Shown: positions 1-64,000 of the stretch, piece after piece
Numbering within the stretch: position 1 is the stretch's first letter
How the letters are laid out: the number at the start of each line of letters is the position of its first letter
Assembly: GCA_009829735.1 (NCBI GenBank)
Contig: CM020619.1
Coordinates: 14,561,777-14,625,776 of the forward strand
Direction: 5' to 3'
Length of the DNA stretch: 64,000 nucleotides
Source: Pyropia yezoensis
Lineage: Eukaryota; Rhodophyta; Bangiophyceae; Bangiales; Bangiaceae
Notes under the pieces: model-generated
The model's database searches: none
What the model saw: only the letters and a program-made list of their open reading frames with translations
Told to the model about the DNA's origin: nothing
Made by a program: the position numbers and the translations under genes

Positions 1-1239
1 CATGGAAAGTGAATCCCCCGAGCGAGAGTCTCGAGGACCCAAGCGCTCGCCCCGATGCGACGCCACTCCGCCAGGTGACGCCGCATATTGCGAGAAGGCC
101 GCCCTTCGGGGAGGGCCGAAGGCAGATGCGGTCCGCGAGACCGGGGGGCCCACTCCCGGTGCCGCAGCCGGAAAACCCGGCGCGCAACTACTTGGCCGCT
201 CTCCCAGTAGTGGCTTCGCCACCGCCTTTTTGAGCTTCCCACCTCCGCCTCGGTCGCCGCCCTCGCAGCCTCCGCTGCTGCCCCCGCCGCCACCGCCGCC
301 TCCCTCGTCGCCCCCGCCATCTTTAGTCGGCTTCTTCGATTTCTTTCCCGGGGCGCCGATGGATTTTTCACCGCTCTGATATGCGGCGATTTTAGAGGCA
401 TTCTTGAGTCGATACCCATCTCGGAGACGCCGGAACTCTCGCATACCGGCGCCCCGGTGGAGATTGACGGCTGGAATGTCTGCGCGCTCATACTCCCGCG
501 GAAGCTTGAGGTCCGCTTGATTCGTTTCAAGGAATTCGTAGCGCTTGACAGCGATGCGGTGGAGCCGCTGGAGGTAGAGCACGAGGGAGGAGTGGTACTC
601 CTTCATATCTGTCGCCGTGTAGGTAGTATGGCCATGGTAGGCGTCGGAGGCGCCGTTGACAGCTTCCTGCAGCCAGTAGCTTATCTGATAGAGGGCGGTC
701 GCCTCCATTCGATCGCGGATGCTGTCGGTAAAGGACGACAGGAAGCTGATGTCGGTCGGCTCAATGGGGACCGGGAGCCCGTCACACTTGACAGCCCTTG
801 CTGGAATCTCAAAGTCTTTGAGGTAGTCGCCGGGCTTTCCGATCTTAATCTGGGCGAGTTGATGGAAGGGCTCGTCCGCTTCGTCGTCGTCGGAGGACGA
901 CGGGGACGGAGGGGGGCGAGGCCCGCCGCCGCCCTAGTCGGACTCGTCGGAAGACGAGGCGTCGGGGGTGGCATCACGGCCGCCCCCGCCCCCGTCGTCC
1001 GCATCATCCTTGCAGCGGCTTCCTCGCGCGCCGCTCGTAAGCGCCGCTCCGTCGCCGGCCCGTCTGGAATGAAGGGCACCTTGGCCTTCCTCCCTCGCTT
1101 GGACCGCCGGGGGGTCTGCATCCTTAGCCGCCTCGGTGAGGGCCTGGACCTGATCCGAGGCCTCAGAGAGCTTAATTTGAAGGTCAGAGATGACCTCCGC
1201 CTGGGCGGGGTCGTCGCCGCACCCAGAGTCCGAGCCCAT
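1..1239 (-). pseudogene. Gag-like mobile-element protein relic (partial, interrupted)
   Basis: Reading leftward from an ATG at 1239 gives a short coiled-coil-like stretch (SDLQIKLSEASDQVQALTE) and an acidic Ser/Asp-rich linker. An in-frame TAG follows at 936-934, and the same frame continues open for over 300 codons to the window edge. The part after the stop is rich in Tyr, Leu, Arg and Asp (for example KIGKPGDYLKDFEIPAR and MKEYHSSLVLYLQRLHRIAV), unlike random GC-rich shadow. It ends in a Gly/Pro-rich basic tail. Between about 1120 and 1010 the more protein-like reading (KAKVPFIPDGPATERRLRAA) lies in another frame, so one or two frameshifts are likely as well. A capsid-type (Gag) protein of an LTR or YR retroelement is the best guess from architecture alone. 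I recognise no zinc knuckle. Decay is seen; the function is inferred. Confidence 0.45.
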
Positions 1240-1962
1240 CCCTTGCGTGGACGCAAGGGAGAACAGCGCCAACCCACAGGCAAGCGGCCTGGAAATCCCC
1301 CGCAACGCGGCGTTGCGCCGCGGAGAGGGCGCAGACGTGCTGCTCTGTGGCCAGCGTGGGGAGCCGCTTCGGGCGGCCCCTCTTGTGGCCCCTCGCTCCG
1401 CCCCCCCCGCTACTTCCCAGTGTCGTCGGCTCGTGGGGCCCCCACACCCCCCTTCCCCGCGAGGTGCCAGGCGAGGACGGGCCACGCAGGATGGGGGTGT
1501 GGACGCACCCCCCCGTCGCAAAACTGCCGCAGAGACGGTCCTGCCGGGCAGACGGTCCGCGTGTGGTGGCGGTCGTGAGGAGAGGAAATTCCAGATACCC
1601 ACATAGTTGTACAATTTGGCGAAACACGCGTATGTAATTACAGTATCGTACGTGATCGAGGTGACACCGTCGACGCCATCGTCGAGCACACACGCTGCCG
1701 GTTCGCGCGACGTTGCTACCGCCAGACGCGCCGACGCCCTGCCCCCCGACGCGAGACGAGACCAACTTCCTTTCCCCCCCGGGGCAAAGGCAGGTACGTC
1801 CGCTTGCCGCTCCCTTGGCGGCGACCACGCCATCCCTCCGTGCCCCCTTCCCTGTGCGTCGTCCTGTGACTCCCACTTTGTAGCGTCGAGAGTCCTCGAC
1901 GGCGGCGACGCGCGCCTACGGCGACTGGCGACGGCGGCAGCTTTGCGCGCGGGGGGTGATAG
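1240..1962. other. Intergenic, no supported gene
   Basis: GC-rich DNA with overlapping open frames on both strands that look like shadows. A short less GC-rich patch at about 1590-1660 could be promoter or UTR sequence, but nothing decides this. Confidence 0.4.
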
Positions 1963-2397
1963 CCAGCGCGGTGCGCTCTGGGACGGCGCCCCCCCCCCCC
2001 CGACTGGGAAGACTACGACGCGGCGTTTGTGGCAGAGGGCTTCCACTTGATCCTCCGCGACAGCTTCAGCGGCTGGCTGGTCGCCTACGTCCTGCGCAAG
2101 TACGTGAGCGGCGGCGGCGGCGGCGGTGGTGGTGGGGAGGAGGGTGCGGCCGGAGGCGCTGGCGGGGGCGGAGGTGGTGGTTGGGGTGGGGACTGCCGCC
2201 ACTGGGGGGCGGCGGCCTTTTCCCCAGCCATCTTCCCGGGGCCCTACCCCGCCCGCTCCACGCTTGTGCGCATGCTCCTCGCGTGGACGTCTGCCGCGGC
2301 CGACGCAGCCGGCCACCGCCAGCTGACCGACGCGCTCGCCGCCCACCGCCGCGCGTGGCGGGCGGGGCTGCTGCTGCCCGAAGAGGCCGACAGTTAG
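1963..2397 (+). CDS. Possible 3' exon of an unrecognised gene
   Basis: An open frame follows a TAG at 1960-1962 and ends at a TAG at 2395-2397. Its first half reads as ordinary protein (DWEDYDAAFVAEGFHLILRD then SFSGWLVAYVLRKY). A Gly-rich run and a second protein-like part (RSTLVRMLLAWTSAAADAA) follow. There is no ATG near the beginning, and a 14-C run lies just before the good part. The upstream part is therefore either another exon or in another frame across the homopolymer. I do not recognise the family. It may be a fragment. Confidence 0.25.
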   Translation, partial: PARCALGRRPPPPDWEDYDAAFVAEGFHLILRDSFSGWLVAYVLRKYVSGGGGGGGGGEEGAAGGAGGGGGGGWGGDCRHWGAAAFSPAIFPGPYPARSTLVRMLLAWTSAAADAAGHRQLTDALAAHRRAWRAGLLLPEEADS

Positions 2398-4091
2398 GTA
2401 CTGGTAGCTCGTTGACGGCTTCCATGTACTGATGGACCGGTGGGTGGGGGAGGCAGCGGCACCGCTTGGCCGGACCCCACGGCATGGCCGCAGCAGCCGC
2501 CTCCCTGGCCACCCCCCCCGTTTCCCTGAGCGGTGCCGTGTGCGAGGGGGGCTCCCGCTGCCCTGAGGGGTGGTTGTCGCCGCCGCCCCGGGAGGTGGCC
2601 GTCGCCCCCGCCCCGGCCGCACGCCGAGGCATCGACGCCCACTGCCGGCGTGAGACCCTTGACTCGTTGTGAAGGTGTCCGATGCGGACGTGTTTGCTTG
2701 CGCATCCGCTGGCTCCCCCCCACAGTTCTGTCGCTCGTGCGTCTGCTCGTGTTCTTCTTTCACCGTCGTGGCGACGGCGCCTCGTGCGCCTGCTGCTGGT
2801 TCCTCACCCCCGATTCCATGCAACGGGCACGATGCTCCCTGTGCCTGCCCCTCTGCGCCCCTCTTGGCCACTCTTGGCCACCCCCCCCCCGGCAGAGCAT
2901 CAGCCAGCCGAGCTGCCTAAATAGTTGTGAATCCCGCATGCCCCTTTCTTCATGCGCACCATGACCATGACATGACGCCCCGCTTGTCAGCCGCCTCGAA
3001 CGGCAGCCAGATGTGGATGCCCACGTGCGTCCCACATCGCGGAAGCGCACGCGTCTGGGGCGGGGACGCCAGCGCGGGTGCCCGCCGCGGCCAGCGCGGG
3101 GCTGTACGCCGCCCGCAGCTGGCGGAGGACGCTCCGCCACAGCACCCGCCTGTCGCGGGGTGAGCCTTCCCGCCACCACGGAGGAGGGGGGGGTGAGAGG
3201 ACGAGGAGCAGCCGATGCCGCCCGCAGGGGGGGCTGCAAGGGGCGGCGAGGGAGGCACCCCCCCGCCCCCCACCCCCCTCCTGCCTCGGACGGTGCTGTC
3301 CCCCCACCCCCTCCCAGTCAAAAGCTCCCCACCCCCAAAGTCCACACCCCCACCGCCAGCGGCGCGGCGTGCCCACGACACTGGACTGTCATGCAACGCA
3401 GAAAAGAGTCAGAAAGTCGTCGGCACCCCGTATGACTATGTAGTACGCACAGAGGGGGGGGAACGACCGGTTTTTCCTTTAAGGTGTGTGTCCCCTGTCC
3501 GGGGAGGCGCCCCCCTGCCCGCAAGGGGGCGACGCCGGCGCGGGGGGCACCCCCTTTGCGCGCGAGGGGGCAAGCCCTCCTTGCCAGCCGCTTGCGGCAG
3601 TGCCCCCTTGAGGGGGCACCCGATGCCCACGCGGCGCGCCGTTCCCCCTTCTGTGGGGTCCGGGGCCCAGTCGAGGGCGGCTGCGCACAGCTGTCTGCCA
3701 GACGCCTCGGCGTGCAGGGTAGTGGGTGGGAGCGGCCGCCTGTCGCCGCCCTCCTGTCCCCTACTTAAGCCCACCTCGACGGGTTTGGCCGGGCGCGCCA
3801 CTCTCGGCCTCCCCACCCCAACGTAGCCGGTCGTGCGCCACCCTCCCTCCCATCCTTCACACCCTCGGTGCCCCCCCCCCCCCCTCCGCGCCTCCCTGCC
3901 GTACCTCCTTCCCCCCCCCACCCCTTTTTCTCCTCCGGTGGTCCCGCCCATCGACGTGGCGATCCCCTCCCCCCCCCCGCCCCCCGGCCGCCCCTGCCTG
4001 CCTGGCCGTCCCTGCGCCGCCACCCCTACGCGGCTTGGCCGGCGCGTCCCGTGCCGAGGCGGCCGCTGCTGCGGAGCGTGGCGCCGGGACG
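2398..4091. other. Intergenic C-rich DNA upstream of the ankyrin gene
   Basis: No gene is supported. The stretch holds many C and G runs, a short direct repeat (actcttggccactcttggcc, about 2868-2888), and from about 3830 a very pyrimidine-rich leader that runs into the ankyrin gene. It probably contains that gene's promoter and 5' UTR. Confidence 0.4.
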
Positions 4092-6101
4092 ATGAGCGCA
4101 ACGGACCTGTCCCTCCACGAGGCCGCTCAGGAAGGCGACGCGGCGGCGGTGGCAGCGCTGCTGGACGCGGGGGCACCCGTGGCGGCCACCGACTGCTTTC
4201 GAGACACGCCCCTCCACCGCGCATCCAGGGCCGGCCACGCAAACGTGGCGACGGCGCTGCTCGCCGCCGCCGCGCCCGTCAACGGGGGCGGCCTGTTTGG
4301 CAACACCCCGCTGCACGACGCGGCTGGGCGTGGCTTCCCAGACGTGGTGGCGGTCCTCCTGGCAGCGGCAGCACCGGTGGGTGCGTTCAACGACCGCTCC
4401 GACACGCCCCTGCACCTGGCGGCCTCGTCTGGTCACGCGCCGGTTGTGGTGGCCCTGCTGGCGGCGGGGGCGCCCGTGGGGGCAGCCAACAGCCGACGCG
4501 ACACGCCCCTCCACTGGGCGGCCCAGGGGGGTCACGCGGGTGTGGCGGCCGCCCTGCTGGCCGCGGGAGCGCCCGTGGGGGCGGCCAACGACGACGGGGA
4601 CACGCCGCTCCACTGGGCCGCCGAGGCCAGTCACGCCGACGTTGCGGCGGCGCTGCTCGCCGCGGGGTCGCCCGTGGCAGCGGCCAATGGGCAAGGTGAC
4701 ACGCCGCTCCACTCTGCGGCCGTGGCCAGTGACGTGGAGGTTGTGGGGGCCCTGCTTGCCGCGGGGGCATCGGCGGGGGCGGCCAACAGGGACCGCGACA
4801 CGCCGCTTCACAAGGCCGCCAGCGGTGGTCACGCGGCAGCGATGGTGGCGCTGCTGACCGCGGGCGCGCCGGTGGGGGCGGCCGGAAAGTACGGTGATAC
4901 GCCCCTGCATTGTGCGGCGACCGCTGGTCACACAGAGGCGATGGCGGTGCTGCTGGCGGCGGGGGCGCCCGTGCACGCGGTCAACAACCATCGTGATACG
5001 GTGCTTCACAAGGCCGCCAGTGTCGGTCACGCAAAGGCTGTGGCGGCGCTACTGGCCGCGGGGGCGACCGGCTCGTACGCCAACAAGAGCCATCAGACAC
5101 CTCTTAGGATGGTCTCCTCCCACATCGACCTGGGGCTCGTAGAGCCTGCGGCCATGGAGAGCACCTATCGGCTGCTGGTGAGGTGGGGTGCGACGAGGCC
5201 AGGCATCTCGTTGCCTTCGGCCTCTACCCAAATGGCCCGTCGCCTTTGGAGGGCGCAGAACCCTTTCGTGTTGACGGCAAGGGAGCGGGAGGTTGCCAAG
5301 GAAGCGTGGCGAAAGGCCGCGGCGGAGGCGGTCGCCAAGGCGAATGGGGCTGGCCAACCGACCCAGTCGGCCGCAGGCGCCCTCGCGGACCATATCCGTA
5401 TGGCGGACGGGGCTGCTGGCAGCAGGCGCGGCGGCGCCACCGCGCCCTCCTCCTGCTCCGAGGCGGACCCTGACGTGACGCCCGGCAGCACCGCGGGGCG
5501 CCCTTTCGTGTCGGGGGCTGTCCCGCTGGCAGTGGGGAATGGCGCCGCGGCGGCTGACGTTGACGTTGCCCACAGTGGCGGCCGACAGCCTGCGCGTGCC
5601 CCCGCGGCCGGCGCGCCTGGCCTGGCCCGGCCGGCCTCCCCGTCGCCAGTTTCGCCTCCCGCGCCTGCCGCTTGCCCATATGCGCCCCTCTTTGAGGGGG
5701 GTGCTGCCACGGAGGGGGTGGGCGCACCGCTGGGGCGGGCGGGCATCGCAACAGCGCCGTTTGGCCGGGACTTTTTTGCGGGCGTCCTCGGCTGGAGCTA
5801 TGATACGCTCACCACCAAGCTGGTGGCGTTTGTGTCAGCCGGCTACGGCCCCGCCTCGGTTCAGTTTCTTTCCGTTTCCGTTCGCCGCCGTATCGAGAGC
5901 AACTTCCTCAACGGCGCCGCGGTCGTGGGCATTGGGGACGCGGCGGTGGCCGAGACCGTGTCGCTCATGTTGGACAGCGATTGGCAGGACCGCCCAGGGG
6001 CGGTTGCGGCCGTGCAGCTGTTTATCAGGGAAGCCAAGGCGGCAGGCCAGGCGGACAGGGTGGCGGCTGCATCGCTGCGGCGGGCGCAGCCGCAGGGGTG
6101 A
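4092..6101 (+). CDS. Ankyrin-repeat protein with unknown C-terminal region
   Basis: A 669-residue protein starts at the ATG at 4092. The frame is open for another 366 bases upstream, but that part is Pro-rich leader, so the start was placed where repeat-like sequence begins. Residues about 5-370 form eleven consecutive 33-residue ankyrin repeats with the D-T-P-L-H...A-A..G-H......L-L-A-A-G-A-P-V pattern. These usually bind protein partners. The last repeat is degenerate. Residues about 370-530 are Ala/Pro-rich linker. The last 110 residues regain complex composition (DFFAGVLGWSYDTLTTKLVA and SNFLNGAAVVGIGDAAVAET) and may be a folded domain that I do not recognise. There are no signal peptide, membrane segment or catalytic motifs, so a cytosolic scaffold is likely. 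Intronless. Confidence 0.88.
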   Translation: MSATDLSLHEAAQEGDAAAVAALLDAGAPVAATDCFRDTPLHRASRAGHANVATALLAAAAPVNGGGLFGNTPLHDAAGRGFPDVVAVLLAAAAPVGAFNDRSDTPLHLAASSGHAPVVVALLAAGAPVGAANSRRDTPLHWAAQGGHAGVAAALLAAGAPVGAANDDGDTPLHWAAEASHADVAAALLAAGSPVAAANGQGDTPLHSAAVASDVEVVGALLAAGASAGAANRDRDTPLHKAASGGHAAAMVALLTAGAPVGAAGKYGDTPLHCAATAGHTEAMAVLLAAGAPVHAVNNHRDTVLHKAASVGHAKAVAALLAAGATGSYANKSHQTPLRMVSSHIDLGLVEPAAMESTYRLLVRWGATRPGISLPSASTQMARRLWRAQNPFVLTAREREVAKEAWRKAAAEAVAKANGAGQPTQSAAGALADHIRMADGAAGSRRGGATAPSSCSEADPDVTPGSTAGRPFVSGAVPLAVGNGAAAADVDVAHSGGRQPARAPAAGAPGLARPASPSPVSPPAPAACPYAPLFEGGAATEGVGAPLGRAGIATAPFGRDFFAGVLGWSYDTLTTKLVAFVSAGYGPASVQFLSVSVRRRIESNFLNGAAVVGIGDAAVAETVSLMLDSDWQDRPGAVAAVQLFIREAKAAGQADRVAAASLRRAQPQG

Positions 6102-8105
6102 GGCCGGTGGCGCCCCGCGGGGGAGCCCGTTCCGCCTGGGGTGAGGGCGATAGGGGAGAGTCGTGTGTTTAGGTATATGTTTTTCGGGTTGGACTCTGAC
6201 CACGGCCACCGCGGGGGGTCCCCCCCACAGAGGTGCTGTATGTGCAGTACAGTACGTACATACAGTACATATTCAATGTACAGACATACATGTGGAGCGG
6301 GGCCGGCCGGTAGCACGGTGGGGAGGGCCGCGCCGGCGCGCGGCGGTCGGGCAGGCAAAGCCACCCCTTCCTCCCCCCCCCCTCTCTGGCCCACTGTCTT
6401 TCCACCTCCCCACGACCGGCCGGTGCCTCCGCGCCGGTCCCTCACCAACCTTTCGGGCGCCCAGCAGGCGTCCCCCCCCCCCACACCTCGACGCTGCGTG
6501 GAACAATCGCACACCCCCCCCCCCCCCGCGCCCCCCCCACCGAGGACACGCCGTCACCACCCCCGCTGTGACCGCCGCCACTGTCGCCGCAGCCGCCACC
6601 GCCACCACCGCCGCTGCCGCTCCCGTCGCCGCCACACGCGGTGGGGGAAACGGGCCAGCAGTCTGCAAAAAAAAAAAAAAAGAAACACGAAAGAAAAATA
6701 GAGCCGCGCCTCCCTGCCCCCGTCGGTCCCCTCGCCGCCGCCGGCGCGGCCGGCCCGCGGCGGCCGCCCCCCCGCCCTCTTGACCGTCCAGCTGCCGCAG
6801 CCGCGCCCAGACCGTCCGGGACGCTCCCGCCGCCCCCACCCCCCGCGTGTGGCGGGCACATCCCCGCCGCCACTGCGCACCCCCCCCCCACGGGGGGAGG
6901 CGCCCGCGGCCGCGCCGGCCGGCCGCGTCTGCCGCGCCGGCAGCGACACCGCGGCGGCACACCGCCGCCCTCACTGGGAAGGTGTCGGGGGGGGGCGACT
7001 CGGCCCAGCCGGGTCGCCTGACGGTGGGGGGGCGCTCCCGCCCCAGTCGGGGGCCCCGCGGGGGCAGCGTCTTAAAAGGGGGGGGGGCGGGCGCCCACGG
7101 GGCGCCGTGGGGGGGGACCGTCGCCGACGCGGCGGCGGAGGCGGTGACAGCGCGACCCGCCGCCGTCGCGGGCGGCCACCGGCACCACCCCCGTGACGGC
7201 GACCGGCGGTCGTCGGCGACGGACTTTCCGGGCTGTACGGTATCCACCACAGAGCGGGCGGCCGCCGTCGCCACCGCCACCGCCGCGGCCGCTGCTGCCG
7301 CCGCCCGCGCCGCGGTGGCCATGCCGCGCCGCCCGTGTCCCGTCGCGCCGCCCCCTGCGAGGCGGCCGCCGTGTACGCCGCCACAGCCGGCGCGGGGGAT
7401 GTCGGCCGCCGCCCGGCCGGGTGCGCGGCGCGGACCAAGTGTTCCGTGTGGCCAGGTCGGCCTCCCCCGAGGTGTGGGGGGGGGGGTGGTGCGCAGCGAT
7501 AGCCGTGCGGCGACGGCCGCCCCGTCACCACCATCGCCGCCGCCGCCGCGACAGCCACGACGGTTGGCGTGGCATGGTTGCCGCAGGGGCTTCCACCGGC
7601 ACACACCGCCGTGGCCGACGCTCCCCCAACACACAAAACAAACAGAGGCGGCGGCGATGCCGGCCACACACCCGCCGCCCCCGCAGGCGCCGCCGCCGCC
7701 ACCATGGACGCCGCCCCCCCCCCACCCGCCCGTCTGCCATTGCCGCCGTCACAGCGTCCGGCACTGTCCACCGCCGCCACCGCCACCCGACGGCCAGTTT
7801 GGTGCGCCTGCGGCGGCGGGGGCAGCGGCTCGCCAAGCTCGTGTGGCAGGCACCCCCCCCCCAACCTCCCCCCGCGGGTGGCCAGTTACATACGTGCCAC
7901 GCAGCCACCGCGGCTGCCGCGCGGGACGGCGCCGACACGCTACTGCCGGCGCCGGCGCGTCCGCCCTGTCCCTCCCCCCGCCCAAGCCGTTACGACCGCG
8001 CGCCCCAGCGACGACGCGCGGCCGACCAACGTCGGCGCTTTGCGTAATGGTGGGGGTGCCCTCCCCCCCCCCCCCCCCCCCCACCCCCCGTCGTCGGTGC
8101 CGCCA
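6102..8105. other. Intergenic, low complexity
   Basis: From 6228 to 6295, just after the ankyrin gene, lies a cluster of gtac/gtaca words (cagtacagtacgtacatac), possibly 3' UTR signals. Then come C runs, an A run at 6665-6681, and a GCC/CCG-rich stretch from 6,700 to 8,100 that opens long arginine/proline shadow frames on both strands. I support no gene here. Confidence 0.4.
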
Positions 8106-8597
8106 TCACCGCAGCGCCGCCACCCGGGCGCGCTCGGCCACGGCGGCGACCAGCTCCGCCACCCCCCCCCCCCCGGGTCGGCGGCGGCGGCCACCCACAG
8201 CCGCCGCAGGGGGGCGTCCACCCCCCCCGTCGCGGCGAGCCGCCGCACCCGCCCGTCACGGGCGGCGAGGAGGCGGCCCAGGCCACGGGCGGCGCCGTCG
8301 GCGGCCGCCGCCGCCGCCGCAACCGCCGCGGCGGTGGCGGGGGGGGGCGCAAGGGGGGACGGCCACCCCCCCGCCACCGCCCGGCGGGCGTCCCCGTCGA
8401 CGGCGAGCGCCGTCGCCACCGCCGCGGCGGCGGCCGCCAGGTCCGCGGGGGGGGACCCCGCCGCCGCCGCCGCCGACGTGGCGGGGGGGGGCGGCTGTGC
8501 GGCCACGTTGGCGGCCACGCGGCGGCCCGCCGCGACGGCCGCCGCGTGCCGCGCCGCCGCGTCCGTGGCGGCGGCCGCGGCGGCCGCGGTGGCGTCG

Positions 8598-8632
<35 letters not shown>

Positions 8633-10554
8633 GTCGTCGTCGGTGACGGCAGCGCCGTCGTCAGCGTCGGTGGGGGCGGGGGAGGCGGCCGACGCCTCGG
8701 CGGGAAGGCGGTCGGCGGCGGCGGCAACGGCCGCCGCCCCCCCCGCCACCGCGGCGGTGACCGCGTCGACGCGGGCGGCGGCACGGCAGAGGCGCCCCCG
8801 CACCGCCGCCGCCACCGCCCGCCGCCAGGCAGCCCGGGCGGCCGCGTCGGCGGCGGCCGCCGCGGAGGCGGCCACCGATACGCCCGCCGCGGCGGTCGCC
8901 GCGGCGAGCGGCAGCAGCGTCGCCGCCGCCTCGGCCTTCCACGCCGCCGCGCAGTGGCGGCCGCGGTGGGGGTGCGCCTGGTCACCACCGGCGGCGGCGG
9001 CGGCCGCCGCCGCACCCGCGGCGGCAGCGGCAGCGGCGGCGGGGGTAGTAGCCGGTGGCGGCGGTGGGGGGGGGGGGGTGGTGGCGGGGAGAGGGGGGCG
9101 GGGGCGGGAGCCCCCGCGGCGGTGGCGTGCAGCGCCGCGAGCGCCGCGTGCGCCCGCGCGGCGGCCACCTCTGCGCCCGCCGCGCGGGCGGCGGTCGCCG
9201 CCGCCGCCGCCACCAGGCGGTTGAGCTCGGCGGCCGTCGCCGCGTCGTCGGCAGCCGCGGCGTCGTCGCCGGCGACGGCGGCGGTGGAGGTGGTCGACGT
9301 GGTCGTCGCCGGGGGCGCGGCGCCACCGCCGGGGGCGGTGGCGGTGGCCCACGCGGCGAGGCCGCGCAGGCACCGCGCCTCGGCGGCGGCGTAGGCCGCC
9401 ACCGCCGCCGAGGCTGGCGGCGCCGGCGCCGGCGCCGGCGTCGCGGCCGCACCGGCGGCGGCAGCCGCGGCCGCGTCGGCGGCGGCGGCGGGAGACGGCG
9501 ACCAGGCGGCGGCCACGGCGGCCGCGTCGGTGGCCAGGCGGGACAGCTCCGCCGCGGGGGATACGGCACAGTCTGCGTTGGGGGGGACACCCCTGCTGCT
9601 GACCGCGGCCACCACCCCAACCCCGCCGCCGCCGCCGCCGCCGCCGCCTTTGCTGCCAGGGACGGCCTCAAAGAGGCGCCACGGCGGCACCCCCCCAGTC
9701 ACCCCGCCCCACCCACCCCCCCCCGTTGCCGCGTCGGCCGCCTCGGCCGCCCGCCGCTGCCGCCGCTCCACCACTCCCCGCAGCGCGTCGCGGGCGGCCA
9801 GCACCGCGGTGCGGCGGCGGACCGCCGCCACCGCCGCCGCCTCGGCACGGTCCGCCGCGGCGGCCGCGGCGGCCACGTCGGCGGGCGTCTCGGCCAGCGG
9901 CAGGGGCGGCAGGGCGGCCGCCGCCGCTGCTGCCGCCGTTGCGGCCACCGCCGCTCCCAGCGCCACCCCGCCGCCATTGCCATCGTCCGCGTCGCCTTGG
10001 TCACCGCCGCCGCCGCCGCCACCGGCGGCGGCGGCGGCGGTGGCGGTGAGGGTGGCCGCAAACGGGGTGGGGGTGGGGGGGGTTGTGGGCACGCCCAGGC
10101 GGGCGGCGGCGTCCACCTCCTCGGCCGACAGCAGCACCGCCGCACCCGACCGGACGGCGGCGGGGACGGCAACGAGGGCGGCGGCCAGCCCGGGGGGGGT
10201 CCCCGCGTACGCCCACCCCAGGGCGGCCGCAGCTGTGGGCACCCCGGCGGCGGTGGCGAGCGCCGCCAGCGCCGCCGCGCCGTTGGGCGACGACGACCCC
10301 GCGTGCGGGGGGGCGGGGGCGACGACAGCGGGGGGGGGGGAGGTGGGGGTGGGGGCGGGGGGGGGCGGGGAGGGGGGCGCGCTGCTGCCGCTCCCGCCGT
10401 CGCCGCTGCTGGTGCGGCGGCGGCACCGCGGCCGCCGCCGCGGCTGCCGACGCGGCCGGCGACGCGGAGGCGGCGGGCGGCGGGGGGGGGTGGCGCCATG
10501 GGGTCGCCGGGGGAAGAGGGGGGAGGGGAGGGCAGGGTTAACCGAAAGTTGCAC
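8106..10554 (-). CDS. Ala-rich hypothetical protein, frame broken at homopolymers
   Basis: The minus strand carries protein-like Ala-rich sequence from an ATG at 10554 (a second ATG lies at 10499 in another frame) down to about 9110. Examples are GWAYAGTPPGLAAALVAVPA, LLSAEEVDAAARLGVP and CLRGLAAWATAT. At a run of over ten G (about 9068-9080) the sensible reading moves to the next frame (AAAWKAEAAATLLPLA, ARHAAAVAAGRRVAANVAA). At a run of about 14 C (8162-8175) it moves again to VAELVAAVAERARVAALR and a TGA at 8108-8106. Composition with regular Ala/Arg/Glu suggests long helices. No family is recognised. Frame breaks sit exactly in homopolymers, so indel errors or polymorphism are as likely as decay. 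Low complexity limits certainty. Confidence 0.4.
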
Positions 10555-11221
10555 AGCAGAACAGAGGGGGAAGATGGAGGACGGGCGGAAAGGAGGGAAG
10601 GAGGGGGGCGGTGGGGGAGGGAAGGGAAGGGCGGGGCGCGGAAGTCGGGGGAGGGAAAGAAAGGGGGGACGGCCAGGGGGGGGGACGAACTCGGGGATGG
10701 GGGTGGGACTGGGGGATGGGGGTGGGTACGGCAGCCAGGTGGGAGGGGGGCTCGGCCGTCGTCAGTGGCCACCGCAGACCACCGCGGTGGGGGCGACGGT
10801 GGCGACGGCAGAAGCAAGCCGCGGGAGGGACGGGAGGCTGTGCGGGCGAGCGGGCGGGCGGACAGGTCGTCTTTCAAAACTTTGAAGGCGGGTGCAGCCT
10901 TTCAAAAGTCAAATGAGGGGCACTCGACAGAATAACGGTACCTTACCGGGGGGTTTACGGTACCAATGACGTAGTTTACGGTAAACGTTCGTGGGCGAAT
11001 CTGTCTCCTTCGGCTGGTGGACAGTACGGCTTCGCTATGGATGCTATCTTGTTCTTTTGTGTGGAACGAGCCCGGCGAGGGAGCGGGCCGACGCCCCCGC
11101 CCGCGTCGACGCCCAGTCGGAGCGGCACAGTGCGGCAGCGCCGTCGGCCGCCGCAACTGCCGCCACCACCATTCACCGTCACGACCGCAAACGCTGCTAC
11201 CCCCTCCACTGCCGTCACGGT
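10555..11221. other. Intergenic with short palindromic words
   Basis: The first 300 bases are G-rich. From 10937 to 10986 there are repeated words acggtacc and tttacggta and a perfect palindrome GTTTACGGTAAAC (10974-10986). No gene is supported. Confidence 0.4.
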
Positions 11222-11326
11222 GAATGAGGGTGAGTGTGAATGAGGGTGTGTGTGAATGAGGGTGAGTGTGAATGAGGGTGAGTGTGAATGAGGGTGAGTG
11301 TGAATGAGGGTGTGTGTGAATGAGGG
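11222..11326 (+). repeat. 16-bp minisatellite
   Basis: Six full units and one partial unit of gaatgagggtgagtgt, with a gaatgagggtgtgtgt variant at units 2 and 6. Starts are at 11222, 11238, 11254, 11270, 11286, 11302 and 11318. The period is exact. Confidence 0.95.
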
Positions 11327-11337
11327 TAGGCATGTGC

Positions 11338-11364
11338 TGCACGCCCCTTTTTCGGGGGCGTGCA
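11338..11364. other. Perfect 10-bp hairpin
   Basis: TGCACGCCCC (11338-11347) pairs with GGGGCGTGCA (11355-11364) around a T-rich 7-base loop. It sits 12 bases after the 16-bp minisatellite. It could act as RNA or DNA structure; the role is unknown. Confidence 0.75.
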
Positions 11365-11411
11365 GGCGTGACACGCCCTAAGAGCACGTTCAACGACGTC
11401 GCCCCAGAGCT

Positions 11412-11429
11412 CTGAAATGGCCATTTCAG
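11412..11429. other. 18-bp perfect palindrome
   Basis: CTGAAATGGCCATTTCAG reads the same on both strands. A dimeric regulator site or repeat end is possible. No gene start lies nearby to favour a promoter role. Confidence 0.6.
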
Positions 11430-12432
11430 GCATGGAGTAACTGTACGAGCCCACCTCTTTCGTCGAGGTTCGGGCTGGGCCACTGGGATGGCGCTGAGGC
11501 AGCACAGCGGCGATCGTCCAGCATGCCTCAATTCAAGGCCTCTCAAATCGTTCAATATCTGTGACGACCGACAGACACCTGTCCGCATTAGCTGTTCATT
11601 ATCCGCCAGCCAGCCTGCCCACCAGCTGCCGCTATTCGTGGGATGCACGCTCGTTTCCACGGTGCGGACGACGACGGCTCATACTGGTGCCCTCGACGCC
11701 GACCGCTCCCAGTATCTATTAGATAGTGTGTTCGAGTTCGAGCGGGAGCACAGGAGCGCGACGCGTGGCCCGTGACAGGGACCATTTTGGTGGCCGCACC
11801 GGGCCCCCCGCTGCGCCAGATCGGCACCCGCCCTACCCCCGCCGCGGCCGCGGCCGCCGCGGCAGCATCGGTCGCCGCCGCCGCCGCCCGCGGCCGCCGC
11901 CGCCGCCGCGGCGGCCGCCGCCGCCACCGCCACCCCCGCCGCCCCCGCTGCCCGCGGCCGCCGCCGCCGCCGCCGCCCGTGGCCGCCGCCGCCCCTGCCG
12001 CCTGGTCCGACGCGGCCGCGGCCGCCGCCGCGGCTGTCCGCGGCCGCAGCGGCCATTGCTGCTGCCGCCGCCCCCGCGGCCCCCGCCGCCCACTGGCGCG
12101 GCGCTGCCCGCCGCCGCCGTTATCGTTGCCACTGGCCGTGATTGCGGGCAACGCCGCCACTCCTGCCGTCCGTGCCCGCGGCCGCCGCCGCTGCCCGCCG
12201 CGGCCGCCGCTGCGGCGGCACCGGGGGCTCGCACCGCCTTCCCTCGACGGGCGCCCGCTGCGGGCACCCGGCTGGCCCGCGGAGTGGCGCACCCCGGCGC
12301 GAGATTCGCGCGCGCAAACTACGAGCCGCCGCTACCAGTCGCCGCATTCCCCATCCGCCGCCGTCGCCACCAGTGGATGACGACAAACCCGGGCAGTCGC
12401 GGGGCGTGGCGCTGGGGAGCGGGGAGAGCGGT
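11430..12432. other. Intergenic, GC-rich triplet repeats
   Basis: 11430-11760 is mixed-composition sequence without a convincing frame. From 11830 to 12300 GCC/CCG-type triplets give Ala-, Pro- and Arg-rich shadows in every frame. No gene can be chosen. Confidence 0.4.
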
Positions 12433-12520
12433 TGTGGTTGGGGGGGGGGGGATGGCAGCTGTGGCTCGGGGGGGGGGGATGGCGGTTGTGGCTGGGGAGG
12501 AGGGGGGGTGGCTTATGTAG
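12433..12520 (+). repeat. 27-bp G-rich tandem repeat
   Basis: About three copies of a unit built on tgtggctggggggg...gatggcgg start at 12433, 12460 and 12487. The long G runs make quadruplex formation likely on this strand. Confidence 0.7.
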
Positions 12521-13868
12521 CTGGTGGGGGGGGGGTGGCGGTCGTGGTCACGCCTGCGGTGGTCGGAGGAGCGGGAGGAACGGCGGCCGCACAGGTGCCG
12601 CTGTGGTGGGGACGCCGCATGTCCGCGTTTCTTGCCGTAGAAGGGGGGGGTTGGGTGTCGGGGCGGGGCGGGCAGGGTGCTCGGAGGGGAGGTAGTCATC
12701 GGGGTGGGAGGTGGGGCGGCAGCGACAGTGGTGGCTGCGCTGACGGGTGGCGCCGCGCCGGCGGCGGTGACGGGTGACGAGCGGGCCGCGACGGTCAAGG
12801 TAGCTGCGGCGGGGGGGCGGGTGCGCGGGTGATGGTGGCGAGTGGCGTCGCGCGGCGGGGGCGGCGGGCGGGGAGGGGTGGGGAGTGACGGCGGGCTCCA
12901 AGTCTCCACCGTCCGTCCCCCCGGCCTGCCACCGCCCGACGGGGCGGATGCGTCCGCCGGCGGTGGCGGCGGCTCGGTGCCTGCTCCAACCGCCGCCGCA
13001 CCGCCGCCGGCCCTTGCCCCCAGCACGGCGCCCTGCGCCGCCCGGCCGCTAGTGTGGGGGCTAGTGGCGGCGGTTCTGGCTGTGCCAGGGTGGCCAAAGG
13101 AGGGGATGGCCCCCCCCCCGGCCAAGCGGCGACACCCCCCAGCCGCGCCGCCCAGGCCGCCGCAACTCGCCGCCGCAGACCCGTCCAGTGCTGCCGGTGC
13201 CGCCAGTCGCCACCCCCGCCGCTCCGCCGACGCCCGTCACCGACGCCCCGCTGCGCCGCCGACACGGGGCGCCTCGGCGGCGGCGTGACGGGCCGCACCT
13301 GCGGCTGAGACGGCGGCGGGGGGGGCGGGCAGAGACAGAGCACACCCCTCCGCCCAGCGACACTCCCGCTGCCACCGCGAGCGTACACGTCGCCCCAGTC
13401 CACTGCCGCCGACCCGCTCGTCACGGCCGACGGGCCGCTGGTGGCCAACCCGCCGACGCTGTGGCTGGCCGTCGCGGCCGTCACCGCCACGTCGCCGGTG
13501 GGGGGCCGAACAGGGCGGCCGCCTTGCATGTCGCCCCGACCACCCGCAGCAGTGGAGGAGCGGCCTCTGCCGTCGCGGCGCCCCACCATCGAGGCGGCGA
13601 TGCCGCCGCAGCGGCCGACGTGACGGCGGCGGCCCGCCCGCGTGCGGTGGTGGGCGCTGCACTAAAGTTTAGTGCGGCTGCCGTCTGCGGACGGGTGCCA
13701 TTGCCACCAGCTGACTCGGCGGCCGGAGACAAGATCTCCACGACGGGGGAGAGAGCATCATCAGGAGGAACAGCGCCGGCGTCAGGGGGGGGCACCGCGG
13801 CAACACGGCGGTAGTGGCGGAGGAGAGGGGTGGTGGCGACAATAGACTACTCTATTTAGGAGAGGGGA
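12521..13868. other. Low-complexity GC-rich stretch, coding status unresolved
   Basis: Frames on both strands are long but biased. The most protein-like reading is plus strand at about 13390-13520 (VTADGPLVANPPTLWLAVAA), which could be a piece of an interrupted gene. No start, splice pattern or family supports a call. Confidence 0.3.
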
Positions 13869-14395
13869 ATGGAGTGGGGGCGTGGAAGCGCGGAGGGCCC
13901 CCCTGCTCCCTCTATTCCCTCTGCCGAAATAGATCAGCAGCTGTCTCGTGTGCGAGAGCGTGCTGGAGCCCACATGGGTCGGGCCATTGCCAGACACCGT
14001 GTCGTTGCAAGGGACGCGGAGGGATATCTTGCGGACTGTGACGCGTCCCTGTTCCATGCGGGGAGAGCATCTCCCTGAGGGCCGGGAGCGTTCGTGTCAG
14101 CCGCCTGGCAATGGGCGGCTGTGTCCCTGTCCCGGCAGCCAGCAGCCCCAAAGTGATTCACCAGCGTCCCCGTCGCACTCGCCAAGCAAGGCTCCGAGTG
14201 CCAGATCAGCAGGGGGGGGTGAGCAGGCCTCTGTGGCGGGTGCATTGTCCCACGTGCGAAACGCCGGTGACCGTGCGCCGTGACGGCGCACGAGGCCACA
14301 CATTCTGTGTGGTGCGAGACGTGGTCGATTCCCCCCCTTCCCCGCCCGGCGCCGTCCCCCCCACTCACTCTTGTATCATTAAATACATAATGTAA
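13869..14395 (+). pseudogene. Possible broken coding relic with a CxxC pair
   Basis: Two plus-strand pieces look like protein but lie in different frames. The first (13917-14078) reads AEIDQQLSRVRERAGAHMGR then HRVVARDAEGYLADCDASLF and stops at 14078. The second (about 14190-14330) reads WRVHCPTCETPVTVRRDGAR then GHTFCVVRDVV. A single protein broken by a frameshift, perhaps transposon-derived, would explain both. It could also be chance, and no family is recognised. Confidence 0.25.
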
Positions 14396-14993
14396 ACTCG
14401 CGGTCGGCGGCCGTCCCCAGACTCGTACGCGCAGTTTGACAGAAATGGCAGAGGGGGGGCGTGCGGTGAAGCATGCGGGGACGGTATCGCACGGACCGCC
14501 CCGGTCGCCCGCCGCGAGACGGGCACAAGCAGAAAAATACGAATAGACAGCGTGGCGCCAGCCGCCAGCCGCCCCAGACCGGCGGTGAGGGGCCCGCCGT
14601 TACATGAGGCGGCGACCACCGGGCGGGGGGGAGAGGCTAAAGTCTTTGGGTGCGCGACCAACACGAAGATCCCGCCTGGGCTGGGTCCTGAACCAGCGAG
14701 ACGGGTGGCCCAGCGCAGGTCCCTGCGCATCACTGCACATAGAACCCCCAGACATGCAGGACCGAGTCTGTAGCAGCACAGGGCATCTTTGACGGCGGGG
14801 TGCTATGCGCTGCGCTCGTCGCGCCCCTACGAGGGCGCCCGGCGTGCACCCGAGCGCTGCCGTCAACGGCATCGAGGCATGCACTGACCGCACGTCAGGC
14901 ACGTTCTTCTTCCCGCCCCGGTCCTCCCCCCCTCCCCCCCCCCCATCACCGTCCTGTCCTTCTCCCCCAAGCTCACCCCTCCCATCTGCTGCC
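14396..14993. other. Upstream region of the C2H2 gene
   Basis: No gene is supported. The last 90 bases before 14994 are pyrimidine-rich (C/T runs), a typical leader in this window, and probably the 5' UTR. The open frame extends up to an ATG at 14805, but its composition there is leader-like. Confidence 0.4.
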
Positions 14994-15824
14994 ATGCCTC
15001 CATCATCCCCCCCGGGCCGTCCTTCACCCCCTATCTCCGCGGAGGACACTCCCGCCCCTGCTGGCATTGAGCCATGGCACGTGTTGCAGATGTCTTGGTT
15101 ACCCGTTGACGACATCTTGCCTGAAGGCGCGAGGCCTTTCCCAGACCCTCTCGAGCCAGATTTGGAGATGTCATTTATCGCGGGCTCCACTACCTCGGCA
15201 ACACCCTCCTCTCTTCTGATTGACGAGCTTTGTGCGCCGACCGCCGACAACTGGCCAATCCGCTGGCAGCCGGACGACCAGCCAGGCGCTCGGCCCGAGC
15301 CGGCCGCCGACCACCTACCCGGGACTGCAAGTGACGCAGCGTTTCCGATCCACGCCGACGCCTCACTCGTTGCAGCCGGAAGCCCCCCACCCGCTGCCGG
15401 GCCGACCCCCGTCAACTGGCCAAGAGGCCGGCAGCCGGGCGACCAGCCCGTGGTAGTCGCTCACCCCGAGCCGGCCGCCGACCACCCACGCGGGACTGCA
15501 AGTGACGCCGCGCTTGCGACCGACGCCGTCGCCTCACTCGCTGGAGCCATAAGCGCCATGGTCGCGGTTGGGCGGCCAAGGCTCAGGTGTCCCCACTGCA
15601 CGGAGACATACGCGACTTCTCGGGCATTGAATGCTCATGTGGGTTTTGTGCACGGCAATGAGGGCTTCCGTTGCGTGAAGTGCGGCAAAGCTTATCAAGT
15701 GCGAGGACATCTGGTGACGCATGTGCGAAACCACCATGGACTAGATATCGAGGGAGCTGTGGACGGGCGTTGGATGCGGGGCTCTGGAGGTGGTTCTGGT
15801 GGCGGCTCGGGCCCTGCTATGTGA
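14994..15824 (+). CDS. C2H2 zinc-finger protein, two fingers
   Basis: A 276-residue protein ends with two classical C2H2 fingers: CPHCTETYATSRALNAHVGF (ligands Cys, Cys, His, His) at about residue 197, and CVKCGKAYQVRGHLVTHVRN at about residue 224. Tandem fingers of this type usually bind DNA, so a nuclear transcription regulator is likely. The N-terminus is Pro/Ser-rich and acidic (ISAEDTPAPAGIEPW), perhaps an activation region. The middle holds an in-frame 55-residue duplication. The C-terminus is a Gly/Ser tail. I chose the ATG at 14994 because sequence before it is a pyrimidine-rich leader. An ATG at 14805 would add 63 Pro-rich residues. The gene is convergent with the next gene, with 175 bases between the stops. 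Confidence 0.85.
   Translation: MPPSSPPGRPSPPISAEDTPAPAGIEPWHVLQMSWLPVDDILPEGARPFPDPLEPDLEMSFIAGSTTSATPSSLLIDELCAPTADNWPIRWQPDDQPGARPEPAADHLPGTASDAAFPIHADASLVAAGSPPPAAGPTPVNWPRGRQPGDQPVVVAHPEPAADHPRGTASDAALATDAVASLAGAISAMVAVGRPRLRCPHCTETYATSRALNAHVGFVHGNEGFRCVKCGKAYQVRGHLVTHVRNHHGLDIEGAVDGRWMRGSGGGSGGGSGPAM
15248..15577 (+). repeat. 165-bp in-frame duplication inside the C2H2 gene
   Basis: Copies start at caactggcca (15248 and 15413). Both encode NWP...QP.DQP...PEPAADH..GTASDAA. The period of 165 bases equals 55 codons, so the duplication kept the frame. The copies have diverged at scattered bases. Confidence 0.85.
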
Positions 15825-15999
15825 AGGTCGTGGTGGAGGATCCAATATAATGCAGAGAGTGCGTGAAAACAATGGTATTCTATGTCTCAGTGCAAACACA
15901 AAAGCGACCAAAGTACGTACATCCAAAAAAATGAACATACGTGTAGCACAACACAAGGGAAACAAAAGGCTATGACGCCTGACTGCTCACCTGTGCCCA

Positions 16000-16650
16000 T
16001 CACCGTTGCGCTGCCATCGCCCCCCCCGCCGCACGGTCGGTCCCATGCTCCTTGTGGCGCGGTCGACGCGCCATCAAGTCTCGCGCTTCAGTCACGGTCA
16101 TCGTTGCGTGCCTCCCCTCGCGCAATGCCAACGCCAAGTCCAACACATCGTCCGCGGAGATCTTGGCGCCCACGGGGGTGTTGTCGTGCCCACCGTTACG
16201 CACACGCTCATCACGAATGTTGTCCGCCGTCTGCAATAGGCTTGCCTCAGCGTACGGGAGGCTCGTCGTGAGAAACACGTCCAACCGCTGCACTATGCGA
16301 ACGGTGAGCCAGTCCGGCAGCGGCGGGGGCGCAGAGTCGTCACGCTCGCTGGTCGGCTCCCGGAAGCCGAATATGGTGCCCGCCGCCAGGCGAAACTCCC
16401 GGGTGCGCCGAATCACGCGCGGGGGCGGAGGGACAAACCGACCTTCGAGCGCATTGATCCAGCGGATGAGCGCGCGGAACCGCCCGGCGTGGGCGGCCTG
16501 GAGCTTCTTGATGGCATCCCAGGTGACAGCGGCTTGTGCAGTCGACTGCGCGTTGGCCTTGCCGGTAAAGGAGTAGGAGAAGGGAGGCTCGGGGACAAAC
16601 CCCACAGTCACGTCAACCGCGGGGGTGTCGGCCGCAGGAGGCGAGGCCAT
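16000..16650 (-). CDS. Hypothetical 216-residue protein
   Basis: The frame runs from ATG 16650 to TGA 16002-16000 with ordinary composition. Protein-like pieces include PEPPFSYSFTGKANAQSTAQ, WDAIKKLQAAHAGRFRALIR, LPDWLTVRIVQRLDVFLTTS and ISADDVLDLALALREG. It looks mainly helical, with no signal peptide, membrane segment, Cys pairs or catalytic motif. The frame stays open to an ATG at 16851, but the added part (Pro/Arg-rich) is less convincing. I do not recognise the family. The alternation of helices and a basic tail would fit a nucleic-acid-binding or Gag-like protein, which is only a guess. Confidence 0.7.
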   Translation of the reverse strand: MASPPAADTPAVDVTVGFVPEPPFSYSFTGKANAQSTAQAAVTWDAIKKLQAAHAGRFRALIRWINALEGRFVPPPPRVIRRTREFRLAAGTIFGFREPTSERDDSAPPPLPDWLTVRIVQRLDVFLTTSLPYAEASLLQTADNIRDERVRNGGHDNTPVGAKISADDVLDLALALREGRHATMTVTEARDLMARRPRHKEHGTDRAAGGAMAAQR

Positions 16651-16990
16651 GGTCACCGTTGACCTGGGAAAGGAAGACAGGCCCCACGGCACAGCAGGAA
16701 GGACTGCGTTGCGCGGGGAAGGAGGGGGTACGAACCGTTTGCGCAGGGGAATTGCAAGGTGCAGACCAGCGGGAAGCGGTGAAGCGCCTGTGCGGTCAAG
16801 CGCTCGCGGCTCCGGAAGTGCGGAAGCAACTGGCGGCCCTGGTCTGTCCACGTTGTCCTACGTGGCATCTTTTCCATTGAAAAGGAAAGTATGCGTTTCA
16901 AAACTGGACTATTTTTTGCAGCCGCATCGTCTGCCTCCGCTGCCCAGCGCCTGCAGACGCAGCCTGACACACGAATGCATACCAACTGCG
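16651..16990. other. Upstream region of the 216-residue gene
   Basis: Probable divergent promoter and leader of the minus-strand gene. Composition becomes less GC-rich from about 16860, where the foldback repeat begins. No gene is seen. Confidence 0.35.
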
Positions 16991-17634
16991 CCGCACAGCT
17001 TATCGCCTGTCAAACTTTTCTTGCTTTTTTGGGAAATTCTCGAGCAAAAACCTGCATAAAACCTGCATTGACCCCCCCTCAAGGCATCATAGACACCGCT
17101 TTTCCCCCCTCTTCTTGCTTTCTGCCTATAACAGCTCGGGCGATTGGTGGTCACCACTTCCCTTGGTATGACCGGAAGCGCACGAGGCAGGAGAGCACTC
17201 TCGTGAAGCGCAAAGAAGCGACCGACCATCGCTGCACCTGGGTGCAATGTTCATACAATCGCGTTTAAAAACCGCGCAATCTCTCGCACTGGTTAAGCAA
17301 AAACCTGCGCGACGACAGCTTTCGAGGGTCTGCTTGGAAAAATCTCTCCACCTTGCTCGACATCTACGGCGTCAATTCTGACCAATGGAACGCTCTATCC
17401 AGCAAACAGCAGCGCCACCGCTGTTGTCATAGGTTGATAGAACACCGACAGCGGCCGTCGTGTCGGTCATCCTGGGGGAGATTCTTTGGCCTCAGCCCAG
17501 CCCCTCGATCAGAAAAGCAAAATCGTTCTCGAGCTGATCATTTTCGTGCTCGAGCAGGGCAAGAATTTGCACAACGAAGCAAGAGATCTGGCCAAAATCG
17601 GGCTTGTATCTTGACAGGGGATAAGCAGTGCTGC
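16991..17634. mobile_element. Foldback/MITE-like element, copy 1
   Basis: The left end, gcacagcttatcgcctgtcaa (16993 on), is the near-perfect inverse of the right end, ttgacaggggataagcagtgctgcg (ending at 17634). This gives inverted terminal repeats of about 25 bases around 640 bases of lower-GC DNA. The interior shares long stretches with 49361-49690, for example gcgcaaagaagcgaccgacc and gggaaattctcgagcaaaaa. I see no intact transposase, so it would be non-autonomous. Boundaries are approximate and target duplications were not identified. Confidence 0.6.
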
Positions 17635-17876
17635 GCTGGGAGCGCGGGCGCGCGCCGCCCGGGAGAGAGTGCATCGTTGTACTTGACAGGGGGGCATCTG
17701 GTGCCCTGGAGAGTATGGGACGGCTTCCATGCGGGTCTATATGTACTTTCATACGTCCGTACTTTCTGTCGGCGTCAATCACCGCGGCATGGCGGGGGGC
17801 GCATGCACACCACTTGACAGCAGGGGACGTGCGTACAGGACGACGGGCCGGCGGCGGGTTGAGACAGGGGGTTATT

Positions 17877-17991
17877 GTGCGTCCCGCAAAAAGTGGACGT
17901 GCACGGGTCGTGTAGTGTGCGTTTGATCGGTCCAGTGGCCGATATTTGACATGATCACGACACGAGCACGTCCACTTTTTACGGGACGCAC
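17877..17991. mobile_element. 115-bp inverted-repeat element (MITE-like)
   Basis: The left arm starts GTGCGTCCCGCAAAAAGTGG (17877) and the right arm ends CCACTTTTTACGGGACGCAC (17991). The arms are about 35 bases with two or three mismatches and a 44-base spacer. Flanking bases tatt and tata allow a TA target site, as for Tc1/mariner-type MITEs (inference). No coding capacity. Confidence 0.7.
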
Positions 17992-19716
17992 TATATACAG
18001 GGTGTAACGCACGCAGGTGGGGGGACCACAACATAGACTGAAGAGGGGGAACGGGAAAAAGCGCCGCGACATGGCAACCGCCGCGCCTCGTTGTACTTCG
18101 ACCGCGGCTGGACGGACTGCGAGCAGCCCCCTCGCCCGTCCTTCCGCTCCTACCCCGCGTTTTCACGTGCTACGGCTCCAGTCTTATGACCGCTGTGGGG
18201 GGGAAAGGGTGGATGTGCAGGCCGTCCCGCAAGTTGCATTCGACCGCCTCGGCGTGCGCAGACGCTCCGCGATGGCGCCAGCGCGAGCTCCTCGGATGAG
18301 GCCTCCAGCGCCGCGGGCGTGTTCCCGCGGCGCCATCGTCAACGCGGAGCGTCGTACCCACATATGTGCAGTACAGCTCGCACAAGCGCAGTGGGACTGA
18401 AAGGGGGTCCACGCCTTCGCATTGTTACTTGCGCCTTGTCTTCGCCTAACTCCAATTCGAGCCTCCCGGTCGGGTGGCGGACGCCCGAGGTACACTTATA
18501 CCCACCGGGCGGACGGCAGCAGCTACTGACACCGACCGCCGAGACAGGGCCCGGCGCTGGGCCAGACGAGGGCGGGCTACCCGCCCGAAAGCGGGCACGG
18601 GCGGCAGTGCACCCAGCCTGGGTGCACCTGCCCCGCACGGCGCACGCGGTTGGCCAGTGACGCCCTGGCTGGGCGCCCGTCACCGCTACTTCACCGCCGC
18701 CGCTCCCTCGTTCTCTCCCTCTCCCGCCGGCGCGGCACGTCCGTCGTCTTCGCGCCTCCCGCCCACCTCCCTGCGCGACTACGCTTTGCACATCTGTCGT
18801 CTTCGGGCGAGCCTGTTGGTGTGAGAAAAGACTCGTCTTCTTATTGCCCTCGTCCCACCGCTCTTCCCCGTCTCTCCTCTACTGCCCATATACTCAGAGG
18901 CCCCCCCCAGAACGGGGGAGCGTCGTCCCTTGCGTGCGCCCAGGCGCGCGCCCTGCGCGCGCGCCCCGCGCGCGCGTCCCGCGTTCGCGCCCCCTCCAGT
19001 GACGCCCTCTCTTGTCCACCCGTGGCTGCTTGTGGTTGCACCGCTCGTTGGGGAACGGCCGCGGCCACGTGGCGGTCCGGCGCATCAGCGGGAACGGTCG
19101 CGTGCCCGCGTTGCCCACGCCCGTACCGCCGCAGATCATTCACAGTCGAAGCGTCCGTGTTGATATTACGGGCCTGCGTTTTGTACCCTTTGTTGTTTCT
19201 TTCTTGCATGCCGCAACCCAAAGAATAAAATACACTGTCAATGGCTATGCTGCGTCGCTACGGCTCTCCTTCTGTTATCTTCTTTTTTCATTGCCAAGTG
19301 GCTGCCAACAACTTGCGGCCCACATCACTCGAGCGCTTGTGGCCCGGTGTGCGTAACAGAGAGAATACCGAATTCGACGTCAATCGATTGATCTGGAAAG
19401 TCCGATTCCAATTGCACAGTGGCAGAAGATTCGCGACTGCGCTTCCCCCGCCAAATCCAAGATACGCTGCATAGCACGATGTGGGCAGGGTTTGCCCCTG
19501 TTTCTTTAACCGGCCGAACGGGACCAAGACCCTGTCGCCCTATATCAAGGTTCGTACTGATTGGCGGCGGACTCTTTGGGCCAGAGCCCATTTGTCGCCC
19601 CTCTTGTTGTGTGGATTATACCTCTAGTTGTCCATTCCTGAACCGACGATGCACGCTGCATGTACAGTGATATAGCAAACAGAATCAATGTTGATTTGAA
19701 GCATAATCCAATGTGT
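17992..19716. other. Intergenic, no supported gene
   Basis: Several short frames on both strands are rich in Arg, Pro, Ser and Ala without domains. Composition becomes more AT-rich around 19140-19720. A palindrome-rich cgcgcgcgccccgcgcgcgc patch lies at about 18940-18980. Nothing supports a gene. Confidence 0.4.
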
Positions 19717-20034
19717 AGCATGAACCATGCCGTGCTGGCCTTGTCAACGGATCTGCGCCAGCGCACGCCTCGATCGCGATCCAACGTGCCTTCCCATCCA
19801 GCACACATTTCCTCGCGGAACAGCAGAACCCGCTGGTGAGGCAACGGTCCGCGGCGAACATAGCATGAACCATGCTATGCTGACCTTGTCAACGGATCCG
19901 CTCCAGCGCACGCCTCGTTTGCGATCCAGCGTGTTCTCCCATCCGGCACACATCTCCTCGAGGAACAGCAGAACCCGCTGCTGAACCAACGGCCCGCGGC
20001 CAGCATAGCATGGACCATGCTATGCTATGAGGCA
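19717..20034 (+). repeat. 145-bp tandem repeat with palindromic junctions
   Basis: Units start with agcatgaacc at 19717 and 19862, with a third partial start at 20007, so the period is 145 bases. Junctions are palindromic: TAGCATG-aac-CATGCTA (19861-19877) and AGCATAGCATG-gac-CATGCTATGCT (20002-20026). On the minus strand both units can read LLF.EEMCAGWE.TLDR, but 145 is not a multiple of three, so this is not one coding repeat. Confidence 0.9.
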
Positions 20035-20719
20035 CCAGCGATTCATGACGGTGCTGGCTGGGTGCTTCGGCCGTCGATTGGTCCGCGGCCGCACCCTTCT
20101 CTTCATCCGCAACCAGCATTGCAGTCGGCAGGGGGCGCCTGTCTGGCATGCATCAAGGTGCAACGGCAGAGAAAGCGAGCGCAGCGAGCGACAGGGCGCT
20201 TGTGGAGAAGGCCTACGGTCTATCTGAGGGGGGCCTGACAAAGCGGCCAGCTCGGGAGGAAACGGAGTCGCCTGCACGAGGACAGGGGAAGTGTAGCGCG
20301 CGCGACGGGTCAGAGGCCCCTGTCGCGGCGTGATGACAAGGACAGGGTCGACAGGGGCGGGGACGCGGCAAGTTGGAGGCGCCTTACCGCGACGGCGCGA
20401 ACTCGTTCAGGCCAGTGCGCGCCCCAGCGCAAGGGCGCGCCAGCGACCACTCCGGCCCGGGCCTGCAGCCTCACCAGTGGGTACAAATAGCTGGTCCGCG
20501 TCGGCTCGGAGCTCTCGGCAGCAGCCGCCGCGTTCCACAACACACCACACAACCACCCTTCCTGCAACCGTCTTCTTCGGGACCGCGCAGCCTTCTCGAG
20601 GGCTCCAAGCCCCATTTATCGTCCTTCTGGCTGCTGCCGCTCCCTGACCTCCGGCCTTGCCCCCCCCTTGCGTCGTCCCCTCCCTCGTCTGACGCTCTCT
20701 CTCCGTTCAAGGGGATATC
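20035..20719. other. Upstream region of the cysteine-rich protein gene
   Basis: No gene is supported. The final 130 bases are pyrimidine-rich (ccttgcccccccttgcgtcg), consistent with a promoter or leader. Confidence 0.4.
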
Positions 20720-21046
20720 ATGGCATCGACCTCGCCCTGCTCGCGTGGTGCGGCCCGCATCGCCCTGCTGGCCATCGCCGTGCTCGCACTGGCCTGCTGC
20801 GTGGCCGCAGCGCCGCCGCACCGCCAGCCTGCTCGTGCGCCCCTGGTGGGCGAACCGGCGGCCCGCACACCGCTGACGCAAGTCGCGGCCGACGGTGCCG
20901 TCCCGCCGGTGGACCGTCAAGGTGGGACGAATCTCCCCCTGGGCGCTTATTGCAAAGAGCATTGGCAGTGCAACAGCGGTCGCTGCTGCCTGCATGGCTA
21001 CGGGAACTACACACATGGCAAGTGCTCGCGACGTCACATCTGTTGA
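20720..21046 (+). CDS. Small secreted cysteine-rich protein
   Basis: A 108-residue protein begins at ATG 20720. Residues about 12-30 (RIALLAIAVLALACCVAAAP) form a strong signal-peptide core with small residues at the likely cleavage site, so secretion or entry to the ER is expected. A Pro/Ala-rich spacer leads to a compact C-terminal module with six cysteines in the order C-x5-C-x4-CC-x11-C-x5-C (from YCKEHWQCNSGRCC to the final Cys). This disulphide-knot spacing occurs in many unrelated extracellular peptides (knottins, Dickkopf/colipase-like folds), and I assign no specific family. An NYT site could be glycosylated. Roles such as signalling, defence or cell-wall function are open. Confidence 0.8.
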   Translation: MASTSPCSRGAARIALLAIAVLALACCVAAAPPHRQPARAPLVGEPAARTPLTQVAADGAVPPVDRQGGTNLPLGAYCKEHWQCNSGRCCLHGYGNYTHGKCSRRHIC

Positions 21047-22356
21047 GGCGTGGTAGGGCCGCCGACCTGGGAAAGTGGCGAAGGGGAAAGACCCTAGAGC
21101 GATGATGAATGCGAGCGCTCGCCGCCGCTAGCGAGAGATAGGTTGTAAGCGGCTCACCATCACCCACGTATGTGGAGCGATGGCCGCGGCTTCCTCCGAG
21201 GGACCTTCTTGTGTGCATGCTTTTGGGCTCGTGCATGATTCTGAGCTTCCAACAAGTACCAAAATGCTTCAGTCTTCCTTCTTTCTTCAAAATGTGAGGG
21301 CACCGGCAGTACTAGCGCACGGGTGCGGGGTGTACGGTCCGGCCGCGAGGCGCCTGCGCGACCAAAGACTCTGAAAGACCGCCCCCTGTACACGAAACAC
21401 GCGGCGCCGCCACCGCCGCCGGCACGGGTAGAAGCGGACCCGCCCCGGGCTGTGGCCGGTCGATTGCCTGTGTGGCAGCGGATGCCCAGCGAGCGTGCCT
21501 TTCCAATGGACAGGAAGCGCACAGAGTGCCTCGCAGAACGGCGGGGGTCGACAAACGGGACGAAGAAGGCCCCATGGCAATAAACCCCATCGCGGATGTC
21601 GATGCGTTGTCACGAAGCTGCACGAGCAGTGCAACGCGCGAGGCGCTACGCAGTAAACAGAAAGAGCAAAACAAAACGGGAAACGCGGATGCAAGAACTT
21701 GGGCGACGACCCTGCTCGTTCCCGCCAGAGGCCGCGGCAGCGGCTGCAGGTCCCCCACCACCCCGCGCCACCCCCGTCGGTGCACCACCTCGCCACCCTT
21801 CCCACTGCCCTGCCCCGCCTTTCCGGGCGCGTGCGCCGCCCGCCGCGACACACGTCGGCCGCCGCCGCGGGTGTCTGGGCCGCCGCCCGCAGCGGCCGCC
21901 CGCAGAGGCCGCCCGCAGCGGGAAAACCCCGCCACGGTGGCGTGTGGCACCTGGCGCACCACTTGCCTTCGCACCCCCCCGGCGCTGCCCCCCCCCCCCT
22001 CCCCCTCTTCCTGCCGTGGGCAAACCTGCTGCCGGTTGCGGCAGCACTGTGTCCTGCCCGCGAGCCGCGACCGCGTCGCCTCGGCCCACGGGCGGCCAGC
22101 CGCGCCGCGCGCCGCAAGGGCCGCCGCCGCCGCTCCTCCACGGCTGGGGGCCGCCGCCGCCTGGAGCAGGCGCGGCGGGTGGCGGGTGGGGTGTAGGGCG
22201 AGGGTGGGCGAGGCGGGAGACAGGGACGGCCGGACCGACGCCGCGACCGCGGGCGAGGCGCGCGCGCCACCGCGCCGGGGGCCCACGCCGCGCCGCGCCA
22301 CGCCGCGCCGGCCGTACCGCCCGCGCGGGGGCCGACGGGCCACTTTCACTTCCTCC
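21047..22356. other. Intergenic, no supported gene
   Basis: A mixed-composition 3' flank to about 21310 is followed by CG-rich DNA with long Arg/Pro shadow frames on both strands (21310-22350). No domain or start is convincing. Confidence 0.4.
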
Positions 22357-22389
22357 ATTACCGACACTCTCCACTCGGGTGTCGGTAAT
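22357..22389. other. Perfect 11-bp inverted repeat
   Basis: ATTACCGACAC (22357-22367) and GTGTCGGTAAT (22379-22389) flank an 11-base loop. It lies directly before a short tandem repeat. It could be a dimeric binding site or an element end. Confidence 0.75.
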
Positions 22390-22395
22390 AGCAGG

Positions 22396-22456
22396 GTAGG
22401 ATCTATACTACGGGGGTAGGATATATACTAAAGGGCGTAGGATCTATATTAAGAGG
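22396..22456 (+). repeat. Three 20-21 bp tandem repeats
   Basis: Copies of gtaggatctatactacgggg start at 22396, 22416 and 22437. The shared core is gtaggat.tatact.a. The AT-rich core contrasts with the surrounding CG-rich DNA. Confidence 0.85.
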
Positions 22457-23223
22457 GGTTAACGCCGGGAAACACCGAATTTTGTCCCGTGTTTTAGGTA
22501 GATGCGCACTACATACGTAGGTGTTCGCGCAAAAGCCGCCAGATAAGCGCATTGGCGTCCAGCTCACGAGGCTCGCAGACTCGAAGGCACTCGGGACTCA
22601 ACAGACAATCAGAGCCACCAACGCGACGATAGAGTAGTTTTAATTGCTCGATTAGGTTCGGTATTGGCGGGCCGCGCCGCAATGCGGCGCGACGAATCCG
22701 TGGATCCGCTCGGCTGGCTGCGGGTGGGTGGGCGGTCGCTGGCAGCGCGCTCGCCCACGCGAATGTCGTGGGGCTGGCGGTCCCTGATCGTCGCTGGGTG
22801 GTCGCTGGCCGCGGCGGGGCTGCCTGCCCGTGGCTGGATGCCGTGGAGCTGGCCGTCGGTAGCCGCAGCCAGGTGGTCGCCCGCCGCGGCGAGGCTGGCC
22901 GGCGACGGCGGCGGCGGTGGTGGCGGCGGGAGCCGCAGCCGGGTGGTTGCTGGCTGCGGCGGGGCTGGCCGTGGCTGTCGCTGGCTGCGCGCTCGCCCGT
23001 GCTGGGTGGCATGGGCCTGGCCGTCCCTGACCGTCGCCGGGTGGTCGCTAGCCACGCGCGGCGCCCCTCCCGCCCTCGCCCCCCACCTTCCACGACAGCG
23101 CCCGCACGCGGGCGCCGCACCCCCCCCAACTCCCCGCCCCCCCGCGGCACACACGTAGCACAGGGTGCACCCACACGGCGCCGCCGCGTGCGCCATGACG
23201 GGCGGCACCCGACCGCACGCGGC
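22457..23223. other. Degenerate repeats, possible coding remnant
   Basis: Between about 22730 and 23060 a loosely repeated unit (ggtcgctggc, ggctggccgt) occurs several times in GC-rich DNA. At 22509-22670 the minus strand reads NLIEQLKLLYRRVGGSDCLL then PRELDANALIWRLLREHLRM and stops. This is protein-like and might be a 3' exon or element relic. Nothing decides it. Confidence 0.3.
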
Positions 23224-24210
23224 TCACCCCCCCGCGGACCCACTGGCGGGCACAGACGCGCGCGCGCCCCGCGTGCAGCAGCAGCCGGGCGGTTTGGCGC
23301 CCCCGTTGTCGCTGCAGACGCGACGCCGACGTGACGACGGCGATGGTGCGGCCGCCGCGGCGGCCGCTGCGGCGGCGGCCGACGACGACAAGGATGACAC
23401 TGTAGACGTCGGCGCGGCCGACGACGACGAGGCAGCCGGGAGGCCCGCAAGTGCCCCCACCACCGCCCGTGCGACGGCGGCGGCGGCCGCCAGGACGGCC
23501 GGGGGGCGGCGCCACGCGCGGCGGGCAGCAGCAGCAGCGGCGAACACCACCACCACTGCCGCGTCGGCGGCAGCCTCCCACGCCACCGCCCGGCGGAGGA
23601 GCAAGTCCATGACGGTGGGGGGGGGTGCCGCCGGGGGTGGGTGCACCGACGCCAGACGCACCCCTGCCGCCGCCTCGCCAGGCGTCCGCGCCGCCTCGCC
23701 GGGGCCCCGCGCCTGATGCGCCAGCGCCGTCACGGCGGTGGCCACCGCAGCGGACGCCGCGGCCACCGCGAGCAGCCGCGCGCACCGGCTGCTGCCGCTG
23801 CCGCCGCCACTGCTGCTGGCGCTCCCACCGCCGCCACCGCCGCTGCCGCCACTCGCCGCTGCCGCCGCCCGCGGCGCGGCGGCATAGGCGGCGGCCAACT
23901 CGCACAGCAGCAGCAACACGCGGCGGCCGACACCACCACGGCCCGCCGCCCATGGCCGCGGCGGTGGCCGCGACGACGACGGTGGCGGCGACGCCCCCCC
24001 CCCCTCTTCCCCTCCCTGCCCCTCTTGGGGGGTGTCTCTCCTCTCCACCCCCCCCTCCTCCGCCCCTCCCCCCCCCGCCACCACTACACGCACGAGGCCC
24101 AGGGGCCTCCCCGGTGACGCCACCCCCGACCCCGCCGCAATGACGGCGGCGGCGAGGGCGGCGGCCGTCGCCGCCGGCGCCACCACCGCACCCGCACCGG
24201 TCAGCCCCAA
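23224..24210 (-). CDS. Possible Ala-rich membrane-associated protein
   Basis: The minus-strand frame is open from about 24295 to a stop at 23224. It holds several hydrophobic Ala/Val/Leu stretches (ATAAALAAAVIAAGSGVAS, RVLLLLCELAAAYAAAP, LLAVAAASAAVATAVTAL, AAVVVVFAAAAAARRAW), some long enough to be membrane helices, separated by Gly/Ser- and Pro-rich linkers. No ATG occurs between the upstream stop and the first good part, so the true start would need another exon or a non-AUG codon. I recognise no family. Ala-rich GC shadow is a real alternative. Confidence 0.35.
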   Translation of the reverse strand: MGLTGAGAVVAPAATAAALAAAVIAAGSGVASPGRPLGLVRVVVAGGGGAEEGGVERRDTPQEGQGGEEGGGASPPPSSSRPPPRPWAAGRGGVGRRVLLLLCELAAAYAAAPRAAAAASGGSGGGGGGSASSSGGGSGSSRCARLLAVAAASAAVATAVTALAHQARGPGEAARTPGEAAAGVRLASVHPPPAAPPPTVMDLLLRRAVAWEAAADAAVVVVFAAAAAARRAWRRPPAVLAAAAAVARAVVGALAGLPAASSSSAAPTSTVSSLSSSAAAAAAAAAAAPSPSSRRRRVCSDNGGAKPPGCCCTRGARASVPASGSAGG

Positions 24211-25128
24211 AGCAGCGGCTACCCGCCCCCCTCTGAGTGTTTGCGTGCTTCCGGAGCAATCGCGTACCGCGCGTACCGCGTGGCAAGATATTCATGACAA
24301 ATACGCGCGTATTTCTCTCGACCAAAATACGCTTGAAGAGGCCTAGGCTCTTCACCGTCCCGCCCTCCCTCCCATCCGGCAGCCATCATCATGATTTGTG
24401 CGTGCCACCGCATCGGCGCACGGGCGAGGCCCACCCCTCGGGGGGGGCTCCGCCAAGCCGGCTGCCGAGTCATGGCAGCGCCTTGTCTTGCCTGCCCCTC
24501 TGTGCGGCTCCCCTCCGTGGGCGCGCCACCGGCAGCTGCGGCCGCGGCAACGGCGGCTCCGGCGGCGTTGGTGGTGGCGGTGGGGAGAGGTTGTGTTGGG
24601 TGACGCGCCGCGGGGGCGCGCGGCCTTGGCCGCGCGCTGTGCGCTGGGCGGCCCCGGCGACTGCGGGCGCCGGCCGCGCGCGTGCTGGGCCCCGGCTGTA
24701 CCGGGGTGACCGAGACGGGCCGCCGTCTGCCCTTGAATGACAGGGCCGGACATGGCTGCCACCCTGCTTGCTGCAACGCTGGGTGCACTGCCGCGTGGGC
24801 ACATGGGCGGCACTCGCCGCGCCGTCGCACGAGCGCGGGGGGCGCCCGCGGCCGCGTCGTGCACGCGGGTCCCCGCGTGCGGCCACTTGAGCTCGGCGGG
24901 GGGGGAGGTGAGTGCTGGTGCGTCGGGAGCTCTGCACGTAGGCACGTTTTCAGACGCGCCCCCGCCCTTTACCGCCCTGCGCGCTCAGCGCTGCGCCAGA
25001 GCAGGGGCCCACCGCGGCGAGCTGTCGCGACGGCGCCCGACCGCCGTGGCCGCCCACGGCCGGCGTCGGCGCAGGCACTGTCCTGCTGCACCCTCCCTCC
25101 TCTCCTGCTACCATTCCCCAACCGCCCC
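24211..25128. other. Intergenic between divergent candidates
   Basis: A lower-GC patch at 24235-24345 holds a short duplication (cgcgtaccgcgcgtaccgcg). The rest is GC-rich without a supported gene. It probably contains 5' regulatory DNA for the gene at 25392. Confidence 0.4.
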
Positions 25129-25293
25129 CTCCTTCCCCCCCATCTTCTGCCCCCTTGGAAACGCGTGGACTGGTGCGGCCCCCCCTTCCCCCCCATCTTC
25201 TGCCCCCTTGGAAACGCGTGGACTGGTGCGGCCCCCCCTTCCCCCCCATCTTCTGCCCCCTTGGAAACGCGTGGACTGGTGCGGCCCCCCCAG
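25129..25293 (+). repeat. Three 53-bp tandem repeats before a gene
   Basis: The word catcttctgcccccttggaa recurs at 25141, 25194 and 25247, an exact 53-bp period. The repeat ends about 100 bases before the ATG at 25392. Since 53 is not a multiple of three, it is better read as promoter or 5' UTR than as coding. Confidence 0.92.
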
Positions 25294-25391
25294 CTGCCCG
25301 TGTGTCGTCTCGCTGGGGCACCTCTGCCCCGCGAGCGGCAGGGGTGGCCGCTACTTTTCCGACGGGAGCCTCGTCGAGCGTATCGGCCTCA

Positions 25392-27185
25392 ATGGCGGTA
25401 CCCGGGGTGGTCGCCGACGCGGCGCTGGCCCGCATGGTGGCGGAGGTTGTCGCTCTGCGGCAGGAGCTGGCTGCAGAGATGCCGGGCCTGCGGCGACTGG
25501 CGGCCGAGGTGTCGGACCTACGACGGCTGGCCACAGAGGTCTCGGACGTGCGACGGCTGGCCGCAGCGGTGTCGGACCTGCAGCGGGACGCGGACCGCAA
25601 ATTTCTGGGCTACGACATATTCGCGACGACGGCCGTGTTTGTGGCCATTTGCGTTGCGGCCTACCAGCTCGTGCGGGACCCCACGGGGGAGCAACACGCC
25701 GCGGACTTGTCAGAGCTTCGCGTCTACCGCCAGTGGCGGACCGCCTTGAGCTGCCTTATCAGCTACGTGGCCCTGGTAGCCGCCGTCATGGTGGTCCAGC
25801 TGCGGGACGGTTGGCGGGGCCGGGACATTTGGTGGCTGCTGGCCATCATGTGGGCGCCCTGGGCGCCCGTCATCAACAAGGTGTGGAGCACGTTGCGACG
25901 GACTCGGCGGGTGCGGTCCATGATGGTCACCCGTGGTTGCCGCAACCGCCTCACGGCGATGCTGCGGGAGTACCTCTTCCTGGGCCACGCGGGCCTGTCC
26001 ACGGCAGCCGCGTCCTATGCGCTGGGCTTTACCACGAAGCGGCCTCCCAGCCCGCAGGCACCACCCGGCTTGCCCGAGAACAAAAAGGAGTGGGTGTCCT
26101 TTGTGGGCCACTCTCCGAGTCGCCTGCCCCTATCCGACCGGGGGCGGCAGGAGAGCCCTCACCCGGATGACCTGACCCTGCCGTACCTCAGCCGCTGGGA
26201 CGTGTTTGCCTGGTGGTGGAGTCGTAACTCTGACTGCGTGCCGCCGGCGTGGGGGGAGGACGGCCTTGTCCCTCGCCGTCGCCGCGGCGGCCGTGCCACG
26301 CGACGCCGCGCCGCCGCGGGCCCAGACGGGGCGGGTCCGACGGAGGTGTCCAGCCCCTTCCGGCTGCAGCCTGTGCAGAGTCTGACGCCGTGGCAGGAGA
26401 CCCTTGTTCTCGACGCCATCGACGGGCTGGTGGCGTCGGGCACTATCCCTGAGCCGCGCTTCGCCAAGCTACCTCGCGGTATATGCGACCTTTGTCTCCT
26501 CTCATTGCGTAGCGCAGTGGAGGCTTTCCTCGAATCTAGCAGCCGTCGCCACGCCGGCGTGAGCGCACGAGAATGGTTCCACGGTGTGCGCTTCCACTGG
26601 ACTCTCAAGATGGATACGATACTGCACTTTTTGTGGCAGGCAGCCTTCTGTGACAACGACGGTCTTCGCATCGACGTGACGCCCGCGAAGACGCCGCCCG
26701 AGACGCAGCCCGCCACACCGGCGCATGAGCTAGACGTCACGGAAGCCACGCGACACGTCCTCATGCTACTGTTCCTTCTGTCACGGTCGATGCTGGGGGG
26801 GGCACCGGCCCTACGTGACGTGCGGCACCGGGTGGAGGATCACCTGCACTCGAACGTGTGGTGGGAGAGCTACTGGCAGCATTTCGTGCCTCCGCCGGGC
26901 GACGATGGCTTGAATGACCCCGCCGCGCACCAGACCGTGGACGATGCCTTGCGGGCGACGGTCACCACGGAAGTCCGCAGCATCCTCCAGCTGTTGTTGG
27001 TTGGCGTGGAGGACGAGTCGCTTATCGAAGTGCCAACCTGCGGGACCAATGAGTGCTGGCTCGAGGAGTGGCCGCTTATCGTCGCGCGTCTCCCCACGTG
27101 GGTTCCACCTCCGCCATGCGACCACTGCGATCGTGCTCGGGCACTGCGCGCCGATGCGCCGGACAACTTGCCTCTGCCTGTGTAG
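25392..27185 (+). CDS. Coiled-coil multi-pass membrane protein, unknown family
   Basis: A 597-residue protein starts at ATG 25392, the first ATG after the leader repeats. Residues about 15-75 repeat L(R/A)RLA.EVSDLRRLATEVSDV with heptad-like spacing, a probable coiled coil. About three hydrophobic segments follow: IFATTAVFVAICVAAYQLV, LSCLISYVALVAAVMVVQL and WWLLAIMWAPWAPVI. The rest is soluble and Trp/Arg-rich with normal composition (YLSRWDVFAWWWSRNSDCVP, LTPWQETLVLDAIDGLVAS). A pair of Cys-His residues (PCDHCDRA) lies near the end. Topology suggests a membrane anchor between a coiled coil and a large C-terminal domain. There are no catalytic motifs I know. Intronless, with ordinary codon and residue use, so a real gene despite no family match. 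Confidence 0.85.
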   Translation: MAVPGVVADAALARMVAEVVALRQELAAEMPGLRRLAAEVSDLRRLATEVSDVRRLAAAVSDLQRDADRKFLGYDIFATTAVFVAICVAAYQLVRDPTGEQHAADLSELRVYRQWRTALSCLISYVALVAAVMVVQLRDGWRGRDIWWLLAIMWAPWAPVINKVWSTLRRTRRVRSMMVTRGCRNRLTAMLREYLFLGHAGLSTAAASYALGFTTKRPPSPQAPPGLPENKKEWVSFVGHSPSRLPLSDRGRQESPHPDDLTLPYLSRWDVFAWWWSRNSDCVPPAWGEDGLVPRRRRGGRATRRRAAAGPDGAGPTEVSSPFRLQPVQSLTPWQETLVLDAIDGLVASGTIPEPRFAKLPRGICDLCLLSLRSAVEAFLESSSRRHAGVSAREWFHGVRFHWTLKMDTILHFLWQAAFCDNDGLRIDVTPAKTPPETQPATPAHELDVTEATRHVLMLLFLLSRSMLGGAPALRDVRHRVEDHLHSNVWWESYWQHFVPPPGDDGLNDPAAHQTVDDALRATVTTEVRSILQLLLVGVEDESLIEVPTCGTNECWLEEWPLIVARLPTWVPPPPCDHCDRARALRADAPDNLPLPV

Positions 27186-28197
27186 GGCTGCAGAACCTTG
27201 CGGCCTGCTGCCCTGGTTGCGCCTACGAGCGCCACTCGCCCCCTACAGCTCGATATGGACTGGATCAGTGCAGTCATCCGCGTCTTTTCGAGCGGAGAGC
27301 GACGGGCATGCCAAGAGGTGTTTGGTAGGGGAGGGGGGGATAGAAGCGCAGAGTGCTGGCGCGCTGCCTTTATCGTCTCGCCCCCGCGGGGCCTCGCCGT
27401 CTACGCACAAAACCCTCCGTCGGTCACAAATCCCGACCCGTCCGATCGGGCCCAGCCAATGGACCCCACACTCACAATCCCATCGGGAAAGACACTCTGT
27501 CCCTGACAGGGACTTGGGGCCGCACACCCCTTTCCCTGAACAGCGTGCGCAGGTGGCGCGTGCGACGGCGGCGTGGGGTTTTCCCCTGCTGCAGACACCA
27601 GTGGGAGGGTGCGCGGCACCGCCGCCGCCGCCCGCCGTGCAGGCCAAAGCCGGCCATTTAGATAGCAGTGAACGAGCAGACAGTCTGCTGTTCTGCCGCA
27701 GCTGTCGTGCCGTGGGGGGCGGGCGCGCCGCCCGCCCGTCCCGCCCGTCCCGCCCACGTTACACGTGGGCGCCCCCCGCGCCCGCCGCGGCGGTGCGAGT
27801 GGCGGCCAAGCCGTCGTGCCCATCCACGCCGCCGGTTGAGGCGCAGCACCGGGGCAGACCGCCGCACGCGTACAATGCCCTGCCCGCCGCCCGCCAATCG
27901 GCTGCGCTCGGCCACTCCCCCCCAGGCGCTGTGAGCCGCCAGCGTGGCGCTGGCGCGACGCGCGGCGTGGACCGAGTACCCTCCACCGCCGCCGCCACGC
28001 TGACCGCCACCCTATCCGCCATGGCCAGCCGGACCGACGTCGCCGTCACCACAGAGGCCGACACTTTCGCCAGACGCCGCCGCCGCCGTTGCTGCAATCC
28101 CACGGCCGTCGCCGTCAGTCCCCAGCCCCACCCCCGAGGGGTTTTCCACAGACAACGCCCGTCGTCACCGCCGCAACCGCCGCTGCCACCACCGGCG
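27186..28197. other. Intergenic, GC-rich up to the rDNA block edge
   Basis: No supported gene. The plus strand has a long open frame (26914-28527), but it overlaps the previous gene in another frame and lacks domains. GC content drops abruptly at about 28198. Confidence 0.4.
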
Positions 28198-28288
28198 CGC
28201 AGTATAACAGAAGTACTTCACAAATCATCTGAGCTGCTTGCAGAAGGCAGCAAATCACTAACACGCAGCCAGATACTGTCACATCATA

Positions 28289-28860
28289 TCAGGAGCGTGG
28301 GGTACGAAAAAGGATTCGTATACAGCGGGTTTGTCGGTAATATCCGCGAGAAATGGTCGCACCGCGGCCCGATCTTTGTCCTTCTGCCTCAGCAACTTGA
28401 CGAGCTGAATATAGCCCATCACGTCTCGACGAGATTTTCAGCGTTAGCGCATTTATATTTTTGTCACCGGGGACGCCCTCCATGTACGCAGTGCTGGCCC
28501 CTCCGTACTGTAAACAGTGAGGGGTGAAATCAAGGTCGTCGAGGGCTAACATGGATGGCGCTCGGTGAATGCGGTTCCGGAAGGTCATCCGGGCTGAATA
28601 ATAAGTTTTGGTCGTGCACCAATCCTGGCCTGTCAATGCGGCGGCCTCTTTCCGCCGGTTGATTAGACGCGCTAGTAGGATGGACAGCCACCCGAGGCGC
28701 ACCATCCCGGACTGGTCGCGTCCGGTCTTGATCTTCGGGATTTAAATGGCGGCGTGCAATCCATGCACTGGCTGGCGTAAAAAAATACATCACTCGCCTT
28801 CATGGTAAGAAAGCCAGCCAGGCGCAGGAAATCACTTGAAAATGAGGAGGATTGCGTCTT
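28289..28860 (-). pseudogene. Tyrosine recombinase catalytic domain remnant
   Basis: At about 28850-28770 a frame reads FLRLAGFLTMKASDVFFYAS, matching the first catalytic Arg motif (R..E...L...DV). Further on, in a different frame, 28289-28705 holds LDDLDFTPHCLQYGGASTAY followed by MEGVP. This corresponds to the HxxR box, (T/S)PHSLRHGGAT, of DIRS-type recombinases. The box Arg is replaced by Gln (HCLQ), and frameshifts separate the parts, so the enzyme cannot work. A Tyr in DGLYSARQ may be the nucleophile region. Confidence 0.6.
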
Positions 28861-29042
28861 AACCGTCCGGGTAGCCGCTCAGTAGCTGCTGATACAGAAA
28901 TCCTCATGCAGCCTCCCGGGGGCATACCGCATGTGGGTTTACACTGTCCTTGTGCTTATTCGCCAACCCCTGCATAGTCATTTGACACAGGGGCATTCTT
29001 CCCTTCAATTGTGAACAGCAAAGGACAGACCAGACAGGGCCT

Positions 29043-29258
29043 TTAGAACAATTTGTCGTTTTGCACCCTCAGACTTTCTTCGATATCCCGAGCATACTCC
29101 ATAAATAGTGTATGCATCGACTCAGTGTCATTTGGGTCATATTCGCGATCCGGCAGCCACTTAAAGAAAGGTCGCACTGCTGCATCATATTCGCCCGCCG
29201 TTCTAGCGCCTAACCTCCCACTCGCCAGCCGAAACTGTTCTTGAAGGTTCATTGGCAA
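29043..29258 (-). pseudogene. Tyrosine recombinase N-terminal domain remnant
   Basis: The frame reads LASGRLGARTAGEYDAAVRP then FFKWLPDREYDPN and FMEYARDIEESLRVQN. This resembles the helical SAM-like DNA-binding domain at the start of tyrosine recombinases (..T...Y...W..F..WL......P). It ends at a stop before any catalytic residue. It sits directly after the RNase H remnant, as in DIRS elements. Confidence 0.6.
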
Positions 29259-29280
29259 GGTTTAGTTCCGAATTCATATC

Positions 29281-29505
29281 TTACATTTTGAGATGTAGAT
29301 TGGTGGCCATGGCGAGGGCAGCCACTCGACGGCAGATTTTATTAAAGCTGTGTCGGCTACTGCGACCCTCTTGTAGGGCGTGTAAAAGTGACTGATTATC
29401 GACCAGAATGATCACACGAGCCCCAAAATTCGTCGAGCTGCGCACCAACCAGCGCAACCCCATGATCAGCGCTTTACGCTCCAACAGGTGGGTTTGCCGC
29501 TGGGT
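29281..29505 (-). pseudogene. RNase H domain remnant (retroelement)
   Basis: The frame NETQRQTHLLERKALIMGLR leads into ARVIILVDNQSLLHALQEGR and KICRRVAALAMATNLHLKM before a stop. The E of LERKAL and the D of VDNQS match acidic catalytic positions of retroelement RNase H, and LVDNQS..HAL..GRS is typical of DIRS-type elements. The domain is cut short at its C-terminus. It lies in a different frame from the gag-like fragment upstream. Confidence 0.7.
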
Positions 29506-29506
29506 T

Positions 29507-29713
29507 TCATTTTTGTGAAATATCGCAGTTCACAGAGAGAGCCACTTCATACACCTCAAGAGACGCCACGTCTCGAAGCCGGCGCTGAAAGATAGCTAAG
29601 GCTTGATGAGCACGGACGACAGTTTCGTCTGACTGGTGCACACCACTGTCCAAGGCGTTTAGCTTTGGTCGCTTCCCGGACGACGGACCACCCGGCATAA
29701 TGAACCAACTCAC
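29507..29713 (-). pseudogene. Gag-like N-terminal fragment of the DIRS-like element
   Basis: The 68-codon frame MSWFIMPGGPSSGKRPKLNA continues with DETVVRAHQALAIFQRRLRD and ends at a stop within cacaaaaatga. It starts only about 20 bases from the break with 28S sequence. It is probably the N-terminus of the element's first protein, fused by deletion to the RNase H region. No direct domain match is visible, so the gag label comes from position. Confidence 0.4.
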
Positions 29714-29735
29714 TGAAGGTGTCTTGATTTGTCTA

Positions 29736-29789
29736 AGAGAGTCATAGTTACTCCCGCCGTATATTCGCGCTTAGTTGAATTTCTTCACT

Positions 29790-29823
<34 letters not shown>

Positions 29824-32115
29824 CGCCAACACCGTTTCCGGTCATCGCTATGCTATGTTTGTACTAAACAGTTGGATTCCCCTTGTCCGTACCAGTTCTA
29901 ATCCGTTCGTTGATCGCAAGCGGGAAGAGACAAGAACGGCAAGCGCTCCTGCCTCCATCGACACGGTTTCTTCCCACAAGCCGCGTCAATCCAGCCTCCT
30001 AAGAGGCTAGACGTGTGCCGCTCCTTGGCGTCTACGCCCGCGCGTCCCAACAAGCCCGAACATTAGAGCCAATCATTTCCCCAAAGGTACGGATCTATTT
30101 TGCCGACTTCCCTTATCCATATTATTCTATTGACTAGAGGCTGTTCACCTTGGGGACCTGATGCGGTTATGGGTACGGCCAGATGTGAGAATTCCTCGTC
30201 TCACACAAGTGTAAGACGGCTCCTTTCCTCTGGATTTTCATGGGCCATTACAAGCGTTCCGAGCACCACGATACGTGCGGTGCTTTTCCGGCCTTTCGCC
30301 CCTTATCTCCGGACAAGCCGATTCCATGGGGTTGGGCGCATTAAACAGGAAAGAGATCCCTGCTCGGAGCTCCTACGGGCGTCCCCAAGTTCAGTTGCGT
30401 TGCCGCAAATTGCGGTAACCATGGTTTTCACATCCTGGTGCGGGAATGTTAACCCGCCTCCCTTTCGATGGAGTGCGCTGCAAGAGCGCACTTGAATACG
30501 AAGTTTCCCCATCTCTTAGAACCGACTAACTCACGTCCAAGCACTGATCGCGTGAATTCCCCACTTCAGTCTTCAAGGCTCTCACTTGAATATTTGCTAC
30601 TACCACCAAGATCTACACTAGGGGTCGCTCCACCCGAGCCTACGCCCAAGGCTTCCATGCGAGTGTACCGTGTTTCAAGATTTTCACGCCCTCCTTCTCA
30701 TTCAGGCTTCGAATTTACCCCAACGGCGACGCCTCGGTCCCCCGCTTGAGCGCCATCCATTTTCAGGGCTGATCCATTCGAAAGGTGAGTTGTTACACGC
30801 TCCTTGGCGGATTCCGACTTTCAGGGCCACCGTCCTGCTGTTCGTACGAATCAACACCTTTTCTGGTGTCTGAATGAGCTGGGAGTTTTGCACCTTAGCG
30901 TCGCTTTCGGTTCATCCCGCATCGCCAGCTCTGCTGACCCAAGTCGGCCCACTGAGAGCAATCATTGTCCGCACGGCGTTCATTGTTTTAATCAACGTTG
31001 CCGGCTCCTCACCTATTTAAAGTTTGAGAATAGGTCGAAGGAGTTACTCCCCCGAGGCCTCTGACCATTTGCTTTACAGGATGATACTGACTTGCGTTTG
31101 CTCCCGCTATCCTGAGGAAAACTTCGGAGGAAACCAGTCACTAGATGGTTCGATTAGTCTTTCGCCCCTGTACCCAAGTTCGACGTGCGATTTGCACGTC
31201 AGCATCGCAACGAGCCTCCACCAGAGTTTCTTCTGGCTTCGCCCTACTCAGGAATAGTTCACCATCTTTCGGGTCCCATCATACTCGCTCTGCCTCAAAA
31301 CCAACCACCCCGAAGGGATCGGGGTCAGGTGATGGTGCTCTCCGTTACAAGAGCAGGGTTCCCACCAAGTAGCAGCGCAGAGCCACCATTTACTTGCATT
31401 GTGCGTTCGGGTATTAACCACCCAAACACTCGCGATTATGTCAGACTCCTTGGTCCGTGTTTCAAGACGGGGTGGAGAAGGCCATTTTGACAGTGCCCTC
31501 ACTCGACACGTCGCGGATTTCTTGGCCGGGGTGCAAGCTAGAAAGGAGTAGAGGCGGGAAATGAATCCTTCACCCACCTCCCCGTTAACACCCGCCCCCG
31601 GCCGGCGCTGCCCCGGGAACAAGAACGCTACTGTGCTCTATGACAGGCACTTAGGAATCTGGCCCCATGATCACTGACTTCCTTCGCTGCACTCTTAATG
31701 GTTGCAAGCCCTGTTTCACTAACTTTTCAAAGTTCTTTGCATTTCTCCCTTACGGTACTTGTACGCTATCGGTCTTTCGATAGTATGTGGCTTTAGATGA
31801 AGTTTACCATCCACTTAGGGCTGCCTGCCCAAGCAACCCGACTCATCGTAAGGTCACCGTAACGCATTGCACACCGGATCACAGACGGGGTTATTACCGT
31901 CTACGACACCCCACTTCAAACGGGATTCATACCCGGTGCGACGCAGGCGACACCCCTTTACTATGCAACCCGAAGGTAAGCGCGAGCCCCCTTCGGTTTT
32001 TATATTAAGCTCTTCCTGCTTCGCTCGCCGCTACTGAGGGAGTCCTCGTTAGTTTCTTTTCCTCCGCTTAACTAAGTGCGTAAATTCAGCGGGTGGTCCT
32101 CCCTGATTGGAGATC
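29736..32115 (-). rRNA. 28S (LSU) rRNA gene, 3'-truncated copy
   Basis: The 5' end is recognisable at about 32115 (CACCCGCTGAATTT then TAAGCGGAGGAAAAG). Conserved blocks follow across 2.4 kb, ending with AAATTCAACTAAGCGCGAAT and AACTATGACTCTCTTA. Normal 28S continues AAGGTAGCCAAATG; here it breaks within a few bases of that point. The sarcin-ricin loop and the last kilobase are not found in the window. Conserved words are altered (GAATTTACGCACTTAG in place of GAATTTAAGCATATTA), so the copy is probably non-functional. The truncation point is the R2/I-PpoI/L1925 region. Confidence 0.85.
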
Positions 32116-32589
32116 GGGTTATTGAAGAAACACGCTCGTCAAGGACTGGCAGATGCTCAGGAAAAACGAGATGTAAAGGATCTCCCGCCGTCGAACACGA
32201 CCCGCCTCTTCGCCTTGTGATACTGATTTCTTTTCAAGCACGCTCCAGAGGGCAACTCCACTGAGACGGCACCTGTTTCTACGTCAGAAAAAAAAACAAG
32301 AAAGGTCCAAGAAAAAGAAACCCCAGAGAGGCTTATGGAAAGTAACCAACGGCACCTGGCTTGAAAGTGAATCACTGCAGACCTACTCAAGACGTTCACT
32401 CCGACTTGAGAGACACGAAGCTTGAAACTCATGGTCAATGACCTCCAGCGGGCAGCGATACGTGTTTCGGGTGACGCCTGTTTCAAGAGAATGGGGCGAC
32501 AAAGCCCATCACACGCATGCACTATATTTGCCAAGGAGGCAGGAGGGTAGAGAGCTCATTTTCGTTATGTATTGTTCTTCCCATCGACA
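32116..32589 (-). other. ITS2
   Basis: The spacer lies between the 3' end of 5.8S (GCATGCCTGTTTGAG) and the 5' end of 28S. It contains A-rich and T-rich runs and no conserved rRNA words. Boundaries are good to about 10 bases. Confidence 0.75.
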
Positions 32590-32750
32590 CTCAAACAGGC
32601 ATGCTCACATTCTCATGGAGATGAGCACAACTTGCGTTCAAAAACTTAATGATTCACGAAGTCCACGAAGTCCTGCAATTCACATTAGTTATCGCAGTTG
32701 GCTGCGTTCGTCGTCGTTGCGATAACCACGACATCCACCGCTAAGAGCTT
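32590..32750 (-). rRNA. 5.8S rRNA
   Basis: About 160 bases from GCTCTTAGCGGTGGATGTCG to GAGCATGCCTGTTTGAGTG. The core GAACGCAGC, TAATGTGAATTGCAGGAC and TTTGAACGCAAGTTG is clear. A small duplication (GGACTTCGTGGACTTCGTG) interrupts the usual GAATTGCAGGACTCCGTGAA block, which fits a decayed copy. Confidence 0.85.
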
Positions 32751-33112
32751 TATCCTTGTTATTATATGGAGACAGTCTTCCTACAAGCTTTTCACAGGAG
32801 AAACTGTCGCAAGCGGTCAAGAAAAGAAGGGCATATGATGATGTAAATAAAAATGGGGATCCATTGGCGGCATCTTCCCTGGAAGGTTAAAAACTGCTAA
32901 GCACAGAAGCTCCGCCGTGGAAGGAGAAGGATGGCGACTTCCTGTGGAAAAGCTTCCTGTGGTGCCCTCACATCCTATCAATGGGAACTTTCGCCCGGCA
33001 CAGAGGCAATGGAAGAAGAGTACTCGTACCCCGAAAGGCGACATGCAGATTCTCTCTTTCATTGCCACCTGTACAGACGATTTGGTTCGCGTGTGCTTGT
33101 GACAATAGTTTG
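32751..33112 (-). other. ITS1
   Basis: The spacer lies between the 18S 3' end (about 33113) and 5.8S (about 32750). No conserved motifs or coding content are visible. Confidence 0.75.
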
Positions 33113-33144
33113 TGAATGACCTATTCGCAGGTTCACCCACGGAA

Positions 33145-33675
33145 CGTGTTTTTTTCTCATTATATCGGAAAACTTTCCACCCTTTCTGGGCTGACATGGC
33201 TCTCCTGCGCCCACTTTTCATGGGTACCTTCGTCACATGTGACACTGCTCTCGCAGGGGACCGACTATCTCTTAAGCTTCTTCTTTTCTTACTTCTGTAG
33301 ATGAAGCCCCTTCCCTTGCAGTCTGTGGACCTTCCTAGTAGCCACAAAGAACCTTAGGGGCTTGGCTTCGGATTTCCCATTGTGCCATTCAACAAAGCAA
33401 TTACCATCCGCCTGGGCGCTACCCCGACTGCTGCGCCGAACGCTTTCACGTCAAGCCGCGGTGCTCGTTGACGTCAGAGTTCTCCCGCAATTCGAGAAAG
33501 TCGCAGCTGTTCCGTGACAAGAACCGCTGCTGGCGTTGACCACAAAATCAGTATTTATAGTCGCGGACTGTGCACCCTTTCTGGCCGAAGAGGCATCGTG
33601 TACGCTTTCCTACGGAAGGGGACATCCGAATGGCGCAAAGAACGCCATGAGTGCCCACCCACACAAAAAACGGAA
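33145..33675 (-). other. Group I intron in 18S at position 1506
   Basis: Exon ...GACAAGGT stops at 33676 and resumes TTCCGTGGGTGAACC at 33144. The 531-base insert starts TTCCG and ends in G. R-like GTCCACAGACTGCA (about 33319-33331) and S-like AAGAGATAGTCGGTCC (about 33258-33273) give the P7 pairing of group IC1 introns. Position 1506 is the second classic Bangiales site. Related introns carry a His-Cys box endonuclease on the opposite strand; I could not recognise one here. Confidence 0.85.
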
Positions 33676-34755
33676 ACCTTGTCATGACTTCTCCATTCTC
33701 TAAATGATATGCTTTAATGAGCTTCACACGGCTACCGCTTTGGACGTGTCCATCACACTAGCCGCGATCCGGACATTTCATCGGACCATTCAATCGGTAC
33801 GAGCGATGGGCGGTGTGTACCAAGAGCAGAGACGTATTCGGCGAAGGCTGATGACCTGCGCGTACAAGGAATTCCTCGTTGGAGATCAAGAATTGCAATG
33901 ATCTATCCCCAGCACGATGCACTATCAAAAAGTTACCCGCGCCTTCCGACCCAGGACTGTCAAGTGAAACTCGTTGAGTGCATCAGTGTAGCGCGCGTGC
34001 GACCCGGAACATCTACGGGCATCACAGACATGTTATTGCCTCAATCTTTCATACCCTAGACGCGCATAGGCCCTCTAATAAGATAAGCACGCAGTGCTGG
34101 CATGCGCGCACCTATTAAGCAGGACGAGGTCTTGTTCGTTAAAAGAATTAACGAAACATTTCCCTCCGCCAACGAAGAACGGCCATGCACCACCAACCAA
34201 AAAAACGAAGAATGAGGTTTCAGTCTGTTAATCAGTCTTCTGCCTGGACCTGGTAAGTTCTCCCGTGTTGAGTCAAATTAAGCCGGAGGCTCCACTCCTG
34301 TTGGTGCCCTTTCGTCAGTTCTTTTAAGATTAAACCTTGCGACCATACTCCCACCAGGACCCAAAGACTTTAGCTTCTCTCAGGGTGCTGACGGAGTCAC
34401 TAAAAGTGCCCCCGCATATCCCCAGTCGGCCTCGATTATGGTTAAGACTACGAGGGTGTCTGATCGTCTTCGGCCCCCTCACTTTCGTTCTTGATCAATG
34501 AAAATATTCATGGCAGATGCTTTCGCAGTTGCTTTGAGTACTTTCCCTTCTTCACAGGAAACGGTCGGCCCGCAGATAAGCGCGCAGAGACAGTCAAGGC
34601 CTCACACACCGCGTCCCGAAATAAGGAGACAAATTCCCACAAGCAACAAGGCAACAGCGCGGCCCGTTGGGGCTCTCCGAGGTCCGACTACGAGCGTTTT
34701 TACAGCGCCAACTTAGATATACGCAATTGGAGCTGAAATTGCCGCGGCTGCTGGC

Positions 34756-35270
34756 CATTGCCACCCGACGACAGCCCCTTTGTACTGTCGCCCTCCACAG
34801 TCCTTTGGGGCGAGCATTACCCCGTTACGACTGTGGACCTGGTTTCCCAGTGGATTGGACTCTTCCATAAGCTTGCGCCCACTCCATTAGAGTCTCTGAA
34901 GCTTTGCCTTTGCCCTGTGGGCTGTGTCCTAATAATGAAATGGCACAAGCCGGCACTCGCGCTTCCTTTCGGATCAACCTTACCCTTGACGTCCATGTAC
35001 TACTACGTACACTGCTGCGTCCTGAACGCTTGCTCGCTCTCACCTCTTCGAGGACCGCGGTATTCAAGGCCTCCCGGGCAATCCCCGGCAATTTAGAAGT
35101 TCATGAAGAGGGCTCTGTGGTTGGACACTATTCTAAGCCGGGTTTTCCATTGTTTGCCTACTCGCCTTACACACGGCCGTGCAGAGAGGAACAAGCCCAT
35201 GCATGGCGCGCTTCCAGAAAGAGACATCTGGCGCCGTTGGTTTTTGATGAGGGCTTTGCTGCATACGTTT
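34756..35270 (-). other. Group I intron in 18S at position 516
   Basis: Exon sequence GGCAAGTCTGAT is interrupted at 35270 and resumes with GCCAGCAGCCGCGG at 34755. The 515-base insert follows an exon T and ends in G, as group I introns do. Core elements R-like TTCAGAGACTC (about 34891-34900) and S-like AAGAGTCC (about 34858-34867) can form P7. Insertion after position 516 is a known site in Bangiales. No homing-endonuclease frame is seen. Confidence 0.85.
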
Positions 35271-35823
35271 ATCAGACTTGCCCTCCAATGGGTCCTCGAT
35301 AAGGGATTTAAACTGATCTCACTCCAATAAGAAGACCCAAAGGGCCCCCTATTCTTTTGTTTTGTCACTACCTCCCCGAGTCGGGATTGGGAGCTTTGCG
35401 CGCCTGCTGCCTTCCTTGGATGTGGTAGCCGTTTCTCAGGCTCCCTCTCCGGAATCGAACCCTGATTCCCCGTTTCCCGTCGACACCATAGTAGACCAAT
35501 ACTTTATCATCGAGATTGAATACGGCAGAAATTTGAATGACGAGTCGCCAGCACGAGGCCATCCGATCCGACGAGTTATTGTGAATCATCTCAAAGCGCT
35601 CCGGAAAAAGCACGACCCAATAAATACTACCCGTCGAAAGTCGGGCGTTGAGGCGTGTATTAGCTCTAGGTCACTACGGTTATCCAAGTAGTGTCGTTTC
35701 CAAAGGAGCTAGAACTGTATTAGTGAGCCAATCGCAGTTTCACGAGTATGCAAGTGTTTGTACTTAGGCATTCATGGCTTAGTCATCAAGACAAGCATAT
35801 GACTACTGGTAGGATCAACCAGG

Positions 35824-36809
35824 TAAATAGGTACGTCAAGGGTAGAGCCGCGGGCCGGGTGGTGAAGTCAAAGGGCAATCTGTCTCCCGGCGCGCGTTCT
35901 TGGACCATGTCCCAAACAAGAGGGATGCATACCACAACGCGTCCACAGGTGCTGCGGCACAGCTGCTCAGGCAGTTCCTCCATATTGCAGGTGTGTCGGG
36001 TGAAGAGCGAACAGGAGTCGCAGGGTGGGCCAGTGAGGCCGTGACCAAGGGTATGCGACAGCGCGTCGTTTTCCCCACTAGTTTTTATCAATCATATTGA
36101 TTTTTTTCCCCCCCCACTTGGGGCATCATGCCAACCACCGCGAGGCAGCCGACAGGTCACTGTCCTAGAAAACACATACGTGCGTGTCATGCTTGTGTTT
36201 TGTTTTTTCCTTTCCAATCGAAGATTGCGCTGCGCAATCCCTAAACTAGGGATTGTGCCAACTACAGTGTGAGGGCGGACCCCGCATGATGAATGACTAC
36301 CTTCGCCTCTCACTTAGACAAGCTTCTGGCTCTGCATGTAGAATGACCGTCGGGGCATAGATCGAATGCTATGCCATGAAATAAAAGGTGCACCCCCAAA
36401 ACAAAGCGATTCCCACACGGCGTCAAGCAAGGGAAGTAGACTAAGAACTATTTCATTCAGAATGTTGCTCTTCCCCATTCTACGTGGATTCTTTTCCGCG
36501 CGTGCACATGACATTAATGATTTTAGGCATACGCACTCTCTGGAGCCTCTGGGCAACGCCCAGAAAGATTCCTTTATTGTACCAGGCTATTTCATTGACA
36601 GCAGGCCAAGGAAGTCACAGCACTTTCTGTACCTAGGTATACTCTATGACAAAGCAGAAGGGCGTCGTAGAATTAGAAAACAGTGAAGGCATTTTCCCAA
36701 TTGGACGCATAGGAGCGAGCAACTATCACCATAAAGATGCGTGCAGAGCACCGCCTTTGCGTGAGGGCACCACTTTGTGGAAAAGGATCCCTCTAATTGT
36801 CTTTATATG
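35824..36809 (-). other. 5' external spacer side of the rDNA block
   Basis: Lower-GC DNA upstream of 18S with T runs and no convincing gene. A short near-palindrome with gggattgtgcc lies around 36230-36260. The abrupt change to GC-rich coding sequence at about 36800 marks the edge of the rDNA block. It may contain the RNA polymerase I promoter; no known motif is recognisable. Confidence 0.5.
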
Positions 36810-37354
36810 CACGGCCAAGCGCACGGCCGCACCGCCGCCTGCCGCCGCGGCGGCGGAGGTGGCTCCTCCCCCCCCACCTCCCGCGCCCGCCACGGACGTC
36901 ACGCCCGTCGCGGCGGTGGACTTTGGGCGCCTGGCCTGCCTGGGCGGCGGCGGCGGCGGCGACGGCGGCGGCGCCCGCCCCCCGGCGGCGCCGCGACAAG
37001 CTGTCGGCCAAGCCGTCGGCGGCGCTGCTGGCGGCGGCGTCGGCCGCCGCCGCCGCGCGTGCGGCGATGCCCGCCGCCGACCGCGCGGCGGCGGGCCTCG
37101 ACGCGGCGCTGACGCGCGCCGCGGGCGGGGCCGTCCGCGACGACCCGCGGCGGGTGGCCAAGGCGCTGCGCCGGGCGGAGCGGGCCAAGGCCAAGCGCGC
37201 CGCCGCGTGGGCCGCGCGGGAGTCGGCGACAAGGGGCGCGATGCGGGGGCGGGTGGAGCAGCGGGAGGCCAACCTGGCCGAGCGGGCGGCGGTACGCAAG
37301 GCGCGGGCGGGCGAGAAGAAGGGCAAGGGCGTGGGGAAGATTAAGAAGCGGTAG
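36810..37354 (+). pseudogene. SURF6/Rrp14 C-terminal part, 5' end missing and frame broken
   Basis: The end of the frame reads DDPRRVAKALRRAERAKAKR, AAWAARESATRGAMRGRVEQ and REANLAERAAVRKARAG, followed by a Lys/Gly tail (KKGKGVGKIKKR). This is the basic helical C-terminal domain of SURF6/Rrp14, a nucleolar protein of 60S/40S pre-rRNA processing. An earlier piece (VDFGRLACLGG) fits the middle of the family but lies in the other frame. The change falls in GGC/CCG-rich sequence at about 36950-36990. Before 36810 sequence turns into low-GC rDNA flank without coding content. The gene is thus truncated by the rDNA junction, or its first exon lies elsewhere. Confidence 0.65.
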
Positions 37355-37658
37355 CGGTAGCGGTTGTAGTGGGGGGGGGGGGGGGGGGGAGGTGGAGGCG
37401 GAGGAGGTGGGGAAAGCGTATGGACCGCACCTGGCTGCGGGGGGTGCGCTACCATAGGTCGTTTTGGGCGTTGGTCGCGTGTGCCACGGTGGTCCTTGTA
37501 GCGCTCCATCGGTTGAATCAACAGTGTACGTATGCTGTTATGTTTCTGTGTACACACATATTCGACGGTACCGCCCATACATAAGCTGCTTTGCTTCACG
37601 ACGCTCTTTGCAACACTTTCCCCCCCCCTCCCCCCCTCCCCCCATACTCCACACCCCC
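37355..37658. other. 3' spacer between convergent genes
   Basis: The spacer holds a 22-G run (37370-37391) just after the SURF6 stop, then mixed sequence and pyrimidine-rich DNA. It contains the 3' UTRs of the SURF6 fragment and of the glycosyltransferase. No gene. Confidence 0.5.
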
Positions 37659-40546
37659 TCAAGTCACACTCCGCCCGCAACCCCATCCGCCCAACGGCGT
37701 CACCCGCCGGTAGTCCCTCCACGCGCGGCGGACCGCCGGCACGTCCACCCCCCCCTGCCCAGACTCGAGTGGCCGCTTGGACTCCGCCACCCCCCAGCCC
37801 GCCCACGTGGCCACCCCCGGAACGCCCCGGGGCGGGCGGGAAGGGAGGATCAGCACCCCGCGGCCGGCGGTGGTACCGAGGCTCTCCGACATGGCGCTGG
37901 CCGACGCGAGCAGCACGTCGGCGGCGAGCATCGTGCCAATGGACTTAAGCGTCGGCGCAGAGATGTGCTCCTCCACCTCCACGTCCAGGGCCGGGGGGGG
38001 GGCGGCGCGCGCAGCAGGTGCCGAGGGGGTGGTGTCGTCAGCGGCGGCAGGGGCGGCAGGGGCGGCAGCGTCCCGGACGGAGGCGGCGGTCCAGCCGGCG
38101 CCCACAACGGTTGCCCAGTAGCCCGCGCCGTGGGCAGTCCCGTTCTCATCCGCGTAGGCGTCGGTGAACTTGGCAGCGTCGTGCGAGGACCAGATGGACA
38201 CGTTGGGCTTGGCCACCCCCTGCGACAGGATGTGGATGGCAAAGCGCCGCGGCAGCGGCCGGCCGCCCCCGCCGCCGCCATCGCCGTCCCCGTCACTGGT
38301 GTCGCCGCCACCGCCGGTAGCGTCGGCGGGGGCACACCCCGCGGCTCCTGCGGCCCCCTCGGCGCCGTCGGCCGCGGAGGCCACGTTGGCCTCTGCGGCG
38401 GCAACCGCCTCCACGACCGCCCGGAGGGCGTCCACGTACGTAGCGTCGGCAAACACTTTTCGGCGGCTCGTCGCGGGGCGGCCCAGCAGGAAATCCCCGC
38501 GGCGGACGTGCGCGACAATGTGCACCCGCGAAGGGTCGAGGGGGAAGGTCACCGCGTCGGCAGCGGCGGCGGCAGCGGCGGCGTTGGCAGGGGACACGGA
38601 CGACGACGCGCCCGCGTCTGCCGCGGCGGACGACGCGGGCGGCTCCGTACTGGCGGGGGGGGGGAGCGCCGATGCGGGGGGGAAGGCCGGGTGCGACGCG
38701 TCGCGGGCGGCGAGCCAGCCTTCGCGGGTGGCAGCGCGGGGGTCAGCCGCCTCCAGCGCGCGGCGCGCCCAGTACATGTCGCTCATCCGTTGGCGGGCGC
38801 CAAGAAAGTACCTGCGCAGAGAAACGGGGGAGGGGCCAACCACGGGGATACAAGGGAGGGGGTGACGGAAGGGGAGACAAACGCGGCGTGGTCGTCAGTG
38901 GGCCGTCCCGCGCGGGCAACCCTTCGTCTACCCCACGCGTGTCGGCTGCTCCCCACTACATGAACGGCGCCTGTCCGTTTCGGGTGCCGCCCACCTCTCC
39001 CCCTCCTCCCACCCCCCCCCCCCCGAGACGTACTTGTTAATAGAAGGCACACGGTAATAGCAGTCGTCGGTGCCCAGCTGGAAGAGCGTGTCTGGCTCGG
39101 AGTGGGCGGCGAGAAAGGCGGCCAGCTCGGGGGACCGCGCCGCCGCCACCCCCCCCCCCCAGTCGCCGCCGCCGCCGCCGCCAACGTTGCGTTGACCGCC
39201 AGCAGCCGGGCGGGGACGGTGACGAGGTGACGGAAGCCGCTGCGCCCCCCCCCCGCCCGCAGGCGGGCGCACGTCACCCGCGGCCGCCCACATGCGTCGG
39301 CGACGGCGGCCACCTCCTCACAGGCGGCGGCAAAGACCTGGCGGCGGAGGGGCACCCCCCCGCCCCCCCCTCCTCCGCCCCCCCCCGCCCTCCCCTCGCC
39401 ACCCGCGGCGGCGGCGCCAACGCCCGGGAGGTGCCGCTCCGCGCCCCCCCCGCCGCCCCACCCAAACAGGCGCTCCACCGCCGTCGGGTCGGCGACCGTC
39501 AAGCTCCCATACCCCCCCCAGCGGTGCACGTACGCCACGCCCAGCAGCGCGGCGGCGTTGAGGTCAAACGCCGCAAAGCCCTGCCGGTACCCAATGCCGT
39601 CGCTCATCTCGTGGGGCAGCGACGACACGTACGCGCGGCCGCGGGCGGCGGCGAGCGACGGCAGCAGGTCGGTCGGCGGCTGCCCGTCGGTGCCTGCGCG
39701 GGCGGCGGCGGCCGCCACCCATGAAGGGGTGTCGGCGGCGTGACGCGCCGGCCACGGGCGGGAAAAGCGGTTGGTGGTGGTGGTGGTGATGGTGGGGGTG
39801 GTGGGGGTGGTGGAAGGGGCGTCGTCCTCAGCGGGCGACACGGAAGAAGGGCCGACCACCGCCGCCGACGACGCGGGTGGCCGCTCAGCGGCCTCGGAAG
39901 GTGGCCGCTGCGATAACGATGACGACGGCGACGACGGCGACGGCGGCGGCGGCGGCGGCGGTGCCGGTGCGTGAGCCCCCCCACGCCCCGCCGTTGCTGG
40001 ACGCGCCGCTTCCCCCATTCCCGGCAGCGGTGGCGCTGGAGGCGGCCGCACGGTCGCCCCCGCCCAGGGCGACGGCGGCGACCAGTCGTCCCCGCCCCCG
40101 CCTCCGCTCCACAGGCGTGCCACCCCCCCCACCGCCGCGGCGGTGACGACCGCGGCGAGCGCCCACACGCCCACCTCCCGGGGTGCCAGCCGCCGGCGCC
40201 GCGTCGACACCCATCGGCCGCCACGGGGCCGCTGGGCGCCCACCGCGGTGGTCATGGTGGGGGGGGCGGGGGGTGCGCGGCGGGTGGCGGTGGTGGCTGT
40301 GGAGGGGGTGGTCGGCGCGGGACGGGGGGCTCTCGTCGTTTCGCTCGCTGCCAGGGTGGCAGTGCCGGTTTTCGCGGCGGGGGCGGGGTTGATGGCGAGG
40401 ATGGCAGCAGCGGCTGGGTTGGTGGTGGGGATGTTGGTGGTGGCGGTGGCGGTGGTTGTGGTGGTGGGTGAAGAGGTGGGTGGGGCAGGGCGACCGTCGT
40501 TCCCGGTTGGGGGCCGAAGAGGCGGACGGCCGCAGCTCGGCGGCAT
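37659..40546 (-). CDS. Type II membrane glycosyltransferase, fucosyltransferase-like
   Basis: Exon 1 is 40546-39034 and exon 2 is 38811-37659. The intron (39033-38812, GTACGT...GCGCAG) joins VPSIN-K-YFLGARQRM in frame. A basic stretch followed by WALAAVVTAAAVGGVARLW near the N-terminus is a signal anchor, so Golgi lumenal orientation is expected. A Thr/Pro/Ser-rich stem follows. The catalytic part has HEMSDGIGYRQGFAAFDLNA, an N-terminal block like G-G-N glycosyltransferases, then HIVAHVRRGDFLLG. This is the H-x-R-R-G-D motif of GDP-fucose-using enzymes. A late block is APTLKSIGTMLAADVLLASA then ESLGTTAGRGVLILP. ATG 40546 or 40255 may be the start. The frame slips by one base at a 12-G run (39149-39160); one extra G would restore it. 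Confidence 0.75.
38812..39033 (-). other. Intron of the glycosyltransferase gene
   Basis: 222 bases, donor AA|GTACGT and acceptor GCGCAG|G. Removing it gives an uninterrupted K-Y-F-L junction. Confidence 0.85.
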
Positions 40547-41683
40547 GTCCGTCCACGTCAAGAAGACCACGACGGGTGCGTGGTGTACAGTACGTGCGGG
40601 ATGTGCGTGCGGGCGTGTGCGTGGGAGGGAAAAATCCAGGCACAGGGGGAGGGAAAAAAAAAAGCGCGGGGACAAAGGGGTGACGGGCCTAGCGGTTGAG
40701 ACCGGTTGGTCTCAGACAACAGCCAGCCTCTCTCCTTCCCCACCGCGAGGTCTGTGCGTGCACAACAAAAAGGCACACTCCTTCGGTGGGGTCAGGTTGC
40801 ACTGACACGCCATTGGCCAACGCACGGATCATCCACTGATCGCTTGGGGTCTCCACGATGTGCAAGGTTTCATGCCTATCTTCCTACTCTAGCTAATACC
40901 AAGACTAGGGCTGGGTCAGGGTTACGTACGGCGCGCGCGGGTGCACTGGACACACTCCCCGACGCACGGGCTGTGCCGCGTAGGCGGGGCCCCTCACCGG
41001 GCCGCCCGTCCCCACACACCACCGCCAGCACAGGCCACCTCGCGCGAGGCCGCCACCCCTGCGGTCGTGGTTGGGCGGGCGGCCCCCGGGGGTGCGAGAC
41101 GCAGAACCCCGAAGGAAGTCGATGGCAATCAATGCTTGCAGGACAGCACCACCCCCCCCTCCCCTCCTGTTCCTGCTTTCTCCGCGCGGCGTGCGGTGAT
41201 CAATCGCGCCACGTCACGCGGGGCGGGAAAAGGAACCGAAACGGTGTGGTCAACTCGGCCGTTGGCGTGTTCACGGCGCCTGCCGCAGGGTGTCAATAGC
41301 AGGGGGGAGGGGGGGGCTACCGCTTGCCCCCTTGCCAATTGAGCGGTCCTGCGCCAGTGGTTGGCCCGCGGTAAAGTACAGTACAGTACCTCCGCGAAGA
41401 GGGGGTCGCCCGCCGTGCTGCAGGTGTAACGTGAGTGGCCCCCCGACCACGCATGTCAGTGTCAAGCCCTGCCAGCCCACCGCAGGCACACCACGACGCG
41501 CGCCATGCGGGCCGACAGTCCATTCACGTTGAGGTCTGGCGCACGCTTGGGACGGGACCCCCCCCGCGCGTGCAGGTGCTTTTGTCCATGAAAATTCGGA
41601 CTGGTGGGTGGGGTGGGGTGACAGACGACCGAGATGAAAAGAAAAAAAAGAGCGCATCTCGTGAAAGGAGCGCACTCCATGGA
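40547..41683. other. Intergenic, upstream of the glycosyltransferase
   Basis: No supported gene. There are words gtacagtac at about 40586 and 41377, an A run at 40657, and a mixed-GC stretch 40700-40930. It likely includes the promoter of the minus-strand gene. Confidence 0.4.
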
Positions 41684-41860
41684 AATAGTGCTGTTTTCCC
41701 AATTTTGTCCGACCTGGTCAAAGTCAAGACTGGGTCCGGGTCAACTGCCCACCGGTCGGTGGGCTGTTTCCGGCTGAGTGGATGGCTGTGAGGTTGTGTC
41801 CCAGTCTTGATGTTGACCTTGACTTTGACCGCATCGGACAAAATTGGGACAGCAGCAATA
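41684..41860. mobile_element. Inverted-repeat element (MITE-like), about 175 bp
   Basis: The left arm reads CCCAATTTTGTCCGACCTGG then TCAAAGTCAAG...ACTGGG (41698-41734). The right arm (41800-41849) is its inverse, with a 12-base insertion (gtcaacatcaag on the complement). Outer bases TA.TGCTG also match. The loop is about 65 bases. It has no coding capacity. It fits a non-autonomous DNA element or a foldback. Confidence 0.7.
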
Positions 41861-44666
41861 TAGGGAGAGAGGTGGGTCGCCGCGGGAGCCTTCCCTGGGA
41901 TCCTCCCGTCAAGCCGAATACACACCTAGGCCGCGTTTTGGGGGCGGAAAAAACATGTCAAAATCTAGACAATCGACTCGGGAGCTGCCGCACCGGGCTT
42001 TTTTGAGAAAGAAAATGACAACCTCCTCCACACCGTCCTTACCACAGAAAGATCTTGATTGACCTAGGAATGGGGCCGACGACCGAATTGGTCCTCTCAT
42101 GCAAACACGCCAGAAGAGGCCACTTTAACGACTCAACCCCCCCCCTGACACCTGCCCGCCTTTTTTTTTCCCCCCTTCCGCGCCTCCTCCACCCCCGACC
42201 CCTCCCAGAGTTGCCAAATCCCCCCCCCCCCCCCCCCCCCCCCCCACTGCACACTGCCAACCAGCGGGGGTGTCCCGCTGCCATCCCCGCCTCGCCCGCC
42301 CGCCGGCGGCGACCGTTTCACCTTTCGGTGCGCGCCCGCCCCGCCCTGCCGCGCACGGTCGGCCGCCACCGGGCGGTGCGCTCTGCTGCTCGGCCGCTTC
42401 CCCTCCCCCCCCCCCCCGCCGGCCCCTCTTCTCCCACAGACGCGCGCGCCACCGAGCCGTTGCGCCAGCCTCCCGCCCGTGGGCGGGGTGGGTGGGGGGG
42501 GGGGGATGACCCGCTCGGCCGTCTTGGCGCCAAAACGGGTGGGCCGGGCGGCCCCCCCGCCCAGCACGCAGCCGCGGCGCTGCTGGCCGTTAAGGCGCTC
42601 ACCGGCCCCCCCACCCCCCCCCCCCCCCCCCCCCGCCTCTCTGCTCTGCCTGCTGCCGGCAGCGCGCGGCGGATGTACCGTCACCCCCCCCCCCATCCCC
42701 CCCCCCATCCCCCCCCCCAGGGGGGGGGGAAGGGGGATGAGCGTGACGTGTCGGCAGGGGTGGGACACACCCCCCCCCCCCCCCCCCCCCCCCAACCCCC
42801 ACCCCACTCCTCCCCTTGCTCGGAGAGAGGGGTCCAGGCCGTTTTCCGTCTATGTTTTTTTTTTTTTTTTTTTCTTCTTCTTCTTCTTTTTCCGCCCCCT
42901 CTCTTCTTGCCCCCCCCCCCCCCTCTCCCGCTGGGCGGACGCGCGCCGCTGCGGCCTGCCTGCCTGCCTGCCACGCGCTCCCCCACCCCACCACGCTGAT
43001 TTGGTCGCGCTGGTGGGGGGGGGGGGGGGACGGAGGGCGCCCAGGCGCGGTGTGGCGGCCACGTGGGTGGTGGCTGTAGGCGTGTGTGGGTGGTGTGTGT
43101 ATGGACACAGGTGGGCGGGTGTGGGGGGTGGGGGTAGGGGAGGGGGGGGGGGGGTGAGCGGGGGTGTGACGGTAGGGAGGTAGGTCGTCGTCGTCCGTGG
43201 GGGGAGTGGAACGGACCCCCTGGGCCGAGGCGTGGGGGGAGGACACGCCGTTTCCCCCCCCCCCGCCCACCCCCCCTTCCCCCCCCCCCCCACCCCCCCT
43301 TCCCCCGCCCTTCCCCCCTCGCGCCGAGCGGCACCGCCCTTTTTTTTCTTTCCTCTTCTCGTTTTTCCCCCCCCGCCCCGCGCCGTGGAGGGGACAGGCG
43401 GCGGCCCGCCGGTGGCGGCCTCTGCCCGCCAGCGGGCGTCTGCCGTGCCGTGCCGTGCCGCCAGCCGCGCCGCTCAGGCGGCCCCGCCCGCCCTTGCTGC
43501 TCCCCCCCCCCCCCCCCCCCCCACCCACCCACCCCCCTCCCCCCGCTGCCTAGGCTCACCGCCACCCCCCCCCTTCCTGCTTGCCCTTTTACCCCGCTGG
43601 TGGGGGTGGCGTACTGGCCAGGCGGCGGGGGCAGTGGCGGCCACGCGTCCCACCCCCGCCCCCCCCCCACCCCCACCCCCCCCCCCACCGCGCCCTCCCC
43701 TCCCTGGTGGTGCGCCCCCGCACGCCGCCCCGCCCTGCGCCGCCCCGCGGGGAGCAGCCCACCACCCCCCCCCCCCCACCCGCCCACCCCCCCCACCACC
43801 GGGCCTTTGCGCGGGCGACACGGCCGCCGGTGGCGGCGGGGTGGTTGGCATTATCTCCCCCCCTGCCCCCCCGCTCCCGTCTCCTGCCGGCCCTCCCAGC
43901 CCCCCGCTGTCCCCCCACCACCGTCCGTCCCCCTCACCCCCCCCTCACCACACCACCACCCCTCACCACCCTCCCTCTCCTCCCCCCCCCCCCCCCCCCC
44001 CCCAGCTCCAACCCCTCCTCCCCTCCTCCCCTCCTTCACCACCACCACCACCACCACCCCCCCCCTCTGCCCCATCCCCACGCCGCCCCCCCCCTCCTTG
44101 CCGCCTGCACGCGGCGCCACGCGCACCGATCCTCGGCGGGGGTGTGGGCGACGGGGCCCCTGCACCCCGGGGGAGTGTGTGTGGGTGGCCGCGGGGGAGT
44201 ATTTTGTGGGCGGCGTGCTGCTACTGCTGGGGGAGGGGAGGGCGGGGGAGGGGGGGGCGGGCCGGGGGGGTTGGGGTGGCCGCCCGTCCACTGGTACGGG
44301 GGGGGGGGGGGTGGTGGCCCTGTGAGCGTGTGCCGCAACCGCCTGGCGGTGGCGGTGGGGACGACGGGGGGGACGCCGCCGTCGTTGTCGGGCTCTGGGA
44401 CGTGGCGGGCGAGCGGCACGCTGCCCTCCCCCCCCCCCCCCCCTTCTTCTCCCACTCTCTCTCCCCCCCTCGCTTCCTCACGTCCCTGTGTCTCTGGTCC
44501 CTGCCCTCCTCCTACGGGCCGCGACGCCACTGACGGCGGTGGCGCTCCTGGCAACGTCGGCGGGAACGACCACCTCTGCGGCCGCCTCGGTCGCCCTTTT
44601 CTTCTGGCCCTCCCCCCCCCCCCCCCCCCCCCCCCCAGCCCTCCTGGTGTGGGCCCCCCCCCCACC
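41861..44666. other. C-run-dominated intergenic and leader DNA
   Basis: From 42130 to 44660 the plus strand is a mosaic of C runs (26 at 42220-42245, many of 10-20), with a T run (about 42855-42873) followed by CTT repeats, and (CCA)n at about 44037-44060. All frames are Pro/Gly/Arg-rich shadow. No gene is supported. The last part is the leader of the PAK gene. Confidence 0.55.
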
Positions 44667-47584
44667 ATGGAGCGCATCCGGCAGCTGCTGTCGCCGTCGG
44701 CCAAGAAGAAGGGCGCCGCCGCCGGCGCGTGGGCGTTTATCAATGACCCCCCCGGCGGCGCCTATGCGGGGGAGGAGGGGGTTGGCGGCGGCCTCAGCGG
44801 CACCCCCTCCCCCACCCCCTCCCCGTCGGCAGACCGCCCCCGTCCGGGCGGCGCGGGCGGTGGCTCCCCGCGGCCGCCGCCGTCGGTCGCCCTCCCCCCC
44901 TCCCCGTCCACCTCCTCCCCTGGCGGCAGCCGCACGCCCCGCTCCCGCCGGCGGGTGGGCGGCGGCGGCGGCGGCGGCGGCACGCCATCCCCCACCACCC
45001 GTGGGGGCGGCGGCGGCGGCGGGGGGGTGTACCGGTCGCCCGCGCGGCGGCTGGAGTTTGCGGCGCACCCGTTCACGTCGTTTGGGAGCCTCGGCGGCGG
45101 CTCCTCTGCCGCCTCTGGCAGCAGCCCCCACGGGGGTGGCGCCGCCGCCGGCGGCGGGGGCAGCAGCGCCTCCTCTGCCTCCTCGTCTGCGCCGTCCATG
45201 GACGTGTCCTTCCCCACCGGCGTCACCCACACGTCGTCGGTCAAGACGACGGGCGGCGCGGGCGGCGGCCTCACCGGCCTGGACAGCGTGCCCGCCCACG
45301 TCCGCGCCGCCCTGACGGGCGCGGGCGTCAGCGCGCGGGACGTGGCGCGGGACCCGGCGGCGGCGGTGGCGGCGTACAACCTGGGCACCCACGGCCTGCC
45401 GCTGCTGCCGCCGCCGACGCGGTCGCCGGGGGCGGAGCGGGTGGCCGCCCGTGCGCGGGAGCGGGAGCAGCGGGCCGCCGCGGTGGCGGCCGCCGCGGCC
45501 GTTGCCGCCGCCGCCCATGGCGGCGGCGGCGGCGCGCCTGGGGGGGGGGGGGGGGGGGGGGGGCAGCCGGCCCCGTCGTCCGCGGCGGTCGCGCGGGAGC
45601 GCGCCGCGCGGGTGCTCCGGGCGGACCGCGACGCGGCGGTGGCGGCGGTCGAGGCGCGGCGGCGGGCGGAGGAGCGCCGTGCCCGCGCGGCGGCGGCGGC
45701 GGCGGCGGCGACGGCGGCGGCGGCGGCCAGCGGTGGAGGGGAGGGTGGTGGTGGTGGGGGCCACGTCGGCGCCCCGCCGTCGTCCCCGGCGGGGGTGGCG
45801 GATGGCGGTGGGGTTGGCGGCCACCGCGGCGCCGGCGGGTCGACGGCGCCGCCGCCGCTGCCGGCCCTGCGCCTGCCAACGTTGCCCGTCAAGCCCGCGG
45901 AGCTGCGCTCCCCGGCTGTGGCGGCGGCCGAGGCAACGCTCTTTGGGGAGGCCCCCGTCGCCGTCGACGGCGGTGGGGACGGCCGCGGTGGCGGTGGTGG
46001 CGGTGGGGGTGGCGGGCGTGATGACGGCGTTGCAGAGGACGCGGAGAACCGGCCGCCGCCAGGGGCGGTGCGGGGTGCCAGCGGCGGCGGGGTCAATGGC
46101 CTCTGCAGCGGCGGCGGCAGCACGGGCGGTGTGGCGGCCAAGGCCGGGGGCGGCGCGGCCAAGGTGGTGGCCCTCCCCGCCTCGCCCGCCGCCGCCGCGC
46201 CTGCCGCCGCCGCCGCCGCCGCCCCCGATGGCGGGGCGGTCGCGGCGGCGGCAGCGGCGGCAGCGGCGGCGGCCACCCCGCGTGGCTCCATCGCGCCCAT
46301 TGACCCCCTGTACGTTGACGCGGATCCGCGGGACTTTTTCGAGGACCTCCGCGAGGTCGGCTCGGGCGCGTGTGGCAAGGTGTACCTCGCGCGCGTGCGG
46401 GCCACCCCCCGTGGCGGCGCCCGCCGCCGCGCGGCCAGCGGCCGGCGGGTGGCGCTGAAAAAGGTGTCGCCGTCGTCGGCGGCGGAGCGGCGGCTGGTCG
46501 AGATGGAGATCCGCATGATGGCCACGACGCGGCACCCCAACCTCATCAAGGCCCACGAGACGTACCGCCACGCGGGGGCGCTGTGGATTACGATGGAGTA
46601 CATGAATGGGGGGTGCCTGACGCACGTGCTCGAGTTTTTCCAAAAGCGGCGGCTGCTGCTGGAGGAACCCCACATTGCGTACGTGCTCCGCGAGGTGCTG
46701 CGGGGGCTCGCCCACATGCACGGCCTCCGGCGCCTGCACCGGGACCTCAAGAGCGACAACATCCTCATTGACACGGCGGGGGGGGTGCGGCTGGCGGACT
46801 TTGGCTTTTGCGCGCAGCTGACCGACGAGCGGGACGTGCGGCACAGTGTGGTTGGTACCCCTTTCTATACGTTAAGTTTTCCAGGGACGCGCCCGCCGCC
46901 GGCGGGCCACGCCACCCCTCTGTCGACTTGTTTGTACTGGGCGGGTGGGTGGGTGAGGGGGGGGGAGGGGGCTATGGGCTGTTCGCGACGGCGGGAGAGC
47001 GCGGTGACCGTGGCGGCGTGCCCGAGCGTATGCTACGGGCTCCCTGTGCGTGACAGGGTGACAGCCTGGACTAACCTCCGCGCCCTTCCTCCCTGCTGTG
47101 CCGTTTCCTTCCTGCCTTTGCTCTTGCGCCTGTGTCTGGTCTGCTTGATTGGCGTCTCGCTCTTGAATCGCGTCCCCTCCCCCCTTCCCTCCCCGTTCAT
47201 CCTCATTCCCCTCCCCTCTCTTTCCCCCCGAGCGCACGGATGGCCCCAGAACTGATTCGCGCCTCCGAGTACGCCTACTCGGCCGACATTTGGTCTGTCG
47301 GCATTGTGGCGCTCGAGTCGGCCGAGTGGGAGCCCCCCCACTTCCAGCACGAGCCGATGAAAGCGATGAACCTGGTGTCGACGCGCCCCGCGCCCACCCT
47401 CAAGCACCCCTCCCGCTGGTCGTCAACGTTTGCCCACTTCCTGTCGTGCTGCCTGTCGCTGGTGCCCAGCGAGCGGTGGTCGGCCGAGGAGCTGCTGGGC
47501 CACCCGTTCATCGCGCTGTCGTGTACCAAGGAGGAGATGGGGCCCATCTTCCGCTACCGCCTCACCGAGGAGGCCAAGCAGTAA
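44667..47584 (+). CDS. PAK-type (STE20 family) Ser/Thr kinase
   Basis: Exon 1 is 44667-46870 and exon 2 is 47233-47584, making 851 residues. The start ACCATGG follows a C-rich leader. The N-terminus (1-170) is Gly/Ser/Pro-rich. Residues about 178-245 (MDVSFPTGVTHTSSVKTTGG then GLTGLDSVPAHVRAALTGAG) match the p21-binding domain with a divergent CRIB, so Rho/Rac-type GTPases may control it. An Ala-rich, charged linker follows. The kinase domain is at about 558-840: glycine loop GSGACGKV, catalytic Lys in VALKK, HRDLKSDNIL, DFGFC, MAPEL in place of the usual APE block, and DIWSVGIVALE. The intron lies inside the activation segment. All key residues are present. It probably regulates cytoskeleton or polarity in the cytoplasm. 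Confidence 0.9.
46871..47232 (+). other. Intron of the PAK-type kinase gene
   Basis: 362 bases, donor TATAC|GTTAAG and acceptor CCGAG|CGCAC. Joining gives a coding length divisible by three and reads GTPFYTARMAPEL. The three residues TAR before MAPEL are unusual, so an alternative acceptor nearby cannot be excluded. Confidence 0.7.
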
Positions 47585-48367
47585 GGGGGTCGGTCGGCGG
47601 GGCGGTCGAGCGGCTGGCAGTTCTGGGCGTCTGCTGGTGCGCGCCGTGCCTCGTGACGTGTGTTACCGTGCACTGTGGCCTCAGCTGCGAGCGTGTGCGT
47701 GCGCAGCACCCATGGGACGGGGCGGGGGTGGTGGTGGTCAGCCCTCCACCTGGAAAGGTGGGGTGCGTGTGTCTGATTGTGATCTTTCATAGAGCGCGAC
47801 GTGAGTGTAGCGAGAGAAGAAAAACAAAATCCCTTCCACCAACGCGCACGTGCAGCTGTACCTAAGGCAGGCCGCAAGGACGGACGAGGGGGGGCGATTG
47901 GGGCGGGCGCGTGGGAAAAGGGCGGCCGTACGCAGCTCACGGGCCGCGTGCATCGTTGGGAGCGGGGGAGCGTGACCAGTTGGGCGCAGTGAGCGAGCGC
48001 TCTTAGTCCCCTCCTGTACACCTGGTTGGCGGCTTGTGCCCATTGAGGTGTGCCGCTTGCGCTTCCGCCGGGAAGTCATGTGCGCCCTCCGTCACTTGAG
48101 ACGCACCAAGGCGGCACCCACCCCATTTCCCCCCCGCCACGCACGTCTACTATTCACCACCAGCACCACTGGCATCACTCTCTGAGGGAAAAAAACAGGC
48201 ACGACACAAACATTTATGAATACAAATAAAAGAAAAAAGAGAAAGAACAAAACGGCCATGGCCTCGTTCCAACACCAGCGGCGGTACAGCAGGAAACGCT
48301 ACAAAGGAGGTGCTACCGCAGGGGACCAGCATGTACATCAGCAGCAGGGCTGACGAGCGCCAGCCGG
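47585..48367. other. 3' flanks of convergent genes
   Basis: No gene. The stretch 48185-48250 is A-rich on the plus strand, that is T-rich on the minus strand with ttttatttg. This fits the 3' UTR of the small membrane protein gene. Confidence 0.45.
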
Positions 48368-48799
48368 TCACACAATGTGGTCCGCCATCATCCCACGGTC
48401 AACGTTCCTATTCGACAAGACAAAGAGAAAGGACAAGCACGGGGCGGTGAGCAGACGCCACACTGACAGCCCCAGGGCGAATAGCGCCACAACCCACAGC
48501 CACTGCAGGGGCGCCACATTGTTGATAAGGGGCAGCGCAGAGAGAAGGCTGGGTCCTGGCTGTGCGTTTACGCCCTCCACCCGCAGGCCAGGAGCGACAC
48601 CCGCGGTCGCCTCAGCGGGGGTGGCCTGCGCCGACAGAGCGTAACGGTGCTGCTTTCCAGACAGGGAGCCAGGTAGGGGACTAGGGGGTGTCGGCGACAG
48701 CGGCCGGTCCACAGGCGACCCATCTGCTATCGCCACCAGGGCGGCGACGATGAAGAACATCACCAGGATACGGACCACACCGCCCATCTTGTCCTGCAT
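48368..48799 (-). CDS. Small membrane protein, two hydrophobic segments
   Basis: A 143-residue protein starts at ATG 48799 (a second Met, MGGVVR, lies four codons on). RILVMFFIVAALVAIADG at residues about 10-28 is a signal peptide or first membrane helix. A Pro/Ser-rich 60-residue loop follows. Then PLQWLWVVALFALGLSVWRL and LTAPCLSFLFVLS form a second hydrophobic region at about 97-129. The tail is short and polar (NRNVDRGMMADHIV). No family is recognised. Composition is clearly protein-like, unlike the surrounding shadows. A role in the secretory pathway or another membrane is all that can be said. Confidence 0.72.
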   Translation of the reverse strand: MQDKMGGVVRILVMFFIVAALVAIADGSPVDRPLSPTPPSPLPGSLSGKQHRYALSAQATPAEATAGVAPGLRVEGVNAQPGPSLLSALPLINNVAPLQWLWVVALFALGLSVWRLLTAPCLSFLFVLSNRNVDRGMMADHIV

Positions 48800-49360
48800 C
48801 CACTTGGGCTTGGGGGTGGAAGTCTACCGGCCGCGCACAGTGAGACACCGACGGGGGGTGCCACAGCACTTGGGGGCCACGGCCGCGTCCGTCGCGAGGA
48901 GGAGCCCGCGGGCGGCCATCTCGTCGGCCTTGTGTCGCGGTCGCACGCGGGGGGGAGTTGCAATGTAGACGCGTGGACTGTCCTTGGCAGGCACGGCGAG
49001 TTTGGCAACGCAGGGAGGAAGGGATAGGGGATAAACAAGAAGCACTGGTGTGGGGGATGTGGAACGCCCAGGGGGTTGGGGGGCCGGACGAGACGGACAC
49101 AAGGCACCGGCGCGGGCGGTGCAGGTGGTTGCCAGGGAAAGCAACGGGACAAATAGGCCGCGGAGAAGGGCGAGCCGGCGTCAGCGCCCCATGCTCCCCC
49201 GCATGTGTGCTTTATGTACATACATACTCACTTCGCCGACCCACCCAAATAGCAGGCGTACCGCTGTACCTGCACCGCCCGCGCGGGTGTCTGGGCGCAC
49301 CGCCGGTCCGCCGGTCCAACAGGCATCTGTTCACCAACGAGTGGCATGCCCCTGTCTGTC
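48800..49360. other. Intergenic, upstream of the small membrane protein
   Basis: No supported gene. It probably holds the promoter of the minus-strand gene. Words of the foldback repeat begin at about 49355. Confidence 0.4.
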
Positions 49361-49690
49361 GAAGCGCAAAGAAGCGACCGACCATCGCTACGCTTGGGAG
49401 CAATGTTTTAACAAACGCGTTTAAAAATCGCGCAATCTCGCGCAGGTTTTTGCTTGACCAGTGCGAGAGATTGCGCGATTTTTAAACGCGTTTGTTTAAA
49501 CATTGCTCCCAAGCGTAGCGATGGTGACCACCAATCGCCCGAGCTGTTATGGGCAGAAAGCAAGAAACGGGGGTAAAAGCGGTGTCTATGGGCCTTGAGG
49601 AGGGGTCGTGCAGGTTTTGTGCAGGTTTTTGCTCGAGAATTTCCCAAAAAAGCAAGAAAATTTTGACAGGCGATAAGCAGTGCTGCGAAG
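49361..49690. mobile_element. Foldback element, copy 2, with long internal hairpin
   Basis: gcgcaaagaagcgaccgacc (49364 on) matches copy 1. Bases 49381-49443 and 49461-49522 are inverse copies (CCATCGCTACGCTTGGGAGC ... the same inverted), with arms of about 60 bases and few mismatches. The right half runs through ctcgagaatttcccaaaaaa to the terminal ttgacaggcgataagcagtg at 49690, inverse of copy 1's left end. Compared with copy 1 it looks like a rearranged snap-back copy. Confidence 0.7.
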
Positions 49691-51933
49691 GTGTCGCCCC
49701 TCTATTTCGCGGCGTTGCTTCAGAGTACGAGCGCGGGTCTGCTTGAGCAGGCGGGAGTGCAGATCAGCATGCATTGCGGAGGGCAGTGTGCTTCAGGCGC
49801 ATATTGCCTCCCCGCGGGGGCTTCTGGGCTCACTCATTGGGTTTTGAGCAGTTCTCTGCCAGCTCATTGGATGCCTTCGGGGGTTCCGACACGCCACTCA
49901 ACAATTACCATCCTATCAAACACGCTGCCCAACAAGAGATGCGGCGCGCTTTGTTGACGACTGCAACACTTGTTGAATTTCGCATGTGCGAAGAGACCTC
50001 CGCAAGCTGTTCAACAAGAATATGCATCGAATCGGGAGTTGCGCGCGACGTCGGGATAAGGGGCACTGCGCTGTCGCCCTCCCTTCCACCCCCCGAAGTC
50101 ACCCCCCCCCAAAGCTCGCCCGGTGGGACGGTGGTGGGACGGCATGGGACGTGGGACGGCTGAGGAACGGCGGTGACCTTGTCGGTGATGTCCGCAACGC
50201 CGGCGGCTGCGGCGGCGTTGGCATGCAGTGGTGGTGGTGGTGAGATGGGGGGGGTGGGGGGGCTGGCCGCGCACTGGGTGTGGGTGGGGTGCGCGCGCGC
50301 GTGGGAGGGCGGTCGCTTCGAGCGGCCGTCGCTTTCCCCCCTTCGCCTCTGCAGTAGTTGCTAAACCTGCCATTGGAACATCCGTCTGCCGTCTCCTCCC
50401 GCCAGCGGCAACCGCAGCCCCAGTCCTATCAGCGTCCCGGTGAGCCCGCAGTGGTCACCCGCGGGTGGTGGCAGCGGTAGGGGCGGCAGGGGCCGCGGCG
50501 GCGGCCACGGCGGCGGCCACGGCGGCATCGGCGACCATCTAAGGAGAGCGGGTGGGGGATGGCGGGCAGCGACCATGCCGGTGGCTCACGCCGCCGGCCA
50601 TTGCCAGCCATGCGCTCGGTCTGCGACGGGGGCTCGTGACAGCACAAGGGGCAAGGCTGCAGGGGGCGGGCGCCTCGTCGCAACTCCCCCCGCGCCGGCT
50701 GTTCGCCCCCCCCCCTCTCGGCTACGGCTGAGTTCCCCCCACACTCCATTCGCCCTCCACAGCACCACATGCTTACTTCCGTCACAGCAACGGCACGGAT
50801 GCGCGAGCCTCTGGCGCCACGCGCCATCGGCCACCCGCCACCCCCCCGCTGTCTGGTGTCCCCGTCCTCCTATTTCCGTCTGGCACCCCCCCGCCCACAC
50901 TCCCCATAAACGCAAAACGGCAGACCTCAGTCACCCGTGCCCCCCAGCGTGTCACGCTGCGCAGTCGTCCCTGTCCCGCGCCCTCCCCACAGTGCTGCGG
51001 TCCCTCTCCCGCTGTCGTCCCGGCTCCACCGAGTGGGTGCGTCGTCCCGGCTCCCAGCCGGTGGGTGCCTCAGATGCACTCACTACCTAACACCCACCTC
51101 CCACGACCCCACCGAGCTGACCGCCCAGTTCATGCTGCAGCCCACAGCTGTGGGGAACCCCAAACTGTTGTGGCGCGCCACTGGGCGGCCTGGCTCGCAC
51201 TAGGATCGCGGCGGACTTCTCCCGGCCGCCCCCGACGAGCTTTTGCTCGGCCCTGCAGACGATGGGGGGGAGAGGACGTCGCGGCCTCGGCGTGCGGCGG
51301 TAGGGTGGTGAGGCTGCTCTCCGTTGGCACGGAAGGTGTACTGCGAGCCGTTGCCGCCGCCTCCGCCGAGTCGTTGCCGCCGGGCATTCAGATGGCCCAT
51401 CCGCCGCGGCTGCCGGGGTCACCCCCGCCGCCGTGGCGTCCCCGACGGCAGCGTCGTCTATCTCGCCGCCGCCGCTGCAGCAGCGGCGGTGGGCGCGGCA
51501 GCGGCGGCTCTGCGGTGTGAGGAGGGCGGGGCGACGGAGAGCTTGGGGGGTGGGGGGGCGGAAGGGCGTGGCGGGCAGAGGGACGAAGGATGCAAAGGAG
51601 GGCAGCGGCGGCGGTGCGGGCCGCCGTCGCCGCGACCCGCGGGTTGGCCGACGCTGCGCGGCCGTCAGAGCGCCATAAAAAACGGGGCGCGGTACAGGCG
51701 CAGACCCTTTTCACGCGGGTCGCCGCGGTCCGTCGGGCGCACCTTCCTCCCTTCCCTGCACTCTGTCCCGGGCTGGGGGCCAACCCAACCCGGGCGGGCG
51801 GCGTCGGCCACGACGACGGCCAACCCCCCTCCCCCCCCCTCTACCCCCCCCCCCATCGAACCTGCTCACTAACGTAGGGCCACGACGAGGAGCCGTCGCC
51901 CCCCCTGATGTCTCCCTCTCCACCTTCCCCTGC
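49691..51933. other. Intergenic, no supported gene
   Basis: 49700-50050 is lower-GC and may hold decayed coding bits (minus strand HILVEQLAEVSSHMRNSTSV). From 50100 on it is GC-rich with G/C runs. A plus-strand piece at about 51290-51410 (GGRVVRLLSVGTEGVLRAVA then ESLPPGIQMAHPP) is protein-like but isolated and changes frame. Nothing is strong enough to call. Confidence 0.35.
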
Positions 51934-52326
51934 TCACCCCCCCGGGCATCCAGCGGTCCAACGAGACAAAAAAAAAAAGAATCCCGTTGACAGGTGCCCA
52001 TCACATAACCACGCAGCAGCAGCAGCTCCAATGCCGCCCGCCGTTGTGCCCCCCCCCCCCTCCCCCCGCTTGGCCGCCGCCCGCCCCGCCCAGTACGCAT
52101 CCGACTGACGCCGCTGGGACGCCTCGTACGACGCGGTCGCCGCCTGACGGGCGGCCTTGTTCGCCGCCGCCCGGCTGAGGCGCGCCGCCAGCAGCGCGTC
52201 GGCCACGTCCGACGGACGGGCGGCGTGGCTGGCCGACGTGCGCCGGGCGGTCGCTTCCGCCTCGGCGGCGGCGACATCGGTGGCCAGGGGCAGCAGCGCC
52301 GGCTGGGGGGGGCGGGATTTCATCAT
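51934..52326 (-). CDS. Small hypothetical protein
   Basis: A 130-residue frame runs from ATG 52326 (MMKSRPPQPALLPLATDVAA) to TGA 51936-51934. Residues about 20-90 are a long Ala/Arg-rich helix with regular polar residues (SDVADALLAARLSRAAANKA, SYEASQRRQSDAYWAGRAAA). A Gly-rich linker and an aromatic tail (GFFFFLSRW) follow. The first 90 residues look real; the tail may be read-through after a true end, because it passes a run of A (TTTTTTTTTT on the coding strand). No family is recognised. The open frame extends upstream without an ATG change, so an earlier exon is possible. Confidence 0.45.
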   Translation of the reverse strand: MMKSRPPQPALLPLATDVAAAEAEATARRTSASHAARPSDVADALLAARLSRAAANKAARQAATASYEASQRRQSDAYWAGRAAAKRGEGGGGTTAGGIGAAAAAWLCDGHLSTGFFFFLSRWTAGCPGG

Positions 52327-53092
52327 CGTGGCCACCAACCCCCCTTGACGAAATAGGTAAGGGCGGAGGGGGGGGGGAAGGGGGGGGGGGGAACGGAACG
52401 AGAGGCGCGGGTGATGACGCGGCTCGGTATGGATCGCACGCTGGCGCTCTTTGTGGTGGTTGCGCGTCTCGCTGGCACCCCGCTCTGCATCCACATGAGC
52501 GGGGGGCCCGCCCCGTGGCGCCCCACGGGGCTCGCGCGGGGGGGGGGGCCTTGTGGGCCCACAGGGCGCGTACCAGGATCAGCTTTTGGTCAAATCCGGC
52601 ATCGAAAGGGTCCCTGGCGGCACCGTGTCTATTGCTATGGAGGTCCGATTAATTTCATCATTTAGTGTATCGAGTTCAGCAGTGCCTGCCCTTTTCGCTT
52701 CGTCCCCTTTTTCGTAAGTACTTGCAGAAAGCATCAGAATGATACAATACTACTTTCAGCGAAACAGCACTTTCTATTAGTCCTCTATAAAGTTAGTCTT
52801 CTTTAAAAGCCGAGCAGTGAGTGGCCTGAAAACAGCGAGTCGGGCCGCGCTTTGTCGCGGTGTGTGCCTTCGGGGGCCTCAGCCAAGTCCGGGCAACCCC
52901 GCCATTGGCTGGCGCCGGCACCCCCCGCCCCCGCCCGTCCCCCCTCCCAGCAGCGCTGTGCTTGTCTACCACCCTCTTTTTCCCCATCTTGCCAACACCC
53001 GCTTCCGGCACGCAGACTTCCCTCTTCATCGTTTATAGTCCGAGGCTTCCCCATCCACCTCTGCTACCCTTCCAAGACGTCCCCCCCCCGCC
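52327..53092. promoter_or_regulatory. Upstream region of RPB11 with AT-rich patch
   Basis: 52640-52810 is markedly AT-rich in a GC-rich neighbourhood and contains ctctataaagttag (about 52782-52795), a TATA-like word about 300 bases before the RPB11 ATG. A C-rich leader (gtcccccccccgcc) leads into the ATG. The region to the left has G runs. No gene is supported. Confidence 0.4.
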
Positions 53093-53873
53093 ATGTCGAA
53101 CGCGCCCGACCACTTTGCGGCGGTCGTCCTCCCCGATGGCGTTCAAAAGTATGCACACCAGTCCGGCAGCCGCTGGGCTTTCGCCGCACCCGCTCGCCTG
53201 TTGTTTAAGCGGGGCACGTGCCATCGGGGCCAGTGAGAGAGAGTGGGCGGAGGGGAGGGGTTGGCTGGTATGTGCCCCCGCTGCTGCTCTGCCCGGGCTG
53301 GGGCTCACTGGGGCTCTGGCACGTGGCACTGACGCTCTGGCTGTGTTCTCTCCCCTTCCCCTTCACTCTCGGCCCCTTCTGCATGCGTACTCACCTGGTA
53401 CACATGCTTCCCCTCCCCCTTTTGGTACGACCCCCGCCGCTCTTCCCCCTCACTTCGCCAGGTTGACGTACGAGCGCGACGTCAAGGTGGAAAACGCGGG
53501 CACCCTCACCATTGAACGGGAGGACCACACGCTGGGAAACCTGGTACGCATGCAGCTGCTACGGGACCCGCGGGTAACGTATGTGGCGTACAAGCAGCCA
53601 CACCCGCTGGAGCACAATATCATTCTACGAGTGCACACGCAGCTCGGGCCGCGGGGCGGGGGGGTGGGTGGCGGCGGGGCAGGCGATGCGCTCGGCATGG
53701 GCGGGGGAGGGGCGGCCGGCGGCAGCGACGCGGCCGCACCCTACCTGCCGACCGACGCGATCGCGACGGCGCTGCGGGACCTCAATGCGGAGATCAACCT
53801 GATTGCGGACAAGCTCGATGCGGCCCTGGACGCGGCGGCAACGACGATGGATGACCATGGTCAGTATCGTTGA
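53093..53873 (+). CDS. RPB11: RNA polymerase II subunit RPB11
   Basis: Exon 1 is 53093-53148 and exon 2 is 53462-53873, encoding 155 residues. Removing the intron (CAAAA|GTATGC ... CGCCAG|GTTGAC) gives MSNAPDHFAAVVLPDGVQK joined to LTYERDVKVENAGTLTIERE. The alpha-like signature EDHTLGNLVRMQLLRDPRVT and YVAYKQPHPLEHNIILRVHT is diagnostic of the RPB11/POLR2J family, which pairs with RPB3 to start polymerase assembly in the nucleus. The final helix (ALRDLNAEINLIADKLDAAL) is present. The normal protein is about 115-120 residues. Here about 35 Gly/Ala-rich residues are inserted between the HPLEH strand and the last helix. The gene is convergent with SIN3. Confidence 0.95.
53149..53461 (+). other. 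Intron of RPB11
   Basis: 313 bases, GTATGC donor and TCGCCAG acceptor. It interrupts the Lys codon of VQK; the joined length is exactly divisible by three. Confidence 0.92.
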
Positions 53874-54390
53874 TTGGGGGGACGGGCTGGTGCCTGTACC
53901 TGAGAGGGCGGGGTCTTGTCTTTTTTTTACTGTGATGTACTGTACAGCCACGTGCAGTGCGCGTCCGCCTACCTATCGGCGCGGCGACTGCCGTGAGAGT
54001 CGCTCCAGTGGCGGCTATGATGGGGACGTGGTGGCGGCGGCAGCGGTGCCGGGGTAGCAACGGCGGTGGTGACCGGGTGGCAGCCGGAGAGGCGGTGAGG
54101 CAGTGGCCCCGACGGCGTTGAGCGGGCGTTGCGCCCCCAGGCGGGGGCGGCCCGGCAGTTGGGTTGTCACTGAGGACCCCGAGCCACCGCCAATGTATCG
54201 GTGGCAAACAGCAGGCATAAGAATAAATGCAAGTGCGTCGTACGCTGCGCACAAAAGATTAACACAGAGCACTCGCGCAAGAAAAACAAAACTGTGCCGG
54301 AATCGCGTACCGCCACCTGACCGGCCACTGAGTGCGGACACGCTCACACAAGTCACCGCGCTGCAACAAGCAACTCGCCTCGCAATCCCG
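53874..54390. other. 3' spacer between RPB11 and SIN3
   Basis: It contains the palindromic word tgtactgtaca (53936-53946) and, at about 54219, aagaataaatgc with an AATAAA-type hexamer on the plus strand that could end RPB11 transcripts. No gene. Confidence 0.5.
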
Positions 54391-57300
54391 TTACATCGCC
54401 GTCCCGTCGCGCTCCACCTCCCCTTGCTGGTCCAGGGGCGCCCGCCCGCCAGCCATTCGCGAGCACAGCCGCTCCAACGCCACCGTCCGCGACTGCTGCG
54501 GCGGCGGCGGCCGCCCCAACGGACGCGACCGGGGCACATACATCCAGTCCTCCCCGCCCTCGGGCACAAAGCGACGGCCGACCGGGCGGCCGCGGCGCTT
54601 GCAACCATTACCACCATCACCGCCGCCGCTGCTCCCGCCATCCCCACCACCACCGCCGACAGCTCCACCAGAGGCTGAGGGGCGCGGCACCCCCGCCGAC
54701 ACGGCGGTGGATAGCTTGAGCCCGTTGGCCACCACCACCGACTCGGCACGGTGGAGAAGGCGGGCGGCCACGCTGCCAGTGGCGCCGTCAGGGGGCGGTG
54801 ACCTCAGGGCGGCGGAACCGATGCGCAGCCGCCGCGAGCCCGGCACCCGCCGCAGCCGCCGCAGGAACGAGGCAAATGCGCTGGCGGAGAGCGCCTCCGA
54901 CACCTCGGCCGATATGCCTGCGCGGGGGCGGCCCTCCAAGAAGGCCGATGAGTCAACGCTTGGCGTGCCCCCCCCCTGAGGCACACCACCAAGCAGACGA
55001 CTGCCGTCACAATCCCCCGCACACCCAGGCGACGTGCACGCCGCGCACGCGGCCGACGCGTGAGGGACCGCGTGGAAGTGAAGCGCAACCGCCCCCGGGT
55101 CGTAGGCAATACGCACAAGAGGGGACGGACCAGCAGCAGACGATGCAGCCGACGGCGGGGCACCGCCAGATCTGGCCATGGACGCCGCAGCACGCACCAG
55201 GTAGATTGACTCGTCCGTCTGACGCGCAGTAGTGTGGAGCTCCAATAGCGCAGACGTCGTCGATGTCGGGCTCAGGGCTACCCGCATCACTGCCACTGCC
55301 CACGTCGACGTCACCAACGGCAAATTGAACAGAGCGTTCGCGTCAGCCTCAGAGATGCCAAGCGACTCAACCGCAGGCAACGCAGGCTTGACGTCATGGA
55401 TGCTATCGACGGCTCCCTCTCCGGCGTCAACGTCCATCGTGGAATCGCCGCCGCCCCTGTTCGGTAAGCTGATCGTGTCACCTGCGTCGCTCTTCTCACT
55501 GTCGCGCCCAGAGGGTGCGCCATTTCCAACCTGCTCGACGGGCCCAGACGCTAGTTCAGCTGGGGTCCTTGACTCGCCGGCACCTGCGCCGGCGTCGCCG
55601 CGGCTGTCACCAACAGCGATTGCCGTGGCGCCCAAGCCCGCAGCGCCACCAACAGCCTCTGGCAGATGCAAAAGAGCCCGCAAGCCTGCCGTGTAGAGTG
55701 GAATCGTCAGGCGACCGCAGAGGGCGTCGTTGAGCAACTGAAGCAGCGGCTCCCGTACTTCCTCAGCCAGCGCATTGACCACATGCAACTTGTCGCATAG
55801 GGCAGCGGTCAGGCGCACCACGGTGTACAGAGGCACATCTCCATACAGGACGTGCAAGGCACCGGGTCCGGCCGCGCCAGACGGTGAGAGGGTACCGTCT
55901 GACCCGCCAGAGCTACCCGCAGCCTCTTCTGGCACTCGAACAGCCGACCCCGCTCCAACACCGCCCATAAGCCCGTCATCGACGCCGCCAGTCACGCCAC
56001 CAGCGGCAGGAGGATGGCAGCCCAGCTCGCGCTTGACGTGCGCCGCTCCACCTGCCGAGGAGCCGCCGTCAATCTCGTTGCCGGCGACGTCGTTGACGGG
56101 GGAGCCAGGCGCTGCCGCGGTGGCATCGCTGACAACATCGCTCTCGTCTCCCCCGCCACCGAGCAGGCTGTCAAGAAAGCCGTCCAGCCACACAGTCACC
56201 GCCACTGCCGCTGCCCCATCCCCGTCCCGTAGCTGCCACTCAAGCGCCTCCCACAGCAGCCGCCGCGCCAGTAGATAGTCGGGCGCGCATCGTACATAGC
56301 TGTACATCCAAAAGCCCCCGTACCGGCGAGTGGACAGCAGGCTCCCCACCAGCTCGGCGGTGTCCATGCAACCATTGTTATGCACCGTCACAGCGCCACC
56401 CGGCAACGGGACTACCACATTCCCATTGTCGTCGCCGCTCGGTGCAGCGACTGGCGGGGTCTCCCCTCGTTCGCGCGGCTGCTGCTCGACAACATTCACA
56501 GCGCTCGCTGAGCGAGCCAGCGCACCAGTGAGAGAGGAGGAAGACCGAAACGGCTCGGTGCGCCACACCCCACCAAGCTGCCGCCGAGCATGCTTCCAAG
56601 AAGCCAGCTGAGTGCGAAGGCGGGCGAGTACCACAGGTGCCGCCAACACGGGGTTCAGCCGAACAAAGTCCACCACCGCTCGCCCGTGACGCCCGTACAC
56701 CATGTCCAGCGCATGGAAGTCCACTGCAGTTAGAGTCGCCCAAGCGCCACCTCCGCCGCTGCCGCCGCCGCTGGCAACGCTGGCACCACCGCCGACGGCA
56801 GCCACAGGAGACATGGCAGCGTGGCCGTTCGCCGTCCCCGATGCACCTGCACCTCCACCCCCCCCACCAGCACTACCACCATTGCCCACACCACCGCCCA
56901 CCGCAGACCCGGCCGTGGCCGCCGTGCTGCTCGCCTCGTGGCTGCTGGCTGCGAGCGCGGCGAGCTTGGCGAACTTGACCGCCGCCGCCTCTACCCCGGC
57001 AATCAACACGTCCAGCTCGTACCGATCGTCGTCAGGCACTACACGTGTGCGGAGGAGCGCTGAACCCTCCCCACCACCAACGGCCAAGATGCCATCTGCG
57101 ACACCGCCGTCGGCCATGAACGCCCCAATGCCACCTGCAGCCGTCGATACCGCAGCTGCCGCCGCCGCCGACGCCGCCGCAGCAGCTGCTGCTCCAGCGG
57201 CAGCAGCAGCCGCAGCTCCAACGAGCGGGCGGCCACTAGATGTGGGCGGCGGCGGAGGTGGCGGAGGCGGCACCGGTGCAGGGGATCCTACACCCGGCGC

Positions 57301-60300
57301 AGACGATACAGAAGAAGCTGGAGGCGTCGGTCGCAGAAGACTTTGTCGTCTCCCCGGGGCGGCAACATACCGGGTGTTCAGCACCTCACGCTCGAGATCC
57401 CCCATCCCTGACGCGGCCGGTGGCACATAGTCAGGGGGCATCTCCCAGTAGCTGCCCTCCTTTTTACCCCGCGACAGCGCCACATCGGCCAGTCGGCGGC
57501 CGCGGTAAACAGCGCCGGAAAGAGCGGTTGATGGCGGCGCACCTGGCGCGGCTGCTGCAGGTGACGGCCCACCACCAGCCGGTGCTGGTGGCGACGGGGT
57601 TGGCCGCGGCAGCGACCGCAGGTGCGCCGTAGCCGTCGACGGCGCAGACGGGGCAGCGCTGGCCAAGAGCGCCCTAAACGCGTCGGTCAGGTGTTTGTGG
57701 GAGTCTGTGAAGATATCGTCGGCGAGCCGCAGGAGCTCATCGCGGCTGATGATGTGGCGGGAGAAAAGGGAGAGGCACTTGATGAAATCTGCGTACAGGT
57801 GGGTAGAGCCGTCGCCAAGGACGCCGCGAAGCTCATCAAAGAAAGCCAGCTCATCCGTTGCAGCGCCCGCGCCACCAAGGCCAGAAATTGCGGGTACGCC
57901 GCCACCCGGTGTACCTGCCCCCGCTTCAGCCGCGGCAGCAGCAGCAGCGATGGCCGCCGATGCTGCCGCACCGGCCGCGCCACGACCGCCGCCAACTGAG
58001 CGGCGAGCAGGTGGTGGCAATGGCGACGGGCCTGTTGTGGGCTCGCTGGCGCGTGCCTTTTTGCGAGGCTTGACATCCCCCGCCGCACCGGCCGCACGGC
58101 CACCACGAGTCGCAGCTGCCCCCGTCGCAGCTGCCGGCTCGGCCACAGTCGGTGACGCGGTGGGCGTCGCCCGCCGCTTACGCGGCGGCCCCGGCCGAGG
58201 TGCCGCTGATGTAGCCGTGTGCTGTCGAGACCCAGGCGATGGTGCAGGGCCGCCCGTAGCCGCTGCAGCTGCAACCGTCGCCGGCGGCGGCGGCGGAGGA
58301 GGAGGGGGAGGTGGCGGCGGTGGCGGCGGTGGCGGGGGCGGGGGGGGTGTCACGGTCGCAGGCGCTGCGGTCCCCGGGAAGCGATTGGGCAGACCCCCCA
58401 CCACTGCACGCGGTGTCTGGTCGGACGCGGCGGCAGCGGCGGCGGCGACTGCTGCGGTGGATGACGCAAACGGCTTCACGTCGGCCACGAGCGGCGCGCC
58501 GTGTGCGTGTGGCGGCGGCGGCGGTGGTGGTGGCGGCGGCGGCGGCGGAAGCGAGTCAGCCCCGCCGAGACTGGCCGATGGCATCAGCCTCGGGGCCGCG
58601 ACCACCGCACCTCCCGCGAGCGCTTCCCTCCGCTGCCGAGCTTGAGCGGCCAGTGAATACTGAGAGGCCACTGGGAGAGACTCGGGCAGGAAGTGGGTGA
58701 ACTCGTCCAGCAGGTCCTTGTGGTCACGGAACAGCTTGGCCACCTGCTCGTACACTTCCTCGATCGTGCGCTGCTCCTTTTGGTAGGTCTGCAGGATGTC
58801 AAGAAACGTCTTGTACTGGTCATCAGCGGTGGTGAAGCGCGCCTTAATCTTGTTGACGTACATCACTGCTTGGTCAAACTCGACGGGCTTGCCGGCACCA
58901 CCTGAGGTGCCGCCGCTACCTCCGCCGCCGGCTGCCGCACCTCCCGCAATTGCCGCCATCGACGCGGGGAGCCCACCTTGTTGACGGGCCGATAAGGCTC
59001 CCCCGGGATGCCCCCCTCCCCCCACTACAAGCAGGGCGCTCTCGGGCGGCCCGACACGCGGTAAACGACGGGGTCGAAGAACCGGCGGTGAAGTTGACGG
59101 CGGCGGTTCGCCGCCCAAAGAGTCGGACGACGTGCCCACCCCGCTGCCGCCCGTCACGCGTCGGTCGTAGCGAGGTACTTCGCCTCCAACACCAACGCCA
59201 ACGCCCCCACCACCACCCCTCGTTGGCGCGCTTGCCAGAACCTGCCCGGGAGGTGTGTGAGGCGCCGGCGGAGGCGGCGTGCGGGGTGGTGACAGGTCGC
59301 CATCCGGCGACATGTCCAGCGGCGAAAACGGACAGTCAGGAGCAGAAAAGCCAGCCATGGACGAACCCGTCACGGGGTCGTCGCGCAGCTCAATGCGGTA
59401 GCCTGGCGGAAGAAACGTGTTGAAGCCGAGGATCAGCGGCCGCTTCTCCCGGAACAAATAGGCCACCCGCTTGATAACCTGGGTGGTGTCGATGGACTGC
59501 GCCTTGAACTTCTTCATGATGTCCAAGAAGCGGTTGTACACCTCGGGCTCGGCGCCAAACTGGTTCTTAACCTGTTCCAGGTAGGCCAGCGCGTCTTCCA
59601 CCTTCAGCTGGCGACACGAGCCAGCGCTGCCATTGGCACCGCTGACGCCACCATCGCCGCCACCGCCGCCACCACCGCCACCACTGCCACCACCATTTCC
59701 TCCGGTGCTCCCTCCCCCACGTCCCCCACCAGAGGCGGCGGCGGCGCCACGTCCAACACCCCCTCCGCCGGCCGAACCATTCAACGAGGGCGCCATAACC
59801 CCATCGCGCTCCCGCATCTCCCCCCCGCTAGCCACCCGGTCAGACGGCTCCTCGGGCCGTGCGCCCGACAGTGACGGCGGGTGGCCGCGCGCGTCGCGGC
59901 CTGCCCCGGCCCCAGTATCGACAAGGCGGCGGCCAGCGCCGTCAGCTCCACCACCCCCCCCGCCAATGCCACCGCGGACAGCGGTGGTGCCGCCGACGAG
60001 CGCCCCCCCACTGCCGCCGTCTCCACTTGCACCCCCAGCTGCGGCACCACCTGAACCGTACAAAAGCCCTCCCCCCCGGCCCGACGGCAGTGCCAGTGGC
60101 GGTGGCAGCGGTAATGGCGGTTCGGCCTTCGGCACATGAAGGGGCTGGGGCGGCATCGAAGGCAGCGGTCGCACTTCACCCCCAGTCGCCCGCCGGCCGC
60201 CGGGCACACCTCCCGTCCCCGAAGGCTCCCGCCCCCCAATGCCAAGAGACGACGATTGACCCGGGTGGCCGACCACGTGCATGGGCGGCGGCGGGGGCGG

Positions 60301-62148
60301 CCCAACGGGGCGCTGTTTTTGCGGCGGCGGAGCTAAGTGAGGTGGATGAGGTGGCGGTGGTGGCAGAGGCGGTGGACCTGGCCCACCGCTGCCCCCTCCG
60401 CCGCCACCGCCATTGCTCGCAGATGCCGCAGCCGCAATTGAGGATGGCGGCGCGTTCCCACTCATCTTTTGATGACGCGCCGCCGAGGCAGCAACCTGCT
60501 GCGCATGCGCCGCCGATGACGCCGCAGCCGACGCCGCCGACGAGCGCGCGATCCGTGCCGCCACCGCAGCCTGCTGCTGCGACGCAGCCAGCTGGTGCGC
60601 GATCGCCGCCTGCCGCGCGTGGTGCGCCTGGGCCGCCTGCTGCGCGTGCGCCGCCGTCGCCAGCTGCTGCACGTGCGCAGCCGTTGCCAGCTGCTGCACG
60701 TGGGCGGCTGCCTGCTGCTGGGCAACCATCGCACGGGCCTGGGCGGCCTGGGTGGCCTGCGCGGCCTGCACCTGCGCGGCCGACAGGTGTGGTAGTGCGG
60801 GATCAAGCGGCTCAATGCCGCTGCTGCCGCCACCAGCAGAACGCGGGGGCCCACCAGTCAGCATGCTGCCCGCTGGCTTGGCACTGCCCACACGGCGGCG
60901 ACCACCACCGACACTACCGCCACCAGTGCCGCCGCCGCCACGACCACCACCGCCATCGCCGCCGCCACCACCACCGCCGCTGGTGCTTGCACCACCCGAG
61001 GAAGTGGGCACGCCACCAGGCCTCCCGGCCACCACGCTGACGCCCCCAGATACGACCTTTCCCCCACGCTCTCCCCCCACCGATTTGCCCTCCCCAAGCG
61101 ACCGGGGCGGGGACAGAGGCAGGAGCCCACCAGCGCTGACACTCTTGGCCACCACGCTCTCCACGGCCGCCTTTTGGAGGGCGGCACCTCCACGGCGACC
61201 AATGCCCCCGCCCACGCCTGTATCGGCCGAGCGGGGCACGACGCCGGGGCCGGTGCCCCCACCACCGCCGCCACCACCACCGCCACCACCGCCGCCGCGG
61301 CCGCCGCTGCCAGCAGCCCCAACCACCCCACCCGCGCCGTACGCGCCCGGGTAGTGATACATACGCTCGACAAAAGGCGGTGCGGCATACCCACCCCCCC
61401 CCACCCCACCACCCCCTCCCGCAACAGACGACGGCGGCGGCGATGGCACCGCGCCTGGGGCATAATAGGAGCCCAGTGGGGCGGGCGCGCCACCCGCCGC
61501 TGCGCCCCCCAGGCGAGCAGGCGGCGGTGGCACCCCCCCACCGGCGCCGCCCTTGGCTGGCAGGCCCGCCACCCCACCGGGAGCGCCGCCCTTGGCACCC
61601 AGTGGCGGTGACCGCAGCGGCGGCACACTCCGTGCAGGGGGGGAAAGGATGGATTTTGGGTGTCTCCTGCCGGGGACCGCGCCGCCCAGGGGAGCCGGCA
61701 TCCCTCCACCCGCGCCACCAGGTGCGCCCACCCCATAGGTGCCCGCTCCACCGCCGCCGCCCACTCCCCCCGGCGGCCCATACAGCGGTGGTGGCACCCC
61801 GGGATACAGGCCGTGGCCGCCACCGCCACCGCCGCTGCCTGCGTACGCAAGCGGTGGCGGGGTGTAGCTCAGGCCACCGCCGCCACCGCTGCTGCCGCCG
61901 CCACCGCCGCTGCCGCCGACGCCGCCGCCGGACGGACCACCCACGGGCCCATAGCGGCCATCACCGGCACGACCCGCCGCCAGGCGGTGAGCGGGCGGCA
62001 GCGACGGCGGTTGGCCACCCTCCCCCCCTAACGCGGGCGGGCCATAGGACCGGTCAGGGAGAAGCGCCAGTGGCCGCGGAGTGACCTTGTCCAGTGGGTT
62101 GGGCCGCCGAGAGTGGGGAGGTGGGGGCGGGGGGGGTGGTCCACTCAT
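54391..62148 (-). CDS. SIN3: SIN3 transcriptional corepressor scaffold
   Basis: An uninterrupted 2,585-residue frame runs from ATG 62148 (MSGPPPPPPPPHSRRPN) to TAA 54393-54391. Residues 1-840 are Gly/Pro-rich with an Ala/Gln/His-rich stretch (AAHVQQLATAAHVQQLATAA). PAH1 is at about 846-920 (VEDALAYLEQVKNQFGAEPE), PAH2 at about 1087-1156 (FDQAVMYVNKIKARFTTADD), and PAH3 at about 1433-1494 (LAFFDELRGVLGDGSTHLYA). The HDAC-interaction region is at about 1560-1735 (GSYWEMPPDYVPPAASG and DDDRYELDVLIAGVEAAAVK). DMVYGRHGRAVVDFVRLNPV and the Sin3 C-terminal region (GGFWMYSYVRCAPDYLLARR) follow. An AT-hook-like KRRGRPVGRRF sits near residue 2516. It should assemble Rpd3-type deacetylases on chromatin. 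Yeast and animal SIN3 are 1,200-1,600 residues; the excess is low-complexity linker. Confidence 0.93.
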   Translation of the reverse strand: MSGPPPPPPPPHSRRPNPLDKVTPRPLALLPDRSYGPPALGGEGGQPPSLPPAHRLAAGRAGDGRYGPVGGPSGGGVGGSGGGGGSSGGGGGLSYTPPPLAYAGSGGGGGGHGLYPGVPPPLYGPPGGVGGGGGAGTYGVGAPGGAGGGMPAPLGGAVPGRRHPKSILSPPARSVPPLRSPPLGAKGGAPGGVAGLPAKGGAGGGVPPPPARLGGAAAGGAPAPLGSYYAPGAVPSPPPSSVAGGGGGVGGGGYAAPPFVERMYHYPGAYGAGGVVGAAGSGGRGGGGGGGGGGGGGGTGPGVVPRSADTGVGGGIGRRGGAALQKAAVESVVAKSVSAGGLLPLSPPRSLGEGKSVGGERGGKVVSGGVSVVAGRPGGVPTSSGGASTSGGGGGGGDGGGGRGGGGTGGGSVGGGRRRVGSAKPAGSMLTGGPPRSAGGGSSGIEPLDPALPHLSAAQVQAAQATQAAQARAMVAQQQAAAHVQQLATAAHVQQLATAAHAQQAAQAHHARQAAIAHQLAASQQQAAVAARIARSSAASAAASSAAHAQQVAASAARHQKMSGNAPPSSIAAAASASNGGGGGGGSGGPGPPPLPPPPPHPPHLAPPPQKQRPVGPPPPPPMHVVGHPGQSSSLGIGGREPSGTGGVPGGRRATGGEVRPLPSMPPQPLHVPKAEPPLPLPPPLALPSGRGGGLLYGSGGAAAGGASGDGGSGGALVGGTTAVRGGIGGGGGGADGAGRRLVDTGAGAGRDARGHPPSLSGARPEEPSDRVASGGEMRERDGVMAPSLNGSAGGGGVGRGAAAASGGGRGGGSTGGNGGGSGGGGGGGGGDGGVSGANGSAGSCRQLKVEDALAYLEQVKNQFGAEPEVYNRFLDIMKKFKAQSIDTTQVIKRVAYLFREKRPLILGFNTFLPPGYRIELRDDPVTGSSMAGFSAPDCPFSPLDMSPDGDLSPPRTPPPPAPHTPPGQVLASAPTRGGGGGVGVGVGGEVPRYDRRVTGGSGVGTSSDSLGGEPPPSTSPPVLRPRRLPRVGPPESALLVVGGGGHPGGALSARQQGGLPASMAAIAGGAAAGGGGSGGTSGGAGKPVEFDQAVMYVNKIKARFTTADDQYKTFLDILQTYQKEQRTIEEVYEQVAKLFRDHKDLLDEFTHFLPESLPVASQYSLAAQARQRREALAGGAVVAAPRLMPSASLGGADSLPPPPPPPPPPPPPHAHGAPLVADVKPFASSTAAVAAAAAAASDQTPRAVVGGLPNRFPGTAAPATVTPPPPPPPPPPPPPPPPPPPPPPATVAAAAATGGPAPSPGSRQHTATSAAPRPGPPRKRRATPTASPTVAEPAAATGAAATRGGRAAGAAGDVKPRKKARASEPTTGPSPLPPPARRSVGGGRGAAGAAASAAIAAAAAAAEAGAGTPGGGVPAISGLGGAGAATDELAFFDELRGVLGDGSTHLYADFIKCLSLFSRHIISRDELLRLADDIFTDSHKHLTDAFRALLASAAPSAPSTATAHLRSLPRPTPSPPAPAGGGPSPAAAAPGAPPSTALSGAVYRGRRLADVALSRGKKEGSYWEMPPDYVPPAASGMGDLEREVLNTRYVAAPGRRQSLLRPTPPASSVSSAPGVGSPAPVPPPPPPPPPTSSGRPLVGAAAAAAAGAAAAAAASAAAAAAVSTAAGGIGAFMADGGVADGILAVGGGEGSALLRTRVVPDDDRYELDVLIAGVEAAAVKFAKLAALAASSHEASSTAATAGSAVGGGVGNGGSAGGGGGGAGASGTANGHAAMSPVAAVGGGASVASGGGSGGGGAWATLTAVDFHALDMVYGRHGRAVVDFVRLNPVLAAPVVLARLRTQLASWKHARRQLGGVWRTEPFRSSSSLTGALARSASAVNVVEQQPRERGETPPVAAPSGDDNGNVVVPLPGGAVTVHNNGCMDTAELVGSLLSTRRYGGFWMYSYVRCAPDYLLARRLLWEALEWQLRDGDGAAAVAVTVWLDGFLDSLLGGGGDESDVVSDATAAAPGSPVNDVAGNEIDGGSSAGGAAHVKRELGCHPPAAGGVTGGVDDGLMGGVGAGSAVRVPEEAAGSSGGSDGTLSPSGAAGPGALHVLYGDVPLYTVVRLTAALCDKLHVVNALAEEVREPLLQLLNDALCGRLTIPLYTAGLRALLHLPEAVGGAAGLGATAIAVGDSRGDAGAGAGESRTPAELASGPVEQVGNGAPSGRDSEKSDAGDTISLPNRGGGDSTMDVDAGEGAVDSIHDVKPALPAVESLGISEADANALFNLPLVTSTWAVAVMRVALSPTSTTSALLELHTTARQTDESIYLVRAAASMARSGGAPPSAASSAAGPSPLVRIAYDPGAVALHFHAVPHASAACAACTSPGCAGDCDGSRLLGGVPQGGGTPSVDSSAFLEGRPRAGISAEVSEALSASAFASFLRRLRRVPGSRRLRIGSAALRSPPPDGATGSVAARLLHRAESVVVANGLKLSTAVSAGVPRPSASGGAVGGGGGDGGSSGGGDGGNGCKRRGRPVGRRFVPEGGEDWMYVPRSRPLGRPPPPQQSRTVALERLCSRMAGGRAPLDQQGEVERDGTAM

Positions 62149-64000
62149 AGTGTCGGCAAAAGGAAGCCCCAAGATGGGGAGAGGGAGCAGACGGAACGCG
62201 GGGAACAAGGGAGGAGCACGCGCGGGGTTGGTGTGGGGCACAGGGCAGACGGCGGCGAGGGGCAGATCGGCCGTCGCCAAGACAAACGATGGGAAACCAA
62301 GCGCTGGCCGGGAAGGACGGGGTAGGGGCGGAGGGGCTTCCAACACAGGGCAGACGGTGGACGCGCCAGCGCGGACGGAGAGTGCTGCGCCACGGGGGAG
62401 CGCGTCACAAGCCGCAACCGGCCGTGCAATCGGCACGTGCGGGCGCACGCGGCGGCACCAGCAACGGCACAGCCGTCACACCACCAGCGAGGCCGCGGGG
62501 GGGGAGGGACGCGAGCGCGTGCACCGCCGCGTCGTCGGGTCGTGGACGCGACGCCGCCGCCGTGGGCAGGGGGGGTGGGTTCGCGGCCGGCCGCACGCTG
62601 GACGGCGCGGCAAGCGTGCCACCCGCAAACGTCGACGGCCACGGCGGGGTGTCGGGGGGGAGCGGGGGGAGGGCCGCCGCGCACAGGCGGGGTGTACGCT
62701 CGGCCAGGGGGGGGGGTGAGGTGAGGGGCGGGAGGGAGGAGAGCGCCCCCCGCGCGCGATAGGGGGGCCTGAGAGGGCGGGACACGGGGTGCGGCGCGGC
62801 GGGACGGCGGGGTGCTCCGCGGAGGCCGCCGCTCTTGGCAGGCGCTACAGCGTTCTGTTCCCCCCCCCCCCCCCCCAACCTGTGTCCTGTTTGGTTGCGC
62901 CAACGGGTGGTGGCGCGTGGCTGGCGCGGGGGGCAGGGAGTGGGCACGGCCGCTTCCAAACCCGCGGCAGCGGCAGCTGTGCGCCAGGGCCTCGCCCTAG
63001 GCGCGAGCCACCAGTCGTCCTTTTCGGACTGCGGGGGGCCACTTTCTTGTTCATTCCCCGTTCCCTGCCTCTTCCACCTCGAGAGCGCCGACTCCGCCCA
63101 CCCCCCCCCAGTGGCCGCCCACGTGGGTGGCAGTCTTTGGCAGGGTGCCCGTGCCGCAGAGGAAGAACGTGCCCTTGCGTTGGGTCATGTACTCTGGCAG
63201 GGCCGTGTGGCGCGCAATCGGGCGGATGTGGGGGTGTTGCGGTTCGTCTTGTGCGAGGGTTCTTGGGCGTGCACCCCCCCCAACCCCCCCCCCCCCCTTG
63301 GGGCCTCACGCTGAAGGATGGCGTGGAGGCTGTGACCACCCCACCCAGATTCCCCGGAAGGACGCCAGTTGTGGGAGAGGGGGGCGCCCCGACGGGTCCA
63401 CCGGGCGGGGCGTGGAGCGGACCAGCCACGGTGGCGACGAGGCCGCCGCTTCGTGGGCGCCCCCGGCGGCAGCAGCCAACTGCGCCAGGCGCGGCTGGGC
63501 TGAGCGCGTGGCGGCGGGGGGCTCAACGGAGGGGGGGGCTCAAAGGAGGACGCTTTGGACGCTGCCGTTTTCCTATTTTTTCCACCCCAAGGTCACAACC
63601 GCTCTGCCCGGCATCGCGGCGGTGGCCGACACTCGCACCAAACGCGACAGGCCCCTGCTGTACGCTACTGTTTTTTCCTAACAGGAAACGGTTGCATGCA
63701 AGCGATGTGATGCGAGAAAGCAAAGGGAGGCGGGCCCGGGTGCACACCGCTCTGGGGGAGCGCGAGCGGGCTGCGTTGGTGAGGGATCCCGGTTGAGACT
63801 CCGTCACGGCCGTCGAAATTCCGGGCCGGCGAACAACCGTCGCAGTTGCTAAACCACCGGCCAAAGGAATACAGCGAAAAATGATTCGGCACGTGTCCCA
63901 TCTCTGGCCCCCGTGCGGCCGCACGGAGGCCACAGGTGCAGAGCCTTAAATACTGTAATACCTACAGAACGGACAGTCATATGGGTCACCATTTTTTACT
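62149..64000. other. Upstream region of SIN3, no supported gene
   Basis: The SIN3 frame stays open 100 codons further (to 62448), but that part is leader-like. The rest is GC-rich with G and C runs and short frames without domains. The last 200 bases are lower in GC. Promoter elements of SIN3 are probably here, but none is recognisable. Confidence 0.45.

Follow-up and report, generated by a model that had tools for sequence, protein, structure and literature searches.

In Physarum polycephalum, the gene of the homing endonuclease I-PpoI lies near the 5' splice site of its intron, Ppo.L1925. We take the L1925 position of the large subunit (LSU) rRNA to be directly after CTCTCT, which presumably places an insert there a few bases from the cut position of the R2 retrotransposons. 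An excerpt of PMC3679873 gives L1925 as the site of both the Tetrahymena intron and the Physarum intron with I-PpoI. In the Bangiales, an excerpt of PMC2585584 reports that the P1 extension of S1506 introns of Porphyra, close to the 5' splice site, carries His-Cys homing endonuclease genes (HEGs). I-PpoI at L1925 and the HEGs of Bangiales at S1506 are therefore already in print, as far as these excerpts go. The DIRS-order elements, including the tyrosine recombinase (YR) retroelements of the genome studied here, carry RNase H-like pieces followed by recombinase-like pieces on one strand, and the locus described below shows the same order. The DIRS papers PMC3266345 and PMC6681497 contain no red-alga terms, and PMC8752119 contains no DIRS, rDNA or tyrosine recombinase. 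In the excerpt of PMC2806351, DIRS appears as a reference set only, and a copia-like element of Porphyra yezoensis is cited. Our literature search of open-licence PMC gave no report of an L1925 His-Cys HEG fossil with a nested DIRS-type element in a red alga. To that extent we rate it as new, and the kinds involved are already known.

The window is the whole stretch of 64,000 nucleotides of Pyropia yezoensis DNA that was analysed, and the assembly that was searched holds 107,475,971 bases in 11 contigs, of which the three large ones are 43.59, 34.33 and 29.39 Mb long. The rDNA unit of the window lies on the minus strand and is decayed, and its LSU halts at L1925. The preliminary description had advised a search of the assembly for more copies of the junction between 28S and insert, and two were found, at C2:1232868 and C3:26585019 (the C2 and C3 copies), which makes the window, at 14561777-14625776 of the same scaffold as the C2 copy, the third locus. 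The features of the window are as follows.

33649..35825, minus strand: SSU rRNA pseudogene (Rfam RF01960, 967 bits)
33242..33566, minus strand: group I intron close to the 3' terminus of the SSU (Rfam RF00028, 61.6 bits)
32585..32749, minus strand: 5.8S rRNA (Rfam RF00002, 113.8 bits)
29736..32093, minus strand: 5' two-thirds of the LSU rRNA, ending at L1925 (Rfam RF02543)
29531..29735, minus strand: first part of the L1925 insert, containing the beginning of an I-PpoI-like HEG, common to the three loci and leading into the His-Cys box frame of the C3 copy
29530..29531, minus strand: deletion scar, about 658 bp missing in the alignment with the C2 sister copy
29284..29529, minus strand: RNase H-like fragment (LLERKALIMGL, ILVDNQSLLHAL), protein 75% identical in the C2 copy
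28292..29261, minus strand: putative tyrosine recombinase pieces in several frames (motif only)
29046-29261, minus strand: recombinase subpiece, core-binding-like by eye (motif only)
28292-28741, minus strand: recombinase subpiece with TPHCLQYGGAST (motif only)
28318-28387 (93%) and 28193-28273 (90%), minus strand: end pieces common with the C2 copy (alignment)

From its position, we take the group I intron to be at the S1506 site. The SSU pseudogene has a 157-nt deletion against the other aligned copies, seen as a gap of 157 columns at 34531/34532, and the LSU is 6.6-7.5% different from the three best LSU copies of the assembly. These three differ mutually by 1.4-2.2% and are called best copies with no claim of functionality. 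Elsewhere in the window, 4344-5070 consists of tandem 99-base repeats (TRF unit) that look ankyrin-like by eye. A stretch of 517 columns at 12206-12716 is 93% identical to positions 739-1253 of the extract L010 near the C2 rDNA fossil, and is a dispersed repeat present at both loci.

The end of 28S at the I-PpoI position was confirmed. The last LSU rRNA bases are AACTATGACTCTCTTA on the minus strand at about 29734, and the terminus reads ...AACTATGACTCTCT|TA (29736/29734), where the TA (29735-29734) can be assigned to either exon or insert. The Rfam LSU matches (RF02543) end at model position 2328 of 3401. At all three loci the insert sits directly 3' of LSU CTCTCT(TA), the C2 copy reading ACTTTCT with one substitution. 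Since the same junction is present at three loci, it is unlikely to be a lone assembly artefact. On the other side, neither Rfam nor a second search, in which the best 25 of 59 matches for the window and the best 25 of 70 for C2 were considered, gave a match to the 3' LSU beyond the insert, either in the window or within 20 kb at the C2 locus. The top match of the L043 query was to the group I intron stretch or the upstream SSU/ITS part, not downstream of the insert, and the remaining ones were short GC-rich matches. On these matches we rejected a resumption of 28S beyond the insert, and in neither locus is the element found between two stretches of 28S. The block common with the sister copy reaches left to 28193, and not to 28198 as first given.

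The sequence that adjoins 28S belongs to a homing gene. A three-copy alignment showed that the first ~200 bp of the insert (29735-29531) are common to the window, C2 and C3 at the same 28S position, and in the C3 copy they run into an open frame of 112 aa. This frame matched I-PpoI in PDB (E=1.9e-7) and the His-Cys HEG family PF05551 in Pfam (E=3.9e-10), with a His-Cys box at I-PpoI spacing. Counted on the alignment, it keeps H98, C100, H110, N119 and C125 of I-PpoI at matching positions, with Trp in place of C105. A figure legend in PMC8395846 names these six as zinc or active-site residues. In a protein search of the assembly, the C3 protein was matched only in the C3 and C2 copies, the C2 piece having E=6.7e-27 and two stops, and the His-Cys box was absent from the window copy. 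The window keeps only the HEG start, with an ATG at 29698, 38 nt past the exon end. The window start had no match of its own in Pfam or PDB, and the C2 piece had no significant one in PDB; the identity of both as HEG follows from their DNA homology to C3. This also settles the frame that had been noted as gag-like. We rejected the gag reading because the segment that holds the ATG leads into the I-PpoI-like HEG in C3, where the searched retroelement-like pieces were not found. Over the common HEG stretch, C2 and C3 are 22% different, with 9, 11 and 30 differences at codon positions 1, 2 and 3 (p=0.0003). The differences fall mostly at third positions, and therefore the HEG lineage was probably once under selection; to judge from the sequences, the C2 and C3 lineages probably split while the protein was still being selected. 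These copies are evidence for a putative I-PpoI-type homing gene that the red alga would once have had at L1925.

In its LSU position and its His-Cys endonuclease family, the insert agrees with Ppo.L1925 and I-PpoI, and the 38 nt between exon end and ATG are comparable to the closeness of the I-PpoI gene to the 5' splice site. It differs in its red-algal host, in being known from broken copies, in the lack of a recognised ribozyme core and in the change of Cys105 to Trp in C3. With the Porphyra S1506 HEGs, again as excerpted from PMC2585584, it has in common the Bangiales host and a degenerating His-Cys HEG near the 5' splice site, whereas those lie at S1506 of the SSU on the complementary strand and the window HEG lies at L1925 of the LSU in sense. 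We infer from its position and its HEG type that the L1925 insert was a group I intron. No group I core was found by Rfam in the window insert (28100-29760, E up to 5) or by a permissive Rfam search beyond the HEG of the C3 locus (extract L011, 1000-5200, one unrelated match), a silence that says little because Rfam also misses the L1923 insert described below and the region expected to contain the core has been lost. In C3, the final LSU bases and the spacer resume about 140 bases past the HEG, which means that this unit lost any core and nearly all of the 3' LSU through deletion. All three HEG-bearing units (window, C2, C3) are broken, with no ribozyme core and almost no 3' LSU in the stretches examined.

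The preliminary description had placed a DIRS-type element at the R2/I-PpoI site within a few bases of 28S. In the window, the retroelement-like part starts at 29530, 204 bases past the 28S end, and it does so at the deletion scar. The C2 copy aligns with the C3 HEG as far as CACCATGAATGG and then switches to unrelated sequence, which contains TDASLTGG and the RNase H-like piece; the retroelement-like sequence of C2 thus begins inside the HEG. Compared with C2, the window is without ~658 bp (insert positions 213|214 in the window correspond to 216|875 in C2), and the missing part, kept in C2, comprises further HEG sequence together with the beginning of the retroelement-like stretch. It is because of this deletion that the RNase H-like piece adjoins the HEG start in the window, as the preliminary description had seen it. 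From the C2 anatomy and the window deletion, it follows that 28S and the element are not joined to each other, and none of the findings indicates targeting of the R2 site. The locus resembles R2 insertions in its position, a few bases from the R2 cut, but it has no 3' 28S junction and its resident insert is a HEG relative. The retroelement-like pieces that were searched were not found at the C3 locus, nor anywhere else in the assembly beyond the window and C2.

Taken together, we consider it quite likely that the locus is a nested fossil of two parasites, with a HEG at L1925, a second element inside it, and later duplication and deletion. As position and homology suggest, an L1925-type group I intron with an I-PpoI-like His-Cys HEG near its 5' end would first have homed into an rDNA unit. 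A retroelement piece, probably of the tyrosine-recombinase (DIRS) type, would then have ended up inside the HEG, an anatomy that is seen in C2 and whose cause we can only suppose; the remaining HEG is missing, as are any ribozyme core and the 3' LSU. The dead composite would next have been duplicated to two places on one scaffold, as the divergence supports with one contrary result, and both copies would have decayed without coding constraint. Finally, as the alignment shows, the 658-bp deletion removed the middle of the window copy and brought the RNase H-like fragment beside the HEG start, giving the false look of a retroelement on the 28S site. The other suggestion of the preliminary description, that a dead element had reached a broken rDNA end by recombination, comes close to this history; the element-like sequence meets the HEG and not the rDNA.

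The second element had been labelled as RNase H and tyrosine recombinase. The two peptides quoted for it, ILVDNQSLLHAL (29374-29409) and TPHCLQYGGAST (28490-28525), were confirmed on one strand with 28S, that of the rRNA, and the motifs stand, but the support from profiles is weak. Three motif patterns, which were defined after viewing the sequences, were present in one insert or the other and had no further occurrence in the window. In the pieces given to Pfam, no RNase H or recombinase domain came above cut-off, and the matches below it were DUF2582 (E=0.12), HARP (0.13), Exu_RNase_H_like (0.1) and DUF2695 (0.19). NCBIfam also gave none above cut-off (the best was an acetoacetate-CoA ligase model, 0.049), and PDB gave nothing for the RNase H piece and one meaningless chain (E=1.4) for the recombinase piece. 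No relatives of the pieces were found in IMG/VR or GTDB contigs. In PHROGs, the window piece matched the RNase H family phrog_531 at E=0.079, and phrog_35934 was matched at 0.18. The database searches thus came near to the complete lack of profile similarity under which the preliminary description would have given up its label, and did not fully reach it.

The same genome harbors YR retroelements, with 34 matches to PF00589, of which 12 are above the curated cut-off and 15 lie in open frames of 1,343-1,424 aa. Some YR frames form head-to-tail arrays, with a constant spacing of 4,959 bases at C1:39063250-39078480, of 4,957 bases at C3:2365024-2370364 and of 4,681-4,682 bases or multiples at C1:28368919-28402006, a pattern that looks like repeated integration of circles at a single place. 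For our own YR profiles, open frames were sought at 18 YR places, and the profiles were built from 14 fragments each of RNase H and recombinase. The C2 RNase H piece is collinear with the YR RNase H profile and scored 7.1 bits, which 9 of 5,000 shuffles equalled; the window piece scored 3.0 bits (296 of 5,000 as good). A profile of the window and C2 pair scored 18.7, above the 17.8 given by the best of 100 column shuffles, but the hhalign probability was only 2% (E=0.024). The recombinase piece scored -0.1 bits. The top frame against these profiles (11.1 bits) was an unrelated antisense frame of C3, and pooled shuffles of all frames reached up to 10.9 bits for RNase H and 14.3 for recombinase. 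Unlike in the DIRS order, inspection by eye of the open frames in both copies revealed no reverse transcriptase, and an 89-aa frame of C2 just upstream of the RNase H region had no Pfam match. Terminal repeats were not found either: the two ends of the C2 stretch match, in inverted or direct orientation, over 9-10 bases at best, which says little because the stretch is truncated. No close relative was found in the genome, and the profile scores are weak.

The retroelement-like part could instead be decayed sequence of another origin, whose RNase H and recombinase motifs are products of chance or of over-reading. This would account for the silence of Pfam, PDB and NCBIfam, for the missing relatives among viral and GTDB contigs, for the practically zero score of the recombinase piece, for pooled shuffles that beat the RNase H pieces, and for the low hhalign probability. 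We regard it as somewhat unlikely, since it would leave to chance the collinearity of the C2 piece with the YR RNase H of the same genome, the pair profile above all its shuffles, the phrog_531 match and the post hoc motif patterns. That the retroelement-like part derives from a YR retroelement appears fairly likely.

Another possibility is that the endonuclease made a double-strand break in the rDNA, which was repaired by joining to a retroelement from elsewhere, so that the 3' half of the gene was lost. The three HEG-bearing units, with no core and almost no 3' LSU in the stretches examined, are what such breakage would leave, and the return of LSU 3' end and spacer within ~140 bases of the HEG in C3 points the same way, as does the element-like sequence of C2, which starts inside its RNase H region. 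However, the break in C2 lies inside the HEG and not at the cleavage site, and the other dispersed rDNA copies are also partial matches, so that breakage has no need of an endonuclease. We consider this route unlikely.

The history of the two sister copies was examined from their divergence. Between the window and C2, the HEG start is 9.8% different, the RNase H/recombinase stretch 15.1%, the LSU 12.3% and the two end pieces 7.1% and 9.9%. The differences at codon positions 1, 2 and 3 number 18, 9 and 15 in the RNase H piece (p=0.22) and 4, 7 and 4 in the HEG start (p=0.55). Neither shows a bias, and both copies were therefore probably dead when they diverged, as far as codon positions can tell. 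Derived changes shared by window and C2, counted against the three best copies, came to 32 of 1,848 sites in the SSU (5.5 expected), 8 of 462 in the S1506 region (1.1 expected), 7 of 354 in ITS1 (0.7 expected), 1 of 153 in 5.8S (0.3 expected) and 17 of 412 in ITS2 (1.6 expected), and part of the changes in the spacers may have arisen on the branch of the best copies themselves. In the LSU, they came to 7 of 2,295 against 3.1 expected, and the LSU tree splits the pair, the window grouping with C3f and C2 with C1g (supports 0.611 and 0.601). The SSU count supports a common ancestor and the LSU result does not, for which later gene conversion is a possible reason. As they stand, the LSU tree and the few shared LSU changes fit poorly with the common dead ancestor of the nested-fossil history.

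The homology of window and C2 stops at the same base, 28193, and the similarity of the flanks is not above that of control windows. In the 5' direction, the window rDNA reaches about 983 bases upstream of the SSU, while the C2 block runs on for at least 3,156 bases through spacer, which indicates a copy made at the DNA level, spacer included. A simple segmental duplication does not explain the common end at 28193 with unrelated flanks. An imperfect repeat of ~25 bases flanks the window block, with one copy at 36846-36822, where 13 bases separate it from the rDNA edge, and the other at 28190-28166; it is suggestive but no proof, and it is equalled by 2.3-2.6% of random window stretches. On account of the same 3' end, the different 5' ends, the unrelated flanks and the flanking repeat, one could propose that the machinery of the element moved the chimera of rDNA, HEG and element as one unit and so scattered rDNA through the genome. 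We hold this to be very improbable; if true, a retroelement would have helped to disperse the rDNA.

The site-specific or chance insertion of a DIRS-type (YR) retroelement at the R2/I-PpoI site of 28S, as first proposed, is hardly credible, for it can claim the 28S end with element-like peptides on one strand and a junction at more than one locus, but it is largely contradicted by the I-PpoI-like HEG start that occupies the site in all three copies, in C3 with no searched retroelement-like piece and a continuation into the HEG, by the element-like sequence that starts inside the HEG in C2, and by the lack of 3' LSU on the far side in the window and 20 kb of C2. With it, the claim of a new target specificity of DIRS elements falls away.

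The other rDNA copies place the L1925 insert beside a second one. Our rDNA search gave at least 41 SSU and at least 39 LSU matches, including those of the window, and the units are scattered across all three large scaffolds, for example at C3:11339243, C1:14160759, C2:21563600 and C2:21590961. Eleven of the 39 LSU matches reach the L1925 site, and all 11 were inspected. Three of them carry the L1925 insert (window, C2:1230500 and C3:26585019). The other eight carry a different insert 2 nt upstream (L1923), reading ACTCT|TAAACA... or a near variant, as in the LSU of C1:14160759, C3:11339243 and C3:16770993. Five of the eight show the 3' exon CTTAAGGTAGCC, one of them with six differences, and in the remaining three it was not recognised. 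The insert is 448 nt long in the two copies measured and has a terminal G. In six of the eight, GGGAGTC could pair with the exon GACTCT like a group I P1. Rfam did not recognise the insert as group I even at E 10, and it is perhaps a group I intron. The L1923 position lies in the middle of the I-PpoI target, so that an insert there would split it. From the 8-to-3 split and this target, we infer that the L1923 insert and the L1925 HEG compete for one site. This would be a case of two selfish introns competing for a site in which the winner shields the gene from the loser. The other SSU and LSU matches are at 71-94% identity, and further group I introns lie downstream in LSU copies, at 2496-2861 in L043, at 1742-2036 and 2840-3014 in L046, and at 971-1268 in L047.
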